The translations under genes and the position numbers were made by a program. The notes below the pieces were generated by a model. The model was given only the letters and a program-made list of their open reading frames with translations, did not search any database and had not been told where the DNA came from. Positions 1-64,000 of a DNA stretch of 64,000 nucleotides are shown in pieces. This stretch comes from a virus. The DNA lies in the IMG/VR virus record IMGVR_UViG_3300028920_000002, positions 122,724 through 186,723 of that record; one strand, written 5' to 3'. Positions within the stretch are counted from its first letter, which is position 1; the number at the start of each line of letters is the position of its first letter.

Positions 1-2826
1 GTGACGCCCGTCTCCAACTTAGCCCCTCTTGCTAACGCTAGGAGTGCTCTACAAGCCCTTTCGTCGGCAACGGCAGAGCGCATCACACCCCTCGCACGCG
101 TGGAGGACTCGGCTGCGTACAACCGTTTCGAGAGCAACACTACTCGCTTCCTGCGTGACTCGAGCAAGAACATCCGTAGCTCTGGTGCCATCGTACGGAC
201 CCCGCAAGAGTCCAAGAGCTTGCTCGCCGGCTACGTTTCTAGCCTCAAGTCTCAGCATGAAGCTCTGCTCCAGCGTGTGGGCTACCTGACTGGCGGGATT
301 GACGAGTTCAACTCGATGAACCTGCCGGCGACGCTGAGCGCCAGCATCATCGCCAACGCCCAGTCCGTGCTCGCTGAGCACTACGATACCCTCGCCGACC
401 TGACCGACGCCCAGCGACTGGCAAGGATGCGGGAGGTGACGCTGGATGTACTGGCAGCTCGAGCCGTGGTTCGTGGCTTCGGAGCGCTGCCTCCACTGAC
501 CACCTTCGTGGTGATGGAAGGCTTCGGCTCGCCCTATGCTGATGCCGACCACCCAGCTACTCCAGCCAGCCTCGCCTCCGACAAGTACGGTCCGTACATC
601 ATCGTGGAAGGGGGCAATCAGCTCTACTTCCAGGTGGACAGCTCTGAGAACATCAACGTCCAGGTCCCCGGCTCCTATTCGGCGCAGGTGGCGTCGCAGC
701 TAGTCGAGACCTATGATGTCGACACCGGCGGGGACTACCTCTACATCTTCTCCGAGGCGGATAGCGGGAGCTGGTTCTACGGCGTGAACGTCACGTTGAG
801 TCATGGAAGCGCGCAGAGTGCCCAGGACATCGCTGACGACATCAACGGGGCGGTGACTACCGAACCCATCTTCGCCGAGCCATACAACCAGCGGGTGAAG
901 TTCAGCGGGCCCGTCTACATCAAGAATCCCTCTGGGGCCAACGCCGACTTCGAGAAGGCGGTGGACCCGCCCGCCACCACTGGGGACTGGGGCGACCTGA
1001 CCTATCAGCCCGAGGCAGGAGACTACTTCTACGTCGACAGCAGCGTGGAGCCCAGCAACACTGGCTGGTGGGTCATCAACAACGTCACTGGCTTGCCTAC
1101 CTCCTTCAACGCCGACCGGGTGGCGGGTGGCACCGTCGTGGAGGAGATAGCCCCGTTGACCGCTCCTAGCCTGGAGCTAGGACAAGATGCTCGGGGCGTG
1201 CTCATCCGCTTCACGGATGCGGTCATTCGAGACTCCATTGAGGAGCGGGCCAAGTTGAGGGTGAGCGGCAATGCGTGCGCCACGTTGGGCTACGCAGAGT
1301 CTGCCGTATTCACTTCTCAGCCTACTCCAGTAGCCGATGTGGTGAGGGCCCTGAACGACTCCTTCTCCATCGCACCTGTAGGCACGGCGAGGATGCGAGC
1401 AGACGTGGGGTACACGGCCAACGTCTACGACGGCACGATTCGTACTGTGCCTACGAATCCACTCAAGGTGGTGGCGAGTGTCGCCGAGGGTACGGGTGAC
1501 CTCATCACCAACTCAGGCATTCACCGATTCAACAACCTGAGCTTCGCCGCAAGTGAGGCCACCATCTACAGAACCGTGTTGGTCGCCCGAGGTAGTACGC
1601 AGGAGGGCGTTGTAGACACCTGGGGAATCGTTGTGGGCGTGGGCGCTGACTACCTGGATGTGGACTGGCAGGGCCCAGACATTCCAGCGCTGGAGACTGG
1701 CATGCAGCTCGAGCTGGGGTGGCACCTGCGCTCCGGGTCTCAGCCAGCTATCAAGCACATCGTGATGGTCATCGAGGATGATGGGTTGAACGACGGCACC
1801 TACCTCGAGTGTGAGGCAGAGCCACTCATACCTTCGTGCGAACTGACGCTGACCCGCCCGCTGCCGGTGCCCTACGACCTGGGCTCTCAGCCGCTGAGGC
1901 ACACAGGCTCGATGGGGCAGCAGCGTGCCGTCTTTGCCAGCACCAGCGTGTTGGCCGACAGCGCCATCGAGATGCAGAGTGGTGATGACGATGCCTACGA
2001 CGAGTTCTTCAACCCCGCCACTCCCCTGCCGTCTGCTGTAGGCTCCACGCGTTTCTTCCAGACGCCAGAAGAGCCCAAGCAGGTGGAGCCAGATGACCTG
2101 CTCGAGCTCTACGATACGAACGCCATCACAGCGAGCTACATCTGCACCATCGACAACGTCGAGGTGGACGACTCATTGGTTCGAGTGGAGGAGGGCAGTG
2201 AGCTGGACCTGGACCTGGGCTCCTTTGACCTCGACCCGGACAACGGCATCCCGCTGGCCCGCATTCGCAAGGGTAGGCTGAACAACTTCACCGAGTTCGC
2301 CGACCAGGCAAACGATTGGGTAGAGCTGCCTGTCAACGAAACCGTGGCCTACTTCCGTGAGCTCAACCGGCTGGTGAACGTCCTGGCGGTGAACGCCAAT
2401 CCCACACCAGGGCAAATCAACACCGTGGTGGGCACCCTGCAGAGTCTCAGCAATACGCTGGACCAGCTCGAGCCCATCTTGGCCATCTACGAAGCCGACA
2501 CGGTGGAGCAGGTGGATGCCCTACTTGCCGCCTACAAAGAGAAGGGCTCGGACCGAGCTTCAGACATCTTGCTCGAAGGCAGGTTCAGGGACTTCTTCAA
2601 CCTCAGCCAGGATGAGGTGAGCTACGCCGGCGCTGTGCAGGCAGGGGTCAAGGAAGTGATGCGCGCCGACCTACCCGTCAGGCGCTACGACCGTCCTCGA
2701 GATGGCTACATCGTCGCCGAGTACGAGGAGAAGGACTTCGAGTACGACTGGAGCGACGCCGAGGATGATTATGAGGACGTGAGTGCTCCAGCTGAGGACG
2801 TCGTTTTCCCCCGCTCGGCCTTCTAG
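1..2826 (+). CDS. Large virion structural protein (tail/baseplate region), left end may be incomplete
   Basis: The reading frame is open from the first base of the window, where a GTG codon happens to lie, so the true start may be at base 1 or to the left. The 941 visible residues have no signal peptide or membrane segment. An alpha-helical N-terminal region (about residues 1-160) is followed by a long beta-rich region with many Gly, Asp, Thr and Tyr, and by an acidic helical C-terminus ending in an Asp/Glu-rich stretch from about residue 900. That composition is usual for phage tail or baseplate proteins. I recognise no specific family. A palindrome and a promoter-like motif follow, so it probably ends a transcription unit. 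Confidence 0.72.
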   Translation: MTPVSNLAPLANARSALQALSSATAERITPLARVEDSAAYNRFESNTTRFLRDSSKNIRSSGAIVRTPQESKSLLAGYVSSLKSQHEALLQRVGYLTGGIDEFNSMNLPATLSASIIANAQSVLAEHYDTLADLTDAQRLARMREVTLDVLAARAVVRGFGALPPLTTFVVMEGFGSPYADADHPATPASLASDKYGPYIIVEGGNQLYFQVDSSENINVQVPGSYSAQVASQLVETYDVDTGGDYLYIFSEADSGSWFYGVNVTLSHGSAQSAQDIADDINGAVTTEPIFAEPYNQRVKFSGPVYIKNPSGANADFEKAVDPPATTGDWGDLTYQPEAGDYFYVDSSVEPSNTGWWVINNVTGLPTSFNADRVAGGTVVEEIAPLTAPSLELGQDARGVLIRFTDAVIRDSIEERAKLRVSGNACATLGYAESAVFTSQPTPVADVVRALNDSFSIAPVGTARMRADVGYTANVYDGTIRTVPTNPLKVVASVAEGTGDLITNSGIHRFNNLSFAASEATIYRTVLVARGSTQEGVVDTWGIVVGVGADYLDVDWQGPDIPALETGMQLELGWHLRSGSQPAIKHIVMVIEDDGLNDGTYLECEAEPLIPSCELTLTRPLPVPYDLGSQPLRHTGSMGQQRAVFASTSVLADSAIEMQSGDDDAYDEFFNPATPLPSAVGSTRFFQTPEEPKQVEPDDLLELYDTNAITASYICTIDNVEVDDSLVRVEEGSELDLDLGSFDLDPDNGIPLARIRKGRLNNFTEFADQANDWVELPVNETVAYFRELNRLVNVLAVNANPTPGQINTVVGTLQSLSNTLDQLEPILAIYEADTVEQVDALLAAYKEKGSDRASDILLEGRFRDFFNLSQDEVSYAGAVQAGVKEVMRADLPVRRYDRPRDGYIVAEYEEKDFEYDWSDAEDDYEDVSAPAEDVVFPRSAF

Positions 2827-2850
2827 CTGGATAGCTAGTTGAGCGGAGAC

Positions 2851-2879
2851 CAGAGCGATTATAGCTATAATTGGCTCTG
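2851..2879. repeat. 29-base palindrome (possible operator or terminator)
   Basis: CAGAGC at 2851-2856 pairs with GCTCTG at 2874-2879, and the centre contains the perfect 14-base palindrome ATTATAGCTATAAT (2858-2871). It lies 25 bases after the stop of the large virion gene and 35 bases before the promoter-like motif at 2914. It could be an operator for that promoter or a terminator; there is no T-run on either side. Confidence 0.5.
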
Positions 2880-2913
2880 TAAGAAGCCACCGGATCGTGG
2901 AGCCTGTTTTTAC

Positions 2914-2931
2914 GGTATAAAGGCTGTGCGG
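2914..2931 (+). promoter_or_regulatory. GGTATAA-type promoter motif
   Basis: GGTATAAAGGCTGTGCGG. TATAAA would be the -10 hexamer, with transcription starting near the GTG of the motif. It resembles motifs at 8218, 8905 and 20348 on this strand and at 4936, 8093 and 8194 on the other. The next gene starts 13 bases downstream with a GAGGA ribosome-binding site. Confidence 0.55.
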
Positions 2932-2943
2932 TGAGGACACGCC

Positions 2944-3315
2944 GTGGATTGGAGCGCTATGACGAACAGGCAAACAGAGGACAAGTATGAGTTCGACGTC
3001 GAGCTGAGCATCCCCGTACTGGAGCAGCTCTTGGAGATGGCCAAGGAGGCCAAGCGCGCCGGTACGATGCGGCGCAACCGTAAGGGCGAGGAGGTCTTCC
3101 CGGTCTTCACCGTATCGACCGACCGTTCCTTCGGTCGCCACTGCCCGGGGCGCAAGGGCGTCTGCAAGTGCGGTGGCAAGTTCGCCTTCGTGGAAGACGT
3201 CGGCTGGCGCACGGTGGTGGAGTACACCGAAGTACGCACCCTCAAGGGTGTTGAAAAGCGAGTGTCTAGGGTCATGGTCCGCGACCAACCCTGCTGCAAG
3301 CTCTGTAGGAGGTAG
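2944..3315 (+). CDS. Hypothetical protein with a Cys-rich C-terminal half
   Basis: This 123-residue protein is unrecognised. The chosen start is GTG at 2944, preceded by GAGGA at 2933-2937; an in-frame ATG at 2959 is an alternative. The first 45 residues are probably helical and charged. The second half has a CxxxxxxCxC cluster (about residues 67-76) and a terminal CCxxC, which together could bind one zinc ion. It is the first gene after the promoter-like motif at 2914 and is followed after 2 bases by the next gene, so the two are probably co-transcribed. Function unknown. Confidence 0.7.
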   Translation: MDWSAMTNRQTEDKYEFDVELSIPVLEQLLEMAKEAKRAGTMRRNRKGEEVFPVFTVSTDRSFGRHCPGRKGVCKCGGKFAFVEDVGWRTVVEYTEVRTLKGVEKRVSRVMVRDQPCCKLCRR

Positions 3316-3317
3316 CC

Positions 3318-3635
3318 ATGTCGACGGTCTACGAGAACATTCCGGTCTACATGCCTCGCTACAAGTGGGTGATGCTGCGCTGCCTTCTCAAAGTAGCTGC
3401 AGACACCCTCTACGCTAGCGGTGACCACCTCATCGACGTGAGCACGCTCAGCGACGAGGAGCGTAGAGCTCTGGACGACTCCATCAAGGAAGCGTTCGAC
3501 GTAGAGGATGAACCGGTAGTACTGCTCAGGGCGCCGGATGAGCAGGACCCACTCTGTATGTACGAGATGGTAGAGCGCAGCCTGGCTTCTCAGTTGGGAG
3601 GAGACCCGTTGGAGGTGGGGCTAAAGCAAGGTTGA
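3318..3635 (+). CDS. Hypothetical protein, 105 residues
   Basis: This is a small acidic protein with no recognised domain. The ATG has a very good ribosome-binding site (AGGAGG at 3307-3312, inside the end of the preceding gene), which supports translation and coupling to that gene. The N-terminal 30 residues are hydrophobic and aromatic but do not form a clear membrane helix; the rest looks alpha-helical. A new promoter-like hexamer follows at 3660, so this gene probably closes its small operon. Confidence 0.68.
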   Translation: MSTVYENIPVYMPRYKWVMLRCLLKVAADTLYASGDHLIDVSTLSDEERRALDDSIKEAFDVEDEPVVLLRAPDEQDPLCMYEMVERSLASQLGGDPLEVGLKQG

Positions 3636-3656
3636 GTTCAAAAACGGCAATCGTGC

Positions 3657-3665
3657 TGGTAGACT
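3657..3665 (+). promoter_or_regulatory. Extended -10 promoter for a leaderless gene
   Basis: TGGTAGACT, with 6 bases between the hexamer and the GTG start at 3672. No Shine-Dalgarno sequence is present. A weak TTCAAA lies 17 bases upstream of the hexamer (3637-3642). Transcription would start at about the first base of the GTG. Confidence 0.55.
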
Positions 3666-3671
3666 GAGCTG

Positions 3672-4505
3672 GTGAACTACTCCAGCATGCGGGACGAGTT
3701 TTACAAGATTGCCAAGGAGAAGAAGCCGCCGGTGCCCGGTGAGCGAGATGTACTGCTGGGTACCGGTGGATGGCTTGGCTCTAAGGCCATGAAGGCGGTT
3801 GGCAGAAAGGGCAACGCCGCTCTCGTTGAAGAGCTCATGAACGAGACTCCCACCCCGTCAGACGTTCGCACCAGGCAAATCAACCTCTTCAAAAAGATGG
3901 TCGGTGGTTCCGGTGTGGACGTCTACGGCAAGCAGCTTACTGGTCACGGCCCAGCTGCCATCCAAGCTCTGAAGACTAAGCCGGCCATGCACATCGCCCC
4001 AGAGATGATTGGCATGCCGGGCATCATCGCTCATGAGCTCGGCCATGTTGACGTAGCCAAGGGTCGCATCGGCAAATTCGTCGGGGGCCTTCCCGGTGTG
4101 CTTGGTGGGATGGCTGCAAGAAAGGTGTCTCCCTACACAGCACTAGCTGGCGGACTACTCACTGGAGCCAGCAAGGAAGAGGATGAAGGGAAGCGGCGTA
4201 CCGGCACGGCGATGGCTGCGGCCCCTACTGTGTTGGGCCAAGGTCAACAGTTGGCCGATGAGGCCGGGGCAAGCTTGTACGGTCTGCGTCGTCTACGCCA
4301 AGCAGGGGCTACTCCGGCGGAGATGTCGGCAGCCCGCAAGCACATGACCAAGGCGTTCGGCACCTATGGCACCGCTGCGCTGGTACCTGCGGGTACTGCT
4401 CTTGGGCTGTACGGGATAGGTCGTGGCGCGGCAGGTATGGTGCGCAGGCGAGCACATCTGAATTCCAGAGCTAGAGAAGAAGCGCCCCCGGACGCTTCTT
4501 CCTAG
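3672..4505 (+). CDS. Putative HExxH zinc metallopeptidase
   Basis: This 277-residue protein has the zinc-peptidase motif HELGH at residues 121-125, in the context GIIAHELGHVD. A candidate third zinc ligand is Glu197 in ADEAGAS, as in gluzincins. A Gly/Ala-rich hydrophobic stretch follows the HELGH motif (about 134-165) and another lies near 228-255, so membrane association is possible. The N-terminus (MRDEFYKIA, residues 6-14) resembles a motif before the helicase domain of the fusion protein at 46508. It could process a phage polyprotein or act on host proteins; both are inference. The GTG start at 3672 is chosen because it lies 6 bases after a -10-like hexamer; no ribosome-binding site is present. 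Confidence 0.72.
   Translation: MNYSSMRDEFYKIAKEKKPPVPGERDVLLGTGGWLGSKAMKAVGRKGNAALVEELMNETPTPSDVRTRQINLFKKMVGGSGVDVYGKQLTGHGPAAIQALKTKPAMHIAPEMIGMPGIIAHELGHVDVAKGRIGKFVGGLPGVLGGMAARKVSPYTALAGGLLTGASKEEDEGKRRTGTAMAAAPTVLGQGQQLADEAGASLYGLRRLRQAGATPAEMSAARKHMTKAFGTYGTAALVPAGTALGLYGIGRGAAGMVRRRAHLNSRAREEAPPDASS
4476..4501. terminator. Bidirectional terminator-like hairpin between convergent genes
   Basis: A perfect 9-bp stem (GAAGAAGCG / CGCTTCTTC) with an 8-base loop overlaps the last codons of the metallopeptidase gene and lies 8 bases from the end of the convergent gene at 4509. There is no long T-run, so efficiency is uncertain. Confidence 0.5.
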
Positions 4506-4508
4506 CCC

Positions 4509-4925
4509 TCAGTTGTTCGGGCTGTGTGCCTTGGCGGCGTCCCCGACAACCTTCTCCTCTACTGGGCGAATGATGCGCTGAAGTAGGCCGCCCACCATTC
4601 GGCGAGCCTCCTCATCACGAACTGCCTCGTACGCCTCTACTGCCTCCTTGGTGAAGTTCGGGCAGCCGACCGTGAACAGGGTGCGGGCAGCCTCGAGCAG
4701 TAGGGCCTCTGCCACCCTGTGCGCCGCCCAGGACATCGCCGCATCATGCGTCTCCTTGTCGTCGGTCTCGTCGTCCACCATGTCCTCACAGTCCTCGACC
4801 ATCTTCGAGAGCTGATTGCTCAGCGCAGTGCGGATGTGGACCCCGAGCTTGACGACGAACTCCTCGCTCGTCGCTTCGGTGAGTTTGCAGGTGGCGCAGT
4901 CACACTTCTTCTCTTCGTTGGACAT
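4509..4925 (-). CDS. Hypothetical acidic helical protein
   Basis: This 138-residue minus-strand protein has a strong ribosome-binding site (GGAGG 5 bases before the ATG). The N-terminus carries CDCATC, which might be a metal site but has no matching second cluster. The rest is predicted helical and acidic, with an Asp/Glu-rich stretch near residues 44-58 that ends in DDETDDKE. No family is recognised. It stands alone on its strand between convergent and divergent neighbours, and its upstream motif (4936-4953) belongs to the GGnATAA promoter family, so it is probably transcribed by itself. Confidence 0.7.
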   Translation of the reverse strand: MSNEEKKCDCATCKLTEATSEEFVVKLGVHIRTALSNQLSKMVEDCEDMVDDETDDKETHDAAMSWAAHRVAEALLLEAARTLFTVGCPNFTKEAVEAYEAVRDEEARRMVGGLLQRIIRPVEEKVVGDAAKAHSPNN

Positions 4926-4935
4926 ACTTCCTCCT

Positions 4936-4953
4936 TTCCACTGTTGTTATTCC
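4936..4953 (-). promoter_or_regulatory. GGnATAA-type promoter motif
   Basis: On the minus strand this reads GGAATAACAACAGTGGAA and is followed at once by AAGGAGG and the ATG of the gene at 4925. The conserved GTGG is in the expected start-of-transcription position. Confidence 0.5.
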
Positions 4954-5004
4954 TTACTTGTGCTCAAGTTGTTGTAGCAGTACATCGACTGGCCCGCTGT
5001 CCGC

Positions 5005-5034
5005 TTGACCTACACTTCGGCGTCCGTGTACAAC
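5005..5034 (+). promoter_or_regulatory. Sigma70-type promoter
   Basis: TTGACC at 5005-5010 and TACAAC at 5029-5034 are separated by 18 bases. It is one of the few sites in the window with a recognisable -35 box. It would drive the membrane protein and endolysin genes starting at 5078. Confidence 0.5.
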
Positions 5035-5077
5035 CGTCTGGCTTGGTGGGAAGGTCTCTCTCGAAAGGAGCAGAGCT

Positions 5078-5683
5078 GTGGAGAACTTGTCGACGTTCGA
5101 GATGGGGTTGATTCTGGTGGCTGCCATCACCGTCATCCCGTTGGTGGTGTGGTGGACCAGGAAGATGGATGCTGTGCACAAGGAGCGGCAGTCCGCTGCC
5201 ATGGCAGAGCTCGAGGAGAAGGCAGCTGAGGTCCGTCAGCAGCAGATGCGCAAGGGCACCCACGACCAGTACGGCCACCGCTTGTGTGTCACCTGCAATG
5301 ACAAGATGACTCGAGCCACCCAGCCGGCGTTCGTGGTCAAACAGAGCGAGGGCTTCTGGGACTTGGTCAGGCGCCGATTCGGAGCTCCAGCCCGCTACAT
5401 CGTCACTCAGCTCAAGAAGGGCGACGATACCACTGACGTCTACTGTGACCAGTGTGCTGACCTGGTGCGCTTGGCGCACGAGGACTACATCCTCCGTTAC
5501 GAAAAGAAGGTCCGTGAGTTCAAGCGTGATGCTGCGGTAGAGCTCAGGCGTTGGCTCATTCATGGCTGCAATGACACCGTGGCCCTGCTCATCGAGAAGC
5601 ATGACGAGCGCATCAAGCAGACCGAGCCTCAGCCCAAGCGGGCTACGGTCGTGCCACTGAAGACCGACGCCAACGGAGGGTAG
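5078..5683 (+). CDS. Membrane-anchored zinc-ribbon-like protein
   Basis: This 201-residue protein has one N-terminal membrane helix (about residues 9-27), followed by a short coiled-coil-like segment (33-58). Two CxxC pairs (Cys70/73 and Cys123/126) could form a zinc ribbon. The C-terminal third is helical and charged. GTG 5078 is preceded by AAAGGAG at a suitable distance. It directly precedes the endolysin, with the stop codon adjoining the next ATG, so it is translationally linked to lysis genes. A lysis-related role is possible from position alone; no family is recognised. Confidence 0.72.
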   Translation: MENLSTFEMGLILVAAITVIPLVVWWTRKMDAVHKERQSAAMAELEEKAAEVRQQQMRKGTHDQYGHRLCVTCNDKMTRATQPAFVVKQSEGFWDLVRRRFGAPARYIVTQLKKGDDTTDVYCDQCADLVRLAHEDYILRYEKKVREFKRDAAVELRRWLIHGCNDTVALLIEKHDERIKQTEPQPKRATVVPLKTDANGG

Positions 5684-6328
5684 ATGCCCAAGCATCTGCT
5701 CATCCTGGTCGCACTGCTGTGCGCCCTGGGGGCCACTTTGCCTTCAGTGGTGTCCCAGGCCCGTGTCGTATCGACGACCCGTATCGAGCGGGCGTGGAAG
5801 AAGACCTGCCCGCATCTCAACACGGCGCTGGCTAGGTCTTGGGCCAAGGTGCTGCAGAAGGAGGCGAAGAAGCGCTCCTTCTGTCCCTACACCGTCATCG
5901 CCATCGTCAAGCATGAGACTGGCGGAACGTGCAATCCCAGACTCGTCTACAACAATCTGCCTCGGGAGTATTCGGTGGGCCTGGGGCAGGTCAACGTCAT
6001 ACACCATCGAGATTGCAAAGCAGGAGGCATCCAGTCGCCGGGCTGCCAGGCATACATCGGAATGCTCATGGATGGAGGCTCCAACCTGCGGGTGGTGTCC
6101 TCACTCATCACGGCGAATCGGAAGTTCTGTAGAAAGAAGACGGGGAGGTCGGCTCTGTTTGCTCGGTGGTTGAGCTCCTATCAGGGGCTCAACAACAGCC
6201 GAGGGAGGAAGGGCGTATGGTGCAACATGCGGCAAGACAAGAACGGCCGCTGGAGCGACGTGAAGACCCCGTGGTCCACGAAGAGAGTCATCGACTACCG
6301 TCGGTATCTCGTTCGGACCTTGGGCTAA
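5684..6328 (+). CDS. Secreted lytic transglycosylase/lysozyme-like endolysin
   Basis: This 214-residue protein has an N-terminal signal peptide (hydrophobic core about residues 4-18, likely cleavage near VSQA 23-26). The lysozyme-fold signature follows: IVKHETGG with the probable catalytic Glu78, then YSVGLGQVN (residues 96-104), as in SLT-type transglycosylases. It would cut the glycan strands of peptidoglycan. Its signal peptide implies Sec export, so it may not need a holin for access to the wall. The ATG directly follows the stop of the preceding gene, within a GGAGGG context. A possible overlapping membrane-protein gene begins inside its 3' end. Confidence 0.82.
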   Translation: MPKHLLILVALLCALGATLPSVVSQARVVSTTRIERAWKKTCPHLNTALARSWAKVLQKEAKKRSFCPYTVIAIVKHETGGTCNPRLVYNNLPREYSVGLGQVNVIHHRDCKAGGIQSPGCQAYIGMLMDGGSNLRVVSSLITANRKFCRKKTGRSALFARWLSSYQGLNNSRGRKGVWCNMRQDKNGRWSDVKTPWSTKRVIDYRRYLVRTLG

Positions 6329-6618
6329 GCGAATTCTACGTCGAGAGCGAAGCGAGGCGTGAAGAGGAGCGCCTCGAGTCGGAGTCCGTCGCCCGCGTCG
6401 TCACCACTTTCTTGGTCATCGCCCTGCTTGGATTGCTGGTCCTCGTGGCCATCATCAAGATAGCTACGGCGAGAGGGTTACGTGACGCTCGCCCAGTGGA
6501 GCTGTCTTCGCTACACTGTCTGCATGAAGAATGGTCGGCGGCCCCGCTCCATTGCAGTGAAGAGCTTGATGCTGGGCTACCGACACACCGAGCCGGTGTC
6601 TCCGTACTGGCGTCCTGA
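6217..6618 (+). CDS. Possible small membrane protein overlapping the endolysin gene
   Basis: This frame starts out of frame inside the endolysin gene (ATG 6217, preceded by GGGAGGAAGG), crosses the 195-base gap to the sigma-like gene and ends inside that gene. In the gap it encodes a Glu/Arg-rich segment followed by a strong membrane helix of about 25 residues (near residues 58-84). Nested membrane proteins next to endolysins are commonly spanins or holins. The long overlaps at both ends make the exact limits doubtful, and only the central part looks clearly protein-like. Confidence 0.42.
   Translation: MVQHAARQERPLERREDPVVHEESHRLPSVSRSDLGLSEFYVESEARREEERLESESVARVVTTFLVIALLGLLVLVAIIKIATARGLRDARPVELSSLHCLHEEWSAAPLHCSEELDAGLPTHRAGVSVLAS
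6512..6517 (+). promoter_or_regulatory. -10-like hexamer for a leaderless gene
   Basis: TACACT, with 6 bases to the ATG at 6524. There is no TGn extension and no Shine-Dalgarno sequence. The spacing matches the other sites of this class. Confidence 0.45.
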
Positions 6619-6961
6619 GACGCGTGCTGACTGCAGCAGAGTTCCTCGTCCTTGCCCCTACGTCGGGTGCCAGTACAACCTCTACCTGGACGTGCTTCGT
6701 AGTGGGTCGCTGAAGTACAACTTCCCGCATCTCGAACCCAGCCAGATGGTGGTGTCTTGCGTACTGGACATGGCAGAGGATGAGTGCGGCTGCACGTTGG
6801 AAGCGGTGGGCTCGGTGATGAACCTCACCAGAGAGCGGGTGAGGCAGATTGAAGCTCGAGCTCTGATGAAGCTGGAGCGGATGAACCCTCAGTTGAAAGA
6901 GTTCGTTCTGAACCGTCAGACTCCGTTAAGCCCCTCTGCTGAAGCGGCCGAGTCTGGATAA
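6524..6961 (+). CDS. Sigma factor region 4-like DNA-binding protein
   Basis: This 145-residue protein has a clear sigma70 region 4.2 helix-turn-helix: LEAVGSVMNLTRERVRQIE (residues 92-110) followed by RALMKLERM. The N-terminal half carries PCPYVGCQYNLYLDV (43-57), a Cys-containing segment that I associate with deltaproteobacterial sigma-4-like regulators. Region 2, which recognises the -10 box, is absent, so it cannot be a complete sigma factor. It may modulate host RNA polymerase, as T4 or mycobacteriophage sigma appropriators do, or act as a repressor. The ATG at 6524 is chosen over the in-frame GTG at 6482 because it lies 6 bases after a TACACT hexamer. A terminator follows. Confidence 0.8.
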   Translation: MKNGRRPRSIAVKSLMLGYRHTEPVSPYWRPETRADCSRVPRPCPYVGCQYNLYLDVLRSGSLKYNFPHLEPSQMVVSCVLDMAEDECGCTLEAVGSVMNLTRERVRQIEARALMKLERMNPQLKEFVLNRQTPLSPSAEAAESG

Positions 6962-6962
6962 C

Positions 6963-6985
6963 GCCCTTGCTGAACAAGGGCCTTT
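6963..6985 (+). terminator. Rho-independent terminator after the sigma-like gene
   Basis: GCCCTTG (6963-6969) and CAAGGGC (6975-6981) form a perfect 7-bp stem with a 5-base loop, followed by CTTTC. It begins 1 base after the stop codon. Confidence 0.7.
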
Positions 6986-7010
6986 CAGGGGTACCTCCGA
7001 AATCGGTGAC

Positions 7011-7022
7011 CATACATGTATG
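7011..7022. repeat. Perfect 12-base palindrome
   Basis: CATACATGTATG. It lies in the 302-base non-coding interval between the sigma-like gene and the convergent lipoprotein gene. It could be an operator, but no promoter is evident beside it. Confidence 0.4.
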
Positions 7023-7115
7023 TTCTCCAAATCCGCTCCTTGAATTGGTCGGACCAGGGCTGCAAATAGAAATCCAGCATCTTTTCCCACTTCACTACGA
7101 GCTCTCTCGTTTGTT

Positions 7116-7132
7116 GTTCTCCTTCGGAGAAC
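7116..7132. repeat. UUCG-type hairpin
   Basis: GTTCTC / GAGAAC closing a C-TTCG-G loop on the plus strand (7116-7132). It is very stable as RNA but has no following T-run. Confidence 0.45.
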
Positions 7133-7138
7133 TTCCCG

Positions 7139-7213
7139 CCGGCGACAGAAAAAGTTTAGACGCCCCAGCAAGGGCCCTTAACGACCCTCCCAGAACTTTT
7201 TCTTCAGCGCCGG
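7139..7213. terminator. Long imperfect inverted repeat, probable terminator of the lipoprotein gene
   Basis: CCGGCG + AGAAAAAGTT (7139-7156) pairs with AACTTTTTCT + CGCCGG (7194-7213), with a small internal mismatch and a 37-base loop containing GGGCCC. Read on the minus strand it follows the lipoprotein gene (which ends at 7264) by about 50 bases. It might instead be a structured RNA or a former recombination site. Confidence 0.45.
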
Positions 7214-7263
7214 AGAAGTGGAGCTAGCGAATGATGCGTCCAGAGACACACCACCCGCTGCCC

Positions 7264-8034
7264 TCAGTCGACCGCCAGGCAGATGGCCTTGGCAGTCGCC
7301 AACACGTAGCCGCTTGCGCCGACTGAGCAGACCCAACCCTGAGCGGAGGCGTTGCCGCTGTCGATGTCCGACTGCGTGAGCGGGTAGCTCGTGCGTACGA
7401 TGCCTCCTTGTCCAGCGTTGGTTAGGCACCCGCCGGTCAGCACGATGTCCCCAGCGTCACAGTAGACGAACAGGTTAGTCGTGTCATTTGAGACACCGGC
7501 GCTGTCGCTGCGCTCGTACAGCATGCTGGGGTCCACGACCCCGTCAGCGCCATCCACTCCTGGGGCTCCCGGAACGCCGGTGGCGCCACGCTCTCCTGGA
7601 ACCCCCTGAGCGCCGGTGGCTCCGACAGGGCCAGCCGGACCGACTGACCCCGTCTCTCCACGCTCACCCCTTTCACCGGCAGGGCCGGCCGGGCCCTCGC
7701 TCCCCGAGGGGACGACAACGCTCTGGTCGCCACATGTGACGAGGGCGCCCGCTGGGTCGGGCTGGACGGTGCACGACGCCCCCGGCTCTCCCGCTGGCCC
7801 CGGCTCGCCAGGAGGCGCCGCCGGACACTCGAGCGTACAGGCCGCTGCGATTTCGTCGGGGGTGAGGTCCTGCAGCTCGGTGTAGCCGGTAGTCCCCGCA
7901 GACCCCGTAGCAGTTGGGTCCGGTGCAGGAGCAGGAGTACCGGACGACGGTAAAGGGCCGTAGCTCCCGTCGTTCGAGCAGCCCGCCAGGGCGAGCAGGG
8001 TTGCGACGATGAGGCCCAGCTTGTGCGTGGTCAT
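7264..8034 (-). CDS. Collagen-like lipoprotein
   Basis: The product has 256 residues. A lipoprotein signal peptide ends in LALAGC (lipobox, Cys about residue 19). A Thr/Pro-rich region is followed by a Gly-X-Y block with one interruption (about residues 74-165, for example GPAGERGERGETG), then a globular C-terminal domain with paired Cys residues. Such collagen-like proteins are normally secreted or surface-exposed. On a phage this suggests a gene expressed in the host, perhaps altering the cell surface or superinfection, or a host-derived cargo gene. The ATG at 8034 is chosen because of GAGGTGA just upstream and because it starts the signal peptide; a longer frame to 8061 is unlikely. It is transcribed alone, from a GGnATAA motif at 8093. 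Confidence 0.85.
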   Translation of the reverse strand: MTTHKLGLIVATLLALAGCSNDGSYGPLPSSGTPAPAPDPTATGSAGTTGYTELQDLTPDEIAAACTLECPAAPPGEPGPAGEPGASCTVQPDPAGALVTCGDQSVVVPSGSEGPAGPAGERGERGETGSVGPAGPVGATGAQGVPGERGATGVPGAPGVDGADGVVDPSMLYERSDSAGVSNDTTNLFVYCDAGDIVLTGGCLTNAGQGGIVRTSYPLTQSDIDSGNASAQGWVCSVGASGYVLATAKAICLAVD

Positions 8035-8092
8035 GATGTCACCTCGTGATTGTAGTACCAATGCTGCGTGCGAGCACGTCAGCTTTTACTCT

Positions 8093-8110
8093 TTCCACTA
8101 CTGTTATCCC
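8093..8110 (-). promoter_or_regulatory. GGnATAA-type promoter motif
   Basis: On the minus strand this reads GGGATAACAGTAGTGGAA. It lies about 60 bases upstream of the lipoprotein ATG. A TACAAT hexamer closer to the gene (8050-8055 on the minus strand) is an alternative -10. Confidence 0.5.
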
Positions 8111-8129
8111 CGAACGCCTCTCTGAATTG

Positions 8130-8186
8130 AGGGCTACGACGGCGGCCCCGAAGGGCCGTGGGAGTCGAACCCAGTAACAACGGCCA
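8130..8186 (-). other. tRNA T-arm-like hairpin and GC-rich UUCG stem
   Basis: On the minus strand, TGGGTTCGACTCCCA forms a T-arm-like stem with a loop (TTCGACT) matching the tRNA T-loop consensus. It is enclosed by GGCCGT / ACGGCC and followed by GGCCC-TTCG-GGGCC. No matching 5' acceptor strand or anticodon arm is present, so it is not a complete tRNA. It lies just downstream of the motif at 8194 and could be a small RNA, a tRNA remnant or an attachment-site core. Confidence 0.4.
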
Positions 8187-8193
8187 TCTCCGT

Positions 8194-8211
8194 CACCACT
8201 ACTTTTATCCC
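8194..8211 (-). promoter_or_regulatory. GGnATAA-type promoter motif
   Basis: On the minus strand this reads GGGATAAAAGTAGTGGTG. It is divergent to the plus-strand motif at 8218, only 6 bases away. It would transcribe the T-arm-like hairpin region. Confidence 0.5.
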
Positions 8212-8217
8212 CGAAAC

Positions 8218-8235
8218 GGTATAAGGATTGTGGAC
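8218..8235 (+). promoter_or_regulatory. GGTATAA-type promoter motif
   Basis: GGTATAAGGATTGTGGAC, 25 bases before the ATG at 8261, which has its own AGGAGGA ribosome-binding site. Confidence 0.55.
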
Positions 8236-8260
8236 ACCTTGTAGGGTTGAAGGAGGACGG

Positions 8261-8482
8261 ATGGACAAGCCACTCTGGCGCTGCATTGGCGTCTTGAACG
8301 AGTCCACGGATTCGGTGGGCAAATCCCTCGAACGAGCGCTCAACAGGCTCGAGGATGAGGGCTACGATGTACGTGACCCTCTGCCCATCGGCGAGACCGG
8401 TCACTTCTTGGTGTACGGTAGGGTGCTACAGAAGACGAGGAGGAAACGTGGGGACAGTATGCCACCTTCCAGTCGCGGATAG
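8261..8482 (+). CDS. Hypothetical protein, 73 residues
   Basis: This is a small protein with no recognised family. The central part (residues 15-50) is probably alpha/beta, and the last 20 residues are very basic (KTRRKRG). ATG 8261 is chosen over an upstream TTG because AGGAGGA lies 5 bases before it and the frame upstream overlaps the promoter motif. It overlaps the next gene by 35 bases. Confidence 0.65.
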   Translation: MDKPLWRCIGVLNESTDSVGKSLERALNRLEDEGYDVRDPLPIGETGHFLVYGRVLQKTRRKRGDSMPPSSRG

Positions 8483-8645
8483 ACCGAAGTCGAGGACCCT
8501 GCGCCTGCACTTCACGGCCACAGACGCCGAGCTTCGGGATATCCTCATCTACATCTCAGAGCTGCTATCAGAAGAAGTGGGCCCGCACGCCATGAGCGAA
8601 GAGGTCAGCGACCTACTTGAAAGAGACGCTGACTCAGCCAGCTGA
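8448..8645 (+). CDS. Hypothetical acidic protein, 65 residues
   Basis: The GTG start at 8448 is chosen because GAGGAGGA ends 3 bases before it; the frame is open further upstream but would lie entirely within the preceding gene. The product has a short beta-like N-terminus and an acidic helical C-terminal half. No family is recognised. It ends 45 bases before the structured element at 8691. Confidence 0.55.
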   Translation: MGTVCHLPVADRPKSRTLRLHFTATDAELRDILIYISELLSEEVGPHAMSEEVSDLLERDADSAS

Positions 8646-8690
8646 TGCCTTCTTGCTTGTAGAACTGAGCTGAGCTACATCGAGGTTGTT

Positions 8691-8883
8691 CACCCCCATG
8701 AGGGGCCTGGTCAATTCAGCAGTGAGAAAAAGCCTCCCGCCTGCTTCGGCACGCGCAAGTGCTTGGGCGAAGACAGTGTGGCTGAGCGCTGTCGGGGTTG
8801 CGCAGCCCCAGTCCTGTCGGCATTTGTGAGCACTGCTCACACCCGTCGATTAACTCGCTTGGCCAGTCCCACTCATGGGGGTG
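8691..8883. ncRNA. Candidate structured RNA or regulatory element, about 190 bases
   Basis: This intergenic block is closed by a 12-bp perfect stem (8691-8702 with 8872-8883) that continues with 3 and then 6 more pairs after small bulges, to 8712/8861. Inside are a two-part hairpin (CTTCG+GCAC, 8744-8772), GACAG/CTGTC (8772-8793), GGGGTT/AGCCCC (8794-8809) and TGTGAGC/GCTCACA (8825-8841). AGCAGTG at 8718 can alternatively pair with CACTGCT at 8831, so the fold might switch. Either strand could be transcribed. The next gene has its own promoter motif at 8905. No known RNA family is recognised; the DNA could also act as a multi-site operator. Confidence 0.5.
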
Positions 8884-8904
8884 AGCAAAGCCTTCTGCTC
8901 TTCC

Positions 8905-8922
8905 GGGATAAAAGCCGTGGAC
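8905..8922 (+). promoter_or_regulatory. GGnATAA-type promoter motif
   Basis: GGGATAAAAGCCGTGGAC, followed at once by AGGAGGA and the ATG at 8934. The layout is the same as in the minus-strand copy at 4936. Confidence 0.55.
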
Positions 8923-8933
8923 AGGAGGACACC

Positions 8934-10031
8934 ATGAAAGAATCTCAGAAGCGAGCGCGTCAGGATGTGGTGGCAACTGCATTGAAGACATTGCTCGCCA
9001 ACGAGGGCAGCGGGCTCACCCGCAAGACCTTCTTTTTACCGACTAGCTCGACTCCATCGGAGGCCGAGATTGAGGCGTGCAAGGGCAGGCGTTGGCAGAA
9101 GCCTGTTCTCGATAGGCTCGTGGACAAGGGCCTCTTGGTGGTGGCCAAGGTCGGAGACGATATGGGCTACGGCCCTGGCGACAGAACCCTCATCCGCAAA
9201 GTGCTTCGTGACTACGAGGATGATGGGCTGCTGCTCGCCTCTCTGGTCTTTCCCAACGAGGTTCGTGGGGTCGAGCTGCCCAGCGTTCGAGATGCTCTCG
9301 AAGAGGAAGAAGCTCTGACACGCCAGCATCAGGTGGACGACGTTTTGGACAAGGTCACTGATACCAAGGCGATGGATAAGATGGGCAAGGACCTTCAAGA
9401 GGCCATCGACAAGCACGGACCGGGTCTCGTGTTGGCTGATGCTCTGACCCGGTTCACCTTGGCTGTGAACGAGCAGCACACTACTGCTCGGGAGTCCTAC
9501 AACAGACTCGTGCTGTCTATGGAGAGTATGGCCAAGGCGTACGGGGACCACACCAAAAGGATGGAGGCCATGCTCTCTGCACAGAGCGCCCGTACAGGTA
9601 CGGTCGAGACCAAGGTGGGTGGGTACAACAAGCGCCTGGACGCTCTCGAGAAGCGTGAGCAGGAGCACACTGCTGCCATTCACCGGTTGGTCAACATCCT
9701 TCAGGAGTACCACGTTCGTGAGAAGACCAACGGTTCGGGCTTCGACGTCAGCGAGGTAGCAGAGAAGATGGCGGCTGCAGTGGCAGTAGAGGTGAAGCCC
9801 CTACTTGACGCCAACACCGAGAACTTCTCGAAGGTCACAGCGCTCATGTACGCCCTGCAGGGCAGCACCGAGACGCTGGCTGGTCACTTGAAATCGAAGG
9901 AGGCGGACAGGCTCTCTGACCTCAATCGTAGGTTGGAGGCACACATCAAGGACGGGCAGGAGTTGCAGGAACTTCTGTCTGAGGTATGGCTCAAGATGGA
10001 TGGAGACAAGGATGGCCCAGCGACTGAGTGA
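8934..10031 (+). CDS. Winged-helix-like and coiled-coil protein
   Basis: This protein has 365 residues. The first 110 residues have the helix/strand pattern of a small DNA-binding-like domain, ending in DRLVDKGLLVVAKVG, which resembles the recognition helix and wing of a winged helix; this is inferred from pattern only. Residues 130-365 are almost entirely helical with heptad-like spacing. The ATG at 8934 has AGGAGGA at 7 bases; the frame is open further upstream but that stretch lies in the structured element. It overlaps the start of the next gene by 20 bases, so genes 8934-11417 form an operon. Role unknown. Confidence 0.72.
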   Translation: MKESQKRARQDVVATALKTLLANEGSGLTRKTFFLPTSSTPSEAEIEACKGRRWQKPVLDRLVDKGLLVVAKVGDDMGYGPGDRTLIRKVLRDYEDDGLLLASLVFPNEVRGVELPSVRDALEEEEALTRQHQVDDVLDKVTDTKAMDKMGKDLQEAIDKHGPGLVLADALTRFTLAVNEQHTTARESYNRLVLSMESMAKAYGDHTKRMEAMLSAQSARTGTVETKVGGYNKRLDALEKREQEHTAAIHRLVNILQEYHVREKTNGSGFDVSEVAEKMAAAVAVEVKPLLDANTENFSKVTALMYALQGSTETLAGHLKSKEADRLSDLNRRLEAHIKDGQELQELLSEVWLKMDGDKDGPATE

Positions 10032-10896
10032 GCTGGTCGCCCGCTACAAGCGAGAGTCAGACAAGCTCTCACAGCGGGAACTGGCCGAGCTGGAACGAGA
10101 CATCTACGAAGCCTACTGCTTCGAGAACCCCAGGAGGCCGAGTGACGGCCCGTTCAGCCGTACTCACCGCAATACGCTGGTGGAGCTGCTGGGCATCACT
10201 TCCGGCTACGCAGACAACCGCCTCTACTTGCTGAGGTGTGGGCGAGCCGCAGAGCCTCTTTGGAAGCTTGTGGATGAGGGTAAGTACACCCTCTCTGCCG
10301 TGGTCATGCTGCTGCGCAATGCGCGCAAGGAGGCTCAGAGCAAAGGCGTCTCCCTGCCCGACGTGCTGGAGCGCATGTTGGCGGAGCCGAAGAAGCGCAA
10401 GTTCAACCGCAGCAATGGTTCTGCCAAGCCGCTCAATGCCCAGGACGCCAAGGACTTCGAGGAAGAGGCAGCCGAGTTGATTCGGGCCTACGTTGCTCGG
10501 AGAGCTGTCGACCTGGACGAGCTCGAGCGGGACATGCTGCTCACGAACTTCCTGGGCATGCTGCGCATCGCTCATGAGGAGTTTCGGGAGAGCCTGCAGC
10601 GGGAGCAGCGCAGCCTTCGTCAGCAACGACGAGAACGAGAAACGATTGGTAAGGCGCTGTTCCTACGCGCCTGTGAAGTCCTGAGCTTGGACCTGCCCTA
10701 CGGCAAGGAGCTCAGTGACAAGAAGAGGGACTCGATATTGAAGCTGGTACGTAGGCGTAAAGCTGAGCGAGTCCGTGAATTGCATCCCGACCTCAACCCG
10801 GGTCAGACGACCACGAGTGAGGTCATCCAAGAGCTCAACGCTGCGAAGGAGGCGGGCGACCTCTTGGTGAAGTACTTCAGCCAAGGAGCAAGGTAA
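10012..10896 (+). CDS. Helical protein with a C-terminal J-domain-like segment
   Basis: This protein has 294 residues. The N-terminal half contains short helices that could form a helix-turn-helix (about residues 50-110). A central charged coiled-coil-like region follows (130-220). The last 55 residues include RRRKAERVRELHPDLNPG followed by a helix ending in NAAKEAGDLL. This matches the helix II, HPD loop and helix III of DnaJ J-domains, although helix I is weak. A J-domain would recruit host DnaK. ATG 10012 is preferred to ATG 10000 because GGAG lies 6 bases before it. Stop and next start overlap (TAATG). Confidence 0.68.
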   Translation: MAQRLSELVARYKRESDKLSQRELAELERDIYEAYCFENPRRPSDGPFSRTHRNTLVELLGITSGYADNRLYLLRCGRAAEPLWKLVDEGKYTLSAVVMLLRNARKEAQSKGVSLPDVLERMLAEPKKRKFNRSNGSAKPLNAQDAKDFEEEAAELIRAYVARRAVDLDELERDMLLTNFLGMLRIAHEEFRESLQREQRSLRQQRRERETIGKALFLRACEVLSLDLPYGKELSDKKRDSILKLVRRRKAERVRELHPDLNPGQTTTSEVIQELNAAKEAGDLLVKYFSQGAR

Positions 10897-11417
10897 TGGC
10901 ATCACGCAAGCTGAACGGGGCGAGCACCAAGGACCTGCTTGCCAAGGTGGATATGGACCAGACAATCCCGCATCGTGCGGCCGACATCCTCAACGAGGCG
11001 GCCCGGCTGATGCCCAAGCGCTGCATAGACAAGCGCGACTTCGTCAAGATGGTGTTGGCACTGGGCCGGCGCCCGGCAGAGGACTCCAAGGACGTGGAGT
11101 TCTTCTTCAAGAGCAAGTGGGGTCGTGTGAAGGTCGTGCTCTACGAGAAGCACGGTCGTGCTGGCATCACCGTCCCGGGTAAGGGCGTGCGCGCCACTAC
11201 CAGTGACGAGGATGCAGCCGGCACCGACCTGCGCGGAAAGGTCAGGCGCTTCAAGAGCGCTGCTGCTGGAGTGCGGCGCTCGGCAGAGCTGGTCAATCCG
11301 ACCAAGGTCAAGAACCCCGAGCTGAAGAAGTTCGCGAAGGACGTCCACTCCTTCAAGAAGGTCATCAGCGAGGACGAGCTCGAGCGGCGCCTGCGTCTGC
11401 CCGACAAGACAGACTGA
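10896..11417 (+). CDS. Hypothetical basic protein, 173 residues
   Basis: The ATG overlaps the stop of the preceding gene and has AAGGAG 9 bases upstream. The protein is Lys/Arg-rich, with a compact N-terminal domain (about residues 1-90, including RDFVKMVLALGRRPAED) and a long basic, probably helical C-terminal part. The charge suggests nucleic-acid binding, but there is no recognised motif. It closes the 8934-11417 operon and is followed by three strong hairpins. Confidence 0.65.
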   Translation: MASRKLNGASTKDLLAKVDMDQTIPHRAADILNEAARLMPKRCIDKRDFVKMVLALGRRPAEDSKDVEFFFKSKWGRVKVVLYEKHGRAGITVPGKGVRATTSDEDAAGTDLRGKVRRFKSAAAGVRRSAELVNPTKVKNPELKKFAKDVHSFKKVISEDELERRLRLPDKTD

Positions 11418-11548
11418 GCCGCCGTGAGGCGGTTTGGCCCACTCGGCTTGAGTGGGTGGAAGCGCGCTCTCAACCTCTCTTCGGGCGCGCTTCCTTTAGC
11501 TACAAGTTGGAGCTAGCGAAAACGAGCGGGTGTGCAACCCACTCGTTT
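11418..11548. terminator. Cluster of four terminator-like hairpins between convergent genes
   Basis: Four stems follow one another: CCGCC/GGCGG near 11420-11432, CCCACTC/GAGTGGG (11438-11456), GGAAGCGCGC/GCGCGCTTCC (11458-11494, followed by TTT) and AAACGAG..GGGT/ACCC..CTCGTTT (11519-11548). They separate the plus-strand operon from the minus-strand gene ending at 11555 and would stop transcription from both sides. Confidence 0.65.
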
Positions 11549-11554
11549 CTGCTG

Positions 11555-12613
11555 TCAGGCGCGCTTCTTCCCCTTTTTGCTCACGGGCTTCTTAGGCATC
11601 GTCTTCACAAGGCCGGGCTTCTGCTTCAGAGTGGCCCTGTCCCTGCTGAAGTAGCGCACAGCCGGTTCATCGAGGAGCTTCCTGGGCTTGTTCCTCCCCT
11701 TGACTTTGGCCTTGCTGGCGTCTGATAGGCCCTGCCATCCTACCAGCGGAACTCCCTCCAGCTCCGCTTTCAGCGCACGAAGCACTGCCAGGATGTTGGC
11801 TTCCTGCGCCGCACCACCGACCATCTTCTTCCCGTTCTTTCTGTTGCCATACTGGAACCATTGGTTGAGGGTGTACATCGGAGTCCCAGGCTTGAGTTCA
11901 CTGCCTTCGATTGCCGACTTGATGGCAGCGTGCACTCGCTTGGGGTTTCTCCACATCGCGTAGTAGACGGCGGCCCATACGCTGGGGGCTTTGCCTTCCT
12001 TCCCGACTTTGCAGTACAGGTTGTACAACCCTTGCAGGGCCAACATCTCTTCCTTGTACTTCCTCTCCGTCTTGGTGATGTCGTCTTGCAGAGCTCGTGC
12101 GCTCCACCCTTGGGTCAGCCTGTACAGGACGGAGAAGCACTCGGTGTAGTGCTTGGTCCAGCGTGTGGCGGCGTCCTTGTCCCCCATCATGGATAGGTGG
12201 TCAGCTATGGTCCGCTTGGTACCACCATCCAATCGAGCGACCTCCTTGGGGGACATGTTGAACACCACGAGGGCAGGAAACGCTGCCTTGGCCTTCACGG
12301 CAGCGTGCATGCGGTTCTGTCCATTCACGATGGTGCCGTCGTAGCCGCTGGCGATTGGGTCATGGGTGAAGACGAACTTGCCTTCCTTCATCTCCCTGGT
12401 CATGGAGTTGATTCCCGAGGGCTTCTTGCGCCGCTGATTCGGGTGCTGTTGCTGGAGACCAGCCAGACTCAACTCCAAGGGGATGACTGTCTCAAATGCG
12501 CAGGAACCGTCCTTGTACTGAGTGACGTACTTCACCTTCTTGAGGAGAGGCAGGAACGGTGTTGCGGCGCGTAGCAGTGCAGCGCTCAGGCTGCTAACCT
12601 TGATTTGCCTCAT
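11555..12613 (-). CDS. ParB-like domain protein
   Basis: This protein has 352 residues. Residues 70-105 contain the pattern of phage ParB/Srx-like domains: INSMTREMKEGKF, then DPIASGYDGTIVNGQNRMHAA, where NGQNR (97-101) corresponds to the (D/N)GxHR box that binds or hydrolyses nucleotide in ParB-type proteins. His is replaced by Asn, as in some phage members. The rest is helical, and the C-terminus is strongly basic (KPVSKKGKKRA). It could bind DNA or be a nuclease-like or regulatory protein; its exact role is unknown. A GGAAGGA ribosome-binding site is present. It follows the gene at 12629 by 15 bases and is probably co-transcribed with it. Confidence 0.75.
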   Translation of the reverse strand: MRQIKVSSLSAALLRAATPFLPLLKKVKYVTQYKDGSCAFETVIPLELSLAGLQQQHPNQRRKKPSGINSMTREMKEGKFVFTHDPIASGYDGTIVNGQNRMHAAVKAKAAFPALVVFNMSPKEVARLDGGTKRTIADHLSMMGDKDAATRWTKHYTECFSVLYRLTQGWSARALQDDITKTERKYKEEMLALQGLYNLYCKVGKEGKAPSVWAAVYYAMWRNPKRVHAAIKSAIEGSELKPGTPMYTLNQWFQYGNRKNGKKMVGGAAQEANILAVLRALKAELEGVPLVGWQGLSDASKAKVKGRNKPRKLLDEPAVRYFSRDRATLKQKPGLVKTMPKKPVSKKGKKRA

Positions 12614-12628
12614 GATGCTTGTCCTTCC

Positions 12629-13246
12629 TTATGGGAAATTGGGGCAGCTGGCACAGTGCTTGAAGATGTAGTCTGCTGCCTCAGCGTGTGTTTTGACGCC
12701 GAGACGTTGCTTGATGACGGAGAGATGACGCTTCCACACATCTACGCGTGGAATGGTGTCCCTGAAGACGATACCTGCTGTGCCCGAACCTTTGGAGCCC
12801 TCTCTGCCCTGGGCCCGCTTCACCTTTTCCTTCAGCTCCATCAAGGGGAGGATGGCCGCCAGCTTCAGCCACTTCCTCGCATCCTTCAGGCTGTTGATGA
12901 CCGGTTGGATGAGAACGAGTCGCTCGAAGCTTACTCGGGCGATGAGGTTCATCAAGCTCTTGTTGCGCGCACACTTGAGCTTGAGACCAAACTTCTCCCA
13001 GAGCACGATGCACGATGTCACCTCGTGGGCTTCCAGACACAGCTCCTTGAACGCCCACTCTTCGACGGACTCGTAGCCCCAGGCGATGTACAGCGTTCGC
13101 AGTCCTCCCTGGAACTGCATCACATCCACGCTGGCACTGTAGACCAGACGCGCGATGGTAAGGATTTTCTCCCTGTGGCGGTTGTGGGCTGCCACCTTCG
13201 CGTCCTTACGTACCTTGTCGGCTCTCGACTTGGTTAGTGTTGCCAT
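12629..13246 (-). CDS. Hypothetical helical protein, 205 residues
   Basis: The start at 13246 is chosen because CAGGAGA lies 7 bases upstream; the frame is open for 36 more codons, but that region carries the promoter motif. The protein is rich in Lys, Arg and Leu and probably all helical, with a basic N-terminus. The C-terminus has a CxxC pair (CASCPNF). Position next to a ParB-like gene suggests a DNA-related or regulatory role, but no family is recognised. Confidence 0.68.
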   Translation of the reverse strand: MATLTKSRADKVRKDAKVAAHNRHREKILTIARLVYSASVDVMQFQGGLRTLYIAWGYESVEEWAFKELCLEAHEVTSCIVLWEKFGLKLKCARNKSLMNLIARVSFERLVLIQPVINSLKDARKWLKLAAILPLMELKEKVKRAQGREGSKGSGTAGIVFRDTIPRVDVWKRHLSVIKQRLGVKTHAEAADYIFKHCASCPNFP

Positions 13247-13294
13247 CCGTATTCTCCTGACGTGCTGGTTCTTGACCGGTCCTCGGTCTTCTCT

Positions 13295-13313
13295 TTGCAC
13301 TTCTCTTATCTCC
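13295..13313 (-). promoter_or_regulatory. GGnGATAA-type promoter motif
   Basis: On the minus strand this reads GGAGATAAGAGAAGTGCAA, a one-base-longer and weaker copy of the GGnATAA family. It lies about 50 bases before the ATG at 13246 and is divergent to the CATAAT box at 13335. Confidence 0.42.
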
Positions 13314-13332
13314 GCAAACCTCTCCGCTTTGC

Positions 13333-13350
13333 GGCATAATGCTCCCGATG
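13333..13350 (+). promoter_or_regulatory. CATAAT -10 box for a nearly leaderless gene
   Basis: GGCATAATGCTCCCGATG: CATAAT (13335-13340) ends 7 bases before the ATG at 13348. It shares GGnATAA with the other promoter family and the short spacing with the leaderless class. Confidence 0.45.
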
Positions 13351-13581
13351 TCACAAGCTAGCCGTGAGCTGTACGTGATGCGGTTGGAGGGAGTCCTCTC
13401 CGCAACCGAGACTCAGACTGGACGCAAGCCAACCATTGACACATTCCCCATCCGCAAGTGTGATGCGGAGCGTCTGGTGAAGGACCGGAGTGTTCTGCTC
13501 GACAACATCATGGACAGCGGCATAGAGCCGTCGCTGCCCTACTGGCCGTGCGGGCCGGGGAAGGTCGTGAAGGTAGGATGA
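13348..13581 (+). CDS. Hypothetical protein, 77 residues
   Basis: ATG 13348 is chosen because it lies 7 bases after the CATAAT box; an earlier ATG at 13339 overlaps that box. The product is short and unrecognised, with a helical N-terminus and a Pro-rich C-terminus. Its stop overlaps the ATG of the MazG-like gene, so it leads that operon. Confidence 0.6.
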   Translation: MSQASRELYVMRLEGVLSATETQTGRKPTIDTFPIRKCDAERLVKDRSVLLDNIMDSGIEPSLPYWPCGPGKVVKVG

Positions 13582-14186
13582 AGACAGCGGTCGTATCGTC
13601 GAAAGAGCTGGACCCGAAGAAGGGTCTGCGCGCCGAGAACTACATTGCAGGAGCAAGGAGTCGGAAGATTCCAGGCAAGGGCTCAAAGCACTACAAGGCA
13701 GTGCGCATCGCCATGAGGTTGGCTGAGGGATTGAACGTCAATTTCTTCTACCCACCCGAGGAGCAGCAGCTTGAGCTCTACAGGGCTGGCTTGCCCATGC
13801 CCGCACGCGCTTCTCTGCGGCTGTGGGAGGGCATGGACACCATCAACTACTGGGCTGGCGTCGTACACGCTTGGTCGAAGCGCAAGGGCTGGTGGAAGAA
13901 GCCCCAGGGTGACGTGGCCAAGAAGCTACTCATGCTCCACAGCGAAGTCGCAGAGATGACTGAGGACCTCAGGGTGACGGAGGAGAAGGACCTCAACATC
14001 ATCAACTGGGAGTACGACAAGCACGGGCAGCTCAAGCCCATCGGCTTCGCCAGTGAGCTCGCCGACCTATTCATTCGCATGGCGGACCTGGCTGGCAAGC
14101 TCGACATTGACCTGTCTGCAGCTGTCGCCCTCAAGATGAGGTTCAACGAAGACCGGCCCTATCAACATGGAGGCAAGAAGCTGTGA
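13578..14186 (+). CDS. MazG-like nucleoside triphosphate pyrophosphohydrolase
   Basis: This protein has 202 residues. The C-terminal 85 residues match the all-alpha NTP-pyrophosphohydrolase family: HSEVAEMTEDL with Glu123 and Glu126, then ELADLFIRMADLAG with Glu160 and Asp163 (the ExxE..ExxD metal site), ending in RPYQHGGKKL, typical of phage MazG-like proteins. It would hydrolyse NTPs or dNTPs, and in phages it may lower alarmone or modified-nucleotide levels. The first 85 residues are an extra domain of unknown function, so the protein is longer than minimal MazG enzymes. The ATG overlaps the preceding stop, with AGGTAGG upstream. The next gene overlaps by GTGA. Confidence 0.82.
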   Translation: MKTAVVSSKELDPKKGLRAENYIAGARSRKIPGKGSKHYKAVRIAMRLAEGLNVNFFYPPEEQQLELYRAGLPMPARASLRLWEGMDTINYWAGVVHAWSKRKGWWKKPQGDVAKKLLMLHSEVAEMTEDLRVTEEKDLNIINWEYDKHGQLKPIGFASELADLFIRMADLAGKLDIDLSAAVALKMRFNEDRPYQHGGKKL

Positions 14187-14734
14187 CCGAGAACAAGTCG
14201 TTCGGCGCCCCGTTCTGGTTCGTGGTGGTCTCGTTGGCCGTCGTCCTGCTGGCCATCGTCCCGATGGCCATGTGCAGAGGGGAGCCGCCGACGCCCGCTC
14301 CTGGGCCGTCAGTTCAGGTGGTAGAACCTGTCCCCTCCACGTCGGGCAGCGCCGAGCTGTTGGAGCCGGCTCCCGAGTCGACTGTCTTGCTCGAGCTCGA
14401 GGACGGCGATTGGGGTGGCCCTGGCGGGCAGGTGAAGCTGCAGCTCCGCTCTCGGGCGGCCACCGACGGTCCCTGGGACTGGCAGCCGTACCCGTGGGTG
14501 CTCATCCTGACGCCTGACGACCCCGAGGTCATGGAGGTGTGCGGCTTCTACCCTCAGCTCCACGATGGCTTCTGGCGCCAGGCTCACTGCCTGACGGGGG
14601 ACCCGGGGCGCCCCCACGACTTGCGGCGCCTGCGGCTCTCTGTGACGCCCAGTGGGCTCCTGGAGGCTCAGCTGGGGGAGGACCGGCTCCTGCTCTCCAT
14701 GGAGCGCATCGGGCAGCCGGAGAAGGCGCCCTGA
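14183..14734 (+). CDS. Membrane-anchored hypothetical protein
   Basis: This 183-residue protein has one N-terminal membrane helix (about residues 12-30) ending in MAMC, which may be an uncleaved anchor or a lipoprotein-like signal. A Pro/Ser/Glu-rich linker (32-68) and a globular beta-like domain with two Cys follow; this would lie outside the cytoplasmic membrane. GTG 14183 overlaps the stop of the MazG-like gene, with GGAGG 11 bases upstream. No family is recognised. The local base composition is more GC-rich than the neighbours. Confidence 0.66.
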   Translation: MTENKSFGAPFWFVVVSLAVVLLAIVPMAMCRGEPPTPAPGPSVQVVEPVPSTSGSAELLEPAPESTVLLELEDGDWGGPGGQVKLQLRSRAATDGPWDWQPYPWVLILTPDDPEVMEVCGFYPQLHDGFWRQAHCLTGDPGRPHDLRRLRLSVTPSGLLEAQLGEDRLLLSMERIGQPEKAP

Positions 14735-14747
14735 CCGAGGGCTGCGA

Positions 14748-14759
14748 CGACACGTGTCG
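14748..14759. repeat. 12-base palindrome and nearby GCTGACACAA repeat
   Basis: CGACACGTGTCG is a perfect palindrome just after the gene ending at 14734. GCTGACACAA begins at 14758 and recurs at 14848. The 219-base interval 14735-14953 otherwise holds GC-rich hairpins and the promoter-like motif at 14903; no gene is seen in it. Confidence 0.4.
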
Positions 14760-14902
14760 CTGACACAAGAGGCGCATACGGCTCAGATTCAGTAGCCTTC
14801 CCCCGCTCCCCCCAGCAGAGGGAACCAGATACGCGCGTTTCAGGGGAGCTGACACAACGGCCGCCCGTGGGCGCGGCGGCGTGCAAACATCCACAGGCCC
14901 AG

Positions 14903-14918
14903 GGCATAAGGCCCGGGG
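14903..14918 (+). promoter_or_regulatory. GGnATAA-type promoter motif
   Basis: GGCATAAGGCCCGGGG, followed by a hairpin (GCTGACC/GGTCGGC, 14922-14940) and the GGAAGGA ribosome-binding site of the gene at 14954. Confidence 0.42.
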
Positions 14919-14953
14919 TCGGCTGACCAAGTTGGTCGGCCGGAAGGACGACG

Positions 14954-15448
14954 ATGGAGATAGTGAACAAGGAGATGCGCATCTGGTGCGCAGACGAGAA
15001 GCAGCTCACGGCCGAGGTGGCGACGAAGCCGTATGTTCTGAAGCTTGAGCTGCCGGTGGGCGCCCAGTTCCTGGGGGCGTTCAACCTACCCAACCTGATG
15101 ACCGTGCTTGGCTTCGGCCAAGGCGGCCCGCCTGGGTACGCGTTCTTGGTGGACCCGGAGGAGGACGCCACTTGCGTCCGCTACTTCGCTTCTCAGACAG
15201 CCGATGCGCCGTTCCTATGGAAGACGACTGAGGTGGAGTGCTGGAATCGCGGTCTGCTCACGCTGCTGGGAGTGCCGGTGGTGGTTCTGGAGTTGGTGTA
15301 CGACATGTCTACGCCCGGCATTCAAGAAGCGCTGGAGCGGGGGCTCAAGATGAACGGAGTGGTCATCGATGGCGTGCGCTATCACACGCCTCCGTCACTG
15401 CTGAAGGCGGTGGCATCTGGTGGGGTGGATGACGAAGAAGCAGGCTAG
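14954..15448 (+). CDS. Hypothetical protein, 164 residues
   Basis: This is an alpha/beta protein with no recognised domain. The ATG has GGAAGGA about 6 bases upstream. Hydrophobic stretches such as LLTLLGVPVVVLELVY (residues 101-116) look like a buried strand-helix core, not a membrane segment. It overlaps the next gene by 20 bases and heads a run of closely spaced plus-strand genes. Confidence 0.66.
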   Translation: MEIVNKEMRIWCADEKQLTAEVATKPYVLKLELPVGAQFLGAFNLPNLMTVLGFGQGGPPGYAFLVDPEEDATCVRYFASQTADAPFLWKTTEVECWNRGLLTLLGVPVVVLELVYDMSTPGIQEALERGLKMNGVVIDGVRYHTPPSLLKAVASGGVDDEEAG

Positions 15449-16199
15449 TCACGACGACAGCGACGGACTTGTTGGTCAGGTAAATCTGGCTGACATCCCC
15501 TTCGTAGAAGTGGCTTGGTCTTCGATAGCCCAGCTCTCAGAGAAGAGTGACGCAGAGCTGCTTGGGATTCTGTCTCACTACGCCCCCGGCCTGTGGGAGC
15601 TGAGTACTCATCAGCAGCACCAGCTCATCGAGTACCTGCGAAATTGGCTGACGGCTCTTCGTGGAGCGGAGAGCGTGCGCACCGAGCTTTCCGAGAAGCT
15701 CTCCAGCGTGGCCGTGGAGCTGGCGCGTTTGCGCTACGTGGTGCGAGAGCTCGGTACGAAGATGTACGAGAAGGGCGCCTTCACCGAGCGCATCGAGCTT
15801 GATGACGACCTGGCCTTCGCTCTCTTCCGCGCAGCTAAGCCACTGATGCTCAAGCACACAGCTCGAGAGTTGGGTGGGTTCAAGGCACCAGAGGACATTG
15901 GGGACCACAGCCCGTTCAGGATGGGCAACAAGAGAGAGTTCGAGGCTGCTTTTGCCTCCGGGACTTCGGCGCTCGAGTGTATGGGCTTTCAGGTGGTGGG
16001 CACAGACATTGAGACGAAGAACGAGGTTGGGCCCAATACCGTCAGCTACGTACTGGTATTCGACTGTGAGCTCTTACCCACGCACGTCTCTCAGGTTGGA
16101 CAACGCCCACAGCTCAACAAGGAGCAGCTCGAGGAGGCGGTGCGTGCTTACATGCCGTCTACTACGACGGTTTCCTGCAAGGTCAGAGTGACGCTGTGA
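15429..16199 (+). CDS. Hypothetical protein, 256 residues
   Basis: ATG 15429 is chosen (GGGGTGG just upstream); an in-frame start at 15420 is possible. The first 130 residues are helical with a heptad-like part around 80-115. The C-terminal 120 residues look alpha/beta, with a beta-rich end. No motif or family is recognised. The gene is followed 4 bases later by a leaderless-type promoter. Confidence 0.66.
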   Translation: MTKKQASHDDSDGLVGQVNLADIPFVEVAWSSIAQLSEKSDAELLGILSHYAPGLWELSTHQQHQLIEYLRNWLTALRGAESVRTELSEKLSSVAVELARLRYVVRELGTKMYEKGAFTERIELDDDLAFALFRAAKPLMLKHTARELGGFKAPEDIGDHSPFRMGNKREFEAAFASGTSALECMGFQVVGTDIETKNEVGPNTVSYVLVFDCELLPTHVSQVGQRPQLNKEQLEEAVRAYMPSTTTVSCKVRVTL

Positions 16200-16200
16200 C

Positions 16201-16209
16201 TGGTAGACT
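16201..16209 (+). promoter_or_regulatory. Extended -10 promoter for a leaderless gene
   Basis: TGGTAGACT, identical to the site at 3657, with 5 bases to the ATG at 16215. No ribosome-binding site is present. Confidence 0.55.
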
Positions 16210-16214
16210 GACGC

Positions 16215-16520
16215 ATGTTCGAGTGGCGGCATCTGCTGAGTGGGAAGACCTTACGAATCTCCTGCCTTTACTATGGCCACACCTACTTGGGGTGCATCAC
16301 GTATCCGAAGGGGCAGAGCTGCCGAGGCATTCCGTACGACCCGCAGAAGCCAAGCCGGGTTGTGTACACAGGGGGCTACGCTCAGGTAGCCGACAACATG
16401 GAAGGGCACGCCCGTGAACGACTTGAAGCTTTGGTTGGCAGACCTGCTACACGACCTGGCCTGGACGCTAGAGCGCTCAGCCATCAGCGAGACCCTGACG
16501 ACGATATTCCGACGTCATAA
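16215..16520 (+). CDS. Hypothetical protein, 101 residues
   Basis: It starts 5 bases after the extended -10 box TGGTAGACT and has no ribosome-binding site. The first 70 residues look protein-like, with several Tyr, two Cys and a beta-rich pattern. The last 35 residues overlap the next gene in another frame and look like low-quality sequence, so the true end may be a coding overlap. Function unknown. Confidence 0.52.
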   Translation: MFEWRHLLSGKTLRISCLYYGHTYLGCITYPKGQSCRGIPYDPQKPSRVVYTGGYAQVADNMEGHARERLEALVGRPATRPGLDARALSHQRDPDDDIPTS

Positions 16521-16662
16521 GTCATCCGCAGCAGAGAAGATGCAGAGGTGGCTCGAGTTGCTACCTCCCGACGAACAACGACGTGTGCGAGCACACCTCA
16601 AGCACAGGCGACGAAAGCAAGCAGTCTACGGGGGTCCCAGGGATGAGCGACAAATCCACTGA
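16414..16662 (+). CDS. Hypothetical helical protein, 82 residues
   Basis: GTG 16414 has GGAAGG 9 bases upstream. The product is helical, with a Trp/Leu-rich N-terminal half (NDLKLWLADLLHDLAW) and a very basic C-terminal half (AHLKHRRRKQ). It overlaps the end of the preceding frame and the start of the deaminase gene. No family is recognised. Confidence 0.55.
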   Translation: MNDLKLWLADLLHDLAWTLERSAISETLTTIFRRHKSSAAEKMQRWLELLPPDEQRRVRAHLKHRRRKQAVYGGPRDERQIH

Positions 16663-17110
16663 GTTGCTGAGGAGGAAAGGGCGCAACGGTCCGCAGCGCC
16701 CTAGCTTCGAGGAGATTCACATGCGGATGGCGGGGTTGCTCGTAGGTAGGAGCACTTGCGCCCGCCTGAAGGTTGGTTGCGTCATCGCCAGCGCCGACTT
16801 CAGGAAGGTTTTGGCGATGGGCTACAACGGCAACGCTAGCGGTCTACCCAATCTCTGTGACAGCGAGGAGCCTGGCAAGTGCGGTTGCCTGCACGCTGAA
16901 GAGAATGCGGTCATCAACTGCGACTCGCCGAGGCACTGGCCCAAGATTGTGTTCTGTACCCACGAACCCTGCAAGATGTGCGCTAAGCGCCTGGTGAATC
17001 TGGGTGGGGTGCAGAAGGTCTACTACAACGAACCATACCGGCTCCATGAGGGGCTGGAGGTATTCAAGCTCGCTGGCATACCGTGCGAGCAGATGGAGAT
17101 TCGCTGGTGA
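16643..17110 (+). CDS. dCMP deaminase-like zinc enzyme
   Basis: This protein has 155 residues, close to the size of phage deoxycytidylate deaminases. The zinc site is clear: HAEENA with His84 and proton-shuttling Glu86, then PCKMC with Cys110 and Cys113. GYNGNASGLPNLC (60-72) matches the substrate/allosteric loop of the family. It would deaminate dCMP to dUMP for dTTP synthesis; a related ComE-type or tRNA deaminase role is less likely. ATG 16643 follows GGGG at a short distance; a longer frame to 16583 is unlikely because it lies inside the preceding gene. Its stop overlaps the next GTG. Confidence 0.84.
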   Translation: MSDKSTELLRRKGRNGPQRPSFEEIHMRMAGLLVGRSTCARLKVGCVIASADFRKVLAMGYNGNASGLPNLCDSEEPGKCGCLHAEENAVINCDSPRHWPKIVFCTHEPCKMCAKRLVNLGGVQKVYYNEPYRLHEGLEVFKLAGIPCEQMEIRW

Positions 17111-18366
17111 CTGAAGAGAAGAAGCCTCCAAAGGGGCTGACAACGGAGCAAGAGCTTAGGCTGTGGCGAGAGCTCACCATGTTGCTGCCTCACAACTTCG
17201 AGGAGTGCAACAGCCCGCCGTGGTCCCAGATTGAGGACCACATCAAGAAGCTTGAAAAAGTGAAGGAAGCCTTCGACCGTGAGAGCGGCAAGGTAGCGGG
17301 CGAAGTTCTCAGGCAGCTCGAGAAGGACGGGAGCCGTGTGGTCGATAAGAGCGTCTACGACCAGATGCAGCGCATCGACTACTACGCCCGCAAGGTCTAC
17401 AAGCAGCTCGAAGAGAACGCCAAGAACGAAGGGGTGTACAACACGCCTACGGGTTTGGAAGCCAAGCTGTGGGAGAACTTCGGCAGGGCGCTGTTTGACG
17501 GCACCTGGCAACCCCACGAAGTAAGTCCAGCCTCAACCCACGAGGAGGTCATGGCCAGCGACAACAAGGTCATCAAGGATGCGTACGAGGAGTCCAGGGT
17601 AGTAGGAGAGGTCGTCTCTGGTACTGGTGGCAGCTTGTACTACCGAGACAGGCGAAGTGGGCATACCTACAGCATCAAGAAGCTGGACATCGTGAATGAC
17701 GAGGAGCCTGTCGAGACGATGTTCGGGAAGGAATTCCCTACCCCCAGGGCGGACTCGGCCCGGCCCGTGCTGAAGGTCAAGCAGGACTTCGTTCCCAAAA
17801 CCGTCGAGTGGCCCAGTCCTCAGAAGCCCCTGGACAAGCTCGTCCAGAAGGCTCTGAACGTAGCTCGCTTGCCCGACATCTACATGACCCAGGACCAGCA
17901 GCTCGTGGACCGAACCATCGGTGAGCTGCGCAAGGCCGCTGGGGAGTACGAGGCAGAGCAGAAGAAGCAGGAGTCCTTCCCTGATGAGTGGTACGTGGAA
18001 GCCTGCGCCGGTGAAATAGTCGACAAGGCCGTGAAGGTGTACCGGGTCAGACCTATTCAATTTGGCCCGCAGACGCAGCCATTCTACCGAGCCATCCAGG
18101 ACCTACTTGAGTCTGTCGAGGAGTTCGAGAGAGTACGTCGTGGGCGCATCATCGACGACGCGCACCACGAGAAGAAGAGCTCCGCACCCGAATCACCCGG
18201 CATGTTTCAGCGACTCATGTGCGCTGGGGGCAAGCACGAGCCCGAGGGCGAGAAGTACGCTCAGACGCCCTACTATGACCTAAGCCTGAAGGTGAATGGG
18301 TGGGCTGGGCACTTCAAAGTCAGGAAGTGCAAGCACTGCAAGTGCCTGTACGTGGAGGAGAAGTAA
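17107..18366 (+). CDS. Large helical protein with C-terminal CxxCxC zinc motif
   Basis: This 419-residue protein starts at GTG 17107, overlapping the deaminase stop (GTGA), with GGAG upstream. The first 130 residues and residues 230-330 are helical and charged; the middle includes a beta-rich stretch (SLYYRDRRSGHTYSIKKLD). The last 50 residues hold Cys and His and end in CKHCKCLYVEEK, almost the same ending as the 103-residue protein at 18936 (CKHCGCLYAEKS). This suggests a shared zinc module. No wider family is recognised. Confidence 0.7.
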   Translation: MTEEKKPPKGLTTEQELRLWRELTMLLPHNFEECNSPPWSQIEDHIKKLEKVKEAFDRESGKVAGEVLRQLEKDGSRVVDKSVYDQMQRIDYYARKVYKQLEENAKNEGVYNTPTGLEAKLWENFGRALFDGTWQPHEVSPASTHEEVMASDNKVIKDAYEESRVVGEVVSGTGGSLYYRDRRSGHTYSIKKLDIVNDEEPVETMFGKEFPTPRADSARPVLKVKQDFVPKTVEWPSPQKPLDKLVQKALNVARLPDIYMTQDQQLVDRTIGELRKAAGEYEAEQKKQESFPDEWYVEACAGEIVDKAVKVYRVRPIQFGPQTQPFYRAIQDLLESVEEFERVRRGRIIDDAHHEKKSSAPESPGMFQRLMCAGGKHEPEGEKYAQTPYYDLSLKVNGWAGHFKVRKCKHCKCLYVEEK

Positions 18367-18386
18367 CTGTCAGCTAGGGAGGCATC

Positions 18387-18500
18387 GTGGAATACATCGT
18401 GATGGTCGTTGGGCTCGTGCTGCTGCCGGTCTGTGGATGCAGTACAACATGCTCACCAAGCGACGGCCCTGGTAACTGTCAGACAGGGAGCCATGCGTAG
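18387..18500 (+). CDS. Possible very small membrane/lipoprotein-like peptide
   Basis: GTG 18387 has GGGAGG 4 bases upstream. It encodes 37 residues beginning with a hydrophobic helix (residues 2-16) followed by CGCSTTC. In another frame the same region ends with a TAA inside the repeated sequence TAACTGTCA and encodes YNMLTKRRPW, a normal end for a small membrane protein. So either the product is as given, or a -1 frameshift joins the two frames. Confidence 0.35.
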   Translation: MEYIVMVVGLVLLPVCGCSTTCSPSDGPGNCQTGSHA

Positions 18501-18912
18501 CTACAGCACAACTCGTTTCACCCAATGCGAACAGGAGTTACTCGTCCAGGCGCAGACGCTAGTGGAAGCTGTCCCCTCGACCGTCGGGGAACAGGTGCGT
18601 TGCCACGAGCTTGCTCGCGCGGTCGCAACCATTCTGTCGCTTCCCGTGCAAGACGGAAGATTTGAGGCCGTTGAGCATTCATGGATATGGGCGAAGTCCG
18701 GCTGGGAGTACCACTCGGACTATCGGGATTTCTGTGGCGCTCCACCGATTCTGGACGTGTACGTGCCCGGCTGTCTGCCTCAAGTGCAGCTTGTGGACTG
18801 GTCGCATTGGGGGCTTCCCTACAAGCGGGTGTACGTGCCTGGAGAACTCCGCAACGACATAGACGATGAGATGTTGAAGCGGCTCGTCGCCATGATGGGC
18901 GACACCAAGTAA
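18493..18912 (+). CDS. Hypothetical protein, 139 residues
   Basis: ATG 18493 has GGGAG 2 bases upstream and starts a well-formed protein; a longer frame to 18409 is unlikely. It has a helical N-terminal half and an aromatic, Tyr/Trp-rich C-terminal half. No family is recognised. It is one of a run of short genes (18387-20328) with overlapping starts that continues to the tmRNA. Confidence 0.64.
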   Translation: MRSYSTTRFTQCEQELLVQAQTLVEAVPSTVGEQVRCHELARAVATILSLPVQDGRFEAVEHSWIWAKSGWEYHSDYRDFCGAPPILDVYVPGCLPQVQLVDWSHWGLPYKRVYVPGELRNDIDDEMLKRLVAMMGDTK

Positions 18913-18935
18913 CTGTCATTGCTAGAGGAGGAGAC

Positions 18936-19247
18936 ATGAGCGACGAGAATGAGCTGAAGTTCACCGACCCGGACCAGGGAATGATGAAGCTCAATCTGCG
19001 CCCCAAGGTGGTGCAGCGAGGAAAGTGCTCCACCGAAGTCTACGACAACGGTCAGGTGGTAGTACGCGAGGAGCACGAGCCCGACGAGGAGTTGGAGAAG
19101 ACAGTGTGGGCTGACCAGCCAGTGTGTCTCTTCGACTTGTACAAGTACGGTAGTACCCCAGTCGAAGGTGCGTACAGGAAGGAAGACAAGGTGGCTTCAG
19201 TGCGCATCTGCAAACACTGTGGCTGCTTGTATGCGGAGAAGTCATGA
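18936..19247 (+). CDS. Small zinc-finger-like protein
   Basis: This 103-residue protein has an excellent ribosome-binding site (GAGGAGGA). It ends in CKHCGCLYAEKS, paralogous to the C-terminus of the 419-residue protein at 17107; upstream Cys residues (about 31 and 64) could complete a zinc site. The N-terminal half is acidic. It may be a free-standing copy of that module. Its stop overlaps the next ATG. Confidence 0.68.
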   Translation: MSDENELKFTDPDQGMMKLNLRPKVVQRGKCSTEVYDNGQVVVREEHEPDEELEKTVWADQPVCLFDLYKYGSTPVEGAYRKEDKVASVRICKHCGCLYAEKS

Positions 19248-19408
19248 AGCGCCGCAAGCGCTGCAGTTGGTGCAACGAGCTGATTGAGGTCGGCCAGGAG
19301 CTTCGCAGGAAGGATGCTGCCGACCTCACTCACTACTTCCACAAGAAGTGCTGGAAGGCACACTGTGATTGGTTGAACGAGATTAGTTCACGGAAGAAGA
19401 GACGATGA
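19244..19408 (+). CDS. 54-residue treble-clef-like zinc protein
   Basis: ATG 19244 overlaps the preceding stop (ATGA), and the TGA at 19406-19408 overlaps the next ATG. The product starts KRRKRCSWCNELI (Cys7, Cys10) and has YFHKKCW (His33, Cys36), a CxxC..HxxC pattern typical of small zinc fingers. Both ends are very basic, so nucleic-acid binding is plausible. Confidence 0.68.
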   Translation: MKRRKRCSWCNELIEVGQELRRKDAADLTHYFHKKCWKAHCDWLNEISSRKKRR

Positions 19409-19620
19409 GCGAAGGGTACGAGTATCCCAACGAGGTCGAGGTGATAAGAGAGTCGGACTCCGGCAAAGCCCTCCTGGTCAAGGACGACGAGGGTGAGGAG
19501 TTTTGGGTGCCCAAGTCTCAGATTCACGAGGACAGCGAGGTCTTCAAAGTAGCTGGCAGCAACAGCTACGGGCGCCTCATCGTTACCGAATGGTTAGCGA
19601 AGGAGAAGGGTTGGTTGTGA
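19405..19620 (+). CDS. Small beta-barrel-like phage protein
   Basis: This 71-residue protein overlaps the preceding gene by ATGA. The pattern SGKALLVKDDEGEEFWVPKSQIH followed by GRLIVTEWLAKEKG is one I associate with short phage proteins of unknown function, and it has an SH3-like look. No catalytic residues are visible. It overlaps the next gene by GTGA, so translation is coupled through the whole run. Confidence 0.68.
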   Translation: MSEGYEYPNEVEVIRESDSGKALLVKDDEGEEFWVPKSQIHEDSEVFKVAGSNSYGRLIVTEWLAKEKGWL

Positions 19621-19826
19621 CAGACCAGAAGTTCATGCTTGCACAGGAGGCGGCCGAGGAGGTCGTACGCATTGAGCCCGACGGTAGGGTCTTTCTGTAT
19701 GGTGAGCTCGTGGAGACTGACGAGCAGCGCCTTGCTGCGTTCTCGCTGATTGTCGACTGCAGTCGTGGCAATTACGAGCCGCATGGGTACAAGGACATCG
19801 TTGAGATTGAGGAGCCCGACCAGTGA
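19617..19826 (+). CDS. Hypothetical protein, 69 residues
   Basis: The GTG start overlaps the preceding stop, with AGAAGG upstream. It is a small acidic alpha/beta protein; VFLYGELVETDEQRLAAF is its most regular part. Unrecognised. It overlaps the next gene by GTGA. Confidence 0.62.
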   Translation: MTDQKFMLAQEAAEEVVRIEPDGRVFLYGELVETDEQRLAAFSLIVDCSRGNYEPHGYKDIVEIEEPDQ

Positions 19827-20026
19827 AGAAGACCATCTGGTACATGGCCAAGCCTGGCGAAGAGCGGGACTACGCCATGACCAAGCCTCCGAATCCCTGG
19901 TGGGCCGAAGAGTGCAAGAAGCAGGGCTACGTCATCTTCTCGGTTGAAGTCGACCTGCCTTTGGGATGGGATAGTGCCGACCACGAGCTCAAGGGGCGCA
20001 TTGCAGGAAGGGAGCTGCCGGAATGA
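19823..20026 (+). CDS. Hypothetical protein, 67 residues
   Basis: It starts at GTG 19823, overlapping the preceding stop, with GAGG-type sequence upstream. The protein is Trp- and Pro-rich in its middle (PPNPWWAEECKKQGY) and has no recognised family. Its stop overlaps the next ATG. Confidence 0.6.
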   Translation: MKKTIWYMAKPGEERDYAMTKPPNPWWAEECKKQGYVIFSVEVDLPLGWDSADHELKGRIAGRELPE

Positions 20027-20328
20027 AGAAGGTGACGTGGGAAGCCACGACTGAGCGCATGTACGTTCAGCTAGTGCAGGAAGTACCCGAGGAGAAAGAC
20101 CTGACCATGTCCAACGGGATGATGGCCATGACTGATTCGTTTCCTACTTCCTACCTCATGATTGGCAAGCCGGGGTCCAAGGAGCGCACGCGTGTGGAGG
20201 GACCTGACGCCGAGCTGCTGCTTCTGGCGCTCGGCAAGGTGATGTCCATGAGGCCCGGGGCCGGGATGCATACTATGGGTCGCATTCCCATGCCGCCGGG
20301 TACTAGCCCCTTCGGCTCTGTAGGCTAG
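20023..20328 (+). CDS. Hypothetical Met-rich protein, 101 residues
   Basis: ATG 20023 overlaps the preceding stop, with GGAAG upstream. Twelve of the 101 residues are Met. The first part looks beta-rich, the centre has a Leu-rich helix (AELLLLALGKVM) and the end is a Gly/Pro/Met tail. No family is recognised. It is the last gene before the tmRNA promoter. Confidence 0.6.
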   Translation: MKKVTWEATTERMYVQLVQEVPEEKDLTMSNGMMAMTDSFPTSYLMIGKPGSKERTRVEGPDAELLLLALGKVMSMRPGAGMHTMGRIPMPPGTSPFGSVG

Positions 20329-20347
20329 CAAAGTAGGCGGGGGCTGA

Positions 20348-20365
20348 GGTATAACAGGGGTGGAG
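20348..20365 (+). promoter_or_regulatory. GGTATAA-type promoter of the tmRNA
   Basis: GGTATAACAGGGGTGGAG. TATAAC ends 31 bases before the mature 5' end at 20386, leaving a short 5' leader that RNase P would remove. Confidence 0.55.
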
Positions 20366-20385
20366 TGAGAACCACTTCACTCTTT

Positions 20386-20752
20386 GGGCCTGAACTGGTT
20401 TCGACGTGGAGGAATCAAAGTAGTTGCGTGCAGGCGGTGCTCGACCCGCCTTGACCAATCGAGCAACGGCAGTTGCCAACGACAACGCCACCCCCGCTCT
20501 CGCAGTCGACAAGGCTGCGTGAGCCGTTCGCCTGGGTAGGAGCCCAAGTACCCCAGGGGACGTCATCAGAACATGGGTGGACAGCGGGAAAGACTGCTGA
20601 CTCTCAGGAAAGACTGAGTGGTGGAGGTGCCTACCAACCCCCGAGGCGCCAATCGGTTGCTGGATGAACCAAAACCAATCGCCAGCTACGCACGTGAACG
20701 AGACTACTGAGTGAACTTCGCGGACCCGGGTTCGATTCCCGGCGGGTCCACC
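20386..20752 (+). ncRNA. ssrA: Phage-encoded tmRNA
   Basis: One-piece transfer-messenger RNA of about 367 bases. The 5' end GGGCCTGAACTGGTTTCGAC has the tmRNA signature TTCGAC. The 3' end has a T-arm (CCGGG-TTCGATT-CCCGG). The 7-bp acceptor stem pairs 20386-20392 with 20743-20749 and contains the G3-U70 pair that marks the RNA for alanine; the discriminator A is at 20750. Only CC of the CCA end is encoded, so nucleotidyltransferase must add the last A. The tag frame is at 20475-20522. It would rescue stalled ribosomes, perhaps after host mRNA decay. Host tmRNA is normally sufficient, so a phage copy is uncommon. Confidence 0.93.
20475..20522 (+). other. tmRNA tag reading frame
   Basis: From the likely resume codon GCC (20475), preceded by AGTT as E. 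coli tmRNA has AGTC, the frame encodes ANDNATPALAVDKAA and then TGA. The ANDN start is typical of tags. The end KAA keeps the Ala-Ala read by ClpXP but lacks the usual LAA or VAA. A resume codon at GCA 20463 would add ATAV. Confidence 0.85.
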
Positions 20753-20754
20753 GG

Positions 20755-21390
20755 GTTCTGTCAGGTGTGGGTAAAGGAGGGGATGTAGCGCTCCCTCCCA
20801 GCAAACCTCGGGAAGTGGTGCACCACTTTCTGCTGTTAGGCTGCCTGACAGAGCACGAGACTTGTCCCCATCAGTCTCGCAGTATTCTGGTGGGGGCACG
20901 ACGGAAGGTAGGAAACACGTCAGTTAGCTGCTGTCGCAAGCCCTACTGAAAGTGAGGTCGCTAGGAGGACATCCTGGAGAAGGCCCTGTAGGCAATTAGA
21001 GCTCAATGGTTCGCCCAGTCCTCGAAAGCCGACCTTCTCCCTGTTGTGTCGTACGGTGTACCTCGGGCCCCATCAACACAGGGTATGGTGTGGGCCCCAA
21101 CTCTATCCCGGGTACTAGATACCCCGGTGGGTAGGTCAGCGAGACGCTCTTGGTAGCTGACCAACAACGGTTCTCTCTTTTGGGAGGCCGACAAGGAGCC
21201 GGGGGTCAGGTGAAGACGGTTAGCCTGACCACCGAACACCATGATGTGACCGCTCCCCAGCAGGGTTTGCACGCTTTCCCCACTGATGTTAGAAGTGTGC
21301 GCCCCCGACGTCCCGCAAGGCGTCGGGGGCACCAGCAGCGGGTTCGATGCGGCCTACCCCCCAAGGCTCACGGGCCCGCTGCCTTTTCTT
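20755..21390 (+). ncRNA. Candidate large structured RNA downstream of tmRNA
   Basis: About 640 bases with no plausible gene but many helices: 20755-20765/20844-20854 (11 bp, enclosing hairpins at 20776-20798 and 20811-20830); 20856-20862/20873-20879 (7 bp), whose 10-base loop pairs with 20889-20898; 20976-20983/21033-21040 (8 bp); 21065-21070/21092-21097; 21108-21127; 21134-21140/21156-21162 (7 bp); 21204-21210/21224-21230 (7 bp); 21301-21310/21321-21330 (10 bp); and 21335-21342/21375-21382 (8 bp), followed by CTTTTCTT as terminator. The stems span local and long-range pairs, as in large phage RNAs such as GOLLD or ROOL, which also lie near tRNA-type genes. I cannot assign it to either family. 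It is probably co-transcribed with the tmRNA, 2 bases upstream. Confidence 0.7.
21335..21390 (+). terminator. Terminator of the tmRNA/structured RNA unit
   Basis: GCAGCGGG / CCCGCTGC (8 bp) encloses 32 bases and is followed by CTTTTCTT. It ends 8 bases before the extended -10 box of the next gene. Confidence 0.6.
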
Positions 21391-21397
21391 AGCTCTC

Positions 21398-21406
21398 TGC
21401 TAGACT
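21398..21406 (+). promoter_or_regulatory. Extended -10 promoter for a leaderless gene
   Basis: TGCTAGACT with 6 bases to the GTG at 21413. It directly follows a terminator, as expected for a new transcription unit. Confidence 0.58.
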
Positions 21407-21412
21407 GGCGTC

Positions 21413-21793
21413 GTGGCCATCAGCGAAAAAGAGCAGGGCGAGGACAAAGCCCGAGAGGACTTTCACTTCGTTGAGCGTAGGGCAGTCAACAACGCCTACG
21501 CCGCCCTTGTGGGTCGGCAGTACACAGAGTCGCAGCAGGCGTTCACCTTCGAGGAGGCGTTGGACGCCCATATCGAAGCCATCGAGGGGAAGGATGACCC
21601 TCTGCATCCCAACGAGCTCAACCGGGTGAGGCGCATTCGCAACGAGCTCAATGCCGCTGTGGATGCCATCAAGGCGCTGCCTCCCGAAGCGTTCGTGCTC
21701 GAGGCCAGCGAAGAGGACGTCAACACCGAAGAGGTCCTCGAGGAGCGCACCGCCGCCAAGGAAGCGGCGAATGAGCAAGCCTTCGGCTCCTAG
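21413..21793 (+). CDS. Hypothetical acidic helical protein, 126 residues
   Basis: It starts at GTG 21413, 6 bases after TGCTAGACT, with no ribosome-binding site. The product is almost entirely helical and rich in Glu and Ala, with the helix pair RRAVNNAYAALVGRQYTESQ and HPNELNRVRRIRNELNAA. No family is recognised. It heads the unit that carries the second peptidoglycan hydrolase. Confidence 0.68.
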   Translation: MAISEKEQGEDKAREDFHFVERRAVNNAYAALVGRQYTESQQAFTFEEALDAHIEAIEGKDDPLHPNELNRVRRIRNELNAAVDAIKALPPEAFVLEASEEDVNTEEVLEERTAAKEAANEQAFGS

Positions 21794-21811
21794 GGTATAA
21801 GCACCCCAGTA
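21794..21811 (+). promoter_or_regulatory. GGTATAA-type promoter motif
   Basis: GGTATAAGCACCCCAGTA. TATAAG ends 9 bases before the ATG at 21811, so the mRNA would have almost no leader. The right half of the family motif is not conserved here. Confidence 0.42.
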
Positions 21812-22359
21812 TGACTACGTCTCTCTACTGGGAGAGTGCTCCTGACCCCGACGGGGACCATGAGGAGACAGAAGAAGAGCGGCGCAAGCGTTTCGACCGC
21901 AACATGGAGAACGCTGTGCACGCGATGCTGGTGTGGGCGGAGGAGGTGAGCAAGTCCAACGCTCAGCTCAGCAGGGCGCTGTCTGGTAAGGACGAGTATG
22001 GCACTCCTGACTACAACCCCGACAATCCGTTGGCCAAGATTGCGGACAAGTTGGGTGATATCGTCAACATGCTAGGTGGCTACGGTGGCACCAGTCCGTT
22101 CCAAGGTATCGAGACGGCCATCAGCGAAATCTCCGAGGCAGCTAACTCGGCCAAGACTGCGATGGACAAGACCTTGGGCAACGCCGCGCTCGATGCCCTA
22201 CGCTCCGAGAATCAACGACTCACGCACTTACTGTTCCAGGTTCTTGGCAAGGACCTAGAGCGTTCGGATGAGCCGTTCATGACCGCCCTTCGCCGAGCGA
22301 TGAGGGAAGCCGAGGAGTCTCCAGCCCAGTCGGAATCTCCTCCTGACCAAACCGATTGA
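21811..22359 (+). CDS. Hypothetical acidic coiled-coil protein, 182 residues
   Basis: ATG 21811 lies 9 bases after TATAAG and lacks a ribosome-binding site. The protein is acidic at both ends, with a helical middle (heptad-like from about residue 95 to 165). A Gly-rich turn (MLGGYGGTSPF) separates two helical parts. No family is recognised; a structural or scaffolding role would fit the composition but is not shown. Confidence 0.66.
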   Translation: MTTSLYWESAPDPDGDHEETEEERRKRFDRNMENAVHAMLVWAEEVSKSNAQLSRALSGKDEYGTPDYNPDNPLAKIADKLGDIVNMLGGYGGTSPFQGIETAISEISEAANSAKTAMDKTLGNAALDALRSENQRLTHLLFQVLGKDLERSDEPFMTALRRAMREAEESPAQSESPPDQTD

Positions 22360-22492
22360 AGCTGCCAACTTCAGCTACGCTCAGCCAGTTGTGCTCGCAA
22401 CTCAGACAGCGGCACGAGTGAACCAGATTGACGCCGTCTTGGTAGAGGCGTTTGCACTCGCAGTTCCTATGTTCGCAGGCCACGCTGCATTG

Positions 22493-22498
22493 TACAAT
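22493..22498 (+). promoter_or_regulatory. -10-like hexamer for a leaderless gene
   Basis: TACAAT with 5 bases to the ATG at 22504 and no ribosome-binding site. The 144-base interval 22360-22503 otherwise holds only a Cys-rich frame on the minus strand. Confidence 0.45.
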
Positions 22499-22503
22499 GA
22501 GCC

Positions 22504-23619
22504 ATGGCAACTGCAGCAGACATCGGTTGGGGTTCTTACAGAAGCTACGAGGGTCCGTTCTACCGTGGCAAGGTACGTTACCACCTGCCTTCGAGGCCGA
22601 CGGAAGAGGACAAGATTCTTGCCGTCATCACTGCAACGGAAGGCGGTCACTTGGACGCGTACAATGGCTACGACCGTTGCATCCGTACCAGTGGGCTAAT
22701 TCAGTGGTGCGACCGCGCCCCTCAGCACAGTGTGGACGACATGCTCGGCAAGGTCGCCGAGGAGGACCGAAGTCTCATCCTTCCGGTGGACCAGCTGATG
22801 AAGACCACTGGCTACGAGTTCAAGAAGGGTAGCAATGGTAAGTGGAGGGCCCACAAGGGCGGGGTTCCCATCAACACGGCCGAGCTGCAGCGCCGCCTCT
22901 ACTTCCTGAACAGCGATGGCAAGAAGGGTAACTGGGACACCGCCTCGAAGCAGCGGGCCAAGGAATGGGCTGCGGCAACCTCGACGGTCTGGGAGTTCAC
23001 CGAAGCTCAGAAGGTCCAGCGGGCCTACACGGGCAAACGGCTGCTGAGCTTCGCTCTGCCCAAGGCGCGCCGCATCATCAACCAGGCGCCAGGTAATGGC
23101 GTCGGCAGGGCTTTCACGGCTGCCTACCTCAGCTTCGCCGCCAACAACCCCACCTGGGCCTGGCGCGCTCTGGAGGCCGCGCTCAAGGAGTGGAACGGCC
23201 GGCCGCTCTGGAATGAGCAGTGGCTCATCCACGCGTTGAAGAGCCTGACCTTCCATCCGAGCGTGGCCATCTACCCTCATCGGTACAAGGCCATCCGCCC
23301 GGTGCTCGAGCGGCTCTACGGGGTGCAGCTACCGGACTTCCCCAACGAGCTCAAGGCGTGGACGACCAAGCACAACTACAAGGGCTACATCACTACCCTG
23401 CGCCTGCAGGAGGCGCTCATCACCCTCGGCTACGACCTTGGGCCCGCCGGCGCCGACGACCGTTTCGGCAAGATGACCCGTGATGCCCTCCGAGAGTTCG
23501 AGGAAGACGCGGGCATTCCTGGGGCGTATCGGGATGGCTCGCCAGATGAGTTCACGGTACCCTCACTGGAGAAGGCGTTGGAGAAGCGGGGAGCTCAGCT
23601 CCTTTGGGAGAACGAGTGA
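22504..23619 (+). CDS. Peptidoglycan hydrolase with C-terminal peptidoglycan-binding domain
   Basis: This protein has 371 residues. The N-terminal part has the lysozyme-like pattern ILAVITATEGGHLDAYNGYD with candidate catalytic Glu46, then SGLIQW (63-68). The C-terminal part (about 297-345) matches a PG_binding_1 domain: LRLQEALITLGYDLGPAGAD, then FGKMTRDALREFEEDAGI. There is no signal peptide, so it is either a holin-dependent endolysin or a tail-associated wall-cutting enzyme; its neighbours are coiled-coil proteins and the baseplate genes. It differs from the secreted endolysin at 5684. The stop overlaps the next GTG. Confidence 0.82.
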   Translation: MATAADIGWGSYRSYEGPFYRGKVRYHLPSRPTEEDKILAVITATEGGHLDAYNGYDRCIRTSGLIQWCDRAPQHSVDDMLGKVAEEDRSLILPVDQLMKTTGYEFKKGSNGKWRAHKGGVPINTAELQRRLYFLNSDGKKGNWDTASKQRAKEWAAATSTVWEFTEAQKVQRAYTGKRLLSFALPKARRIINQAPGNGVGRAFTAAYLSFAANNPTWAWRALEAALKEWNGRPLWNEQWLIHALKSLTFHPSVAIYPHRYKAIRPVLERLYGVQLPDFPNELKAWTTKHNYKGYITTLRLQEALITLGYDLGPAGADDRFGKMTRDALREFEEDAGIPGAYRDGSPDEFTVPSLEKALEKRGAQLLWENE

Positions 23620-24224
23620 GCCAGAAGGAATCTAGCGACATGCCGGGCTACATCGGAGTAGCTCAGGACGAGAACAAGTACTTGTCTGGTGGAGAGCCGG
23701 TGGTACGTCCGGGTGTGTACGTCGAGGAACTCCCGGCAAGCTTGGCAGCGCTGTCTGGGCTGCCTAAGGCGGACAATACTCTCAACAAGATGCTGAAGCA
23801 GGCTTACGACGGGAGCAATGTCGCTGCCTGGGAGGACAAGAAGATGGCCGCGCAGCAGAAGCTGGTAGAGCAGCTACGTGCCATCGAAGAGAAGAAGCTT
23901 CAGGAGGGCATCGCTAAGATGGTGGAGGAAGCGGTAGAGCGCAAAGATACGCTACTCGCTGCCACCAACGACGTCCTCGCTCGGCAGAACAAGCAGCTGC
24001 TTGAGCGGGAGCAGGGGCTACAAGACCAGGTCACCAAGCTATCGAAGCAACTTGATGAAGCACACGAGCGAATCTTCAAGCTCACTGACTTGGTGTACTC
24101 GAAGTGGATGAATGACGGACGACAAGAGGGACCTCCTGGAGGCCACGAACAAGGTTCTGCGCAAGAAGAACAGGGAACTTCAGAAGGCGCTGGACAACGA
24201 GACACTTCTTCGCACGGTACTTGA
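23616..24224 (+). CDS. Coiled-coil protein, 202 residues
   Basis: GTG 23616 overlaps the preceding stop (GTGA), with GGGAG upstream. After about 60 residues with a Gly/Pro-rich beginning, residues 70-160 form a long Glu/Lys/Gln-rich coiled coil. The last 40 residues, rich in Gly, Gln and Glu, overlap the next gene in another frame. It lies between the hydrolase and the baseplate genes, so a virion role is possible. No family is recognised. Confidence 0.64.
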   Translation: MSQKESSDMPGYIGVAQDENKYLSGGEPVVRPGVYVEELPASLAALSGLPKADNTLNKMLKQAYDGSNVAAWEDKKMAAQQKLVEQLRAIEEKKLQEGIAKMVEEAVERKDTLLAATNDVLARQNKQLLEREQGLQDQVTKLSKQLDEAHERIFKLTDLVYSKWMNDGRQEGPPGGHEQGSAQEEQGTSEGAGQRDTSSHGT

Positions 24225-24495
24225 GCGCAATGAGGCGCTCCGCATTGCCAAGATGGAAGGCGTGGAGAATCGGTTCACCGGTCTCTTCTATGCCATCGAG
24301 GTTCTGGCAGCTGAGGTACCTAGCAACACACAAGCTGGGCGTCAGGCTAGAGCTCAGGCGCGTACATTGCTGTCCAAAAGGGGCGTGAAGCCGCCAGCGA
24401 GCCTCGGCGCTCCGAGAAAGTCCAAGCCGCGGAAGAAGCGGAAAACCAAGGCGAAGCGTGCTTCTAAGGCCAGCCGGCCAAAGAAGTCGAGTTGA
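24112..24495 (+). CDS. Coiled-coil protein with very basic C-terminal tail
   Basis: This 127-residue frame starts inside the preceding gene. The first 70 residues are a coiled coil (LLEATNKVLRKKNRELQKAL), resembling a part of the preceding protein (LLAATNDVLARQNKQLLERE), so the two may be duplicates. The tail (about 95-127) is mostly Lys, Arg, Ser and Ala, as in DNA-packing proteins. A strong terminator follows. Confidence 0.62.
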   Translation: MTDDKRDLLEATNKVLRKKNRELQKALDNETLLRTVLERNEALRIAKMEGVENRFTGLFYAIEVLAAEVPSNTQAGRQARAQARTLLSKRGVKPPASLGAPRKSKPRKKRKTKAKRASKASRPKKSS

Positions 24496-24551
24496 CAAGG
24501 GGAGCGCCCCGGGCACACTGAAGGTCGGAAGGCGTTCCCTTCGTCGGTCAG

Positions 24552-24594
24552 GCCCACCCGCTTCCCCATGTGCGGGTGGGCTTTCGTCTTTTTC
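24552..24594 (+). terminator. Strong rho-independent terminator
   Basis: GCCCACCCGC (24552-24561) and GCGGGTGGGC (24572-24581) form a perfect 10-bp stem with a 10-base loop, followed by TTTCGTCTTTTT. It separates the hydrolase unit from the baseplate unit. Confidence 0.88.
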
Positions 24595-24611
24595 TAGCTC
24601 CATGTCCGTGG

Positions 24612-24620
24612 TGATAGAAT
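24612..24620 (+). promoter_or_regulatory. Extended -10 promoter for a leaderless gene
   Basis: TGATAGAAT with 6 bases to the ATG at 24627, directly after the terminator. It would start transcription of the baseplate genes. Confidence 0.6.
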
Positions 24621-24626
24621 CGGCAC

Positions 24627-25289
24627 ATGGCGATTGACTTCCAGGTCGTCTATCCGCAGGAGTCTGTGCAGCTCAACAAGGTTGAGCTGACCAATGGGGC
24701 TGGCATCGACGCCCTCGACATCCGCGGTCAGGACTTCCGCTCTGTCGACGAGGTGCTCATCAACGATTTGCCCTCGCCCGATGTCATCGTGGTGAGCAAG
24801 AGTCAGCTTCTGGCTCAGCTCCCAGACCGTCTTCAGGGGGCACCGGGTCAGGTCAATACGGTGATGGTACTCTCGAAACGCCTGACGGTGAGCGAGCGCA
24901 GCATCATTCGATTCCGTATCAGCGATACCCCGGGGCGGGTTCGCGGTCTGCTCCGTCTCATCCAGCTCTTTCTGAAGACATTGTTCACCACCCCTGGTAG
25001 CGACATCTTCGACCAAGACGCTGGAGGTGGAGCGTTGAGGAAGGTCGGCGAGACGTTTGGGGCTGACGAGGGTGGAAACATCGTGAGCAGCTTTGTGGTT
25101 TCCGTGAATCAGACGGCTCGGCAAATTGTCGCTCGGCAGAGCCGTGACTCGAGCCTGCCGCTCGATGAACGGTTGATGTCCGCCCGTGTCATCCGAGCGA
25201 ACTTCGACAAGAACCAGGGCGCATTGTTCATCGGTGTAGAGCTACTTTCCCAGGCGGGTCAGCAGGCCATCGCCAATATGGAGCTGTAA
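24627..25289 (+). CDS. Baseplate protein, gp25-like
   Basis: This protein has 220 residues. The segment LLRLIQLFLKTLFTTPGSDIFDQDAGGG (written here in two parts: LLRLIQLFLKTLF and TTPGSDIFDQDAGGG, about residues 107-134) has the pattern of T4 gp25-type baseplate wedge proteins, where the motif is a helix followed by PGS and D-x-D-x-G. It would build the baseplate wedge with the large protein encoded next, whose ATG overlaps its stop. The start is fixed by the extended -10 box 6 bases upstream; no ribosome-binding site is present. The N-terminal 100 residues are beta-rich. Confidence 0.72.
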   Translation: MAIDFQVVYPQESVQLNKVELTNGAGIDALDIRGQDFRSVDEVLINDLPSPDVIVVSKSQLLAQLPDRLQGAPGQVNTVMVLSKRLTVSERSIIRFRISDTPGRVRGLLRLIQLFLKTLFTTPGSDIFDQDAGGGALRKVGETFGADEGGNIVSSFVVSVNQTARQIVARQSRDSSLPLDERLMSARVIRANFDKNQGALFIGVELLSQAGQQAIANMEL

Positions 25290-28200
25290 TGGCAGTCAGA
25301 GACGTAGAAGCCTTCGTCCGTCAGCGCGCCGTCATCTACGACGGTAATCTGGATGTCACCCCAGGAGCGCCCTTCGACGTTCAAGTCATCCAGCCTCTGG
25401 TTCGTCGGTTGGGCCCAGACCCGTTCACCGTAGACCTGTCCACGTTCATCAATGCTCGGATGGCTCAGGCATACCCGGAGCTCGCCAGCAAAGACGGCGA
25501 CACTATCACCGACTTGCTCAACAAGCCGGCCACGCTGCTCTGGGACCCGATTGTTCGGGAGAATACACGCGTAGCTCGCAACGCGTCTTTCGCCGACCCC
25601 AGCACACTGACTGATGAAGAAGCCGATGCGCTCGGCGCCAACTTCTTCTCTATCCGTCGTCGTGGCGCCCTATCGAGGGGCTTGGCCCGCATTCTGTTCG
25701 CCCAGCCGCAGAACGTTGCGGTGAGCCCGGTGAACTTCTTCACCTCTCGAGGCGGTCTGCACTTCTTCCCTCAGGAGACACAGAGCATTCGTACGGAGGA
25801 GATGCTCCTCAACGTGACAGAGGGAGGTCTCTACTACTTCGACGTCAACGCGGTCGCCGAGTCACCTGGCATCTCGTACAACATCGCCAAAGACAACCTC
25901 ATCTCGGTGGCCAACGTGCCCTCGGCGGTGCAGGTGACCAATCCCCGTCGGTTCCGGTCTGGTGAGGTGGAGGAGACCGGACGGGAGTTCATCGAGCGTA
26001 TTCGCCAAGAGATTGGCGAGCGCTCGTTGGTCACGCTTCGAGGCATCGCTGCCAAGACCGTGGATGCCTTCCCAGAGGTGAATCGCCTCAACGTAGTGGG
26101 CTTCAACGACGCTGAGATGCAGCGCGACATCATCGTGGGTGGCGGCCTCGGCTCCATCCAGGCTGCTGGTAATCAGGGCGTCATCATCTCCGACGGTACG
26201 GGAGCTGCGTTCAGCAGCTACTTCAACACCACCGAGGAGGACTTCTCTGCTCTCATCGGTAGCGTGGGCGCCACTTCCGGTTGGGTGCTCACTGTGTTCG
26301 ACGCCCTCACGGGGTTGGATGTGGTCAAGGACCTCAGTGTGGTGCGCGTGGTGAGTGCAGATACCATCGAGGTTGACGGCCAGGAATTGGTCATTGGTAC
26401 CAGCAGCGTACGCTGGACGCTACGACGACGTGAGCTGACGCTCAGCCACATCCCAGGCGGAATTCTGTTCCCCGAGGGGCTCGGTGAGACCACGGTGACG
26501 GTGCCAGACGACACCATTCACGTGGGCGGCTGCTACGACCTATACACACGTGGCTCGGACTTCGAGGAGTCGACTACGGTGTTCGAGTCGGTCGTCGATG
26601 ACCTGCCAATTCTCAGTGGTACGCAAGCGTCCAACCCGGCCATCATCTCGCAGTTCATCCTCTTCGGTCTGCGCCAGGGAGTCGACTACGAAATTGGAGA
26701 CGCCACCTACACGGCTCTGCAGAATGCCGCCCGCTTCAACTACTCCTTTCAGATGCAGGCCGGTCCCACCGCTGGGACGTACCGAATCATCGATGTGGAC
26801 TTCGGTGCACCTGGTAGCGCAGTCGAGCTGACAGTCGACCCAACACCTCCGGTGCTGAGTGGTCTACTGCAACGTTGGCGTTTGTTCGATGAGCTCAACA
26901 TCGACCTTCTCGAGCCGAAGGAGACTCGATACTCAGGCAGCGATTTGCAGACGGTGTTGGGCAGCGACATCGTAGAGACTGATTCTGGGGTGGACTTCGA
27001 CGAGTATGGCGTGGCGGAAGGTGACGTCCTGCGCGTTGATGTCGGCGAGGACGCCGGCGACTACACGGTTGTGGCCGCCCCGCTCCCACCCACCAACAGC
27101 CGCCTACAACTCGACCGTCCTATGACTCGTACGGCCTCGGGGCTGTCGTTCAGCGTCTTCCGTTCTGGTGTTGGGGAGATTGTCCCTCCGTTCGTGCGCA
27201 TCAAACAGATTGAGCTGCTCGACTCATCCTCGCAGCCTCTCGGCTCCATCGTTCCCTACGCCAAGCCAGTGGATGTACAGAGCCGCGCTTTCCAGAACCC
27301 AGCTCGTGGAGTGGACCACGAGTTTGGCGACGCTCGTCTGGGATTGGTCAGCGCTGAACTCACGAGCGTCACCATTGGAGCGGGCAACAACGGCCTCAAG
27401 TTCCTCATCGATGGCGCTGCGGTCAACATCACGCTAACCAATGGGACGTACGACCTGGATGGCATCGTCGCTGAGCTCAACACGCAGCTGTCTTCCTACT
27501 ACCCGGAGATGGCGTTGGTCATCTCGGGCAGCCGGTTCGGTATCCGGCCCGTTGGGGAGAGCGGCTATGTGGTTCTGGTGGATGGTTCTGCCCGAACCGA
27601 CTTGTTCGGAGATACTGAAGTACGCACCACCGGGGATGTTCGCTCAAGCGACGCTTCTAGTGAGGGTGGTTGGGGAAGCCTTGAGCCGGCTATCGACACC
27701 GTCAGTGGTTTGGACGTGATTCAGGTCCTCGATGGGTACAACATCGGCTTCTACTCCGCCCCGTTCGAGTTGGACCTCGACATGTCGAGCGTCTATCCGT
27801 CAACAGCCTCGACTGCTCTCATTGTGGGCACACCTCACCCAACGACGCCGCTGACGTTCGTTCCAGAGAAGACCTTTCAGCCACAGGCCAATCGCAGAGT
27901 GCAGATTGGTACGAGGTCCATCGGCTCGGCGCGCGTCTACTTCTTGGAGCCTACATCCTTCGAGGTCGACCAGGACAGCCGATTCTCTGCGACCAGCGAG
28001 GATGGGGGCACCATCTACTTCTTGCCAGACCCGACGCTGGACCATCAGCGCATCCCTCCGCTGCCAGAGGGAGATAGCCCCACCGACGGAGAGAGTGCCG
28101 CGGGTGGTTCGAGCTTCATCTCGTCCTCGCAGGACTTCACGACCGCCGGCATTCAGCCAGGGGACAAACTGGTCGTCGAGTACCACCCCATAGAGGGCTC

Positions 28201-29365
28201 GATAGTGCTCACCAACCCGGTATCCGACCTCGTGGGCAAGATACTGACCTTCGCTATCGACGACGGTCCAGACAAGGTACTGACCTTCATCCGTGATGAC
28301 CTGTCCCTGGAGGCAGATGAGGTCTCGCAGCTTGGTGTGGTGAGCCAAATCAACGCCGCCGCCGGTCGTACCATCTGCAGCCTCGTCTCCAGCCGACTTC
28401 GGTTCGAGGGAGACTTTTCCATCATCATCCGCAAGGGCAGCAGTACGATTGTGCACGCCAATCCGTACATCCTTGGGGACGTGCAAGGGACGTCGCCGAC
28501 TCAGAGCTTCTTGACGGATGACCAGAACAACCGGTCTCCTCACGCTGGTACCTACGGTATCTTGGTGGCCAGCGGCTCCAATCTGATAGTGGACGATGCC
28601 TTTATTTCGGCTACGCCATTCACGTCCCCGATTCAGGAGCAGACGTACAAGGTGCTCCGTTCGGGTGTGCAGCGCATAAGCACGACGGAGATGGCAGAGA
28701 ACGAAGCTGAGGCAGACCTGTACTACTTCGACGTAGAGTTGGTGAGTGAAGGCGCTGGTGACTTCTGGAACATTGACGCTCAGCAGCAGCTGACTCCTAC
28801 CGGCTACCGCTCTGACGGCTACTACCTCACCACCGACGATGAGAATCTGACTTTCTCACCTGTCGAGCGCCCGCGGCTGGTGATGTCCAGGAGCATCCTC
28901 GAAGAAGGTGTGGACGACGCTCCCGAGAACGCCACGCAGCTCACTGGGGCCAGCGTGCAGATTACCTATGACCGCTCGAGCCTGGTGACCGATATCCAGA
29001 ACTTCGCAGCCTCTGAGGTAGAGCGAGTCGTGTGCTCCAGCCCACTCAGCAGGCATCTCATTCCACACTTCGTACGCTTCGACCTCGAATACACCGGTGG
29101 CTCGAAAGAAGACGTCGTGGTGCCCGAGCTCGAGAACTACATCACCCGTCTCTACCCGAATGACACGCTCGATGCGAGCGACCTGCAGAAGATTGTCACC
29201 GACCGAGGCGCCAACTATATCAGGAACCCGCTGGACCTCATCGCCGTAGTTCACAACATCGACCGCACCATCTGGGTGCAGCGCTCGCAGGACAACCTCT
29301 CTACTGGGAGACTGAGCGCCTTCATTCCAGACGTGCTCAACGTGCAGAGGAACACGACTGGATGA
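25289..29365 (+). CDS. Giant baseplate J-like protein
   Basis: This protein has 1358 residues. Residues 1-300 resemble the Baseplate_J/gp47 family in layout: a helical N-terminus, a beta region with GGLYYFDVNAVAESPGISYN and ISVANVPSAVQVTNP, then a helical part with ETGREFIERIRQEIGERSL. The remaining 1000 residues are beta-rich repeats with many Gly, Asp, Val and Ser. Typical J proteins have 300-500 residues, so this one carries a large extension, perhaps for receptor contact or fibre attachment. The ATG overlaps the stop of the gp25-like gene. It ends 2 bases before a convergent minus-strand gene. Confidence 0.78.
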   Translation: MAVRDVEAFVRQRAVIYDGNLDVTPGAPFDVQVIQPLVRRLGPDPFTVDLSTFINARMAQAYPELASKDGDTITDLLNKPATLLWDPIVRENTRVARNASFADPSTLTDEEADALGANFFSIRRRGALSRGLARILFAQPQNVAVSPVNFFTSRGGLHFFPQETQSIRTEEMLLNVTEGGLYYFDVNAVAESPGISYNIAKDNLISVANVPSAVQVTNPRRFRSGEVEETGREFIERIRQEIGERSLVTLRGIAAKTVDAFPEVNRLNVVGFNDAEMQRDIIVGGGLGSIQAAGNQGVIISDGTGAAFSSYFNTTEEDFSALIGSVGATSGWVLTVFDALTGLDVVKDLSVVRVVSADTIEVDGQELVIGTSSVRWTLRRRELTLSHIPGGILFPEGLGETTVTVPDDTIHVGGCYDLYTRGSDFEESTTVFESVVDDLPILSGTQASNPAIISQFILFGLRQGVDYEIGDATYTALQNAARFNYSFQMQAGPTAGTYRIIDVDFGAPGSAVELTVDPTPPVLSGLLQRWRLFDELNIDLLEPKETRYSGSDLQTVLGSDIVETDSGVDFDEYGVAEGDVLRVDVGEDAGDYTVVAAPLPPTNSRLQLDRPMTRTASGLSFSVFRSGVGEIVPPFVRIKQIELLDSSSQPLGSIVPYAKPVDVQSRAFQNPARGVDHEFGDARLGLVSAELTSVTIGAGNNGLKFLIDGAAVNITLTNGTYDLDGIVAELNTQLSSYYPEMALVISGSRFGIRPVGESGYVVLVDGSARTDLFGDTEVRTTGDVRSSDASSEGGWGSLEPAIDTVSGLDVIQVLDGYNIGFYSAPFELDLDMSSVYPSTASTALIVGTPHPTTPLTFVPEKTFQPQANRRVQIGTRSIGSARVYFLEPTSFEVDQDSRFSATSEDGGTIYFLPDPTLDHQRIPPLPEGDSPTDGESAAGGSSFISSSQDFTTAGIQPGDKLVVEYHPIEGSIVLTNPVSDLVGKILTFAIDDGPDKVLTFIRDDLSLEADEVSQLGVVSQINAAAGRTICSLVSSRLRFEGDFSIIIRKGSSTIVHANPYILGDVQGTSPTQSFLTDDQNNRSPHAGTYGILVASGSNLIVDDAFISATPFTSPIQEQTYKVLRSGVQRISTTEMAENEAEADLYYFDVELVSEGAGDFWNIDAQQQLTPTGYRSDGYYLTTDDENLTFSPVERPRLVMSRSILEEGVDDAPENATQLTGASVQITYDRSSLVTDIQNFAASEVERVVCSSPLSRHLIPHFVRFDLEYTGGSKEDVVVPELENYITRLYPNDTLDASDLQKIVTDRGANYIRNPLDLIAVVHNIDRTIWVQRSQDNLSTGRLSAFIPDVLNVQRNTTG

Positions 29366-29367
29366 GT

Positions 29368-29676
29368 TCACTTCAGCTGGGGAGAGACCTCGACGGGAAT
29401 CTTGGCGGGGCTGCCGCTCTCAACGACGAGACCGGTGTGCGGGTCTATGAGGCAGCGACAGCTCTGACAGCGCAGCAGCGCTCGGGGCAAGAGGTCGTCG
29501 GTCTCATGCGCCGTTCGACTGTCGAACTCCTTGTGCATCACCTCTCCACAGCGGGGGCATTTGCTCTTTTGGCGGTAAAATGCCTCTTGGCGATGTGTCT
29601 CACCAACGAGTTCGTCCTCGTAGCCCTCGATGGCCTTGGCGACCAGTCGTGGGTCCATCTCCTTGAAAACGCCCAT
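29368..29676 (-). CDS. Zinc-ribbon protein encoded against the tail operon
   Basis: This 102-residue product has two Cys pairs, CPRC (40-43) and CQSC (70-73), about 27 residues apart, as in zinc ribbons. A helical N-terminus (VAKAIEGYEDELVGETHRQE) precedes them. A plus-strand frame covers the same DNA but gives a less protein-like product. No good ribosome-binding site is visible. A minus-strand extended -10-like sequence (TGCTACCCT) lies 8 bases upstream of the ATG and overlaps the plus-strand box at 29684. It is the only minus-strand gene inside the tail block; a regulatory role is possible. Confidence 0.68.
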   Translation of the reverse strand: MGVFKEMDPRLVAKAIEGYEDELVGETHRQEAFYRQKSKCPRCGEVMHKEFDSRTAHETDDLLPRALLRCQSCRCLIDPHTGLVVESGSPAKIPVEVSPQLK

Positions 29677-29683
29677 CGAGAAC

Positions 29684-29689
29684 TAGGGT
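29684..29689 (+). promoter_or_regulatory. -10-like hexamer for a leaderless fibre gene
   Basis: TAGGGT with 6 bases to the ATG at 29696. On the other strand the overlapping TACCCT (29685-29690) is 8 bases from the ATG of the divergent gene. A separate promoter is expected here because the upstream neighbour runs the other way. Confidence 0.42.
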
Positions 29690-29695
29690 AGCAGA

Positions 29696-32600
29696 ATGGC
29701 GCTCAACGCACTCATCAAATTCGTTCAGGGTTCGAGTGTCGGCAACGGCAAGGCGCTCATCATCAGCGACAGCGCCGACGTGAACATCGGCGTCGTCGAC
29801 AACGACCTCGTAGCGAGCTGGCGCATCGAGCTGTTGTGCGGACCTCCCGGTTCCCCCTCCTACACTCGCCTTCCAGGAGACCCGCTGGTACTTGGCCAGC
29901 AGGCCAATAGCGATACGCCGAGCTACAACTTGACCCCGGACGTTGGTTACCCGGGCTGCTACCGCATCCGCGTCACCACCTACCCGGAAGTCGATTATGG
30001 CGGTGTGCCCAGCGTGGACATCCGCAACGTCTGCGTGCTCACCCCGAATCTGTTCTTCGTGCTACCTCCGTACCAGGAGCTTCCCGAGCCTCTGCCGCTG
30101 GTAGGTGCAGGCGCCCAGCCAGACGAACTCAACTTCGACTCACAGCCCTACGGTTGGATTGGTGACGCCAACGCCAGCCGCAAGTTGCTCAATCGCGCGC
30201 TGCTCGAGATGGATAGCTTCCTCTCTGGAGGAGGGAGCATCGACTGGCAAGACAGCGTACTCGAGCGGAGGAGTGCGCCACCGGTGTCCCCACCGACTGG
30301 CGGCCGGTACATCATCATCGCCACTGCTACAGGTGCGTGGTCTGGACACGAGGACAAGATTGTCGAGTGGAATGGTTCCTCTTGGGAGTTCACGGACCCC
30401 GACATTGGTATGACGACCTACGTTGAGGACGTCAAGAAGCAGTACACCTACAACGGCACGGCGTGGGTGGTGACCGGAACTGGGTCTGGACTGGTGGGTC
30501 CCACGACTCCTGGGCAGGATGACCAGCTCTGCTTTGCCAACGCTGGTGTGCAGGATTACACGGCGGGCATCAAGGTGCTCAACGTTGGCAGCGCAGAAGA
30601 TGGTCTGGAGCTGTCTCGTGTGCAGGCACCTAGTGCAGGCACGCTCACGCTGGCTGTAGCAGCAACAGCTTTCATGCTTTTGGGGTCTACGTCGGTCGCA
30701 AGTCTACCTGCGTCGGATGAGGACCAGCTGGCGTACGACTCCGGTTCCGGGGAGGTGGTGTGGTGGAGACATCCGTGGACGGATGTCACCACACCCAGTT
30801 ACGGCACCGCGTACGGATTGGTCTACGCAAATGCCACGCCGGATGACCTGTCCTACTCCAGCACCATCACCGTTCAGAATGGTGGTGGAGTGTTGGCGTG
30901 GACCGGCACCACCAGCTACGCAAGCAAGCTCAACTTCGGTCCGGGCAGCACAATCATCGGTGCGGAGGACTCGAGCAACAACAACACCTGGCTGTTTCGG
31001 TGGGGGACAGTCACATCTGACGTGCTCACCATCGGCGACGACAACTACGCTGCGGGCGTAGAGTACCGTGTTGGCACAGGGGGTGAGCATGTCTTCTACT
31101 ACATTGGCAGCGAGGCGGTGGCCATCGGGTATGGAGTAGGTGGCTACGTCCGCTTCTCCAAGGCCGAAGGCCGCATCTACATGGATGCGCAGACCGATGA
31201 TGTGACCACTAATGAACTAGGCATCTACGGTCAGTCTGCTGGTTCAGGTTCCGTCGGTGATATCGATGGCGGGGACATCGGTATCTACCTCGGGCAGGGA
31301 GTCAACTCTGGCGATGACGGTGCCGTGGTCTTCTACGACCTCTCTACCGAGTTCTTCCGCATCGACAACCTCGGTTCGCCCCGCCTCGTTTTCCCGTTTG
31401 GGGACTTCCACATCTTCATCCCTGGTCCCAACGTAGACTTTGCTGCGTTCGACTCTGGTACAGGCGTTGCCAGCTTTGGCAACACCACTACCGGCAATAC
31501 CGAAGTCGTTGGTTCGGGTCTCGTCAAGCTATCAACCGGCGGCGGCTCACTGGATTACGTCGGTAGTGGACTGCAGTTCACGTATAGCAGCGGAGTCTTC
31601 ATTAGCGCAGCAGCCCACGCCAGCGCCGCAGGTGACTACATCAGGATTCTGGGGCAGAGTGGCGCTAGCGGCTTTGGCGGAGGTGTTGTTGAGCTGGTTG
31701 GTGGTGCTGGTGTAGGGACAGACCAGCCTGCTGGAGGTGTTGGGCTCTACACAGGTACGCGTACTGGTACGGGAAGCTGGAACACCGTCGCTGCGTACAG
31801 CGGGTTCCCCGGGGCGGATACGCTGCTCGGTGAGTTCGGCAACGATACCAACGGCGAGTACCTAGCGCTGGGTTCGGCTGACCAAGCCGAGGATGGACTT
31901 CTGCGTCTTCCCATCGATGGCGCCATCATGGGCCGAGTCGGAGCTGGCAACACGCGCAACATGATGGTGATGACGTCAGCCTCCGCATTGGTGATAGGCG
32001 ACGTCGCCGGGTATTCACACACCGAAATTCGTACGACGGGTGGTGGTATCCGCATCAAGGATTCCAACACGGGTAGCGGCGACCTCACGTATGGTGAGTT
32101 GGCCTCCAACCGCTTCTCCATGTATGGGGATAATGGTGACGGGGTCATCGCCCAGAATGCTCGAACTACGGATGGGGACGGCTATAACATCGCCATCCAG
32201 GCACAGGATGGCGTAGATGCAGGAGCGGTAGACCGTAGAGGCGGTGGCATCTACGCGAGGACCGGGGCCCCCGCCAACGCTGGTGATGGCGGACCGTTCT
32301 GGGTCGAGATTGGCCAGTCAGGTTCGGATGTCGAGGTCTTCAGGCTAGGGCAGGACACCGTGACCAGTATGGGTTCGGTCGCCGATGGTGACACGCTCAC
32401 CTATGATGACACCAACGGTGAGGCGGTTTGGGTCAGGCACCCGTGGACTGACATCACTGTCCCGTACTCATACCAATCGGCCTACGGCTCATTGGTGTTC
32501 GTCAACGCCTCCTCTGACCCAGACGACCTGGACTATGCGAACCTCGTGTGGGCGACCGATGCGGTCATTGGGTTCTACGCTAGTGTCAGCGGAAACGCTC

Positions 32601-34453
32601 ACGGTCTACGCGGCCAGAACGTCAGCACCCTGTACAACCTGCTGAACTTCGATGCCTCCGGCTTGCGGATGGATATCGGTGGTGACCATCCCAGCGACGT
32701 ATCGAGCACAATCACGTCACTCTACCTGACTGCTTCCACGCTGATACGGCTCATCTCAGAAAGCTACGTTCAGTACGACGCTGACAGTGAGACTGGATAC
32801 CATCTGTTCAATGTGGATGGCGAAGAGATAGTACGCATCAACGATGCTCTGGTGGTCTCCGCTCCAATCGAAATGGGCACGGCTAGCATTGCTGAAGTCA
32901 GCTCGGACCTGGTCTACAACGTAGCTACCAGCCAGGCACATATCTTCAAGGTGAACAGCGTCGAGGTAGCGCGTTTCGACTCTGGTTCCAGCCCACGCTT
33001 GTTGTTTGCTGACATCGGTACCGACGGTGAGCACACCATCATCCAGGTTGATATCGATGGCGACCTAGTCAACGTAGTGATGGCAATCGAGGACGAAGGC
33101 GATAAGAAGTTGGCCTTCGGCAGTGAGGACTACACCTCCTATTTTCTCGGCGCTCGCGTTACCGTTTTTGGTAGCACCGGCTTGGAGATTGGCTCCAACG
33201 ACTCGATGAGTCTGAGCAGTACTGATTTGATGGAACTGAGTTCCGAGTCCGAAATCGACCTGAACTTCGGCAGCGGCTCGGGCTTCGTAATTCAAGAAGA
33301 TTATTCAGGGTTGCTGCGCATAGACGGTCAGGGAACTGGCAGTCTTCCTCATCTGTCATGGAGCAACAGCGCTGTCTACGAGGTGCCTGAAGATAAGGCT
33401 CACATCTTTGAGGTGGACGGTGTCGAGGTGGGTAGGTTCGATGCAGGGGGCAGCAGCCGACTGAAGCTCCCAGCGTATGACGACGTGCTCCAGTTCGGCC
33501 CTGATGCAAGCGCTGCGCCTAGTGGAAACATCCGAGCAGGTACATCATTCTACCTTCGCAACTACTACGGTGGCCATGAGGCGGATGTTCTGGGAGTCGC
33601 TAGCGGGAACATCTCGTTGGGTGACGCTGATTACTCGTCGCTAATTTTCAACTACGCTGGCACCTTCGACATCTACAACGGGGCTACACGACGACTGAGA
33701 ATTAGCAGTACAGGGTACAACTTCGATATCGATACTGGTGACAGCTGGACCTTCGATATCAATGGAAGTCAGGTAGCTGAGCTCAAGGCTTTTGGCTGGT
33801 ATCTTGAAAACGACATGTCCTTCTTCATCCATGACGGTACAAGTTCCTACTTACGCGTCATGAATGTGAACTCCCTGGGATGGGTCCAGATTGGCGTGGC
33901 CACGGCCACCAAGACTTTCGTCTTCGGCACCGAGTTCTGGATTAACTGCGGCGGTGACGTACTCAAGGTTACTACGACCACCTGGGAGTGGCAGCGCCAG
34001 ACAGTAGCTTGGAAGGCAGCGCCAGCAGGCGGAGACCCCATCCTTACCCAGTACCAGAACACCGACGGCAGCCCTGGCGACACCATGCTTATACAAGCTC
34101 AGCAGGGCGGCTCCGGAGGCGTTACCGCTGGTGGTAAGTTGCAGTTGGCGGGGGGTCTCGGGAACAGCGGTGGAGTTACTGGCGCAGTGGAGGTGCTTAG
34201 CGGGACCACAAAGCGCTTTGAGGTTGGGGCTACTGGTATCGCCTTCTTCGCCGGGAACCAGATAGCTCAGCAGTCCATCGTCAAGCTTACGGACAGCACC
34301 GGTGGAAGTACGGACGATACAGTTTCGGATGTCGGAGCTAGTTTCAACCAGGCTACTTTGAACAACAACTTCGCCGAGCTCACTACCAAGTTGAATAGCC
34401 TACTCGACAAGTTGGGCGGTGCTAGCGGCTACAACCTTCTTTCAGTTTCCTGA
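29696..34453 (+). CDS. Giant tail fibre protein with DUF2793-like domain
   Basis: This protein has 1585 residues. The N-terminal 150 residues form a beta-rich domain. A segment near residues 180-265 (SVLERRSAPPVSPPTGGRYI, then WSGHEDKIVEWNGSSWEF) resembles the DUF2793 domain of phage tail proteins. The long remainder is beta-rich and Gly/Ser/Thr/Asp-rich. A block of about 60 residues is repeated (around 345 and 905, each with VRHPWTD or WRHPWTD). A shorter unit (HIFKVNSVEVARFDSG, HIFEVDGVEVGRFDAG) occurs near 1080 and 1235. The end, NNNFAELTTKLNSLLDKLG, is a coiled-coil trimer-like tail. It probably forms a trimeric receptor-binding fibre. Confidence 0.78.
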   Translation: MALNALIKFVQGSSVGNGKALIISDSADVNIGVVDNDLVASWRIELLCGPPGSPSYTRLPGDPLVLGQQANSDTPSYNLTPDVGYPGCYRIRVTTYPEVDYGGVPSVDIRNVCVLTPNLFFVLPPYQELPEPLPLVGAGAQPDELNFDSQPYGWIGDANASRKLLNRALLEMDSFLSGGGSIDWQDSVLERRSAPPVSPPTGGRYIIIATATGAWSGHEDKIVEWNGSSWEFTDPDIGMTTYVEDVKKQYTYNGTAWVVTGTGSGLVGPTTPGQDDQLCFANAGVQDYTAGIKVLNVGSAEDGLELSRVQAPSAGTLTLAVAATAFMLLGSTSVASLPASDEDQLAYDSGSGEVVWWRHPWTDVTTPSYGTAYGLVYANATPDDLSYSSTITVQNGGGVLAWTGTTSYASKLNFGPGSTIIGAEDSSNNNTWLFRWGTVTSDVLTIGDDNYAAGVEYRVGTGGEHVFYYIGSEAVAIGYGVGGYVRFSKAEGRIYMDAQTDDVTTNELGIYGQSAGSGSVGDIDGGDIGIYLGQGVNSGDDGAVVFYDLSTEFFRIDNLGSPRLVFPFGDFHIFIPGPNVDFAAFDSGTGVASFGNTTTGNTEVVGSGLVKLSTGGGSLDYVGSGLQFTYSSGVFISAAAHASAAGDYIRILGQSGASGFGGGVVELVGGAGVGTDQPAGGVGLYTGTRTGTGSWNTVAAYSGFPGADTLLGEFGNDTNGEYLALGSADQAEDGLLRLPIDGAIMGRVGAGNTRNMMVMTSASALVIGDVAGYSHTEIRTTGGGIRIKDSNTGSGDLTYGELASNRFSMYGDNGDGVIAQNARTTDGDGYNIAIQAQDGVDAGAVDRRGGGIYARTGAPANAGDGGPFWVEIGQSGSDVEVFRLGQDTVTSMGSVADGDTLTYDDTNGEAVWVRHPWTDITVPYSYQSAYGSLVFVNASSDPDDLDYANLVWATDAVIGFYASVSGNAHGLRGQNVSTLYNLLNFDASGLRMDIGGDHPSDVSSTITSLYLTASTLIRLISESYVQYDADSETGYHLFNVDGEEIVRINDALVVSAPIEMGTASIAEVSSDLVYNVATSQAHIFKVNSVEVARFDSGSSPRLLFADIGTDGEHTIIQVDIDGDLVNVVMAIEDEGDKKLAFGSEDYTSYFLGARVTVFGSTGLEIGSNDSMSLSSTDLMELSSESEIDLNFGSGSGFVIQEDYSGLLRIDGQGTGSLPHLSWSNSAVYEVPEDKAHIFEVDGVEVGRFDAGGSSRLKLPAYDDVLQFGPDASAAPSGNIRAGTSFYLRNYYGGHEADVLGVASGNISLGDADYSSLIFNYAGTFDIYNGATRRLRISSTGYNFDIDTGDSWTFDINGSQVAELKAFGWYLENDMSFFIHDGTSSYLRVMNVNSLGWVQIGVATATKTFVFGTEFWINCGGDVLKVTTTTWEWQRQTVAWKAAPAGGDPILTQYQNTDGSPGDTMLIQAQQGGSGGVTAGGKLQLAGGLGNSGGVTGAVEVLSGTTKRFEVGATGIAFFAGNQIAQQSIVKLTDSTGGSTDDTVSDVGASFNQATLNNNFAELTTKLNSLLDKLGGASGYNLLSVS

Positions 34454-34464
34454 TAGGAGATGAC

Positions 34465-34734
34465 ATGACTGACTATGCACACAAGGACAACAACACCATC
34501 ACTCTCACCCTTGAGGTGACTGACCTCACCATGGACCTCTACCGTGACGTCGAAACGAATGACATCATGGCAAGGATGAACGTGACGGTGTCCATCTCTG
34601 GGGGCTACAAGAAGCGCCTGTCGATGGAGGGCAAGGTTGAAGACTTCATGGACGCTGGGCAGTTCACTACCTGGAAGCAGCTTACGGCTCTCGTCAAGAA
34701 TGGTTTGCTCGCCCAGAAGTTCGATACGGTATGA
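34465..34734 (+). CDS. Small fibre-associated hypothetical protein
   Basis: This 89-residue protein follows the giant fibre by 11 bases, with TAGGAG before its ATG. It is a beta-rich protein (TITLTLEVTDLTMDLYRDV) with a helical end. Its position suggests a fibre chaperone or accessory, but the sequence gives no family. Its stop overlaps the next ATG. Confidence 0.66.
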   Translation: MTDYAHKDNNTITLTLEVTDLTMDLYRDVETNDIMARMNVTVSISGGYKKRLSMEGKVEDFMDAGQFTTWKQLTALVKNGLLAQKFDTV

Positions 34735-35474
34735 CCCCCAAAGAGGTCTACATCGTCGTCCCTACCTGCCGACCTCGGTTCGTGCAGAACGTGCTGGACA
34801 ACTTCAACCGGCAGCGCTTCTCCGAGCGCAAGCTGGTGGTGGTGGAGAACGGTCCGGCCGTAGGCGCCTACGCCCGCTTTGCTGATGTAATCATTTCCTG
34901 CGCGCAGAATGTTGGAGTGGCTAGAGAGATGGGTGTGGCCGCCGTGAGAGAGCGTGGTGGGTACGTCGTCTTCATGGATGATGATGACTACTACGGTCCT
35001 GACTACATCACCGAAGTGGTCGAATACGCTCGGAGGGGGCAGGTGACCGCAAAGGCCAACTACTTCGTGAACGACACGGTCTCGGGGCAGCTCCGACTAT
35101 TCAAATGGGCTGAGGAGGATTCTTGGGTGGAGTTGGTGCACGGCGCCACTCTGAGCTTCTGGGCTGACGAGGCAGCGGAGTTCCTACCTGTCCGCCGTTG
35201 GGGCGAGGACCTGGACTGGTTGAGCCGGATGAAGAAGGCCGGGAAGAGCGTCTACTCCACCAGCCGGTACAACTACATGTGCGTCCGCTACAGTGCGGGC
35301 CATCGTCACTCCTGGCCCTGCAACAGTCGGACCATGGTCAACTCCTGCAAGGGCCCGGTCTACAACCTTGGGGAGGTCGACCCCTACGTAATAGACGGTC
35401 GCAAACCGTGCCCGGATGGTGTACTTCTCAACGAAGGCCGTGTGGGTCCACAAATGCCAGGAGTACAACCATGA
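34731..35474 (+). CDS. Family 2-type glycosyltransferase
   Basis: This 247-residue protein has the GT-A fold pattern: VYIVVPTCRPRFVQNVLDNF at residues 7-26, KLVVVENG at 34-41, then the metal-binding acidic motif FMDDDDYYGPDYI (81-93) and a later EDLDWLSRMKKAG, which could hold the catalytic Asp. It would transfer a sugar from a nucleotide-sugar. Because it lies between fibre and baseplate genes and overlaps both neighbours, modification of virion fibres is one possibility; modification of host surface or DNA bases cannot be excluded. The ATG overlaps the preceding stop. Confidence 0.84.
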   Translation: MTPKEVYIVVPTCRPRFVQNVLDNFNRQRFSERKLVVVENGPAVGAYARFADVIISCAQNVGVAREMGVAAVRERGGYVVFMDDDDYYGPDYITEVVEYARRGQVTAKANYFVNDTVSGQLRLFKWAEEDSWVELVHGATLSFWADEAAEFLPVRRWGEDLDWLSRMKKAGKSVYSTSRYNYMCVRYSAGHRHSWPCNSRTMVNSCKGPVYNLGEVDPYVIDGRKPCPDGVLLNEGRVGPQMPGVQP

Positions 35475-35857
35475 GTGAGAAGAAGCAGAAGGTTCGTCGC
35501 GTCTTCATTCCCGCCAAGGAGGCTGAGATTCCCCTGCTTGCAGGTAGAGAGGACGGACCTCGGCAGAAGTATCCGTATGCCTACTTCATTGAGTGGGCGT
35601 TGAACACCGGCAAGGCGCTCAACAGCAATGCACAGGGAGCGCGGATGCAGGTTCATATCGACACTGCTTTCCGCAGCCCGCGAGAGAACGGTGAGGGCAA
35701 GTACTTCGACCTCGAGCAGAAGCCACAGCCGCAGTGGCAGGCGCTCAAGGAGGCTGTGGAGAACCCCGGTGAGAAGGGGTACCCCATTCCTGGGCGGTAC
35801 TTGCTCGACTACATCGACTCCATCGCGGAGGCGGAAGAGGTGGAGCTCGAGGAGTAG
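35471..35857 (+). CDS. Hypothetical protein, 128 residues, in the tail block
   Basis: ATG 35471 overlaps the stop of the glycosyltransferase gene (ATGA). The protein has a basic N-terminus, a central region with Tyr and Pro, and an acidic Glu-rich C-terminus (EAEEVELEE). No family is recognised. The frame is open further upstream, but that part lies inside the glycosyltransferase gene. Confidence 0.66.
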   Translation: MSEKKQKVRRVFIPAKEAEIPLLAGREDGPRQKYPYAYFIEWALNTGKALNSNAQGARMQVHIDTAFRSPRENGEGKYFDLEQKPQPQWQALKEAVENPGEKGYPIPGRYLLDYIDSIAEAEEVELEE

Positions 35858-35860
35858 TTC

Positions 35861-38800
35861 ATGGGCGTAGGCGGGTACGGCGGAGGTCCTGCGGGCAGAG
35901 TTCCGTGGGGAGGTGCGGGCACAGGTCCAGGCGAAGGTGCCTTCGAGACTCTTCCGTACACGAGCTCGTGGAACATCTTCGACCTGCAGCCCGACGACAT
36001 GGACCGGGTTGCTGTCTTCTACGAAGTCAGCACCAGTGGCAGCAGCTCGGGCTACGTCGTCGGCTCGTGGAGTCTGATTAGCGGAGGTGCGTACCCTCCG
36101 ACTGAGCAGGACCTCACCATCACCGGCGTTACCGTACCAGCCACTTTCACCATCGAATATCGCGTCAACTTCAAGATGCTGCCGGACAACTTCAGCAGTA
36201 CAGAAGATGACCACATCTACTTGAGCGCCACGGATATTCAGGGCCCATGCTTCGGGCTCTTCGTGTCCAAAGCTGGTCTTCGCTACACCGGCTCTGTTCA
36301 CATCGACCTCGGTACTGGAGACCTCATCACCGACCATCCGGTGCAGGACCTGCCGGGCAGCGCCACCTACATCGAAGAGGATGTACCGTTCGTCATCCGT
36401 GCCGTGGTCGACGGCCCCAACGAGCTCGTCTACCTGTTCGTCACTCGCGAGGATGAGCTTGCTACGACTGGGCACGTTCTGCGCGCCCTGCTACCTACCA
36501 TCGATGCATCGACAGCCACCTATCCGCCAGTGGAGCGCGTGCTCATCCTGGTGCGGGGTACGGTGGCCGACCAGCGTTGGGCAGAGCTCACCTCCTACCA
36601 CTTCTCTCAGAGCCTGCTCATCCCCAACCTGGCTCCTCGAGCGGACGCCGGTATCGACCAGGCCGTGCGCGCCTGTTCCATCATCCAGCTCGATGGTTCG
36701 GCCAGCTTCGACCCGGAAGGTGAGCCCATCACCTACGAGTGGAGGCTCATCGATGGGCCCACACCGAGCGAGTTCGTCTTCGAGGGAAACGACGGCTCGA
36801 CCAGCCCTCTGCCAACCCCCACCGGGTTCACCGACGAGTTCTACTCCGAGGAGCTGAAGGACGAGAACGCACTCGAGCCGATTCAGACAGGAGACGTCAT
36901 CACGGTGGGTGGTGTCTCCTACACCATCGACACTATCGTAGGAGGCCCGCCATTCCACGTTGTCGTGGAGCTACCTCAGATTCCCGACAATCTCTCGCTG
37001 GCTCCGTTCAAGCTGCTGCGACAGTCGGGCATCAGCGGCCCCACGTCGGTGAAGCCGACCTTCTACCCTGACGCGCCAGGCTTCTACGTCTTCGACCTCA
37101 GAGTGCACGATGGCGTACTCTGGAGTACGCCGAGTGGGTTGAATCGGGACATCGTCCTGGTCAACGTACTTGAGTCCCCTCTGCCTCGTGGATGCGTACC
37201 GGACCTCCGATTCGTCTTCAACTACCTCAGCGATTTCTGGTCGTTGGTCGAGGGGCGCGAACAGATTGCGACCTTCTGGAGCTCGCTGGCGCAGGTGGCT
37301 GCCACCGAGCTCATGACGCTCTGGCAGCACGAATACAACAAGAGCCACCGGGACATCCAGCGCACCTTCATACGACGGTGGTTGCACTACGACACGCTGC
37401 TGGGCGAGCCCATTCCCGAGCTCACCAGGATACGGGCCATCTGGGGCGGTGTGACCTCGAGCGCGATGAGCGGCCCCACGGCAGGTATCAGCGGCACGAC
37501 GCTCGTGGTGTCTTCGCCCCTGCTCGACGAGGACGTGACCATCACGGTCAGCTACCCGGACCCTGTGCCGCCGGAGTACCTGGCTCTGGAGCTCGGCAAC
37601 CGACTCAGGGACCGGGCGGACAGCCGGTTCAGCGTCACCGTCATCGAGGACCGTACGAGCGGCGACAGCTACGTTCGCATCGACGCTCCCTTCCCCTTCA
37701 CCATCGGGGCCGGGACCATCCCCGTGTTCACCACGGGCGACGAGGGGCGCGCCCCCAGCGGCTCTGCCGGCTCCTCCACGGCTACCAGGACCTACAAGGT
37801 GGAGCGGTCCCTGGCTGGCCTGGGGCTGCAGGAGGACGACCTCCTGGTCTTGGATGGGGTGGCCTACCGTATTGCCCGGTTGCTGGACGAGCCCACCGAC
37901 GACCTGGCCTACCAGCGCGTGGTGGTGAAGAGGGATTTGCCTGCTTCCCCCTCATCCGACTGGCGCATTTCGGGTTACATCACCTCGGAATTGTTGGACT
38001 TTTACGCCGGCCTGGTCACGGAGGGTGACCACGTCGACCTCGAGGTGGTCGAGGCCGGAGTCGAGAACGCGCCCAGCGCCGAACGTGTGGAGCTGGTGGC
38101 GTGCACTGCCTGGGGAGTCGCGGAGACCAAGCCCTCGGCCCTCGCCATGGACTTCTGGCCTGTGGGCGAGCAGTTGGCCGACGAAGACCTCGAGGTACGC
38201 CTGGCACGCGTGGTGCGCCGTTCCTACATCCCGGTCGACGAGCTCGTCACCGACGTTCCTACGCTGCAGGAGTTCATCGAGATTGAGGACGACACGGCGA
38301 CGCTCAGGCGCAATGTCGACTTCTACATCGAAGAGTTCCGAGGACAGAACTCCATCCGCTTCGTGTCAGGGCAGGGTGGAGGCTACGACGTCTTCGAGGG
38401 AGCGCGTCCGCCCAACCGCCTTTGGGCCGAGTACACCTACATCGACAACGCTCCGGTCATCGAGGCCAACTTCGGGCTGCCGGTGGAGCTCACTCGAGAC
38501 CAGCTCGCCGAGCTGCCCGGTACGGTCGACTACCTCAGCGCTGTGCGCGGTCTCTGGTACGCGTACTACAACGGTCCAACCCTCTACAACCTGCGGGTTG
38601 GCGCCCAGATTCTGTTGGGTCTGCCCTTCGCCGAGCAGGCTGGGACCATCGAGGAGATTCGAGAGGACTTCCTCAGCAAGCAGGCCCGTATGCTTATTCG
38701 GGATGAGGACCGCACGGAGATTGTGCGCTCCTACACTTACCCGAAGGCGCTCGAGCGGGAGGTCAATCCAGCGACGGGTGAACGCTATGCTGTGGGCGAC

Positions 38801-40192
38801 AGGGTGGAGAAGTTTGCCCCGTTGGTGGAGGGCGTAGAGGTCATTGACTACATCAAGGACCCGGATTGGTTCCTCGGACTCTTGAACCAAGGCACGTTCT
38901 ACGAGGTCGAGAAGCTGCACAAGTTCTTGGTGCGGGTGAGCGATGAAGCATTCAACTTGAGCGCTTTGCTGTTCGTCCAGAACTTCATCCGCAAGGTGAA
39001 GCCGACCTATACGTACCCACTCTTCCTCGTTCAGAAGAACGTAGCGGACACCGAAATCAGCGTGGTCGACGAGGTGGAATACTCCGGGTCGCTGCGTTTG
39101 TTCGACTCCCTCTGCCGTGGTCGATTGGGTGCCTCTACCATCTTCGATGAGCCGAGAGCTGGGCGTACCAACATCAGCACGCCTCACATGGGCATCCGCA
39201 ACCGGTTCGATAGCGACGACGACCCGGACAACGCTGACCCGACGTTTCCGACCCCTGACCCTGTGGCTTGGGGCTATGACAAGGAGTACCTGTGCCCCCA
39301 TGACGGTCTCACTGCCGAAGCGTCACAGTACTTCGCCGCTCCCTTCACCATTCAGTACGATTCCGTGTTCGCCTTCGACCAGGGAGCTAAGGAGCCGCTC
39401 AACTACAGTGATACGGGAGCGCCTTTCACCATCCCAGTCTCGCCTGGCTACACCGTCGATGCGGGGAAGGTGCTGACCAATACGGGCACCATCACTACGC
39501 TGCGCCTGGCCTTCATTGGCTCGCCTGGTGCTGCAGTGACCACAGAGGGCTCTACCGCTCTGTCTACGGTGCAGGCGGCGGCTGCCGACGAGACCTTCGA
39601 CATCTCTGTTGACGGCAACTTCCTAACGGTGAGCCTCGGCACCGCAGGGGTGGACCATACTGACGTCACTACCTTCCTGGCATTCATCAACGACCAGCTG
39701 CAGCCAGCCTCTCCTCCACCGGGCTTCAACCCCATCGCTGCAGTGGCCAGCCAGGGCTCGAGCGGCATCGTCTTCACCAGCGATAGCATCCTGGCTGATA
39801 CCTACATCGAGCTGGCTGAGAATGCCGGAGGGCTAGCGCTGCTCGGTTGTACGGCCGCCTTCTACACAGCTCCTACGGACTACAAGCTCGACGTAGTGCG
39901 CAACACTACGGTGGAGCAGACTATCGACCTTGAGCTCAAGAACAACACCGAGACGGTGCAGTCGCTGAGCATCTCGGCTACTGGGGGTGACACCATCTAC
40001 TTGCGCGTCTATGTAGCTTCTGGTGGGTCGAGGACCCCTGCCTGGACGCAGATTCTGGGGCAGGTAGTCTTGAACGACGGCACGGTGTGGAAGTTCGATA
40101 CTGGTCAGCCTGACTACTCGGGCTGGCCTGGCTCGGCGCCTGCGGCACTACCCGCCGGTACCTACTACCACGTGCGGGAGCTGGTGCCGTGA
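35861..40192 (+). CDS. Giant tail/baseplate protein with PKD-like domain
   Basis: This protein has 1443 residues. The first 30 residues are Gly-rich. A region resembling a PKD/Ig-like domain begins near residue 257 (NLAPRADAGIDQAVRACS, LDGSASFDPEGEPITYEWR) and seems to end near 430 with GFYVFDLRVHDG, interrupted by an insertion. Residues about 450-520 are helical (FNYLSDFWSLVEGREQIATF and HEYNKSHRDIQRTFIRRWL), followed by a long alpha/beta part and a beta-rich C-terminus. PKD domains are surface beta-sandwiches. The gene overlaps the next GTG, so it is in the tail operon. It is probably a baseplate or distal tail protein. Confidence 0.75.
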   Translation: MGVGGYGGGPAGRVPWGGAGTGPGEGAFETLPYTSSWNIFDLQPDDMDRVAVFYEVSTSGSSSGYVVGSWSLISGGAYPPTEQDLTITGVTVPATFTIEYRVNFKMLPDNFSSTEDDHIYLSATDIQGPCFGLFVSKAGLRYTGSVHIDLGTGDLITDHPVQDLPGSATYIEEDVPFVIRAVVDGPNELVYLFVTREDELATTGHVLRALLPTIDASTATYPPVERVLILVRGTVADQRWAELTSYHFSQSLLIPNLAPRADAGIDQAVRACSIIQLDGSASFDPEGEPITYEWRLIDGPTPSEFVFEGNDGSTSPLPTPTGFTDEFYSEELKDENALEPIQTGDVITVGGVSYTIDTIVGGPPFHVVVELPQIPDNLSLAPFKLLRQSGISGPTSVKPTFYPDAPGFYVFDLRVHDGVLWSTPSGLNRDIVLVNVLESPLPRGCVPDLRFVFNYLSDFWSLVEGREQIATFWSSLAQVAATELMTLWQHEYNKSHRDIQRTFIRRWLHYDTLLGEPIPELTRIRAIWGGVTSSAMSGPTAGISGTTLVVSSPLLDEDVTITVSYPDPVPPEYLALELGNRLRDRADSRFSVTVIEDRTSGDSYVRIDAPFPFTIGAGTIPVFTTGDEGRAPSGSAGSSTATRTYKVERSLAGLGLQEDDLLVLDGVAYRIARLLDEPTDDLAYQRVVVKRDLPASPSSDWRISGYITSELLDFYAGLVTEGDHVDLEVVEAGVENAPSAERVELVACTAWGVAETKPSALAMDFWPVGEQLADEDLEVRLARVVRRSYIPVDELVTDVPTLQEFIEIEDDTATLRRNVDFYIEEFRGQNSIRFVSGQGGGYDVFEGARPPNRLWAEYTYIDNAPVIEANFGLPVELTRDQLAELPGTVDYLSAVRGLWYAYYNGPTLYNLRVGAQILLGLPFAEQAGTIEEIREDFLSKQARMLIRDEDRTEIVRSYTYPKALEREVNPATGERYAVGDRVEKFAPLVEGVEVIDYIKDPDWFLGLLNQGTFYEVEKLHKFLVRVSDEAFNLSALLFVQNFIRKVKPTYTYPLFLVQKNVADTEISVVDEVEYSGSLRLFDSLCRGRLGASTIFDEPRAGRTNISTPHMGIRNRFDSDDDPDNADPTFPTPDPVAWGYDKEYLCPHDGLTAEASQYFAAPFTIQYDSVFAFDQGAKEPLNYSDTGAPFTIPVSPGYTVDAGKVLTNTGTITTLRLAFIGSPGAAVTTEGSTALSTVQAAAADETFDISVDGNFLTVSLGTAGVDHTDVTTFLAFINDQLQPASPPPGFNPIAAVASQGSSGIVFTSDSILADTYIELAENAGGLALLGCTAAFYTAPTDYKLDVVRNTTVEQTIDLELKNNTETVQSLSISATGGDTIYLRVYVASGGSRTPAWTQILGQVVLNDGTVWKFDTGQPDYSGWPGSAPAALPAGTYYHVRELVP

Positions 40193-40902
40193 CGCCGAAC
40201 GTAGAGATTCGCCACTACCGGCGGGGCAAGCTGGTCTCTGAGCAGCACATCCACAACACCTGGGTGTACCGAGCGCGGGTGTACCTGGCCAAGCTCGTCA
40301 GTGCCCACGACTGGCCCCCGTCCGCGTTCTACCAGAGTACAGAGCGCGTCAAGTATATGGGGCTCGGTATCGGCGGAGTGCATCAGAGTCCGCTGTCCAC
40401 GGGCGCTCCGCTGTCCAGCGACTATCCGCCCGGTTCAGATGCGCAGTACGCTGCGGCCGGTCACGTCACTGATGGCGATGGCTACAGGCACGACTGGCCG
40501 GAGCATCCACGGCTGACCGACCCCAATCCAGACCCCATTCTGAAACCGTACACCAATCAGCTCATCCAGACGATGGAGCGGCCGGTGCGTAAGACTGGCA
40601 CGGCTGGCACAGACTACGACAGCGCGCCCGGTACGGATGTGTGGCTGCTCGGCCCGCCAGAGGTCTGGTTCACTCACCAGCAGCCTTCCGAGCTCACCGT
40701 TCACGCTTCGGTGGATGGTAGTAGCGACTACTTGCTGAGCGGTTACACGGTTGTGCCCATCACGGAGGCGGCTCTGTTCACTGACGCAGCTGATGTGAAT
40801 GCTCCATACAACCTTCTAGTTGCGTACCTGACCTTTGATACAATCCTTCTCGACGCCAACTCGCTCGTCGAGTTCATCTGGCATGTAAGGTTCGCCCCAT
40901 GA
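40189..40902 (+). CDS. Tail-associated protein, paralogue of the next gene
   Basis: This 237-residue protein starts at GTG 40189, overlapping the preceding stop. It shares with the protein at 40899 the segments RVKYMGLGIGG / RVRYMGFGIGG, ALFTDAADVNAPYNLLVAYLTFDT / GLFTNAADPVNPLNTLIAYDTFDT and a similar end (WHVRF / WTLRF). The two genes therefore arose by tandem duplication. Probably a structural component at the tail tip; the exact role is unknown. Confidence 0.74.
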   Translation: MTPNVEIRHYRRGKLVSEQHIHNTWVYRARVYLAKLVSAHDWPPSAFYQSTERVKYMGLGIGGVHQSPLSTGAPLSSDYPPGSDAQYAAAGHVTDGDGYRHDWPEHPRLTDPNPDPILKPYTNQLIQTMERPVRKTGTAGTDYDSAPGTDVWLLGPPEVWFTHQQPSELTVHASVDGSSDYLLSGYTVVPITEAALFTDAADVNAPYNLLVAYLTFDTILLDANSLVEFIWHVRFAP

Positions 40903-41555
40903 AGTTCAGCTACCTCTCTGACATCGAAGTCAAGCAGAATGTGCTCATCACGGTGCGCGAACGTGGCAAGCTGGTCACGGTGCGTGAGGGGCACAACATC
41001 TTCGTGGACACCGGCCGTGAGTGGATTGCCAAGCTCATCGCATACGCTTCGTTCTCTCCAGATACCTACGAGGAGGACAACCGGGTTCGGTATATGGGGT
41101 TCGGCATCGGCGGCTCCAGCCAGATTGCTCCGGCTGTGGCTGATGCCTCGCCCATCGGAGGTTCGGGCGACCCGTACGAGGCCAACAGCTACCCGGGTGT
41201 TGGTGCCTACAACCAAACCGATACCGACCCTACGGTGTTCACCGTCGAGCGCCCGGTACGAATCCTGGGCTCTGCCGCCAACTATCCCGGTATCGCTGGC
41301 GACCAATGGATTGGCCAGATTCAAGCGCCTCCCGACCACGCCGTGGCCACGGAGACGACGTTCAGGCGCCACTTCACCCAGGACGAAATCAGCTACGGGG
41401 CCTTCACCTCGGTGCCGTTGTCTGAGATTGGGTTGTTCACCAATGCGGCCGACCCGGTCAATCCGCTCAATACGCTCATCGCGTACGACACATTCGACAC
41501 CCTCAGCAAGACGCCCGCCTTCGACATCGAGGTGGTTTGGACACTGCGTTTCTAG
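40899..41555 (+). CDS. Tail-associated protein, paralogue of the preceding gene
   Basis: This 218-residue protein overlaps the preceding gene by ATGA. The fold is probably beta-rich. See the shared segments described for 40189; the middle of the two proteins has diverged. It could form a heteromeric ring or fibre adaptor with its partner, but this is inference. It is followed after 9 bases by the 708-residue protein. Confidence 0.74.
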   Translation: MKFSYLSDIEVKQNVLITVRERGKLVTVREGHNIFVDTGREWIAKLIAYASFSPDTYEEDNRVRYMGFGIGGSSQIAPAVADASPIGGSGDPYEANSYPGVGAYNQTDTDPTVFTVERPVRILGSAANYPGIAGDQWIGQIQAPPDHAVATETTFRRHFTQDEISYGAFTSVPLSEIGLFTNAADPVNPLNTLIAYDTFDTLSKTPAFDIEVVWTLRF

Positions 41556-41564
41556 GAGCTCGGC

Positions 41565-43691
41565 ATGGGCAACTTCCACCGTTTCGTAGACCCCAGCTAC
41601 CACCTGTTCGCCGGTGAGTCCTTCCCGGGTTCGCCGGGAGGTACGGGCACTGTCGGTGCACACACCTACGACCGCATCAACGTCATCAGTGGCGGCACTG
41701 GCGCTAGCGGTAGTGCCAACGCTGACGCACAGAAGAGTGCAGCAGGCCCTAACCAGTACACCTACTTCGTCGCCTTTGGCGAGGATGCAACTTCCTCAGA
41801 CGCCAATCGTGGCATGCGGGCCCTGGCGGAGAACTGCGATGTCATCGACGACATCTTGCGCGGAGCCTTGCCACGTTTGCTGCAGACACCTTTCGAGGAT
41901 ACGGCAGTCGGTACGGTGTCGTACGCCGACATCACCGATGACGTATTCGTCAGTGACAACGGCGATACCACGAGAAGTCCGGCGGAGTTGGCCGTAGTCA
42001 CAGACGGCAACGACAATCAGCTGGAGGTCGGCGGCACGGCGGTGGTGGTGACCGGCATCCAGCAGACCGGTGGAGGCGCGAGTGTCATCGGTACGGCGGC
42101 CGACGGCTTCTACACCGACCCGAGAATCACCTTCTCCCCCGGTATCCCCAACGGGACTACATACCGCATCTACTACGGCGAGCGTAGCAGCCTGGGGCGT
42201 AAGGTGGAGGCTGACAAACTCAGCTTCCTCGACACCCAGCTCAGTGACATACGAAATGCCTCGCTCGAAGAGAAGGTGTGGGCACAAGGTCTCAACGAGA
42301 AGTATCGGCGCTCGTCGAAGTATCCCACCACCTACAACCTCGACACGGCAGGTGACGGAGCCATCATCCAGCGAGACGGACCCGCTCCTGAGGTGGTGAA
42401 CAATGCCGTTGATTACGTCACCGCACCGAAACAGTACCAAGACCCCTACTTGGCACTGTGGAAGGCGAGCCCACAGGAGCTCGATGACGCTGCCGATAAC
42501 GATTACAGCGGCTACATCGGCTACCTGGCCATTACTCCACGGCATGATTACGGCGAGAGTTCCTCAGTAGAAGCGTCATCTAAGGGCCTGCCTTCTGCTG
42601 GGTTCCTAGCTGCAGTCCCTCGCGACATTCGCGCTGATACGTTGAATGCCAAGACTACGCTCACTCGTGTGGATAGCACTGCCTACGTCACGCTCAATCC
42701 AGAGAGCGGGTCCGGCGACGATGCACGAGTGGTCCAGCTATCTGGCAGCGACTACTTCATCAACACCAACGACCGCACAGCGGTTAGGCGTGGCGTAGAT
42801 TTGCTAGAGCTCACCTGGGATTCGGGGGACGTGGAAGTCTACGTCATTGCGGAAATCAACGTCACGGCTACAAGCGCCAAGAGACGTGCATATCTGCTCA
42901 CTCTTGGTGGAGAGAAGCCGACGTTTGCGAACAACGACGGCACGGCCAAGGCACGTTGGATTCAGCCCACTTTCTTTGCTGGTGGGTCATTGGCAGCGCA
43001 GGGATGGGCGAGTCAGGAGTACTTCCTCAACACATTCACCTCTTGCCCGCCGCCTCCCTTGGTTGAAAGCCCCACAAGCGTACAGGCTCGCGCTGGAGGG
43101 TCCCCGTTCTTTGCCGGCTGGCCATTGGACGCTGAGGAAGAGCCAGGAGTGCAGGTCGCTGCGGCCTTCGAGGTAGGGGGATTCGTCACCAGTGACAGCA
43201 GTGGAGTAGCAGACGGCCGTAAGCTATCCATGTTGCGTGCGTACGCTAATGGCGACCTACAGCACCTTCAAGGAGGGCGACATTCGGGTCATCTGGAATC
43301 TCCCGGCCGTACTAGCCAAGTGCACGCCAACGTCAGTGGTACGGATGGTAAGGAGTGGGACCCCGAATCACACTACTCCACGCCAAGTACGGCGTTGAAG
43401 GGGAGCGTCATTGGTCTGAACTTCACTGGGGCGGCTACCTATACGTTGAGTCTGCACGCCAACTACACACCACGGCACGGGGACCGTTTGGTGTGCTACC
43501 TCTACAACGAAGGTGGAGGCGCCGTGAGTATGACCTGGCCGAGCAGCTTCCGCTTCAGTGAGGGCGACGACTCCATTCCGTCTGACGCAGGTTACGTTGC
43601 CAAGCTCGAGGCCATCTACCTCAACATGGCCAGCTTCGGCGGTACCGACCAGTTCTACATCACCAAGACCGCGTACGACCTGTCTCCCTGA
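41565..43691 (+). CDS. Tail fibre or structural protein, 708 residues
   Basis: The ATG is preceded by TAGGAG. The N-terminal 45 residues are Gly/Pro/Phe-rich. A helical part with RGMRALAENCDVIDDILRGA follows near residues 80-105, then a long beta-rich region. The C-terminal 100 residues contain a beta domain (TLSLHANYTPRHGDRLVCYL) that resembles distal fibre domains. No enzyme motif is visible. Position after the two tail-tip paralogues suggests a fibre or adaptor. Confidence 0.7.
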   Translation: MGNFHRFVDPSYHLFAGESFPGSPGGTGTVGAHTYDRINVISGGTGASGSANADAQKSAAGPNQYTYFVAFGEDATSSDANRGMRALAENCDVIDDILRGALPRLLQTPFEDTAVGTVSYADITDDVFVSDNGDTTRSPAELAVVTDGNDNQLEVGGTAVVVTGIQQTGGGASVIGTAADGFYTDPRITFSPGIPNGTTYRIYYGERSSLGRKVEADKLSFLDTQLSDIRNASLEEKVWAQGLNEKYRRSSKYPTTYNLDTAGDGAIIQRDGPAPEVVNNAVDYVTAPKQYQDPYLALWKASPQELDDAADNDYSGYIGYLAITPRHDYGESSSVEASSKGLPSAGFLAAVPRDIRADTLNAKTTLTRVDSTAYVTLNPESGSGDDARVVQLSGSDYFINTNDRTAVRRGVDLLELTWDSGDVEVYVIAEINVTATSAKRRAYLLTLGGEKPTFANNDGTAKARWIQPTFFAGGSLAAQGWASQEYFLNTFTSCPPPPLVESPTSVQARAGGSPFFAGWPLDAEEEPGVQVAAAFEVGGFVTSDSSGVADGRKLSMLRAYANGDLQHLQGGRHSGHLESPGRTSQVHANVSGTDGKEWDPESHYSTPSTALKGSVIGLNFTGAATYTLSLHANYTPRHGDRLVCYLYNEGGGAVSMTWPSSFRFSEGDDSIPSDAGYVAKLEAIYLNMASFGGTDQFYITKTAYDLSP

Positions 43692-43701
43692 GGAGTGAAC
43701 A

Positions 43702-45138
43702 ATGCCTAGATTCTACGACATCACCATCGACGGAGACGGCGGAGTAGTTATCTGTGAGTCGGGTAGCAAGATGACTGGCTCACTCGACCTTGGCGATGGA
43801 GCCAACGCCTCGGCCGTGGATGTGGAGAACCTCTCGCACATCGACATCAACTCGGGGGCCTACCTCCTCGTCAACTTCGGCACCTCAACTCCTGGCGAGA
43901 TTCGGGTTGGTACATCTCCCCCGGGTAACGCGCCTGGAAGGATACGTGTCCAGGGAGTTGCTACGCTCGGTGAGGTGGGGGAGATTGTTTTGGAGGGCGC
44001 TGCTGGCGAGGGCGGTAAGCTGACGGTGGGGGAGAATGCTCACATCGACATCGATTCAGGTTCGGGTCTTGGAATCGGCCTGGTCGGTTATGGCTACACC
44101 GGCAGCAAAGCACAGCTCTACGTCAACGAGTATGGCGTCATCGACGTGCAAGCTAGTGGCGGGAACGGTGGGGAAATCCGGTTGGCTGGGTCTGGTGCTC
44201 GAATCAGTACGAAGAACGGCGCCGACGTCAACGTAGAGAACTCCTCTGGTGCCATCGGAGCTACTCTGTCAGGTGGGGCCGGTAGTGGTTCTCCAGCTCG
44301 AGCTCTGGTGGAGGTGAAGAACACCCTTGGTGAATTTGCATGCCGTGGGCCTACAGGTGACATCGTAATGTCGGATGGCTTCATGGCTGTGCAGCACGGC
44401 GCAGGGATTGTGTACGAGAGTAGCTCGGGCTCGTCCACCTACAGGCTTATCAGTGAGGCCACTGTCGACACGGACGACATCAAAGCACGGTGGTACCAGT
44501 CGTGTGAGGCTGGTGTGGGAAGTAGCCGCTCCATGCTCTTCTACACGCTCAACGCACGGTGGAACGGTTCGCTGTGGGAAAAGGACCTCTCTGGGCAGCC
44601 TGCGCTTAGGATGGCTCTGCCTGCGCGGCAGAGCGTCTCCAGCCTTCAAGTTTCGTACAGAGATTTGGACACCGACTGGACAGATGCCGCGTGGGACCTC
44701 GTGCAGGTAGAGTTGGGGATGACGGATGTAAGCGGCAATCTCGTCGGCCTACTCAAGATGGTTGGTGCGTCATTGCCAATCGCATCAACTCCACAGCCAA
44801 ACACGCTGTACGAGAACAACATGGTCAAGGCGTACATGTACGCCAGAATCAACGCCGGCTCTGTCGTTGAGGGTCCTGTCGGCTTCAATCTGGAGATTGA
44901 TGCGCTGAATTCTGACCATGTGCAGCTGGGCTTCCTGACCCCCATGAGCTCCGCGAGCTACTGCATCTTGCCCGGTTCAGCTAGGAAGTATGGTCGCTGG
45001 ACGACCGTTTCTGGCGCCACCGCAAACGACTTCGACTACTACATCAGCAGTGGGACGCACAGCGCACCCACGCAATACAACCCCAATACTGAGGCCGAGT
45101 ACTACATCGACGTCATTGTGATGGGGAACCAGACGTAG
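43702..45138 (+). CDS. Beta-helix-like tail spike/fibre protein
   Basis: This 478-residue protein has a GAGGAG-like site before the ATG. Residues 1-210 have regularly spaced Gly, Asn, Asp and Val with short alternating strands (HIDIDSGSGLGIGLVG, ADVNVENSSGAIG), as in beta-helical spikes. The C-terminal half is mixed beta and may be the receptor-binding or trimer domain. It is the last of the 24627-45138 tail block; membrane proteins follow. Confidence 0.68.
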   Translation: MPRFYDITIDGDGGVVICESGSKMTGSLDLGDGANASAVDVENLSHIDINSGAYLLVNFGTSTPGEIRVGTSPPGNAPGRIRVQGVATLGEVGEIVLEGAAGEGGKLTVGENAHIDIDSGSGLGIGLVGYGYTGSKAQLYVNEYGVIDVQASGGNGGEIRLAGSGARISTKNGADVNVENSSGAIGATLSGGAGSGSPARALVEVKNTLGEFACRGPTGDIVMSDGFMAVQHGAGIVYESSSGSSTYRLISEATVDTDDIKARWYQSCEAGVGSSRSMLFYTLNARWNGSLWEKDLSGQPALRMALPARQSVSSLQVSYRDLDTDWTDAAWDLVQVELGMTDVSGNLVGLLKMVGASLPIASTPQPNTLYENNMVKAYMYARINAGSVVEGPVGFNLEIDALNSDHVQLGFLTPMSSASYCILPGSARKYGRWTTVSGATANDFDYYISSGTHSAPTQYNPNTEAEYYIDVIVMGNQT

Positions 45139-45147
45139 GAGGAGCGC

Positions 45148-45537
45148 ATGGACGACCTGCTCAAGAACCTCAGCATCCCGGGGGTACTTGCCCTCGCTGT
45201 GATGGTGGTCATCGCCGTCTTCTTCACACGGCGCATCGTCGAGCTCATCTGGCCGCACCTCAAGAAGAAGAACCCGTACGTCACCAAGTTCTCGCAGTGG
45301 TACAACCAGGTCGTCCTCTACGCCATTCCACTGGCATACGGTGCCCTCTTCGCCCTCATACCCTCGAAGTTCCTGTTCGGTGATGTCGAGGACTTCTTCG
45401 GCAAGCTCTTCGCTTCCTGCACCGTGGCGTGGTTCAGCGGCTTCCTCTACAAGGTCTTCAAGAAGCTCATCCTCAAGAACTACGACGTGGACGTGAAGTT
45501 GCCCGAGTCACCGGTGGAACTCCCGCCAGAGGTGTGA
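45148..45537 (+). CDS. Holin-like membrane protein
   Basis: This 129-residue protein has a good ribosome-binding site (AGGAGG). Three membrane segments are likely: about residues 10-27, 54-74 and 84-104. The C-terminal tail is acidic and Pro-rich. Size, topology and the following spanin-like gene fit a holin, but no family signature is seen. The nearest peptidoglycan hydrolases are elsewhere (5684 and 22504). Confidence 0.6.
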   Translation: MDDLLKNLSIPGVLALAVMVVIAVFFTRRIVELIWPHLKKKNPYVTKFSQWYNQVVLYAIPLAYGALFALIPSKFLFGDVEDFFGKLFASCTVAWFSGFLYKVFKKLILKNYDVDVKLPESPVELPPEV

Positions 45538-45538
45538 G

Positions 45539-45931
45539 GTGCCGATTCCAGTCTTCATGATGGGCGTCTGGAGCGGCCTGAAGAAGGTGTGGCTCTGGCT
45601 CAAGAAGTACTGGATGTGGCTGCTCTTCCCTGTCGGCATCGTGGTCTTCTTCCTGGGCCGTTGGACGAAGTCCAAGCCTCCTGATGTCGTGGTCCCAGAA
45701 CTTCTGGGTGCTGCCGACAAGAAGCTCGAGGAAGACGCCAAGGCCAGAGAAGCTGCTGAGCGGGCCAAGGCAGAGCGTGACCGTATGCGCGACGAAGTGC
45801 TGAGAGAGCACTACCGCACCATCGAGAGGCTCAGCGAGAAGCAGCAGGACAAGGTGGACGAGCTCGTGGACGACCCCGAAGCCCTGAACGAGTTCCTGCT
45901 GAGCGTTGGGCGGGAGATGCGAGATGAATGA
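45539..45931 (+). CDS. Spanin-like membrane protein with coiled coil
   Basis: This 130-residue protein starts at GTG 45539, one base after the preceding stop; ATG 45557 is an alternative. It has an aromatic-basic N-terminus, one membrane helix (about 25-40) and a long charged coiled coil (53-105), the layout of inner-membrane spanins. No partner lipoprotein is recognised next to it. Its end overlaps the next gene by 8 bases. Confidence 0.6.
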   Translation: MPIPVFMMGVWSGLKKVWLWLKKYWMWLLFPVGIVVFFLGRWTKSKPPDVVVPELLGAADKKLEEDAKAREAAERAKAERDRMRDEVLREHYRTIERLSEKQQDKVDELVDDPEALNEFLLSVGREMRDE

Positions 45932-46469
45932 GCAAAAGTACCTCGAGTTGGTGTCCGAGGTGGAAGCGGAGTTCCCCGACTTCTCCATCAAGAACAAGGA
46001 GGAGAGCCGGCTGATGAAGGTGTGCGACTTCTGCTTGAAGCTCATCACCTTCTGGCAGATGAAGACCTTCATGACGGAGTTCTTCACGACCATCGGCTAC
46101 ACCATCTACGTTCCCTCGAAGCGTTGGACGGAGATGGACCCACCCAGCAAGGCCAGCCTACTTCGCCATGAGCGCGTTCACATGCGCCAGCGCAAGAAGT
46201 ACGGGATGGTCCTGTTCGCCTTCCTCTTTCTCTTCTTTCCTGTGCCGACCATTTGGGCCTACTACCGCAAGAAGTTCGAGCAGGAAGCCTACGAGGAGAG
46301 CATCCGTGCCTGGTATGAGTACTACGGACTCTCTTACGTGCAGCACAGCAAGACTCGCCGCTACACCATCAACCACTTCACCAGCGCCGAGTACTTCTGG
46401 ATGTGGCCCTGGCGGGGCGGCCTCGAGAGTTGGTATGACGACCTCGTGGCCCACCTGTCGAGTGGTTGA
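45924..46469 (+). CDS. Membrane-associated HExxH protein
   Basis: This 181-residue protein has RHERVHMRQ with His82, Glu83 and His86, the HExxH zinc-peptidase motif. A membrane helix follows (about 95-112), then FEQEAYEESI with Glu121, a possible third ligand as in gluzincins. ATG 45924 overlaps the preceding gene, with GGGAG upstream. It could cleave membrane or phage proteins; the substrate is unknown. It is the second HExxH protein in the window, and the giant fusion protein is encoded directly downstream. Confidence 0.68.
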   Translation: MNEQKYLELVSEVEAEFPDFSIKNKEESRLMKVCDFCLKLITFWQMKTFMTEFFTTIGYTIYVPSKRWTEMDPPSKASLLRHERVHMRQRKKYGMVLFAFLFLFFPVPTIWAYYRKKFEQEAYEESIRAWYEYYGLSYVQHSKTRRYTINHFTSAEYFWMWPWRGGLESWYDDLVAHLSSG

Positions 46470-46492
46470 ACGTCCCGTTACAGACCTCTTTC

Positions 46493-46501
46493 TGGTAGCC
46501 T
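46493..46501 (+). promoter_or_regulatory. Extended -10 promoter for a leaderless gene
   Basis: TGGTAGCCT with 6 bases to the GTG at 46508 and no ribosome-binding site. The hexamer is the weakest match of the class but has the exact spacing. Confidence 0.48.
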
Positions 46502-46507
46502 GATGCA

Positions 46508-49500
46508 GTGCCGGACCGCGAATTCGCCCCAGGAATACCGGCAAGTCGCGCGGTGCGCGCTCTGCCGAAGTTCAAGAAGCCTCAAACCTGGGAGATGGGG
46601 CTTCACCGCCATCAGGCTGAGCGCGCCGGCGAACACTTCGACCTGAGGTTAGGAGACCCATCCACCGGACGCGCTCATTCCTGGGCGCTGCGCAAGGGTC
46701 TGCCAGGCCCTGGGGAGCGGCGCCTGGCGGTGCAGCAGCCTACTCATACCCTGGCCTACATGGATTTCAAGGGCCCCATCAGTGAGGGCTATGGCAAGGG
46801 CAACGTAGAGCTCGCACAGCGGGACAAGACCGAGGTACTTCGCTCCGGTGACAACGAGGTCCGGTTCAACGTCTACCGAGGCAAGGAGAACCAGGAGTTC
46901 GCCCTCAGGCGCATGAAGAGCGCTGGTAACTGGTTCATTCAGAACGTCACCCCCAGTCGTAATACAGGTCCAGCCCAGAAGCTGCCTTCGAGCAAGCCGA
47001 AGTACAAACTCGTGGCGCCTGAGAAGCTGGACCCGGACGACCCGAATACGGAGATGCAGGCCAAGCTGGATGGGGCGCACGTGCTCTACCAGTTCAAGGA
47101 GCCGGGCAGTACGCCCAGGGTCTTCAGCTACCGACCTACCGAACGGGCTACCGGAATCATCGACCACACCCAGAAGCTCGAGGGTTTTGGCAAGCTCAGG
47201 ACGCCCAAGGCGCTCGCCAACACCACTCTGCGCGGCGAGCTCTACGCCGTGGATGAGCAAGGCAAGGCTCTACCGGCCGCTCGGGTCGGAGGGATTCTGA
47301 ACGCGGGAGTTTGGAAGAGTCGTGAGAAACAGAAGCAAGAAGGCCGGCTTGTCCCAGCCGTCTTCGACGTTGTCCAGCATCAAGGCAAGAACGTCGAGGA
47401 GCAGCCCTACGCCGAGAAGAAGAGAATACTCTCAGCGGCAACTCGAGCAGCTCCTTGGCTACAACGGCCTCGGACTGCGACCACGCCCGACGAGAAGCGA
47501 AGACTGATTGCCGACATCCAGGAGGGGCGGGAACCCTCTACAGATGAAGGCGTCGTCGTTTGGCACAAGGACAAGCCTGTACCCGCCAAGAGCAAATTCC
47601 AGGAAGAGAGGGATGTGTACGTCCGCCGCATCTTCGCCGAGGCCGGTGAGAAGCGGCGGGGCACGATGGCCGGTGGCTTCGAGTACAGCACGACGCCGAA
47701 GGGCCCCATCGTCGGGCGCATTGGGACTGGTTTGTCTCATGCCATGAAGAAGGACATGCTCGAGAATCCCTCGAAGTATGAGGGGCTGCACGCCCGCGCG
47801 AAAGCGCTCAAGACGCCGAAGGGTTACGCTCCGCGCAACCCAGTGTTCAAGAGCTTCCACCTCGACCAGGACATCCCGGAGGACGCGAAGACTGCCATGA
47901 AGAAGACAGCAGGCGCCGCCACTGAGTTCGTAGCTGGAGTAGACCCGTTCGGTGTCCTCTCTGGGAGGCTCGGTCAGGAGGCAGAGCGGGAGCAGGCGAG
48001 TGCGGCGCGCCATTACCGAGCCAGGGCGCTCGGGGCCGCCGGCGGTATGGTCGGCAGTGGGCTCATGGTGCCCTCTGTGGTGAGCGGCATCGTCCAGGGC
48101 GCGCAGGCTGCGGGCGGCGGTGGGGGCGGCGTACGGCAGCGTCTGGCACGCGGAGCGGCGGGTTTTGCCCAGGGCTTTCAACGACCCGTTCGAGGACTGG
48201 CCGACGCGGCCAGGACCACCAAGTTCCTCGGCCGAGCGGCCAGGACGCCCGGCGGTTCGACGGCTACAGCCGGTGAGCTCGCCGCTATCCAGAGGACTCT
48301 GAAGGAGACGCCGCTGGGGGCTCTGGCGCCCCACGTGGCCGGTGCCAAGGCTACTCCAGAGGCCACTGGCGAGGCGGGCCAGAGGATGCTTCAGGCCCTA
48401 CAGCGCTACAAGGCGACCGGCAAGCTCCATTTGAGCCCGGAGGAGGCGGCGAAATTCCATGGCCAGGCTAAGGGCGAGACCGCCAAGTTCATGGCCGGCT
48501 TGGGCCTCGGTGGCGCGGTAGGGGCTGGAGGGGCAGTCGCGCAGTACGAGAAGGGCAGGTCAGCGGAGAAGGGTATGCAGCAGCGACTCGAGGAAAAGAA
48601 GGCTGCGGTTCGAGGCTACTACAAGGGCCAGCCGGCGAGTCCTAGCACGGTCAAGTTCAAGACTGAGTATCAAGGCATCCCTATACATGTGGACCGACCA
48701 CGCGGCTTCATCATGATGGGTGAGGACGACAAGGGGAACTCTTGGAAGCGTCGCTACAAATACGACTACGGCTTCATCCCCAAGACCCTGGGCGGGGACG
48801 GTGATGGCCTCGACGTATTCATCGGCCCTCAGAAGAAGGCTGAACATGCCTACTGGGCGGTGCAGAAGAAGTCGGATGGCAGCTTCGATGAGTACAAGGT
48901 CTTCTTGGGCTTCGACAGCCGGGATGAGGCGGCAGCGGTCTACCGTAAGCACATCCCGAAGAAGCTCCTCGCTGGTCTGCTCACCATGCGGGTGGAGATG
49001 ATGAAGGCTATGCTTGGTGGCCAGGAGCCTGCAGAACGGATGCAGAAGGCGGCGATGGCGTTCGGTTTCGTCGATGAGCTGCAGAAGCTGGCCAAGATTA
49101 AGACCGAGCTCGAACCCCATCAGAGACGCGTGGTGGAGAGGATGAAGAAACAGCCGGGCTTGGTGGTAGCCCATGGGCTTGGCTCGGGAAAAACACTTAG
49201 CTCCATCGCGGCGCAGGACGCGTTGGGGCTACCATCCACTGTCATCGTTCCTGCATCTCTGAAGGCCAACTACGAGAAGGAGAGGGAGAAGCACATCGTC
49301 GGCACTTCTCCTGAAGCTGCGCTATCCACTCTGCAGCGTATCGCCCGTGCTGGTGAGGCACCGGCATCGCCGATGATGATTATCGACGAGGCCCACCGGG
49401 CGCGCGAAATTGGCACTAAGACCTACAAGGCTCTGAAAAATAACATCGCTGAGAAACGAATGCTGCTGACGGCTAGCCCCTTCTACAACCGCCCGAGTGA

Positions 49501-50497
49501 CATCGCCCCGTTGGTCAACATCGCCGCGGGCGACCAGGTCCTCCCAGGCGACCCCCAAGCGTTCAAGCAGAAGTACATTCGGGAGCGCACAATCAAGCCT
49601 GGGCTCATCAACAGGATTCGTGGCGTCAAGCCTGGGGTGGTGGCGGAGCTGAACCCTTGGCAGAAGAAGGACCTCAGCAAAGTGCTGCGAGAGTGGGTCG
49701 ATTACCACCCGAACAACCAAGAGGGTTACCCGCAGGTGCAGCGGGAGACCGTCGAAGTCCCGATGACGTCGAAGCAGCTCAAGCTGTACGACGGCCTCAT
49801 CGGTCAGGCGCCTCCGTGGGTAGCCATGAAAGTCAAGGCCGGGCTGCCACCATCGAAGCAGGAGTCTAAGGACCTCAATGCGTTCATGAGCGCCGTACGG
49901 CAGGTTTCTCTCTCGACTAGAGCTCACGCCCCAAAGGAGCCACCGCAGGAGCCCAAGATTGATATGGCCTTCACGCGTATGCATCAGGGGCTCGAGGGCA
50001 ACCCCAGGTTCAAGGGCCTGGTCTACTCGAACTACCTCGAATCGGGCATCAAGCCCTACCGTGAGCGACTCGAGCGTGCTGGCATCCCATACGGCGAGTT
50101 CACTGGTGACATGAAGAAGAAAGAGCGCGACCAGATGGTGCGCGACTACAACGAGGGCAGGAAGAAGGTGCTGTTGGTGAGCTCGGCCGGTGGCGAAGGT
50201 CTGGACTTGCAGGGCACGCGCCTGATTCAGATGATGGAGCCGCACTGGAACGCCGAGAAGCTCCGGCAGGTGGAAGGTCGTGGCATCCGCTTCAAGAGCC
50301 ATGAGCATCTGCCCAAGAACGAGCAGAGCGTGAAGGTCGAGAGCTACTTGGCCACGCGCCCGAGGGCAGGCATACTCGAGAAGATTCGGCTCAAGAAGCC
50401 TGGTGGCGGTGCTGATGAATACCTGACCACGTTATCGGGGCAGAAGGAACAGCTCATCGAGCAGTTCCGCGGTCTCATGAAGGAGGATGCAGCATGA
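46508..50497 (+). CDS. LigD phosphoesterase / ATP-dependent DNA ligase / InPase-like / SNF2 helicase fusion
   Basis: One 1329-residue protein. Residues 30-110 match the 3'-phosphoesterase domain of LigD (GEHFDLRLGD, HSWALRKG, FKGPISEGYGKG). Residues 165-375 match ATP-dependent DNA ligase: KLDG (catalytic Lys186), RGELYAVD, VFDVV and DEGVVVWHK. Residues 505-535 and 660-680 are Gly/Ala-rich and hydrophobic. Residues 716-816 match phage InPase-like domains (YDYGFIPKTLGGDGDGLDVFIGP as two adjoining parts, and DEYKVFLGFDS). FGFVDELQKLA (852-862) precedes a SNF2-type helicase: GLGSGKT (890-896), DEAH (960-963), LLTASP (986-991) and QVEGRGIR (1254-1261). It could seal and remodel DNA ends while removing pyrophosphate, or be a precursor cut by phage proteases. 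The start follows a leaderless-type promoter. Confidence 0.85.
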   Translation: MPDREFAPGIPASRAVRALPKFKKPQTWEMGLHRHQAERAGEHFDLRLGDPSTGRAHSWALRKGLPGPGERRLAVQQPTHTLAYMDFKGPISEGYGKGNVELAQRDKTEVLRSGDNEVRFNVYRGKENQEFALRRMKSAGNWFIQNVTPSRNTGPAQKLPSSKPKYKLVAPEKLDPDDPNTEMQAKLDGAHVLYQFKEPGSTPRVFSYRPTERATGIIDHTQKLEGFGKLRTPKALANTTLRGELYAVDEQGKALPAARVGGILNAGVWKSREKQKQEGRLVPAVFDVVQHQGKNVEEQPYAEKKRILSAATRAAPWLQRPRTATTPDEKRRLIADIQEGREPSTDEGVVVWHKDKPVPAKSKFQEERDVYVRRIFAEAGEKRRGTMAGGFEYSTTPKGPIVGRIGTGLSHAMKKDMLENPSKYEGLHARAKALKTPKGYAPRNPVFKSFHLDQDIPEDAKTAMKKTAGAATEFVAGVDPFGVLSGRLGQEAEREQASAARHYRARALGAAGGMVGSGLMVPSVVSGIVQGAQAAGGGGGGVRQRLARGAAGFAQGFQRPVRGLADAARTTKFLGRAARTPGGSTATAGELAAIQRTLKETPLGALAPHVAGAKATPEATGEAGQRMLQALQRYKATGKLHLSPEEAAKFHGQAKGETAKFMAGLGLGGAVGAGGAVAQYEKGRSAEKGMQQRLEEKKAAVRGYYKGQPASPSTVKFKTEYQGIPIHVDRPRGFIMMGEDDKGNSWKRRYKYDYGFIPKTLGGDGDGLDVFIGPQKKAEHAYWAVQKKSDGSFDEYKVFLGFDSRDEAAAVYRKHIPKKLLAGLLTMRVEMMKAMLGGQEPAERMQKAAMAFGFVDELQKLAKIKTELEPHQRRVVERMKKQPGLVVAHGLGSGKTLSSIAAQDALGLPSTVIVPASLKANYEKEREKHIVGTSPEAALSTLQRIARAGEAPASPMMIIDEAHRAREIGTKTYKALKNNIAEKRMLLTASPFYNRPSDIAPLVNIAAGDQVLPGDPQAFKQKYIRERTIKPGLINRIRGVKPGVVAELNPWQKKDLSKVLREWVDYHPNNQEGYPQVQRETVEVPMTSKQLKLYDGLIGQAPPWVAMKVKAGLPPSKQESKDLNAFMSAVRQVSLSTRAHAPKEPPQEPKIDMAFTRMHQGLEGNPRFKGLVYSNYLESGIKPYRERLERAGIPYGEFTGDMKKKERDQMVRDYNEGRKKVLLVSSAGGEGLDLQGTRLIQMMEPHWNAEKLRQVEGRGIRFKSHEHLPKNEQSVKVESYLATRPRAGILEKIRLKKPGGGADEYLTTLSGQKEQLIEQFRGLMKEDAA

Positions 50498-50964
50498 ACT
50501 GGCGCGTTTTTCTACTGGTCTTCCTCTTGCCCTCCATCGTCTGCGCCCAAGCTCTTCCGCCCATTCCGCCAGGCGAAGACCGCATCGTCCCGCTGCCCAA
50601 GGGTGAGAAGGCCCCCTACAGTGGTCAGCTCTTCGACCAGGATACGGCTCTGCGCTGGGCCAATTGGCTGCAGCAGTACAAGTTGAGGCTCAAAGAAGAG
50701 CAGAAGATGTGCTCGAAGTTGAGCTCTATCGAGCTGCGCTACCAGAGCAAGTTGCTCAACATCGAGAAGCGGCGTGCCAACGCTATAGAGAGCGACCTGC
50801 GTGCTAGGCTGAAGCGCTCGGAAGAGGCGAGGCTACAGGCCGAACACGAGGCCAGGAACCCGCCTTGGTACACGACGAGGACGTTCGGTATCATAGTGGG
50901 TGTGGTTGGCACCGCGGCCATCTTCAGCGCCTCCATCTGGGCCTTCAGCGCGACGAGTAACTAG
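50494..50964 (+). CDS. Exported protein with coiled coil and C-terminal membrane helix
   Basis: This 156-residue protein starts with ATG 50494, overlapping the preceding stop, with GGAGG upstream. A signal peptide (about residues 4-18, ending VCAQA) is followed by a Pro-rich part, the segment APYSGQLFDQDTALRWANW, a coiled coil (60-120) and a C-terminal membrane helix (about 131-152). I have an impression that similar proteins occur in other large phages. The layout fits a spanin-like or envelope-spanning protein; function is unknown. Confidence 0.68.
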   Translation: MNWRVFLLVFLLPSIVCAQALPPIPPGEDRIVPLPKGEKAPYSGQLFDQDTALRWANWLQQYKLRLKEEQKMCSKLSSIELRYQSKLLNIEKRRANAIESDLRARLKRSEEARLQAEHEARNPPWYTTRTFGIIVGVVGTAAIFSASIWAFSATSN

Positions 50965-51191
50965 TGGCTGAAATCACCATCGGCAGGGTCCTCGACAAGG
51001 ACACCGACAGCGTCTCGAGCTTCGAGAAGCACATCCTGGTGCCTGAAGAGTATGACCACATGGACCTGAGCTACACGGCCGGCAAGGTCAGCCAGGTGGT
51101 CTACAGGCAGGGTGGAGCAGGCGGTACCATCGTGGCTACCCTCACGCTGGGCTATACCTCTGGCCGCCTCAGCTCCGTGACGAGGACCTGA
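50964..51191 (+). CDS. Small structural-type protein, 75 residues
   Basis: GTG 50964 directly adjoins the preceding stop. The product is beta-rich, with the segment ILVPEEYDHMDLSYTAGKVSQVVYR, alternating strands and a Thr/Gly-rich end. Such short proteins often occur among fibre genes. Its TGA overlaps the next ATG by one base, so the genes 50494-51930 are translationally coupled. Confidence 0.64.
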   Translation: MAEITIGRVLDKDTDSVSSFEKHILVPEEYDHMDLSYTAGKVSQVVYRQGGAGGTIVATLTLGYTSGRLSSVTRT

Positions 51192-51610
51192 TGGGCGAGC
51201 CGGCACTGGAGTTCAACCCATTCACCGGTACGCTGGATTGGGTTGCGCAGCCCGATGACGTGTCGGCGCCTGGGGAGTTCACCGTGCCCTCCGGCGCCAA
51301 CGTCGGTGACCTGGTCTACCCGTCGGGAGACCTGGCCATGGCGCAGGCCGACTACTCCAGTGCAGCCACGCGTGCCGTAGCGTTGATTGTAGACAAGCCC
51401 ACGAGTGCGACCGCCACTCTGCTCTTCGGTGGGAAGGTCAGTGGGTTCGCTGGGCTTACGGCGGGAGACGAACTATTCTTGGGTAGCACAGGAGCCTTCG
51501 TGAACAAGACCGGGCTGCCCTCGACCGATGGCTACATCATTCAGAGCATCGGCTCGGCCGTGGACCCCACGACCATCATCTTCAACCCCCAGATTCCGAT
51601 TGTACTCTGA
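51191..51610 (+). CDS. Small structural protein, 139 residues
   Basis: The ATG overlaps the preceding stop by one base. The N-terminal FNPFTGTLDWV is followed by a beta-rich, Gly/Ala-rich domain with GDLVYPSGDLAMAQADYSS and GDELFLGSTGAFV, which has the look of a small beta-barrel decoration domain. A related layout is seen at the C-terminus of the 643-residue fibre (about residues 555-643). No specific family is assigned. Confidence 0.66.
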   Translation: MGEPALEFNPFTGTLDWVAQPDDVSAPGEFTVPSGANVGDLVYPSGDLAMAQADYSSAATRAVALIVDKPTSATATLLFGGKVSGFAGLTAGDELFLGSTGAFVNKTGLPSTDGYIIQSIGSAVDPTTIIFNPQIPIVL

Positions 51611-51930
51611 TGGCACAGAAGAAGTACCGGCTCACGGACAAGGCGGACCCGTTCCTCAGGGAGGGGCAATTCAAGTTCACTGTCGGCTACGACAAAAACT
51701 ACGGCACTCCGCCTCTGCACGTTCGTGTGAAGAACCTGCCCGTCGTTACACTCCCAGACGACGGGATTGTGGTCACCACCAATGAGTTCACTCAGAAGGC
51801 ACTGGCTCTAATGATGGTTCCGCAAAGGACTGAGCGGAACGGTCAGAAGTGGCCTTCTGGATACCTGTTTGAAGACATCACAGGTCAGCCCGGTAACCCA
51901 GATGTCGACCTCGACACCATCCTGACATGA
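51610..51930 (+). CDS. Hypothetical structural protein, 106 residues
   Basis: The ATG overlaps the preceding stop. A basic N-terminus precedes a beta-rich central part (FKFTVGYDKNYGTPPLHVRV), followed by a more helical part and an Asp-rich end. Unrecognised. It is followed after 12 bases by the 643-residue fibre gene with a GAGG-type site. Confidence 0.64.
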   Translation: MAQKKYRLTDKADPFLREGQFKFTVGYDKNYGTPPLHVRVKNLPVVTLPDDGIVVTTNEFTQKALALMMVPQRTERNGQKWPSGYLFEDITGQPGNPDVDLDTILT

Positions 51931-51942
51931 GGTAGTTTTACA

Positions 51943-53874
51943 ATGTCATTCGCACTATTCGTAAATGCAGACGGCAACCTTGAGCAGATTGGTGTCGGCG
52001 ATACCCTGAATGTCGACGACATCGACGTTGCGGGTACTGGCAACATGACCATAGGTGCCAGTCTTGGTACCGGTGATGAGCTACAACTCGGAGCAGGTAC
52101 GAGTGGGGATGGAGACGTTCGGGTTCTGAGCGACCTCTACGTTGACAATGACCTCTACGTCACCGGCTCCTCAGCTATCTCGGTGGATGAGACGGTCACT
52201 GGTACGTTCAACGCCAACGGCAACGTCAACCTGGGCGACAACGTCTCCGCTGGAACCATCAACCTGGGTGGTGGCTCCAACGATTCGGTCTATCTGCTGG
52301 GCGACGCGCTCATCATGGGCAACAACACCAGGGGTATCGGCACCAGTGCTACGGACGCTGCTGATGAAATCTGGTTGAGCAGCGTTGTTGGTGGGGCGGG
52401 CAGCGGTATCAACCTAAACGCTACGGGAAACGGTACATCCGGTGCGGAAGCCATCGGCGTCTACACTGGGGGGCTGACCATCTCCCCGGCAACTGATGAC
52501 CTGCAGACGGTCATCGAGGCGCTGGATGCCGCTATCTCTGCGGGAGGTGGAGAAAGTCTTCAGCAGACCTACGCCATTGGCAACACCATCTCGGTGACGA
52601 CGGCCAACGGTGCGCTGCAGTTCAGCAACTCGACGGACGCCACCGATGTACTCGAGGTGTCACGCACGTTCGTGGGTGCGGGCATCGGCATCGACCTACA
52701 GATGGGCCCTGGCAACGAAGCCGTCACCGGCATCGGCATGAGTATCACGAGCGGCACCGGTGCTACCGGGGATATGCTGTTCATCAACAACCTCGGTAGC
52801 GGCGACGCAATCGAGATTCAGGATGGTGGCAACACGGTCTTTAGAATCTCTGGCAGCGGCGCCGTAACAGTGGGCAACAATTCGGTCGGCAGCACCACTA
52901 TCAACGGTACCTTCGTACAGATTTCGCCGCAGACGAACATCGACATGCTCCCTGGCGCCAACAGCGACGTCAACATGACGGTGGGTGGGTCAGGCAGCGT
53001 CGATATCACTAACAGCAGTACTCCCACGGGTACTCTGGTCCGAATCAACAACACAGGTACCGGGCTCGCGCTGGACGTTCAGGATGGTGGCACCCCTGTA
53101 CTACAGGTCGATGGCGCCGGTGCCGTGGATATCACTCCTACCTCTGGGCAGTCGCTGACCATGACGACTGCTGGGGTGGGTGACGTTGACATCAACGTTG
53201 GTGGGAACTTCACGGTCGATGCCTCGTCGAACCTGTCCCTCGACGCGGCGGGGGCAGTGAATCTGACTGCATCCGGCTCGAGCAGCGTGACGGTGAACGC
53301 GTCCGGGACCGGCAACGTGACTGTCGACGCTGTAGGTGGTGAGCTCTTCCTCGACGATACTGGCAGTTGGGGCGGCTCACTCTCTCAGTCTGGCGACCGT
53401 ACCCTCACTCAGACTGGTGCTGGTGAAGTCCTCAACGGCGCTACTTCTCTCATCGGCGCCATCAACCGCCTGGCGGACAACATCGAGGATGAGGGCGTTG
53501 AGCAGTTTGTCTCATATCCCATCGAGAACGGTGTGACTCTCGCCGCTGGAGATTGCGTGTCTCGAGGGGCCACCGCTGGTCGGGTGCAGCTGTCCGATGC
53601 TGATGGCACTGCTGACCAGAAGAAGTTCGTGGGTATCTGCAGAACTGGTGGAACCGGTGATGCTGGAGGTACGGTCATAGCTACCGTGTGGACTCCGGGT
53701 GCTCTGTGCACCGGCGCGGGCTTCACAGCAGGTGGAGCTCTGTTCGTGCCGGATACTCCGGGAGACCCCACAAATGCGGCTCCTTCTACTACCGGTGACC
53801 TGCTACAGCGCGTGGGCTGGGCTCTTTCCACAACCCAGTTCATCCTCGACCCGGGTCCGCCTGTCATCTTGTAG
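51943..53874 (+). CDS. Beta-rich tail fibre protein, 643 residues
   Basis: The protein is built almost wholly of Gly, Ser, Thr, Asn, Asp, Val and Ile with short repeated strand units (for example GSGSVDITNSSTPTGTLVRI and AGAVNLTASGSSSVTVNA), as in fibre shafts. The N-terminal 70 residues (LFVNADGNLEQIGVGDTL, GNMTIGASL) resemble the N-terminus of the fibre at 54704, suggesting a common attachment module. The C-terminal 100 residues form a separate domain. GAGG lies 10 bases before the ATG. Confidence 0.74.
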   Translation: MSFALFVNADGNLEQIGVGDTLNVDDIDVAGTGNMTIGASLGTGDELQLGAGTSGDGDVRVLSDLYVDNDLYVTGSSAISVDETVTGTFNANGNVNLGDNVSAGTINLGGGSNDSVYLLGDALIMGNNTRGIGTSATDAADEIWLSSVVGGAGSGINLNATGNGTSGAEAIGVYTGGLTISPATDDLQTVIEALDAAISAGGGESLQQTYAIGNTISVTTANGALQFSNSTDATDVLEVSRTFVGAGIGIDLQMGPGNEAVTGIGMSITSGTGATGDMLFINNLGSGDAIEIQDGGNTVFRISGSGAVTVGNNSVGSTTINGTFVQISPQTNIDMLPGANSDVNMTVGGSGSVDITNSSTPTGTLVRINNTGTGLALDVQDGGTPVLQVDGAGAVDITPTSGQSLTMTTAGVGDVDINVGGNFTVDASSNLSLDAAGAVNLTASGSSSVTVNASGTGNVTVDAVGGELFLDDTGSWGGSLSQSGDRTLTQTGAGEVLNGATSLIGAINRLADNIEDEGVEQFVSYPIENGVTLAAGDCVSRGATAGRVQLSDADGTADQKKFVGICRTGGTGDAGGTVIATVWTPGALCTGAGFTAGGALFVPDTPGDPTNAAPSTTGDLLQRVGWALSTTQFILDPGPPVIL

Positions 53875-53890
53875 TTCTTCCTGGCATGAC

Positions 53891-53896
53891 TAGAAT
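53891..53896 (+). promoter_or_regulatory. -10 hexamer for a leaderless gene
   Basis: TAGAAT with 6 bases to the ATG at 53903 and no ribosome-binding site. TTGTAG lies 16 bases upstream of the hexamer (53869-53874) as a possible -35. Confidence 0.52.
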
Positions 53897-53902
53897 GGCG
53901 AC

Positions 53903-54700
53903 ATGGCCGCTAGGAAGAACGCCAAGAAGGCAGTAGGCAAGAAGAAGACTTCATCGAAGTCGTCACAACCGGTGTCTTCGGCACCGTCACAACAGGCCGA
54001 GCTCGACGAGCTCAGAGCCATGAAAGAAGAAGCCGCCAAAGAGCTTGCTGAGCTCAAGAAGGCCAGAGAGGACTTCAAGAGAGAGCAGGACTTGGCCCGC
54101 ATCAACCAGGAGATGGCAGCGGGTAACGCCCCTCCCATTCAGCCTCCTCAGCCGCAGGAGACAGAGAAGGAGCGGGAGGAGCGAGAGAGGAAGCAGGAGC
54201 TCGAGGAGCGTGCTCGAGCACGAGAGGAGCGGCGCCTAAGGCGCATGGAAGAGCGTGAGCGGGCAGCAAAGGCTGCAGAGCCATCTCCGGTCTCCAGCTT
54301 GGATGAGGCTCGGGCTAAGAAGGCCAAGCCACCGGCCCCTGAGAAGGAGCCAGTCACCCTGCCGATGGATGAGCTCCACAAGTACAAGCTCGCCACTTTC
54401 AACCGCGCCTACCAGGACGCGGTAGAGAAGCTCAAGGGTCCGCTGGTTCAGAAGTACAACCAGCTGCTCAACGAGGAGCTGCAAGAAGTAGCTAAGAACG
54501 ACCCAGAGTGCATCCAGGCTCGTAGGGACCAGATTGGGTGCATCAACGAGCTCGTGAAATTGCTCGACCCTCAACTACCTGAGGGCTACGCCATCACTCA
54601 GTGCTTGACTGACAAGGGCGTGGTCGTGGCCCAGTACGTTCCTGACCGAGCCGGGAAGCCGCTGCCACTACCAGAGGAGCTGGCTCCGAAAGAGGGGTAA
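53903..54700 (+). CDS. Charged coiled-coil protein, 265 residues
   Basis: A Lys/Ser-rich N-terminus (about 1-25) is followed by a very charged Glu/Arg/Lys coiled coil (30-128, interrupted by a Pro/Gln-rich stretch near 75-88) and a smaller, more regular helical C-terminal domain (150-250) with two Cys. No enzyme motif is seen. It starts 6 bases after TAGAAT, so it seems to have its own promoter between two fibre genes. It might be a scaffold or DNA-binding protein; unknown. Confidence 0.66.
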   Translation: MAARKNAKKAVGKKKTSSKSSQPVSSAPSQQAELDELRAMKEEAAKELAELKKAREDFKREQDLARINQEMAAGNAPPIQPPQPQETEKEREERERKQELEERARAREERRLRRMEERERAAKAAEPSPVSSLDEARAKKAKPPAPEKEPVTLPMDELHKYKLATFNRAYQDAVEKLKGPLVQKYNQLLNEELQEVAKNDPECIQARRDQIGCINELVKLLDPQLPEGYAITQCLTDKGVVVAQYVPDRAGKPLPLPEELAPKEG

Positions 54701-54703
54701 TCT

Positions 54704-56278
54704 GTGGCTGATGTCACCGTCCTATATGTCAACTCAGACGGTAGCCTGACGCAGCTTCAGGACGGCGACAATCTGCTCACCGACAACCTCAACCGGAAGT
54801 CCTCTTCTGGTAACATCACCATCGGTGGGAATGTCACTGGTGCCGGTGAAGACGTTGTAATCGGTGCCAGTCTATCTGCCACTGGCGAGGTCCTCCTGGG
54901 CTCGGTTGCCTCACAGGCTCGAGTCTTGGGGGACTTCGTGGTGGATGGTGCGTTGGGTGCTGACCTGGATGGTGGCGCATTCGACATTTCCAATATCACC
55001 GTACTGACGTTTGCTGGTTCTAGTGCCACCAGTGGTGACATCAACCTGCCAGACGACGGAAGCATCTTCAGCTACGGAGGGGGTGCTGAGAGACGGCTCT
55101 TCAACGTAACTGGCTCGGCTGTCTTCCTGGGTGAAAACGGTGCGGGGGGAGCTTCAGGTGTAGTCTCAGCGTTCGACATTGAAGCCTCTACCAACGTCGA
55201 CTTCAGTATCGGAGCAGCGGATGACGTAATAGTCTCCATCCAATCTGGCTTCATACAAATTCTAGAAGCGGGTGGTACCCCTAGCAGCCTGCGCTTCTAC
55301 GATGGAGATACCTCCAACTACGTTGCCTTTCGTGCGCCTAGCACCATCGGTGCAGATGTAACGTGGATTCTGCCAACGACAGATTCTACTGGCACTCAGT
55401 ATCTGCGCAGTGACGGTGCTGGTAATCTGTCGTGGGGAACCATAGCAGGTGGTGGTGACGTAACTGGCCCCGCGTCTTCCCTAGACAACGTAGTCTGCCG
55501 GTTCGACGGAACCACAGGCAAGGCTATCCAGGGCGGCACGTACGCACCAACCTACGACGACCTGGGGAACTTCTACGTCAACGCAGATGGTGGGACCATC
55601 AGCCCGTATGACCCTAAGCTCATGGGGTTCGCCAACCTCAGCTCTGGGGAGGCTGGTCGGTTCCAGTTTGGCGACGCAGCGAATGCATTGCAAAACGGTT
55701 ACGACCAGTGCATGCAGCTCTACTCGTACCACACGCTTGTTCTGATGGGGGACAGGCAGAGCGGAACCGGCCCTGCATTCGTTGCTGGCACTGCAGAAGA
55801 TATCAGCCTACTCGTCCTGAACTCAGTGGCGGGCGATGTGGTTGAGGTTGTGCGCGGTGCTGCAGGTCAGACGGCTGATTTGCAACAGTGGCAAAACAGC
55901 GCTGGGACTTCGCTGGCGTCCATCACCTCGGCTGGTCACCTGAACCTCATCAATCACGACGTCGACAACGCCCGTACCGTCTCCTTCAACGCCGCCATCA
56001 CCGGCAGTGGTGCTGGAGGCGGCATCAACTGGACCAATGGGCAGAAGCAGCAGTTCACCATGACTGGCGCCGGTGCGCTGACCTTCACGGCGCCGCCCGG
56101 ACCCTGCCAGCTCACGCTCGTGCTCATCAACGCCGGTACCTACGCGCCTACCTGGCCGGCGGCGGTGGGCTGGGCTGGGCAGACCGAGCCACCGTGGACG
56201 CTGACCGGCACCGACATCGTGACCTTCTACTACGACGGCACAACCTACTGGGGCGTCGCCTCCCTCAACTTCGGATAG
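54704..56278 (+). CDS. Beta-rich tail fibre protein, 524 residues
   Basis: GTG 54704 has GAGGGG upstream. The N-terminal part (LYVNSDGSLTQLQDGDNLL, GNITIGGNVTG) is paralogous to that of the fibre at 51943. The middle is a Gly/Ser/Thr-rich shaft. The segment SSLDNVVCRFDGTTGKAIQG resembles a common phage fibre motif. The C-terminal 90 residues form a beta domain with many aromatic residues (PPWTLTGTDIVTFYYDGTTY), probably distal. Confidence 0.74.
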   Translation: MADVTVLYVNSDGSLTQLQDGDNLLTDNLNRKSSSGNITIGGNVTGAGEDVVIGASLSATGEVLLGSVASQARVLGDFVVDGALGADLDGGAFDISNITVLTFAGSSATSGDINLPDDGSIFSYGGGAERRLFNVTGSAVFLGENGAGGASGVVSAFDIEASTNVDFSIGAADDVIVSIQSGFIQILEAGGTPSSLRFYDGDTSNYVAFRAPSTIGADVTWILPTTDSTGTQYLRSDGAGNLSWGTIAGGGDVTGPASSLDNVVCRFDGTTGKAIQGGTYAPTYDDLGNFYVNADGGTISPYDPKLMGFANLSSGEAGRFQFGDAANALQNGYDQCMQLYSYHTLVLMGDRQSGTGPAFVAGTAEDISLLVLNSVAGDVVEVVRGAAGQTADLQQWQNSAGTSLASITSAGHLNLINHDVDNARTVSFNAAITGSGAGGGINWTNGQKQQFTMTGAGALTFTAPPGPCQLTLVLINAGTYAPTWPAAVGWAGQTEPPWTLTGTDIVTFYYDGTTYWGVASLNFG

Positions 56279-56287
56279 GAACGGACC

Positions 56288-56908
56288 ATGGCTAGCACTA
56301 CCACCAGGCGCGATTACGCAACCTCTGAGTTCACTTCAGCGACCGAGGTGAACGTGGGCATCTTTGCCCAAGAGCTTCAGGACGACGCCAGCGTCGTCGA
56401 GAAGCCTACCAACGTCTACAAGTCTGGCACGACCGTGACTGTGGAGTGGGTTGCAGTGACCGTCTCCCAAGGCACCATCGACGCAGTAGACGCTGATGTA
56501 GCTGCGCACGTTGGTGGCGGCTACGCCACTCCGCCAGTCACCGAGAACTTGGAGGCCGAAACCAGCGACGACAGTGGGGACGAGCAGACGCGGCTGGAGC
56601 TGGACTCTGGGCTGCTCCCTGCTGGCAACTACCTGCTCGGGTGGTATTCCGAGGTGAAGTTGGACGCAGAGGTGGCGAACAGTGCAGTGGCCGTCCGGCT
56701 GTACGTCACCAAGAACGGCGGGACCGAGCAGGAGCGCGGCACTTGCGTCTGGCCCTACTCTCAGTACCACGACTTCGCCGGCAGCTTCCCGTTCGTGGCG
56801 GCGGACGGAGACCGGTATGAGCTGCGCCTAGCGTGGGAACGGCTGGGAGCGAGTAGCAACCCGGCCTTCATCCAGCGCGCCCGCTTGTTCGTTCAGCGGG
56901 ACAACTGA
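56288..56908 (+). CDS. Virion-associated beta-rich protein, 206 residues
   Basis: The ATG is preceded by AGGAACGG. The protein is beta-rich with a jelly-roll-like alternation (LLPAGNYLLGWYSEVKLDAE, VRLYVTKNGG, DRYELRLAWERLG), which fits a receptor-binding or carbohydrate-binding domain. No specific family is assigned. It lies between two fibre genes and is probably a fibre head or tip protein. Confidence 0.66.
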   Translation: MASTTTRRDYATSEFTSATEVNVGIFAQELQDDASVVEKPTNVYKSGTTVTVEWVAVTVSQGTIDAVDADVAAHVGGGYATPPVTENLEAETSDDSGDEQTRLELDSGLLPAGNYLLGWYSEVKLDAEVANSAVAVRLYVTKNGGTEQERGTCVWPYSQYHDFAGSFPFVAADGDRYELRLAWERLGASSNPAFIQRARLFVQRDN

Positions 56909-56917
56909 GGTGCGTGG

Positions 56918-58606
56918 ATGGCGGTGAACATCCAGACGGGGCTGGCATCGTTCGGTGATTCGGTTACCAACGTAACGGTCTCGTCCTACACCGCCTCCAA
57001 GACCTGGCTGCGCTACAGCATGCGGGTCGATGGCAACGACAACGCCTGGGACTGCCAAGTCATCGCGCGTAAGGTTGATTCTACTACCGTCCAATTCGAG
57101 CGCCGGGGGAACACCGGCACGGCTTACGTTCGCTGGTGGCTCATCGAGTGCGACGATTTCTCGGTGCAGGACATCGACTCTGCTGCTCCGTTGGCCAGCA
57201 CTACTTACGAGGACCACACCATCAGCGCGGTTACCACCAGTCGTACCTTCGTGGACGTATCGGCGCGCATGAGCGGGGACCGCGAAAGCGACACCCATCC
57301 TCGCGTGAGGCTGACCAGCTCAACCAATGTGCGCATTGAGCTGGGTGCTGGGGCTAGTGGGGACTTCGAGTACTTCATCCAGGTGGTGCAGCTGGCGGCC
57401 GGCTTGAACCCGGTGGTGCAGCAGCTCGTGGTGGATGACTCGACCAGCGACGAGGAAATCGCCATCACTCGTGTCGACCCACTGAAGACACTCCTGGTCG
57501 CTTCGGCTACCTATGACAACAGTGGCACTTGGGCAAACACCGGTCTGCATACCGTCCGCCTGAACCCGGCGGGGAGCGCAGTGGAGATGGTGCGCACCTC
57601 CCAGACTGGCGAGAACGTCGATGCGGTGGTCTACGTGGTGACCGCCGACATCTTCTCGGTGCAGCGGCGCACTGTCACCACGACTGGCACCACAGGTACG
57701 GTCAAGTTCTTTCCACCCGGCAGCATGGACCGCACCTTCTTCGTGGGCGGTGGCTACTACAACGGGGGCAGCCAGTACGCCGTGAGCAGCGGCGGGCCGG
57801 ATTCTGCTGGGTTCACACTCACTCCAGATGGGTCATTCAGTACCATCACGGCGCAGCGCGAGGTTGCCACAGGAACGGCGACAGTCGAAGTGCAGATGGT
57901 AGAGCTGCGCGGGGTGTTCGTGGAGTTGGACAACATCGCCACCGGCAACGCCGGCGCCAGCGTCTCACACACGCTTACGGACAAGGACCACCGAGTGGTG
58001 CTGGTGTTCGTCGACGACGAGAGCGAGACGCAGGCCAGTGGCGTTACTTATGACGGAGAGGCGATGACGCAGGTGGTGGCTTCCACCTCCACTCCTGGCG
58101 CTGGCAACGCCTCATCCATGTGGGCCATCCTCGACGCGGACTTGCCAGGGAGCGCGGGCAGCTACTCCGTCGTCGTGAGCGGCCTTGACGCGGGCGCGTC
58201 GGTGACGGTGGTGGAGCTGAACAACGTGGCGCAGATTATCCCCACCGGCAACCGTATCGACAACACTGAGACCGGTGCTACCAACGTCTCAACCTCCACC
58301 GCTACCGCGGGTCCACGCGACAGCATCGCTGTCGGTGCGCTGGGCATGGGGGATACTGCTGATACCATCTTGGACCCGCCCACTGGCACTGGCACCTGGA
58401 CGCGCCTGTTCTCGAACGACGCCAGCTCCGCTCGGTACAAGGGCGCCTACTCCAAGCTCTTCAACAACCCGGGGGACAAGGACTACACCGAGACGGGAAG
58501 TAGCTCCGACTGGTTCCGCTCGTCGCAGACCCTGGCCATCTTCATGGCCCACACCATGCCCAACGTCCAGCACTTCAACGCACCCTGGTTCGGAACCAAC
58601 TCTTGA
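56918..58606 (+). CDS. Beta-sandwich-type virion protein, 562 residues
   Basis: This is a long beta-rich protein with two similar-looking halves, each with strands of Val/Thr/Ser and Gly turns. A stretch near 330-470 (VSHTLTDKDHRVVLVFVDDE, SGVTYDGEAMTQVVAS, TVVELNNVAQ) is a pattern I have seen in phage and secreted surface proteins. There is no catalytic motif. The start has GAGGTG about 7 bases upstream. Probably an adhesin-like fibre component. Confidence 0.68.
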   Translation: MAVNIQTGLASFGDSVTNVTVSSYTASKTWLRYSMRVDGNDNAWDCQVIARKVDSTTVQFERRGNTGTAYVRWWLIECDDFSVQDIDSAAPLASTTYEDHTISAVTTSRTFVDVSARMSGDRESDTHPRVRLTSSTNVRIELGAGASGDFEYFIQVVQLAAGLNPVVQQLVVDDSTSDEEIAITRVDPLKTLLVASATYDNSGTWANTGLHTVRLNPAGSAVEMVRTSQTGENVDAVVYVVTADIFSVQRRTVTTTGTTGTVKFFPPGSMDRTFFVGGGYYNGGSQYAVSSGGPDSAGFTLTPDGSFSTITAQREVATGTATVEVQMVELRGVFVELDNIATGNAGASVSHTLTDKDHRVVLVFVDDESETQASGVTYDGEAMTQVVASTSTPGAGNASSMWAILDADLPGSAGSYSVVVSGLDAGASVTVVELNNVAQIIPTGNRIDNTETGATNVSTSTATAGPRDSIAVGALGMGDTADTILDPPTGTGTWTRLFSNDASSARYKGAYSKLFNNPGDKDYTETGSSSDWFRSSQTLAIFMAHTMPNVQHFNAPWFGTNS

Positions 58607-58608
58607 AG

Positions 58609-58617
58609 TGCTAGGAT
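58609..58617 (+). promoter_or_regulatory. Extended -10 promoter for a leaderless gene
   Basis: TGCTAGGAT with 6 bases to the ATG at 58624. AGGAT in the same place could act as a weak ribosome-binding site, so this case is less clear. Confidence 0.48.
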
Positions 58618-58623
58618 GTACAC

Positions 58624-59163
58624 ATGTCCATCGGAGTACAGGTAGACAAGGCTACTACTTCGCTGCCGCTATTCCTGACGGTGAATAGGGCTGGTGCTGG
58701 TGGCATTACGGGCCTAAGCCCCACAGTGGCTGTGCGGGATGCGTCTACGCTCAACAGCTACCTGGACTTCAATGATGGAACCTTCAAGACCTCGGGGTGG
58801 ACCACCAAGTACGCTGCCCTATCAGAAGTCGAGCGGGGACACTACCAGCGCTCTCTCGACGTCTCTGCTCTACCCGTCAGCGCCTTCGATGTGCTCATGG
58901 CGGAGTACCACGTGGACAACGGCGCTGACGTTGTGGGAGATGCGTCAGACGTTCTCATCGTGGTGGAGTTTGAAGGCGACCTGAAGCTCGTACGTCAGAG
59001 CATCACCAACCGCATGGAGGAGTTCCCCGGCAATCCTGGGCAGCTCGTATTGTGGGACGATGATGGCATCACCCCACTCAAGACGTGGCAGCTCAGGGAT
59101 TCTACCGGTGGTGGCATCGTGGCTACGGTGGGCTCTCCTGCCAAGAGGAGTGCGGCTACGTGA
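58624..59163 (+). CDS. Virion-associated protein, 179 residues
   Basis: The start is fixed by the extended -10 box 6 bases upstream. The first 120 residues are beta-rich (ATTSLPLFLTVNRAGAGGIT) and resemble the N-terminal domains of tail-associated proteins; residues 120-179 are mixed. No family is recognised. Its stop overlaps the next GTG. Confidence 0.64.
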   Translation: MSIGVQVDKATTSLPLFLTVNRAGAGGITGLSPTVAVRDASTLNSYLDFNDGTFKTSGWTTKYAALSEVERGHYQRSLDVSALPVSAFDVLMAEYHVDNGADVVGDASDVLIVVEFEGDLKLVRQSITNRMEEFPGNPGQLVLWDDDGITPLKTWQLRDSTGGGIVATVGSPAKRSAAT

Positions 59164-59378
59164 GTACTCGGTCCGGCTTCGTCATGCGGACCTTTTTGCC
59201 CATTGGTCCGCTAGTAGTGAGTCGAGGGTTTGGCGCATTGGGTGAGGTGCTGGTTGAGGAAGAGCCGGACTTGTTCAAGACCGGCCCCACTCAAACGACG
59301 GTCAAGGCCGTCACGAAGAGAGCACCGTGTGCCGTCATCGTTGTGGAAAGCGACGATGACGACGATACCTGTGGCTAA
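59160..59378 (+). CDS. Small hypothetical protein, 72 residues
   Basis: GTG 59160 overlaps the preceding stop (GTGA) with AGAGGAG upstream. The product ends in an Asp-rich tail (ESDDDDDTCG). The frame is open to 59085 but that lies inside the preceding gene. It closes the plus-strand block. A 34-codon frame at 59356-59460 overlaps its end and is not convincing as a gene. Confidence 0.55.
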   Translation: MSTRSGFVMRTFLPIGPLVVSRGFGALGEVLVEEEPDLFKTGPTQTTVKAVTKRAPCAVIVVESDDDDDTCG

Positions 59379-59409
59379 GAGAAAGCTGTGCGGACTGCGC
59401 AACTTTCTC
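59379..59409. terminator. Hairpin between convergent transcription blocks
   Basis: GAGAAAG (59379-59385) pairs with CTTTCTC (59403-59409), enclosing TGCG/CGCA. The stem starts at the stop codon of the last plus-strand gene and precedes the end of the minus-strand block by 28 bases. GCGGACTGCGC occurs twice here (from 59390 and 59418). Confidence 0.45.
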
Positions 59410-59437
59410 CCCCGGGCGCGGACTGCGCTACCGGAGC

Positions 59438-59839
59438 TCAGGTGGCGGACAACCCTCTGAGAAACTCTGTCAGCTGCTGAGGGGGACGTTCGGCTGCACC
59501 ACGGATGACGCAGCCGGCAGCGAAAATCATCTGGTTCAGCAGTGTCCCGTACTCCGCTGGCTGCGGCAGCGACTGCCGCCGCTGCAAGTAGAACGCAATG
59601 CTGTGTGTGAGGAAGTCGACCGGGTGCACTATCGGGTAGTGCTGCGTGTAGCTGCTCCACCCGACGTACCCGCACTTCCTACACCACCAGTAACGACTCG
59701 TGCCCTCCCACTCAATCTGGCCGTCGCAGAACTGCATCTGCGGCTGCCAGTCCAGCTGAAGAGCGTTGCGAGGCTGTCCGATACCCAGGCGCCAAGGCTC
59801 CTGGTCCACTAGAGCTTGGACTTGTGAGACGCCTTCCAT
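59438..59839 (-). CDS. Hypothetical protein with a CxxC motif, 133 residues
   Basis: An AGGAGGTGA ribosome-binding site lies 6 bases before the ATG, the best in the block. The segment RYWWCRKCGYVGWSSYTQHY (about 49-68) has Cys53 and Cys56; another Cys is at 38, so a zinc site is possible. A helical region with HSIAFYLQRRQSLP follows. No family is recognised. It is the last gene of the minus-strand recombination block. Confidence 0.68.
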   Translation of the reverse strand: MEGVSQVQALVDQEPWRLGIGQPRNALQLDWQPQMQFCDGQIEWEGTSRYWWCRKCGYVGWSSYTQHYPIVHPVDFLTHSIAFYLQRRQSLPQPAEYGTLLNQMIFAAGCVIRGAAERPPQQLTEFLRGLSAT

Positions 59840-59895
59840 GAAGTTTCACCTCCTTGGGTGGCGTCCCTCCGTCGTGTCTCGGGCCCTTCCCTAGG

Positions 59896-60009
59896 CTATG
59901 TCTCGGCCAGCTGCGCACGACACAGTATGTCGACGAGCTGAGCTTTGGACGCCTTTGGCGGGAGCGGGAGTCCCAGCGCTACGACGACTTCGCAGAGCTG
60001 GGATTCCAT
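59896..60009 (-). CDS. Small hypothetical protein or end of a longer frame
   Basis: ATG 60009 begins a 37-residue frame (SQLCEVVVALGLPLPPKASK and on), with GTGAGG just upstream. The same frame stays open upstream for about 35 codons with protein-like composition (LPKNEDLRYLPDAAGLSEA) but with no ATG, GTG or TTG, so a frameshift or unusual start may be involved. It fills most of the gap 59840-60092. Confidence 0.42.
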   Translation of the reverse strand: MESQLCEVVVALGLPLPPKASKAQLVDILCRAQLAET

Positions 60010-60092
60010 CGCCTCACTCAGACCTGCGGCATCAGGCAGATAGCGCAGGTCCTCGTTCTTAGGTAGTACCGCCCCTGGCCAAACTGGCGTCT

Positions 60093-61046
60093 CTATTCTT
60101 TTCCCTCCGCACCCAACGTGGCCAGGATGCTCTCGACGAGGTTCGGGTCCTGTGCCTTGAGCAGTTGCGTGACCATGTGAGCGCTCAGGCCCTGCTGTTC
60201 AAGCTGTAGCAGCTGCAGCTGCAAGGAGAGCTTCAGCATGCGCGCCACGCCGAGGATGTCCGAGTGAACTTCTTGCACCAGCGCGTTGTTGCCACTGTGG
60301 ACTTCTGCCAAGGCGGCGAGAACCCTGCTGGCCGCCTCTTGTTTGGCCATGATGCCCCGCAGAGTATCGAGCAGAGCTGGCGCCGCCTGCCCAGCGTCGG
60401 CGGACGTCACCGGGGTCGGCGCGGGCGGAACCGCGGCGGGCGGCGATGGAGCGACTGGCTGGGCGGCCGGAGGTGCCTGTGGGGGCATCTGGGGCGGCAT
60501 CTGCGGTGGGGTGGCCATGGGCACTGGGGCGGCTGGGGGCGGCACCGGCGGCGGCATGGCAGGCGCCACAGGGGCGGCCGGGGGCGCTTGGGGAGCCGGC
60601 ATCTGCGGCACCTGCGGAGGCATCTGCGGCGCCATCTGGGGCGCTGGGGCGCCCGGTGCGACCGGAGGTGCCTGCGGTACGCTGGGCATCTGCGGCGGCA
60701 TCTGGAGAGGCATCTGCGGGGCCTGCTGCTGAGGCGGGACGGGGGCCTGCGGCATCATGGCCGGTGCCGCGGGCGCTACCGGCGCGGCGGCCGGAGACAT
60801 GGCAATCTGGGTGGCCGGCGCGGGCGCCGCTCCTCCCTGGGCGTCCCTGGCTTGGAGGGCTGCGGCGACGGTGGTCGCCATCTGCTCTTCGGACTGTCCG
60901 AGGAAGGCCGTCTCTGCGGCGTCATCGGAGAAGAGCTGCAGCTGGCTCGCCAGGCGGAAGAGCACGCCGCGGCTGTACGGCGGGTTCTTCTTGAGCTCGT
61001 TCACGTCACGGGGTGCGTTGTCGAGAGTGATTTCCAGTACGGTCAT
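60093..61046 (-). CDS. Pro/Ala/Gln/Met-rich linker protein
   Basis: This 317-residue protein has an AGAGGATG-type site before its ATG. The first 68 residues are a small helical domain (LFRLASQLQLFSDDAAETAF). Residues about 70-218 are low-complexity, mostly Pro, Ala, Gln and Met, with many repeats of the type PPQMPPQMP. The last 95 residues are helical (ILGVARMLKLSLQLQLLQLE). Such a layout, two helical ends joined by a flexible linker, suits a scaffold or adaptor protein. It is encoded with recombination nucleases; no family is recognised. Confidence 0.7.
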   Translation of the reverse strand: MTVLEITLDNAPRDVNELKKNPPYSRGVLFRLASQLQLFSDDAAETAFLGQSEEQMATTVAAALQARDAQGGAAPAPATQIAMSPAAAPVAPAAPAMMPQAPVPPQQQAPQMPLQMPPQMPSVPQAPPVAPGAPAPQMAPQMPPQVPQMPAPQAPPAAPVAPAMPPPVPPPAAPVPMATPPQMPPQMPPQAPPAAQPVAPSPPAAVPPAPTPVTSADAGQAAPALLDTLRGIMAKQEAASRVLAALAEVHSGNNALVQEVHSDILGVARMLKLSLQLQLLQLEQQGLSAHMVTQLLKAQDPNLVESILATLGAEGKE

Positions 61047-61047
61047 T

Positions 61048-61452
61048 TCATCCTCTTGGCTTGTACTGCTGGATTCGCTGTTCGTTGCTCGAGTTCGCGC
61101 TCAGGCAAGTGATGACCTGAGCGTCTAGGCACCCGAAGCATGGGTTTGGGTTGTCCGTCATGAGTCCTTTGGCAGGACACTTGAGTTGGGGTTGCACCGT
61201 GTGCCAGTAGTCTCGAAGGAAGTTGATGATGCCGACCCTCCACGAGTCGATGGGGTGCAGCCCGGTATTCATCTCTGGTGGGTCTGCCTTACCGAGCAAG
61301 TAGGCCATCAGCCACTCCCTCGGCGTGCCTGGGTGTACACGAATGCCGGCACGCCCGCACATCTGGTAGAGCTCAGTGTGGTTGAGCCGCTGGAGCGGCG
61401 TGGAGATTCCTGAGCTCTCTGACGATGTCGCTGATGGGGTTGTTTGGGACAT
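61048..61452 (-). CDS. Cys-rich protein with SAP-like helical segment, 134 residues
   Basis: ATG 61452 is a compromise: it overlaps the RusA-like gene by 80 bases, and ATG 61461 is equally possible. Residues 20-55 (LNHTELYQMCGRAGIRVHPG, TPREWLMAYLLGK) look like a short helix-extended-helix DNA-binding motif (SAP or Rho-N type). Four Cys (92, 105, 108, 116) in KCPAKG..PCFGCLDAQVITC may bind zinc. Its stop is 1 base before the next gene's start. Confidence 0.64.
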   Translation of the reverse strand: MSQTTPSATSSESSGISTPLQRLNHTELYQMCGRAGIRVHPGTPREWLMAYLLGKADPPEMNTGLHPIDSWRVGIINFLRDYWHTVQPQLKCPAKGLMTDNPNPCFGCLDAQVITCLSANSSNEQRIQQYKPRG

Positions 61453-61882
61453 CTTCCTCATTCCACGCCCATACATGGGTCGCGTCTTCTGGGCCGTGCT
61501 CTTTGCGGACCGTGACACACCAGTGATGCGAGTCGTCCACTCCGGTGGCCTCACACAGCGCGTCCTCGAACAGCTTGAGCCTATTGCCTACATCGAGTTT
61601 CTTATACCGGCTCTCAGCCTTGCTTGGCCAGGTGGTGTTGTAGACAGCTTTCTCGTCGCCAAAGACGAAGAGGATGACCAGTACGTACGGCACGTTCGGC
61701 TTGAAGTAGCGCATCTCTCGTGGGTAGGTTCGAGCTAGATGGGTCTTCGTTGCCACCTTGTACTTCTTGCCCTTCTCCGTCAGGATGCGCAGCGGGACCG
61801 TCTTCTTACCCTGCCTCTTCATCTTGGTGAAGTAGGCATTGTTGACGCTGATGGGGACGCTGGGAACGTGCAGATGAATCAT
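61373..61882 (-). CDS. rusA: RusA-family Holliday junction resolvase
   Basis: This 169-residue protein matches RusA-type endonucleases. It starts HLHVPSVPISVNNAY, then has EKGKKYKVATKTHL, and KLDVGNRLKLFEDALCEATG with Asp97, Asn100, Lys103 and Asp107, followed by VDDSHHW. RusA is a dimeric, metal-dependent enzyme that cuts four-way junctions in phage recombination. The usual length is 120-150 residues; the extra 30 residues are at the C-terminus, which overlaps the next gene. It overlaps the preceding gene by 4 bases, so all genes here form one operon. Confidence 0.84.
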   Translation of the reverse strand: MIHLHVPSVPISVNNAYFTKMKRQGKKTVPLRILTEKGKKYKVATKTHLARTYPREMRYFKPNVPYVLVILFVFGDEKAVYNTTWPSKAESRYKKLDVGNRLKLFEDALCEATGVDDSHHWCVTVRKEHGPEDATHVWAWNEEDVPNNPISDIVRELRNLHAAPAAQPH

Positions 61883-62463
61883 CCGAATTGCCGCCCCAGA
61901 TTGTGGCCGCGCCTGCCCTGCTCAATCTCCTGGCCCCGGATGGTGACCTGTCGGGAGAGCATCTTCAAGTTGCGCGATAGGCGGTCCATCTGGGACTTCA
62001 CCACCAGCCGCTTCTGCTGAAGCATCTGTAGGTACAACCGAAGCTGCATGTAACGAGGGTCGCACTTGGCGACCTCCTTCATGTAGTCCTCGGAGGGCTT
62101 TTTGGCCTTTGGCTCTGCCTTCGACTCTTCGCGCAGGCGCTCCTTCGTCTTGAGAGTGATGACATCCATCTCGTTCTCGGTCTGGATGACGGCGAAGTCG
62201 ATGCAGGCCAGGCAGTATTCACTGTAGTTCTGCCAGGCGTTCACCTGAGCGTAGAGGTTGGTGTACCTCGTCGTGTCCTGGTCTGTCAGCTGCTCAGCTG
62301 AGACGTACGGAGGACACGGGAAACTCGGAGCAGGGATGGGTTGGAAGCCTTCTCGTGCCAGCTGACCCATGACGCTGTTGTAGGTGTCCCAGTTGTCATG
62401 GATGTTCTGGTGGGCTCCTTGCCCCAGTCCCATCTGCTGCGGGAGTTCGAGTTCGTTGTTCAT
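61879..62463 (-). CDS. Helical protein of the recombination block, 194 residues
   Basis: ATG 62463 overlaps the stop of the nuclease gene. The first 65 residues have Pro, Gln and Met; the remaining part is helical with a probable coiled coil (about 60-185), and a charged linker (ERLREESKAEPKAKKPSED). It has the look of helical accessory proteins often encoded next to phage RecB-like nucleases, though I cannot name a family. Possibly an architectural or annealing partner. Confidence 0.68.
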   Translation of the reverse strand: MNNELELPQQMGLGQGAHQNIHDNWDTYNSVMGQLAREGFQPIPAPSFPCPPYVSAEQLTDQDTTRYTNLYAQVNAWQNYSEYCLACIDFAVIQTENEMDVITLKTKERLREESKAEPKAKKPSEDYMKEVAKCDPRYMQLRLYLQMLQQKRLVVKSQMDRLSRNLKMLSRQVTIRGQEIEQGRRGHNLGRQFG

Positions 62464-63320
62464 AGCTCTCTGGCTGACGGCGCAGCCTGAACGCGCCCAG
62501 ACGTGCGCAGGTAGTTGGGTTGGCAGGTATGTGCGAATGCACACCAGCTGCAGGGCTTACCCTCTTCTCTGGCTGGGAGCTGCCCGGCCGACGCCATCTG
62601 AGTGGCCGTCTGGAAGCGTGGCTGCAGCTTGGTCTCCCACAGGCGCTGATTGAACTGGAAGAGCCAGGGCGCCTCGGTGTGGGTGAACAGGGAGTTGCTC
62701 TTGTTGTACGCGAGATACCACATCAGAGGCAGGTCCAGCGTGACCATGTAGATGCACATCTGGTCCTGGTGGTAATCCTTCGGTTCCTTGAGCTTCTCGA
62801 ACTCGGGGGCCGACATGGTCTTGATTTCTAGCCCGACGCGAAGGTACGGCTGTCCCTGTGAACAGAACTCGAAGATGCCGTCGCAGTGCGAGTGGACATT
62901 CCACTGGGCGGCAACACCTCCGAGCTTCGGGCTCACCTTGGCCTCGGGGCTGAAGTAGATTTCAACCCCACCGCTGCGCAGCCACTTGCACATCTCCTCC
63001 AGCTCGTACTGGATGAGCGCATGTTGCAGCGTACCTACGTCGAAGCGTCGCTGCATGTTCACGTCTTTCTGGTCGGGCAGCACAATGCGCTCGGTACCGA
63101 GGATGCCGTAGACCAGCTTGCGCAAGCAGCCGGATGACTCAGAGGCATGGATGCCCGTAGAGCGACCGCCCTCTCCGAAGAAGTCGACCTCGAGCTTGTA
63201 GCTGCCGCTCTGCTGAGCCTTCCACTGCTCCCAAAGTCGGGAGAGTTGCTTGGCGTGTTCGATGTACTGTGCCTTGGAGCCGCCTACGGTCTGTAGGTCA
63301 GCTATCGTCAGAAGTGTCAC
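62460..63320 (-). CDS. Cas4/RecB-like PD-(D/E)XK nuclease with probable iron-sulfur cluster
   Basis: This 286-residue protein has the motifs of Cas4/AddB-type exonucleases: Cys65 in SSGCLRKLVYGILG, His100 in GTLQHALIQ, Asp147 in SHCDGIFEF, then Glu165-x-Lys167 in VGLEIKTMS, and a C-terminal CSWCAFAHTC (Cys257, Cys260, Cys266), which with Cys65 would hold a 4Fe-4S cluster. It would process DNA ends for recombination. It overlaps both neighbours (4 and 23 bases). Phage Cas4-like proteins also occur without CRISPR; no array is present in the window. Confidence 0.85.
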   Translation of the reverse strand: MTLLTIADLQTVGGSKAQYIEHAKQLSRLWEQWKAQQSGSYKLEVDFFGEGGRSTGIHASESSGCLRKLVYGILGTERIVLPDQKDVNMQRRFDVGTLQHALIQYELEEMCKWLRSGGVEIYFSPEAKVSPKLGGVAAQWNVHSHCDGIFEFCSQGQPYLRVGLEIKTMSAPEFEKLKEPKDYHQDQMCIYMVTLDLPLMWYLAYNKSNSLFTHTEAPWLFQFNQRLWETKLQPRFQTATQMASAGQLPAREEGKPCSWCAFAHTCQPNYLRTSGRVQAAPSAREL

Positions 63321-63828
63321 GTATCAGCTTCCTCCACACCTGTTCGGGGATGAGCACCCACGAGTCTTCCAGGCGGTTGAATGCGGGGTCACGGAAGTCG
63401 ATTTGGAAGACTGGGGTCTCCCGCCCTTGGCACTCAGCACGAATCTTGTCCAGGTCCGAGCGCTTGACCGAGTACGACTTCTTGGTGGTGAACTTGTTCT
63501 CGATTCGGAGGCGTCCGTAGACGCGACCATCACCCTTATTCCCGGGAAGTGCCCCGGACCCGCACTGAGCCCGGCCGCCAACGCCTTCGGCTACTCGCCG
63601 CTCCTGCTTCTTGGAGAGGCGCCGGCGGTGCTTCTTGCTGAACTCACGGACTTCAGGGTCTGCCAGAATGCCGACGTGGTCCTTCGTGAAGAACTCCTTG
63701 TGCTTGATGCACACCATGCACGGGGTGGTGAAGCCATCCACCCGGACAGTGGCCCAGATGTCTGGTTCGCTATCTGGCGTGAGTTTGGTGTCTGGCGTCA
63801 GGAAGCTAAGTCTTACCTGTACAGGCAT
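63298..63828 (-). CDS. Putative PD-(D/E)XK resolvase-like nuclease
   Basis: This 176-residue protein has a basic middle (KKHRRRLSKKQERRVAEGVG) and then GNKGDGRVYGRLRIENKFT, with Asp100 and Glu110-x-Lys112, a PD-(D/E)XK core like that of small archaeal-type junction resolvases. A CxxC (Cys37, Cys40) lies in the N-terminal part. It would be the second resolvase-like enzyme next to RusA. The ATG has only a weak site (GGGAA). It overlaps the end of the gene to its right by 16 bases. Confidence 0.62.
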   Translation of the reverse strand: MPVQVRLSFLTPDTKLTPDSEPDIWATVRVDGFTTPCMVCIKHKEFFTKDHVGILADPEVREFSKKHRRRLSKKQERRVAEGVGGRAQCGSGALPGNKGDGRVYGRLRIENKFTTKKSYSVKRSDLDKIRAECQGRETPVFQIDFRDPAFNRLEDSWVLIPEQVWRKLIRDTSDDS

Positions 63829-64000
63829 TGAATTCCCGCAGCAGCCAGAACCTCACGACGGACGGCGAGTTCGTACTCGAAGTCCATCTCCATCATCTTC
63901 TTCATGTTGGCATAGTTTCTGGCTTGTAGGGCTGTGACTTCCGTGCCGTCAGGTCGGATGATGCACACCTTGTTTTTGACTTGTTGGATGACGCCTCGCT
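63813..64000 (-). CDS. C-terminal part of a hypothetical protein, cut by the window edge
   Basis: The frame on the minus strand runs from the right edge of the window to TAA at 63813-63815. About 61 residues are visible: a beta-like start (VKNKVCIIRPDGTEVTAL) and a helical, Met-rich part (NYANMKKMMEMDFEYELAVR). No family is recognised. It belongs to the recombination operon, since it overlaps the next gene. Confidence 0.6.
   Translation of the reverse strand, partial: RGVIQQVKNKVCIIRPDGTEVTALQARNYANMKKMMEMDFEYELAVRREVLAAAGIQCLYR

Follow-up and report, generated by a model that had tools for sequence, protein, structure and literature searches.

The DNA that follows the tmRNA gene of this environmental phage may encode a non-coding RNA, specific to the lineage, that forms the 3' tail of the tmRNA transcript, a reading to which we assign a probability of roughly 45%; that the tail is itself functional is likewise put at slightly less than even odds. 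The window, i.e., the whole stretch of 64,000 nucleotides that was analysed, corresponds to positions 122724-186723 of a virus record of 186,723 bases (~187 kb), and within it 660 bases (20753-21412) separate the tmRNA from the next gene, here called gene X (21413-21793). Non-coding sequence, a promoter motif, a terminator-like hairpin and well-folded 5' and 3' ends together make a non-coding RNA beside the phage tmRNA plausible. The features are summarized in Table 1.

Table 1. Features of the tmRNA region in the window, and of a conserved element in related contigs
Feature	Position	Strand	Remarks
Phage promoter motif upstream of tmRNA	20328-20364	+	GCAAA 20328-20332, GGTATAACA 20348-20356, GTGGA 20360-20364
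tmRNA gene, tag ANDNATPALAVDKAA	20386-20752 (end 20752/3)	+	ARAGORN; Rfam RF00023, 104.4 bits, E 9.8e-40
Candidate non-coding RNA / tmRNA trailer	20753-21390	+	No coding signal; largest gap; MFE z ~-4 on +, ~-2 on -
5' domain: junction with hairpins 20776-20798 and 20799-20843, closed by the long-range stem 20755-20765/20844-20854	20755-20854	+	
Hairpin 20856-20862/20873-20879, 10-nt loop 20863-20872 complementary to 20889-20898	20856-20898	+	
Two local hairpins, 21134-21140/21156-21162 and 21204-21210/21224-21230	21134-21234	+	Perfect 7-bp stems; local z -2.0
Perfect 10-bp G+C hairpin (21301-21310/21321-21330)	21301-21330	+	Local z -2.3 to -4.6
Terminator-like hairpin 21335-21342/21375-21382 (8 bp), then CTTTTCTT	21335-21390	+	
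Possible leaderless promoter, TAGACT, 6 nt upstream of the gene X start codon (GTG)	21401-21406	+	
Gene X (126 aa), a conserved gene of the phage group, no assigned function	21413-21793	+	Coding score 0.81; in 19 of 28 related records
~300-nt conserved element of related phages	L141 4042-4346; L160 1201-1505 (-); L076 870-1156 (-)		

With a simple gene caller built on a hexamer coding model, no non-coding gap of the record was larger than that at 20753-21412. The model was trained on long ORFs, and both strands of the gap were scored with it; every ORF of 20750-21412 received a negative score (-0.08 to -0.80), compared with 0.4-0.8 for the neighbouring genes. The translated frames of the block had no convincing relative among the fetched loci, and a coding explanation was rejected on these two grounds. 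A search of PHROGs with a 109-aa antisense ORF of the block returned nothing. The roughly 640 bases without a credible gene reported in the preliminary description are thus borne out on both strands, and the block (20753-21390) is very probably untranslated. Its sole Shine-Dalgarno-led start, AAGGAGGGG directly before an ATG-TAG start-stop (20774-20788, ATG at 20783), is a strong Shine-Dalgarno-like match but probably due to chance because of the short spacing.

Both ARAGORN and Rfam place the tmRNA so that the block adjoins its 3' end, as had been described; this 3' end carries no encoded CCA. The word GG[GT]ATAA, which forms part of the motif upstream of the tmRNA, occurs 31 times in the record. 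Eighteen of the 31 copies are intergenic, while intergenic sequence makes up 6.8% of the total and control words have 0-1 intergenic copies each; several copies have GCAAA upstream and (G)TGGA downstream. A phage-wide promoter-like motif of the form GCAAA - ~15 nt - GG[GT]ATAA[GCA]A - ~3 nt - GTGGA was thus recognized, concentrated between genes, with examples in the window at 20328-20364, 21794, 8110 and 8218. The next GG[GT]ATAA copy on the same strand after that of the tmRNA lies before the gene at 21811. Because the tmRNA bears the phage's own promoter motif, a transcript of ~20360-21390 (tmRNA plus ~640-nt tail, ~1.03 kb) is likely, and on this sequence evidence the block is probably transcribed together with the tmRNA.

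Regarding secondary structure, the block contains eight perfect stems (7-10 bp, loop up to 130 nt). Shuffles that preserve dinucleotides have 5.1±2.3 (p 0.15), and the same number is reached in 17% of the ordinary 648-nt windows of the phage. Every stem named in the preliminary description is present where it was placed, including the 11-bp stem with a single G-T pair (20755-20765/20844-20854; 9 bp perfect, 20757-20765/20844-20852), but their number does not exceed chance; in a G+C-rich phage, many perfect stems spotted by eye are near what chance gives. On the + strand, but not on the - strand, the whole block has a lower MFE than every shuffle (z -3.8 to -4.5 and -1.9 to -2.0, respectively), which speaks for a tail RNA. 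When the last ~105 nt, with two strong G+C hairpins, are dropped, z is only -1.7, for which 540-nt windows of the phage (48 control foldings) give a background mean of -0.86 (sd 1.09) and -0.80 by strand. The folding excess comes mostly from these last 105 bases, and the rest is near ordinary coding windows of the phage. Local folding was measured in 110-nt windows against shuffles. Stability was highest at the 5' end (20751-20860, z -3.0, with none of 100 shuffles as stable) and in 21231-21400 (z -2.3 to -4.6), a weaker patch was seen at 21141-21250 (z -2.0), and 20900-21110 folded no better than the average shuffle. A clear excess over chance is confined to the 5' domain (20751-20860), for which MFE and centroid folds are nearly identical, and to the 3' end; dense structure over the full length of the block is not supported.

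The 10-nt loop 20863-20872 pairs with 20889-20898 over its full length, G-U pairs included. A comparable loop-tail match was found in 2 of 400 shuffles and in 2 of 190 phage windows, rates that are optimistic because the match had been noticed before it was tested. The full match is therefore present and rare, whereas the pseudoknot suggested for it, as drawn with a 10-bp second stem and a 0-nt connecting loop, would need some pairs to be open. The loop-tail helix also serves as the MFE alternative to the hairpin of 7 bp, so that the element might be a switch or else a partial pseudoknot.

If the tail RNA is real, the promoter at 20328-20364, proposed from the motif enriched between the genes of the phage, would start a transcript of ~1.03 kb, and tmRNA processing, to judge from tmRNA biology, would cut at ~20753 and free the tail. 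By sequence and predicted folding, the tail would consist of a folded 5' domain, the loop-tail interaction, a loosely folded middle and the terminator-like end at 21335-21390. By analogy with further large phage RNAs encoded next to tRNA genes, it might then work as an RNA while the phage infects its host, perhaps in connection with ribosomes or translation. That it represents a new class of large phage RNA derived from a tmRNA precursor, in which one cut would yield the rescue RNA and a ~640-nt folded partner for the same translation programme, is unlikely. GOLLD, ROOL and the phage K RNAs are large phage RNAs beside tRNA genes without established function; one that is joined to a tmRNA would link such RNAs with ribosome rescue, with one transcript giving two products.

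The block could instead be a spacer without function that turns over fast within an island of stable RNAs, made of recombination leftovers between tmRNA/tRNA-type genes and ended by an ordinary terminator, which we consider somewhat less probable than a lineage-specific RNA; the two explanations are close to each other. The block has a G+C content of 60%, and its internal folds would be what such sequence gives; the near-chance stem number and folding of the body count for the spacer and against the tail RNA. A spacer is less easily reconciled with the block being the largest gap in a compact record, and with the 5' domain and the loop-tail match each being rare (~1%). Moreover, cmscan of 20740-21420 reported no tRNA remnant (RF00005) at E<=10, and ARAGORN reports only the tmRNA.

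Comparison with relatives bears on both explanations. A total of 51 related viral contigs were gathered by portal protein; a tmRNA above the cut-off was present in six of the 39 related records searched, and further ones were found later. In G000, G002 and G021, gene X lies next to the tmRNA, and the slot between them measures 660 nt (as in the window), ~800 nt and ~960 nt, respectively. The several hundred bases in G002 and G021 favour the tail RNA. In G002 and G021, which are among the nearest relatives, the slot is filled by tRNAs, small ORFs or another RNA-like element, as a spacer would predict: a 34-aa Cys-rich ORF, tRNA-Gln and tRNA-Thr in G002 and small ORFs followed by ~470 non-coding nt in G021. 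No sequence resemblance to the block of the window was found in these two slots. Such differences in slot sequence among relatives that are about equally distant count against the tail RNA. In its favour, the non-coding parts after the tmRNA folded more stably than shuffles in G021 (z -3.6) and G005 (z -2.3), but not in G002 (z -0.4).

Homologues of the block, which the preliminary description had proposed to collect, were found neither by blastn nor by covariance models nor via neighbouring proteins, and the conservation that would argue against a spacer was thus not seen among the relatives searched. Using blastn, the block had no match in the INPHARED phage collection and only chance matches of 14-24 nt in the 39 related records. 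Sequence comparison among the regions downstream of the relatives' tmRNAs yielded no homologue, and covariance models of 20753-20902 and 21111-21250 found no credible match in 570 kb of relatives. A search for closer relatives by neighbouring proteins returned only G001 and a distant 427-kb phage, and nothing from GTDB genomes. The nearest relative is G001, whose baseplate protein is 58% identical; its contig stops just short of the locus, ahead of the slot, and no tmRNA in it scored above the cut-off. With well-folded ends, an ordinary middle and no relative carrying the same sequence, the block might represent a new RNA family, but proof of one is lacking. One weak covariance match (L017 10272-10418 of G001, 18.9 bits, E 0.004) was not convincing and was set aside because this stretch is full of large perfect hairpins (MFE z -11 and -12 on the two strands). 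The same contig carries a very long perfect hairpin in two copies at 10510-10720 (CTCCATGCTAGGCCCGT/ACGGGCCTAGCATGGAG), the second of which differs by a paired change, from CTCC/GGAG to TTCC/GGAA.

A conserved element of ~300 nt was detected in the tmRNA region of G021, G047/G048 and contig 3300037424_001200. A run of 51 nt (columns 3-53 of alignment A4) is identical in all of them, although it forms part of a reading frame, which would normally show silent changes. Double changes were seen in six of 86 predicted pairs, and several other pairs are broken. Like the block, the element occurs in related phages downstream of the tmRNA and is partly non-coding, but it differs in overlapping small ORFs. 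Model R3, built from its 5' half, recovers all its members and has no match in the window at E<=1, and the element is therefore a different thing from the block.

At the 3' end, the hairpin 21335-21382 with the following CTTTTCTT is likely a terminator, judging from its sequence, and lies where one had been put in the preliminary description; the consensus terminator scan, which allows loops of 3-8 only, omits it. This hairpin, 30 nt upstream of gene X, would also suit a long untranslated leader controlling gene X, in which the hairpins before 21413 would decide whether transcripts begun at the tmRNA promoter end there or continue into gene X and the genes for lysis and baseplate. Such a leader is distinctly unlikely. 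Its proposal gains from the ability of 21126-21135 to pair with 21353-21362 within the terminator-like hairpin, and from G021, which likewise has a large hairpin and a T-rich tail just upstream of gene X; however, gene X has its own -10-like box near the start, as do its counterparts in G021 (TAGGCT) and G002 (TACGAT), and in most relatives it follows ordinary genes without a long leader. Words of the form TANNNT, 3-8 nt before starts that come after a gap, were observed eight times compared with 1.3 expected.

A divergent GOLLD or ROOL RNA, as had also been suggested, would fit the block's size, its phage origin and its position close to a tRNA-type gene (PMC12286853) but is very improbable, given that neither model matches (in runs without a positive control) and that the middle of the block is not well folded. 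GOLLD (RF02032) was absent from the cmscan matches in the window (gathering score) and in 20740-21420 (E<=10), and its model matched none of 31 phage records in a run without a positive control; ROOL (RF03087) had no covariance match in the window, in 20740-21420 or in the 31 phage records, again without a positive control. The block is not to be filed as GOLLD or ROOL. The other Rfam models likewise gave no match to the block above threshold; the best sub-threshold match was Scr3202 at 21298-21386 (29.7 bits, cut-off 52), covering the two 3' hairpins, and was treated as chance.

Both GOLLD and ROOL are large, cage-forming phage RNAs near tRNA genes without known function (PMC12286853), and GOLLD has been reported inside tRNA clusters of mycobacteria (PMC6582537, PMC12286853). 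The block resembles GOLLD in its phage/prophage setting, in the size of the predicted RNA and in its position near tRNA-type genes, starting at the tmRNA 3' end; many GOLLD RNAs, in contrast, are longer than 800 nt and show conservation of their 3' region, and the block has no covariance match to them. With ROOL it shares size (ROOL model, 574 positions), phage/prophage origin, nearness to tRNA islands and predicted pseudoknots. The long non-coding RNAs of Staphylococcus phage K were likened to GOLLD/ROOL for their place beside tRNA genes and their abundant transcription (PMC9241854); expression was measured there, whereas that of the block is predicted from sequence, and blastn of the block against the phage collection revealed no sequence relation. 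Being non-coding, several hundred nucleotides long and adjacent to a tmRNA, the block falls within the loose kind of phage long non-coding RNAs beside tRNA-type genes. Location is the one basis on which a GOLLD/ROOL-like role may be considered for it.

Further observations were made in this phage and its relatives. Long gaps without a called gene (730-890 nt) occur in G024 and G041 (L107 3955-4847; L142 1106-1834 and 6481-7238). G001 has three tandem tRNA genes (L017 8900-9510, +), each with an insertion of ~50-60 nt in or near the anticodon loop, as identified by eye. The inserts have a common motif, ACTTGTC ... GACCGA, followed by GGGTTATC in two of the three, and look like very small introns or mobile RNA elements; of the three genes, Rfam calls only the third (9310-9436) and ARAGORN none. 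In G044, a tRNA with a predicted four-base anticodon (ACTC; L152 8315-8400) lies between tRNA-Arg and tRNA-Tyr. A tRNA pair called Phe(AAA) is present in this phage (L011 15052-15205, genome 115052-115205) and in G001 (L017 10018-10171), with 9-nt anticodon loops containing TAAAG in both. Shortly downstream of the pair are a conserved non-coding hairpin stretch and a gene that, read by eye, resembles peptidyl-tRNA hydrolase 2. Finally, positions 46508-50497 of the window encode a 1329-aa fusion with matches to LigD phosphoesterase, ATP-dependent DNA ligase (weakly), inorganic pyrophosphatase and SNF2-type helicase domains.
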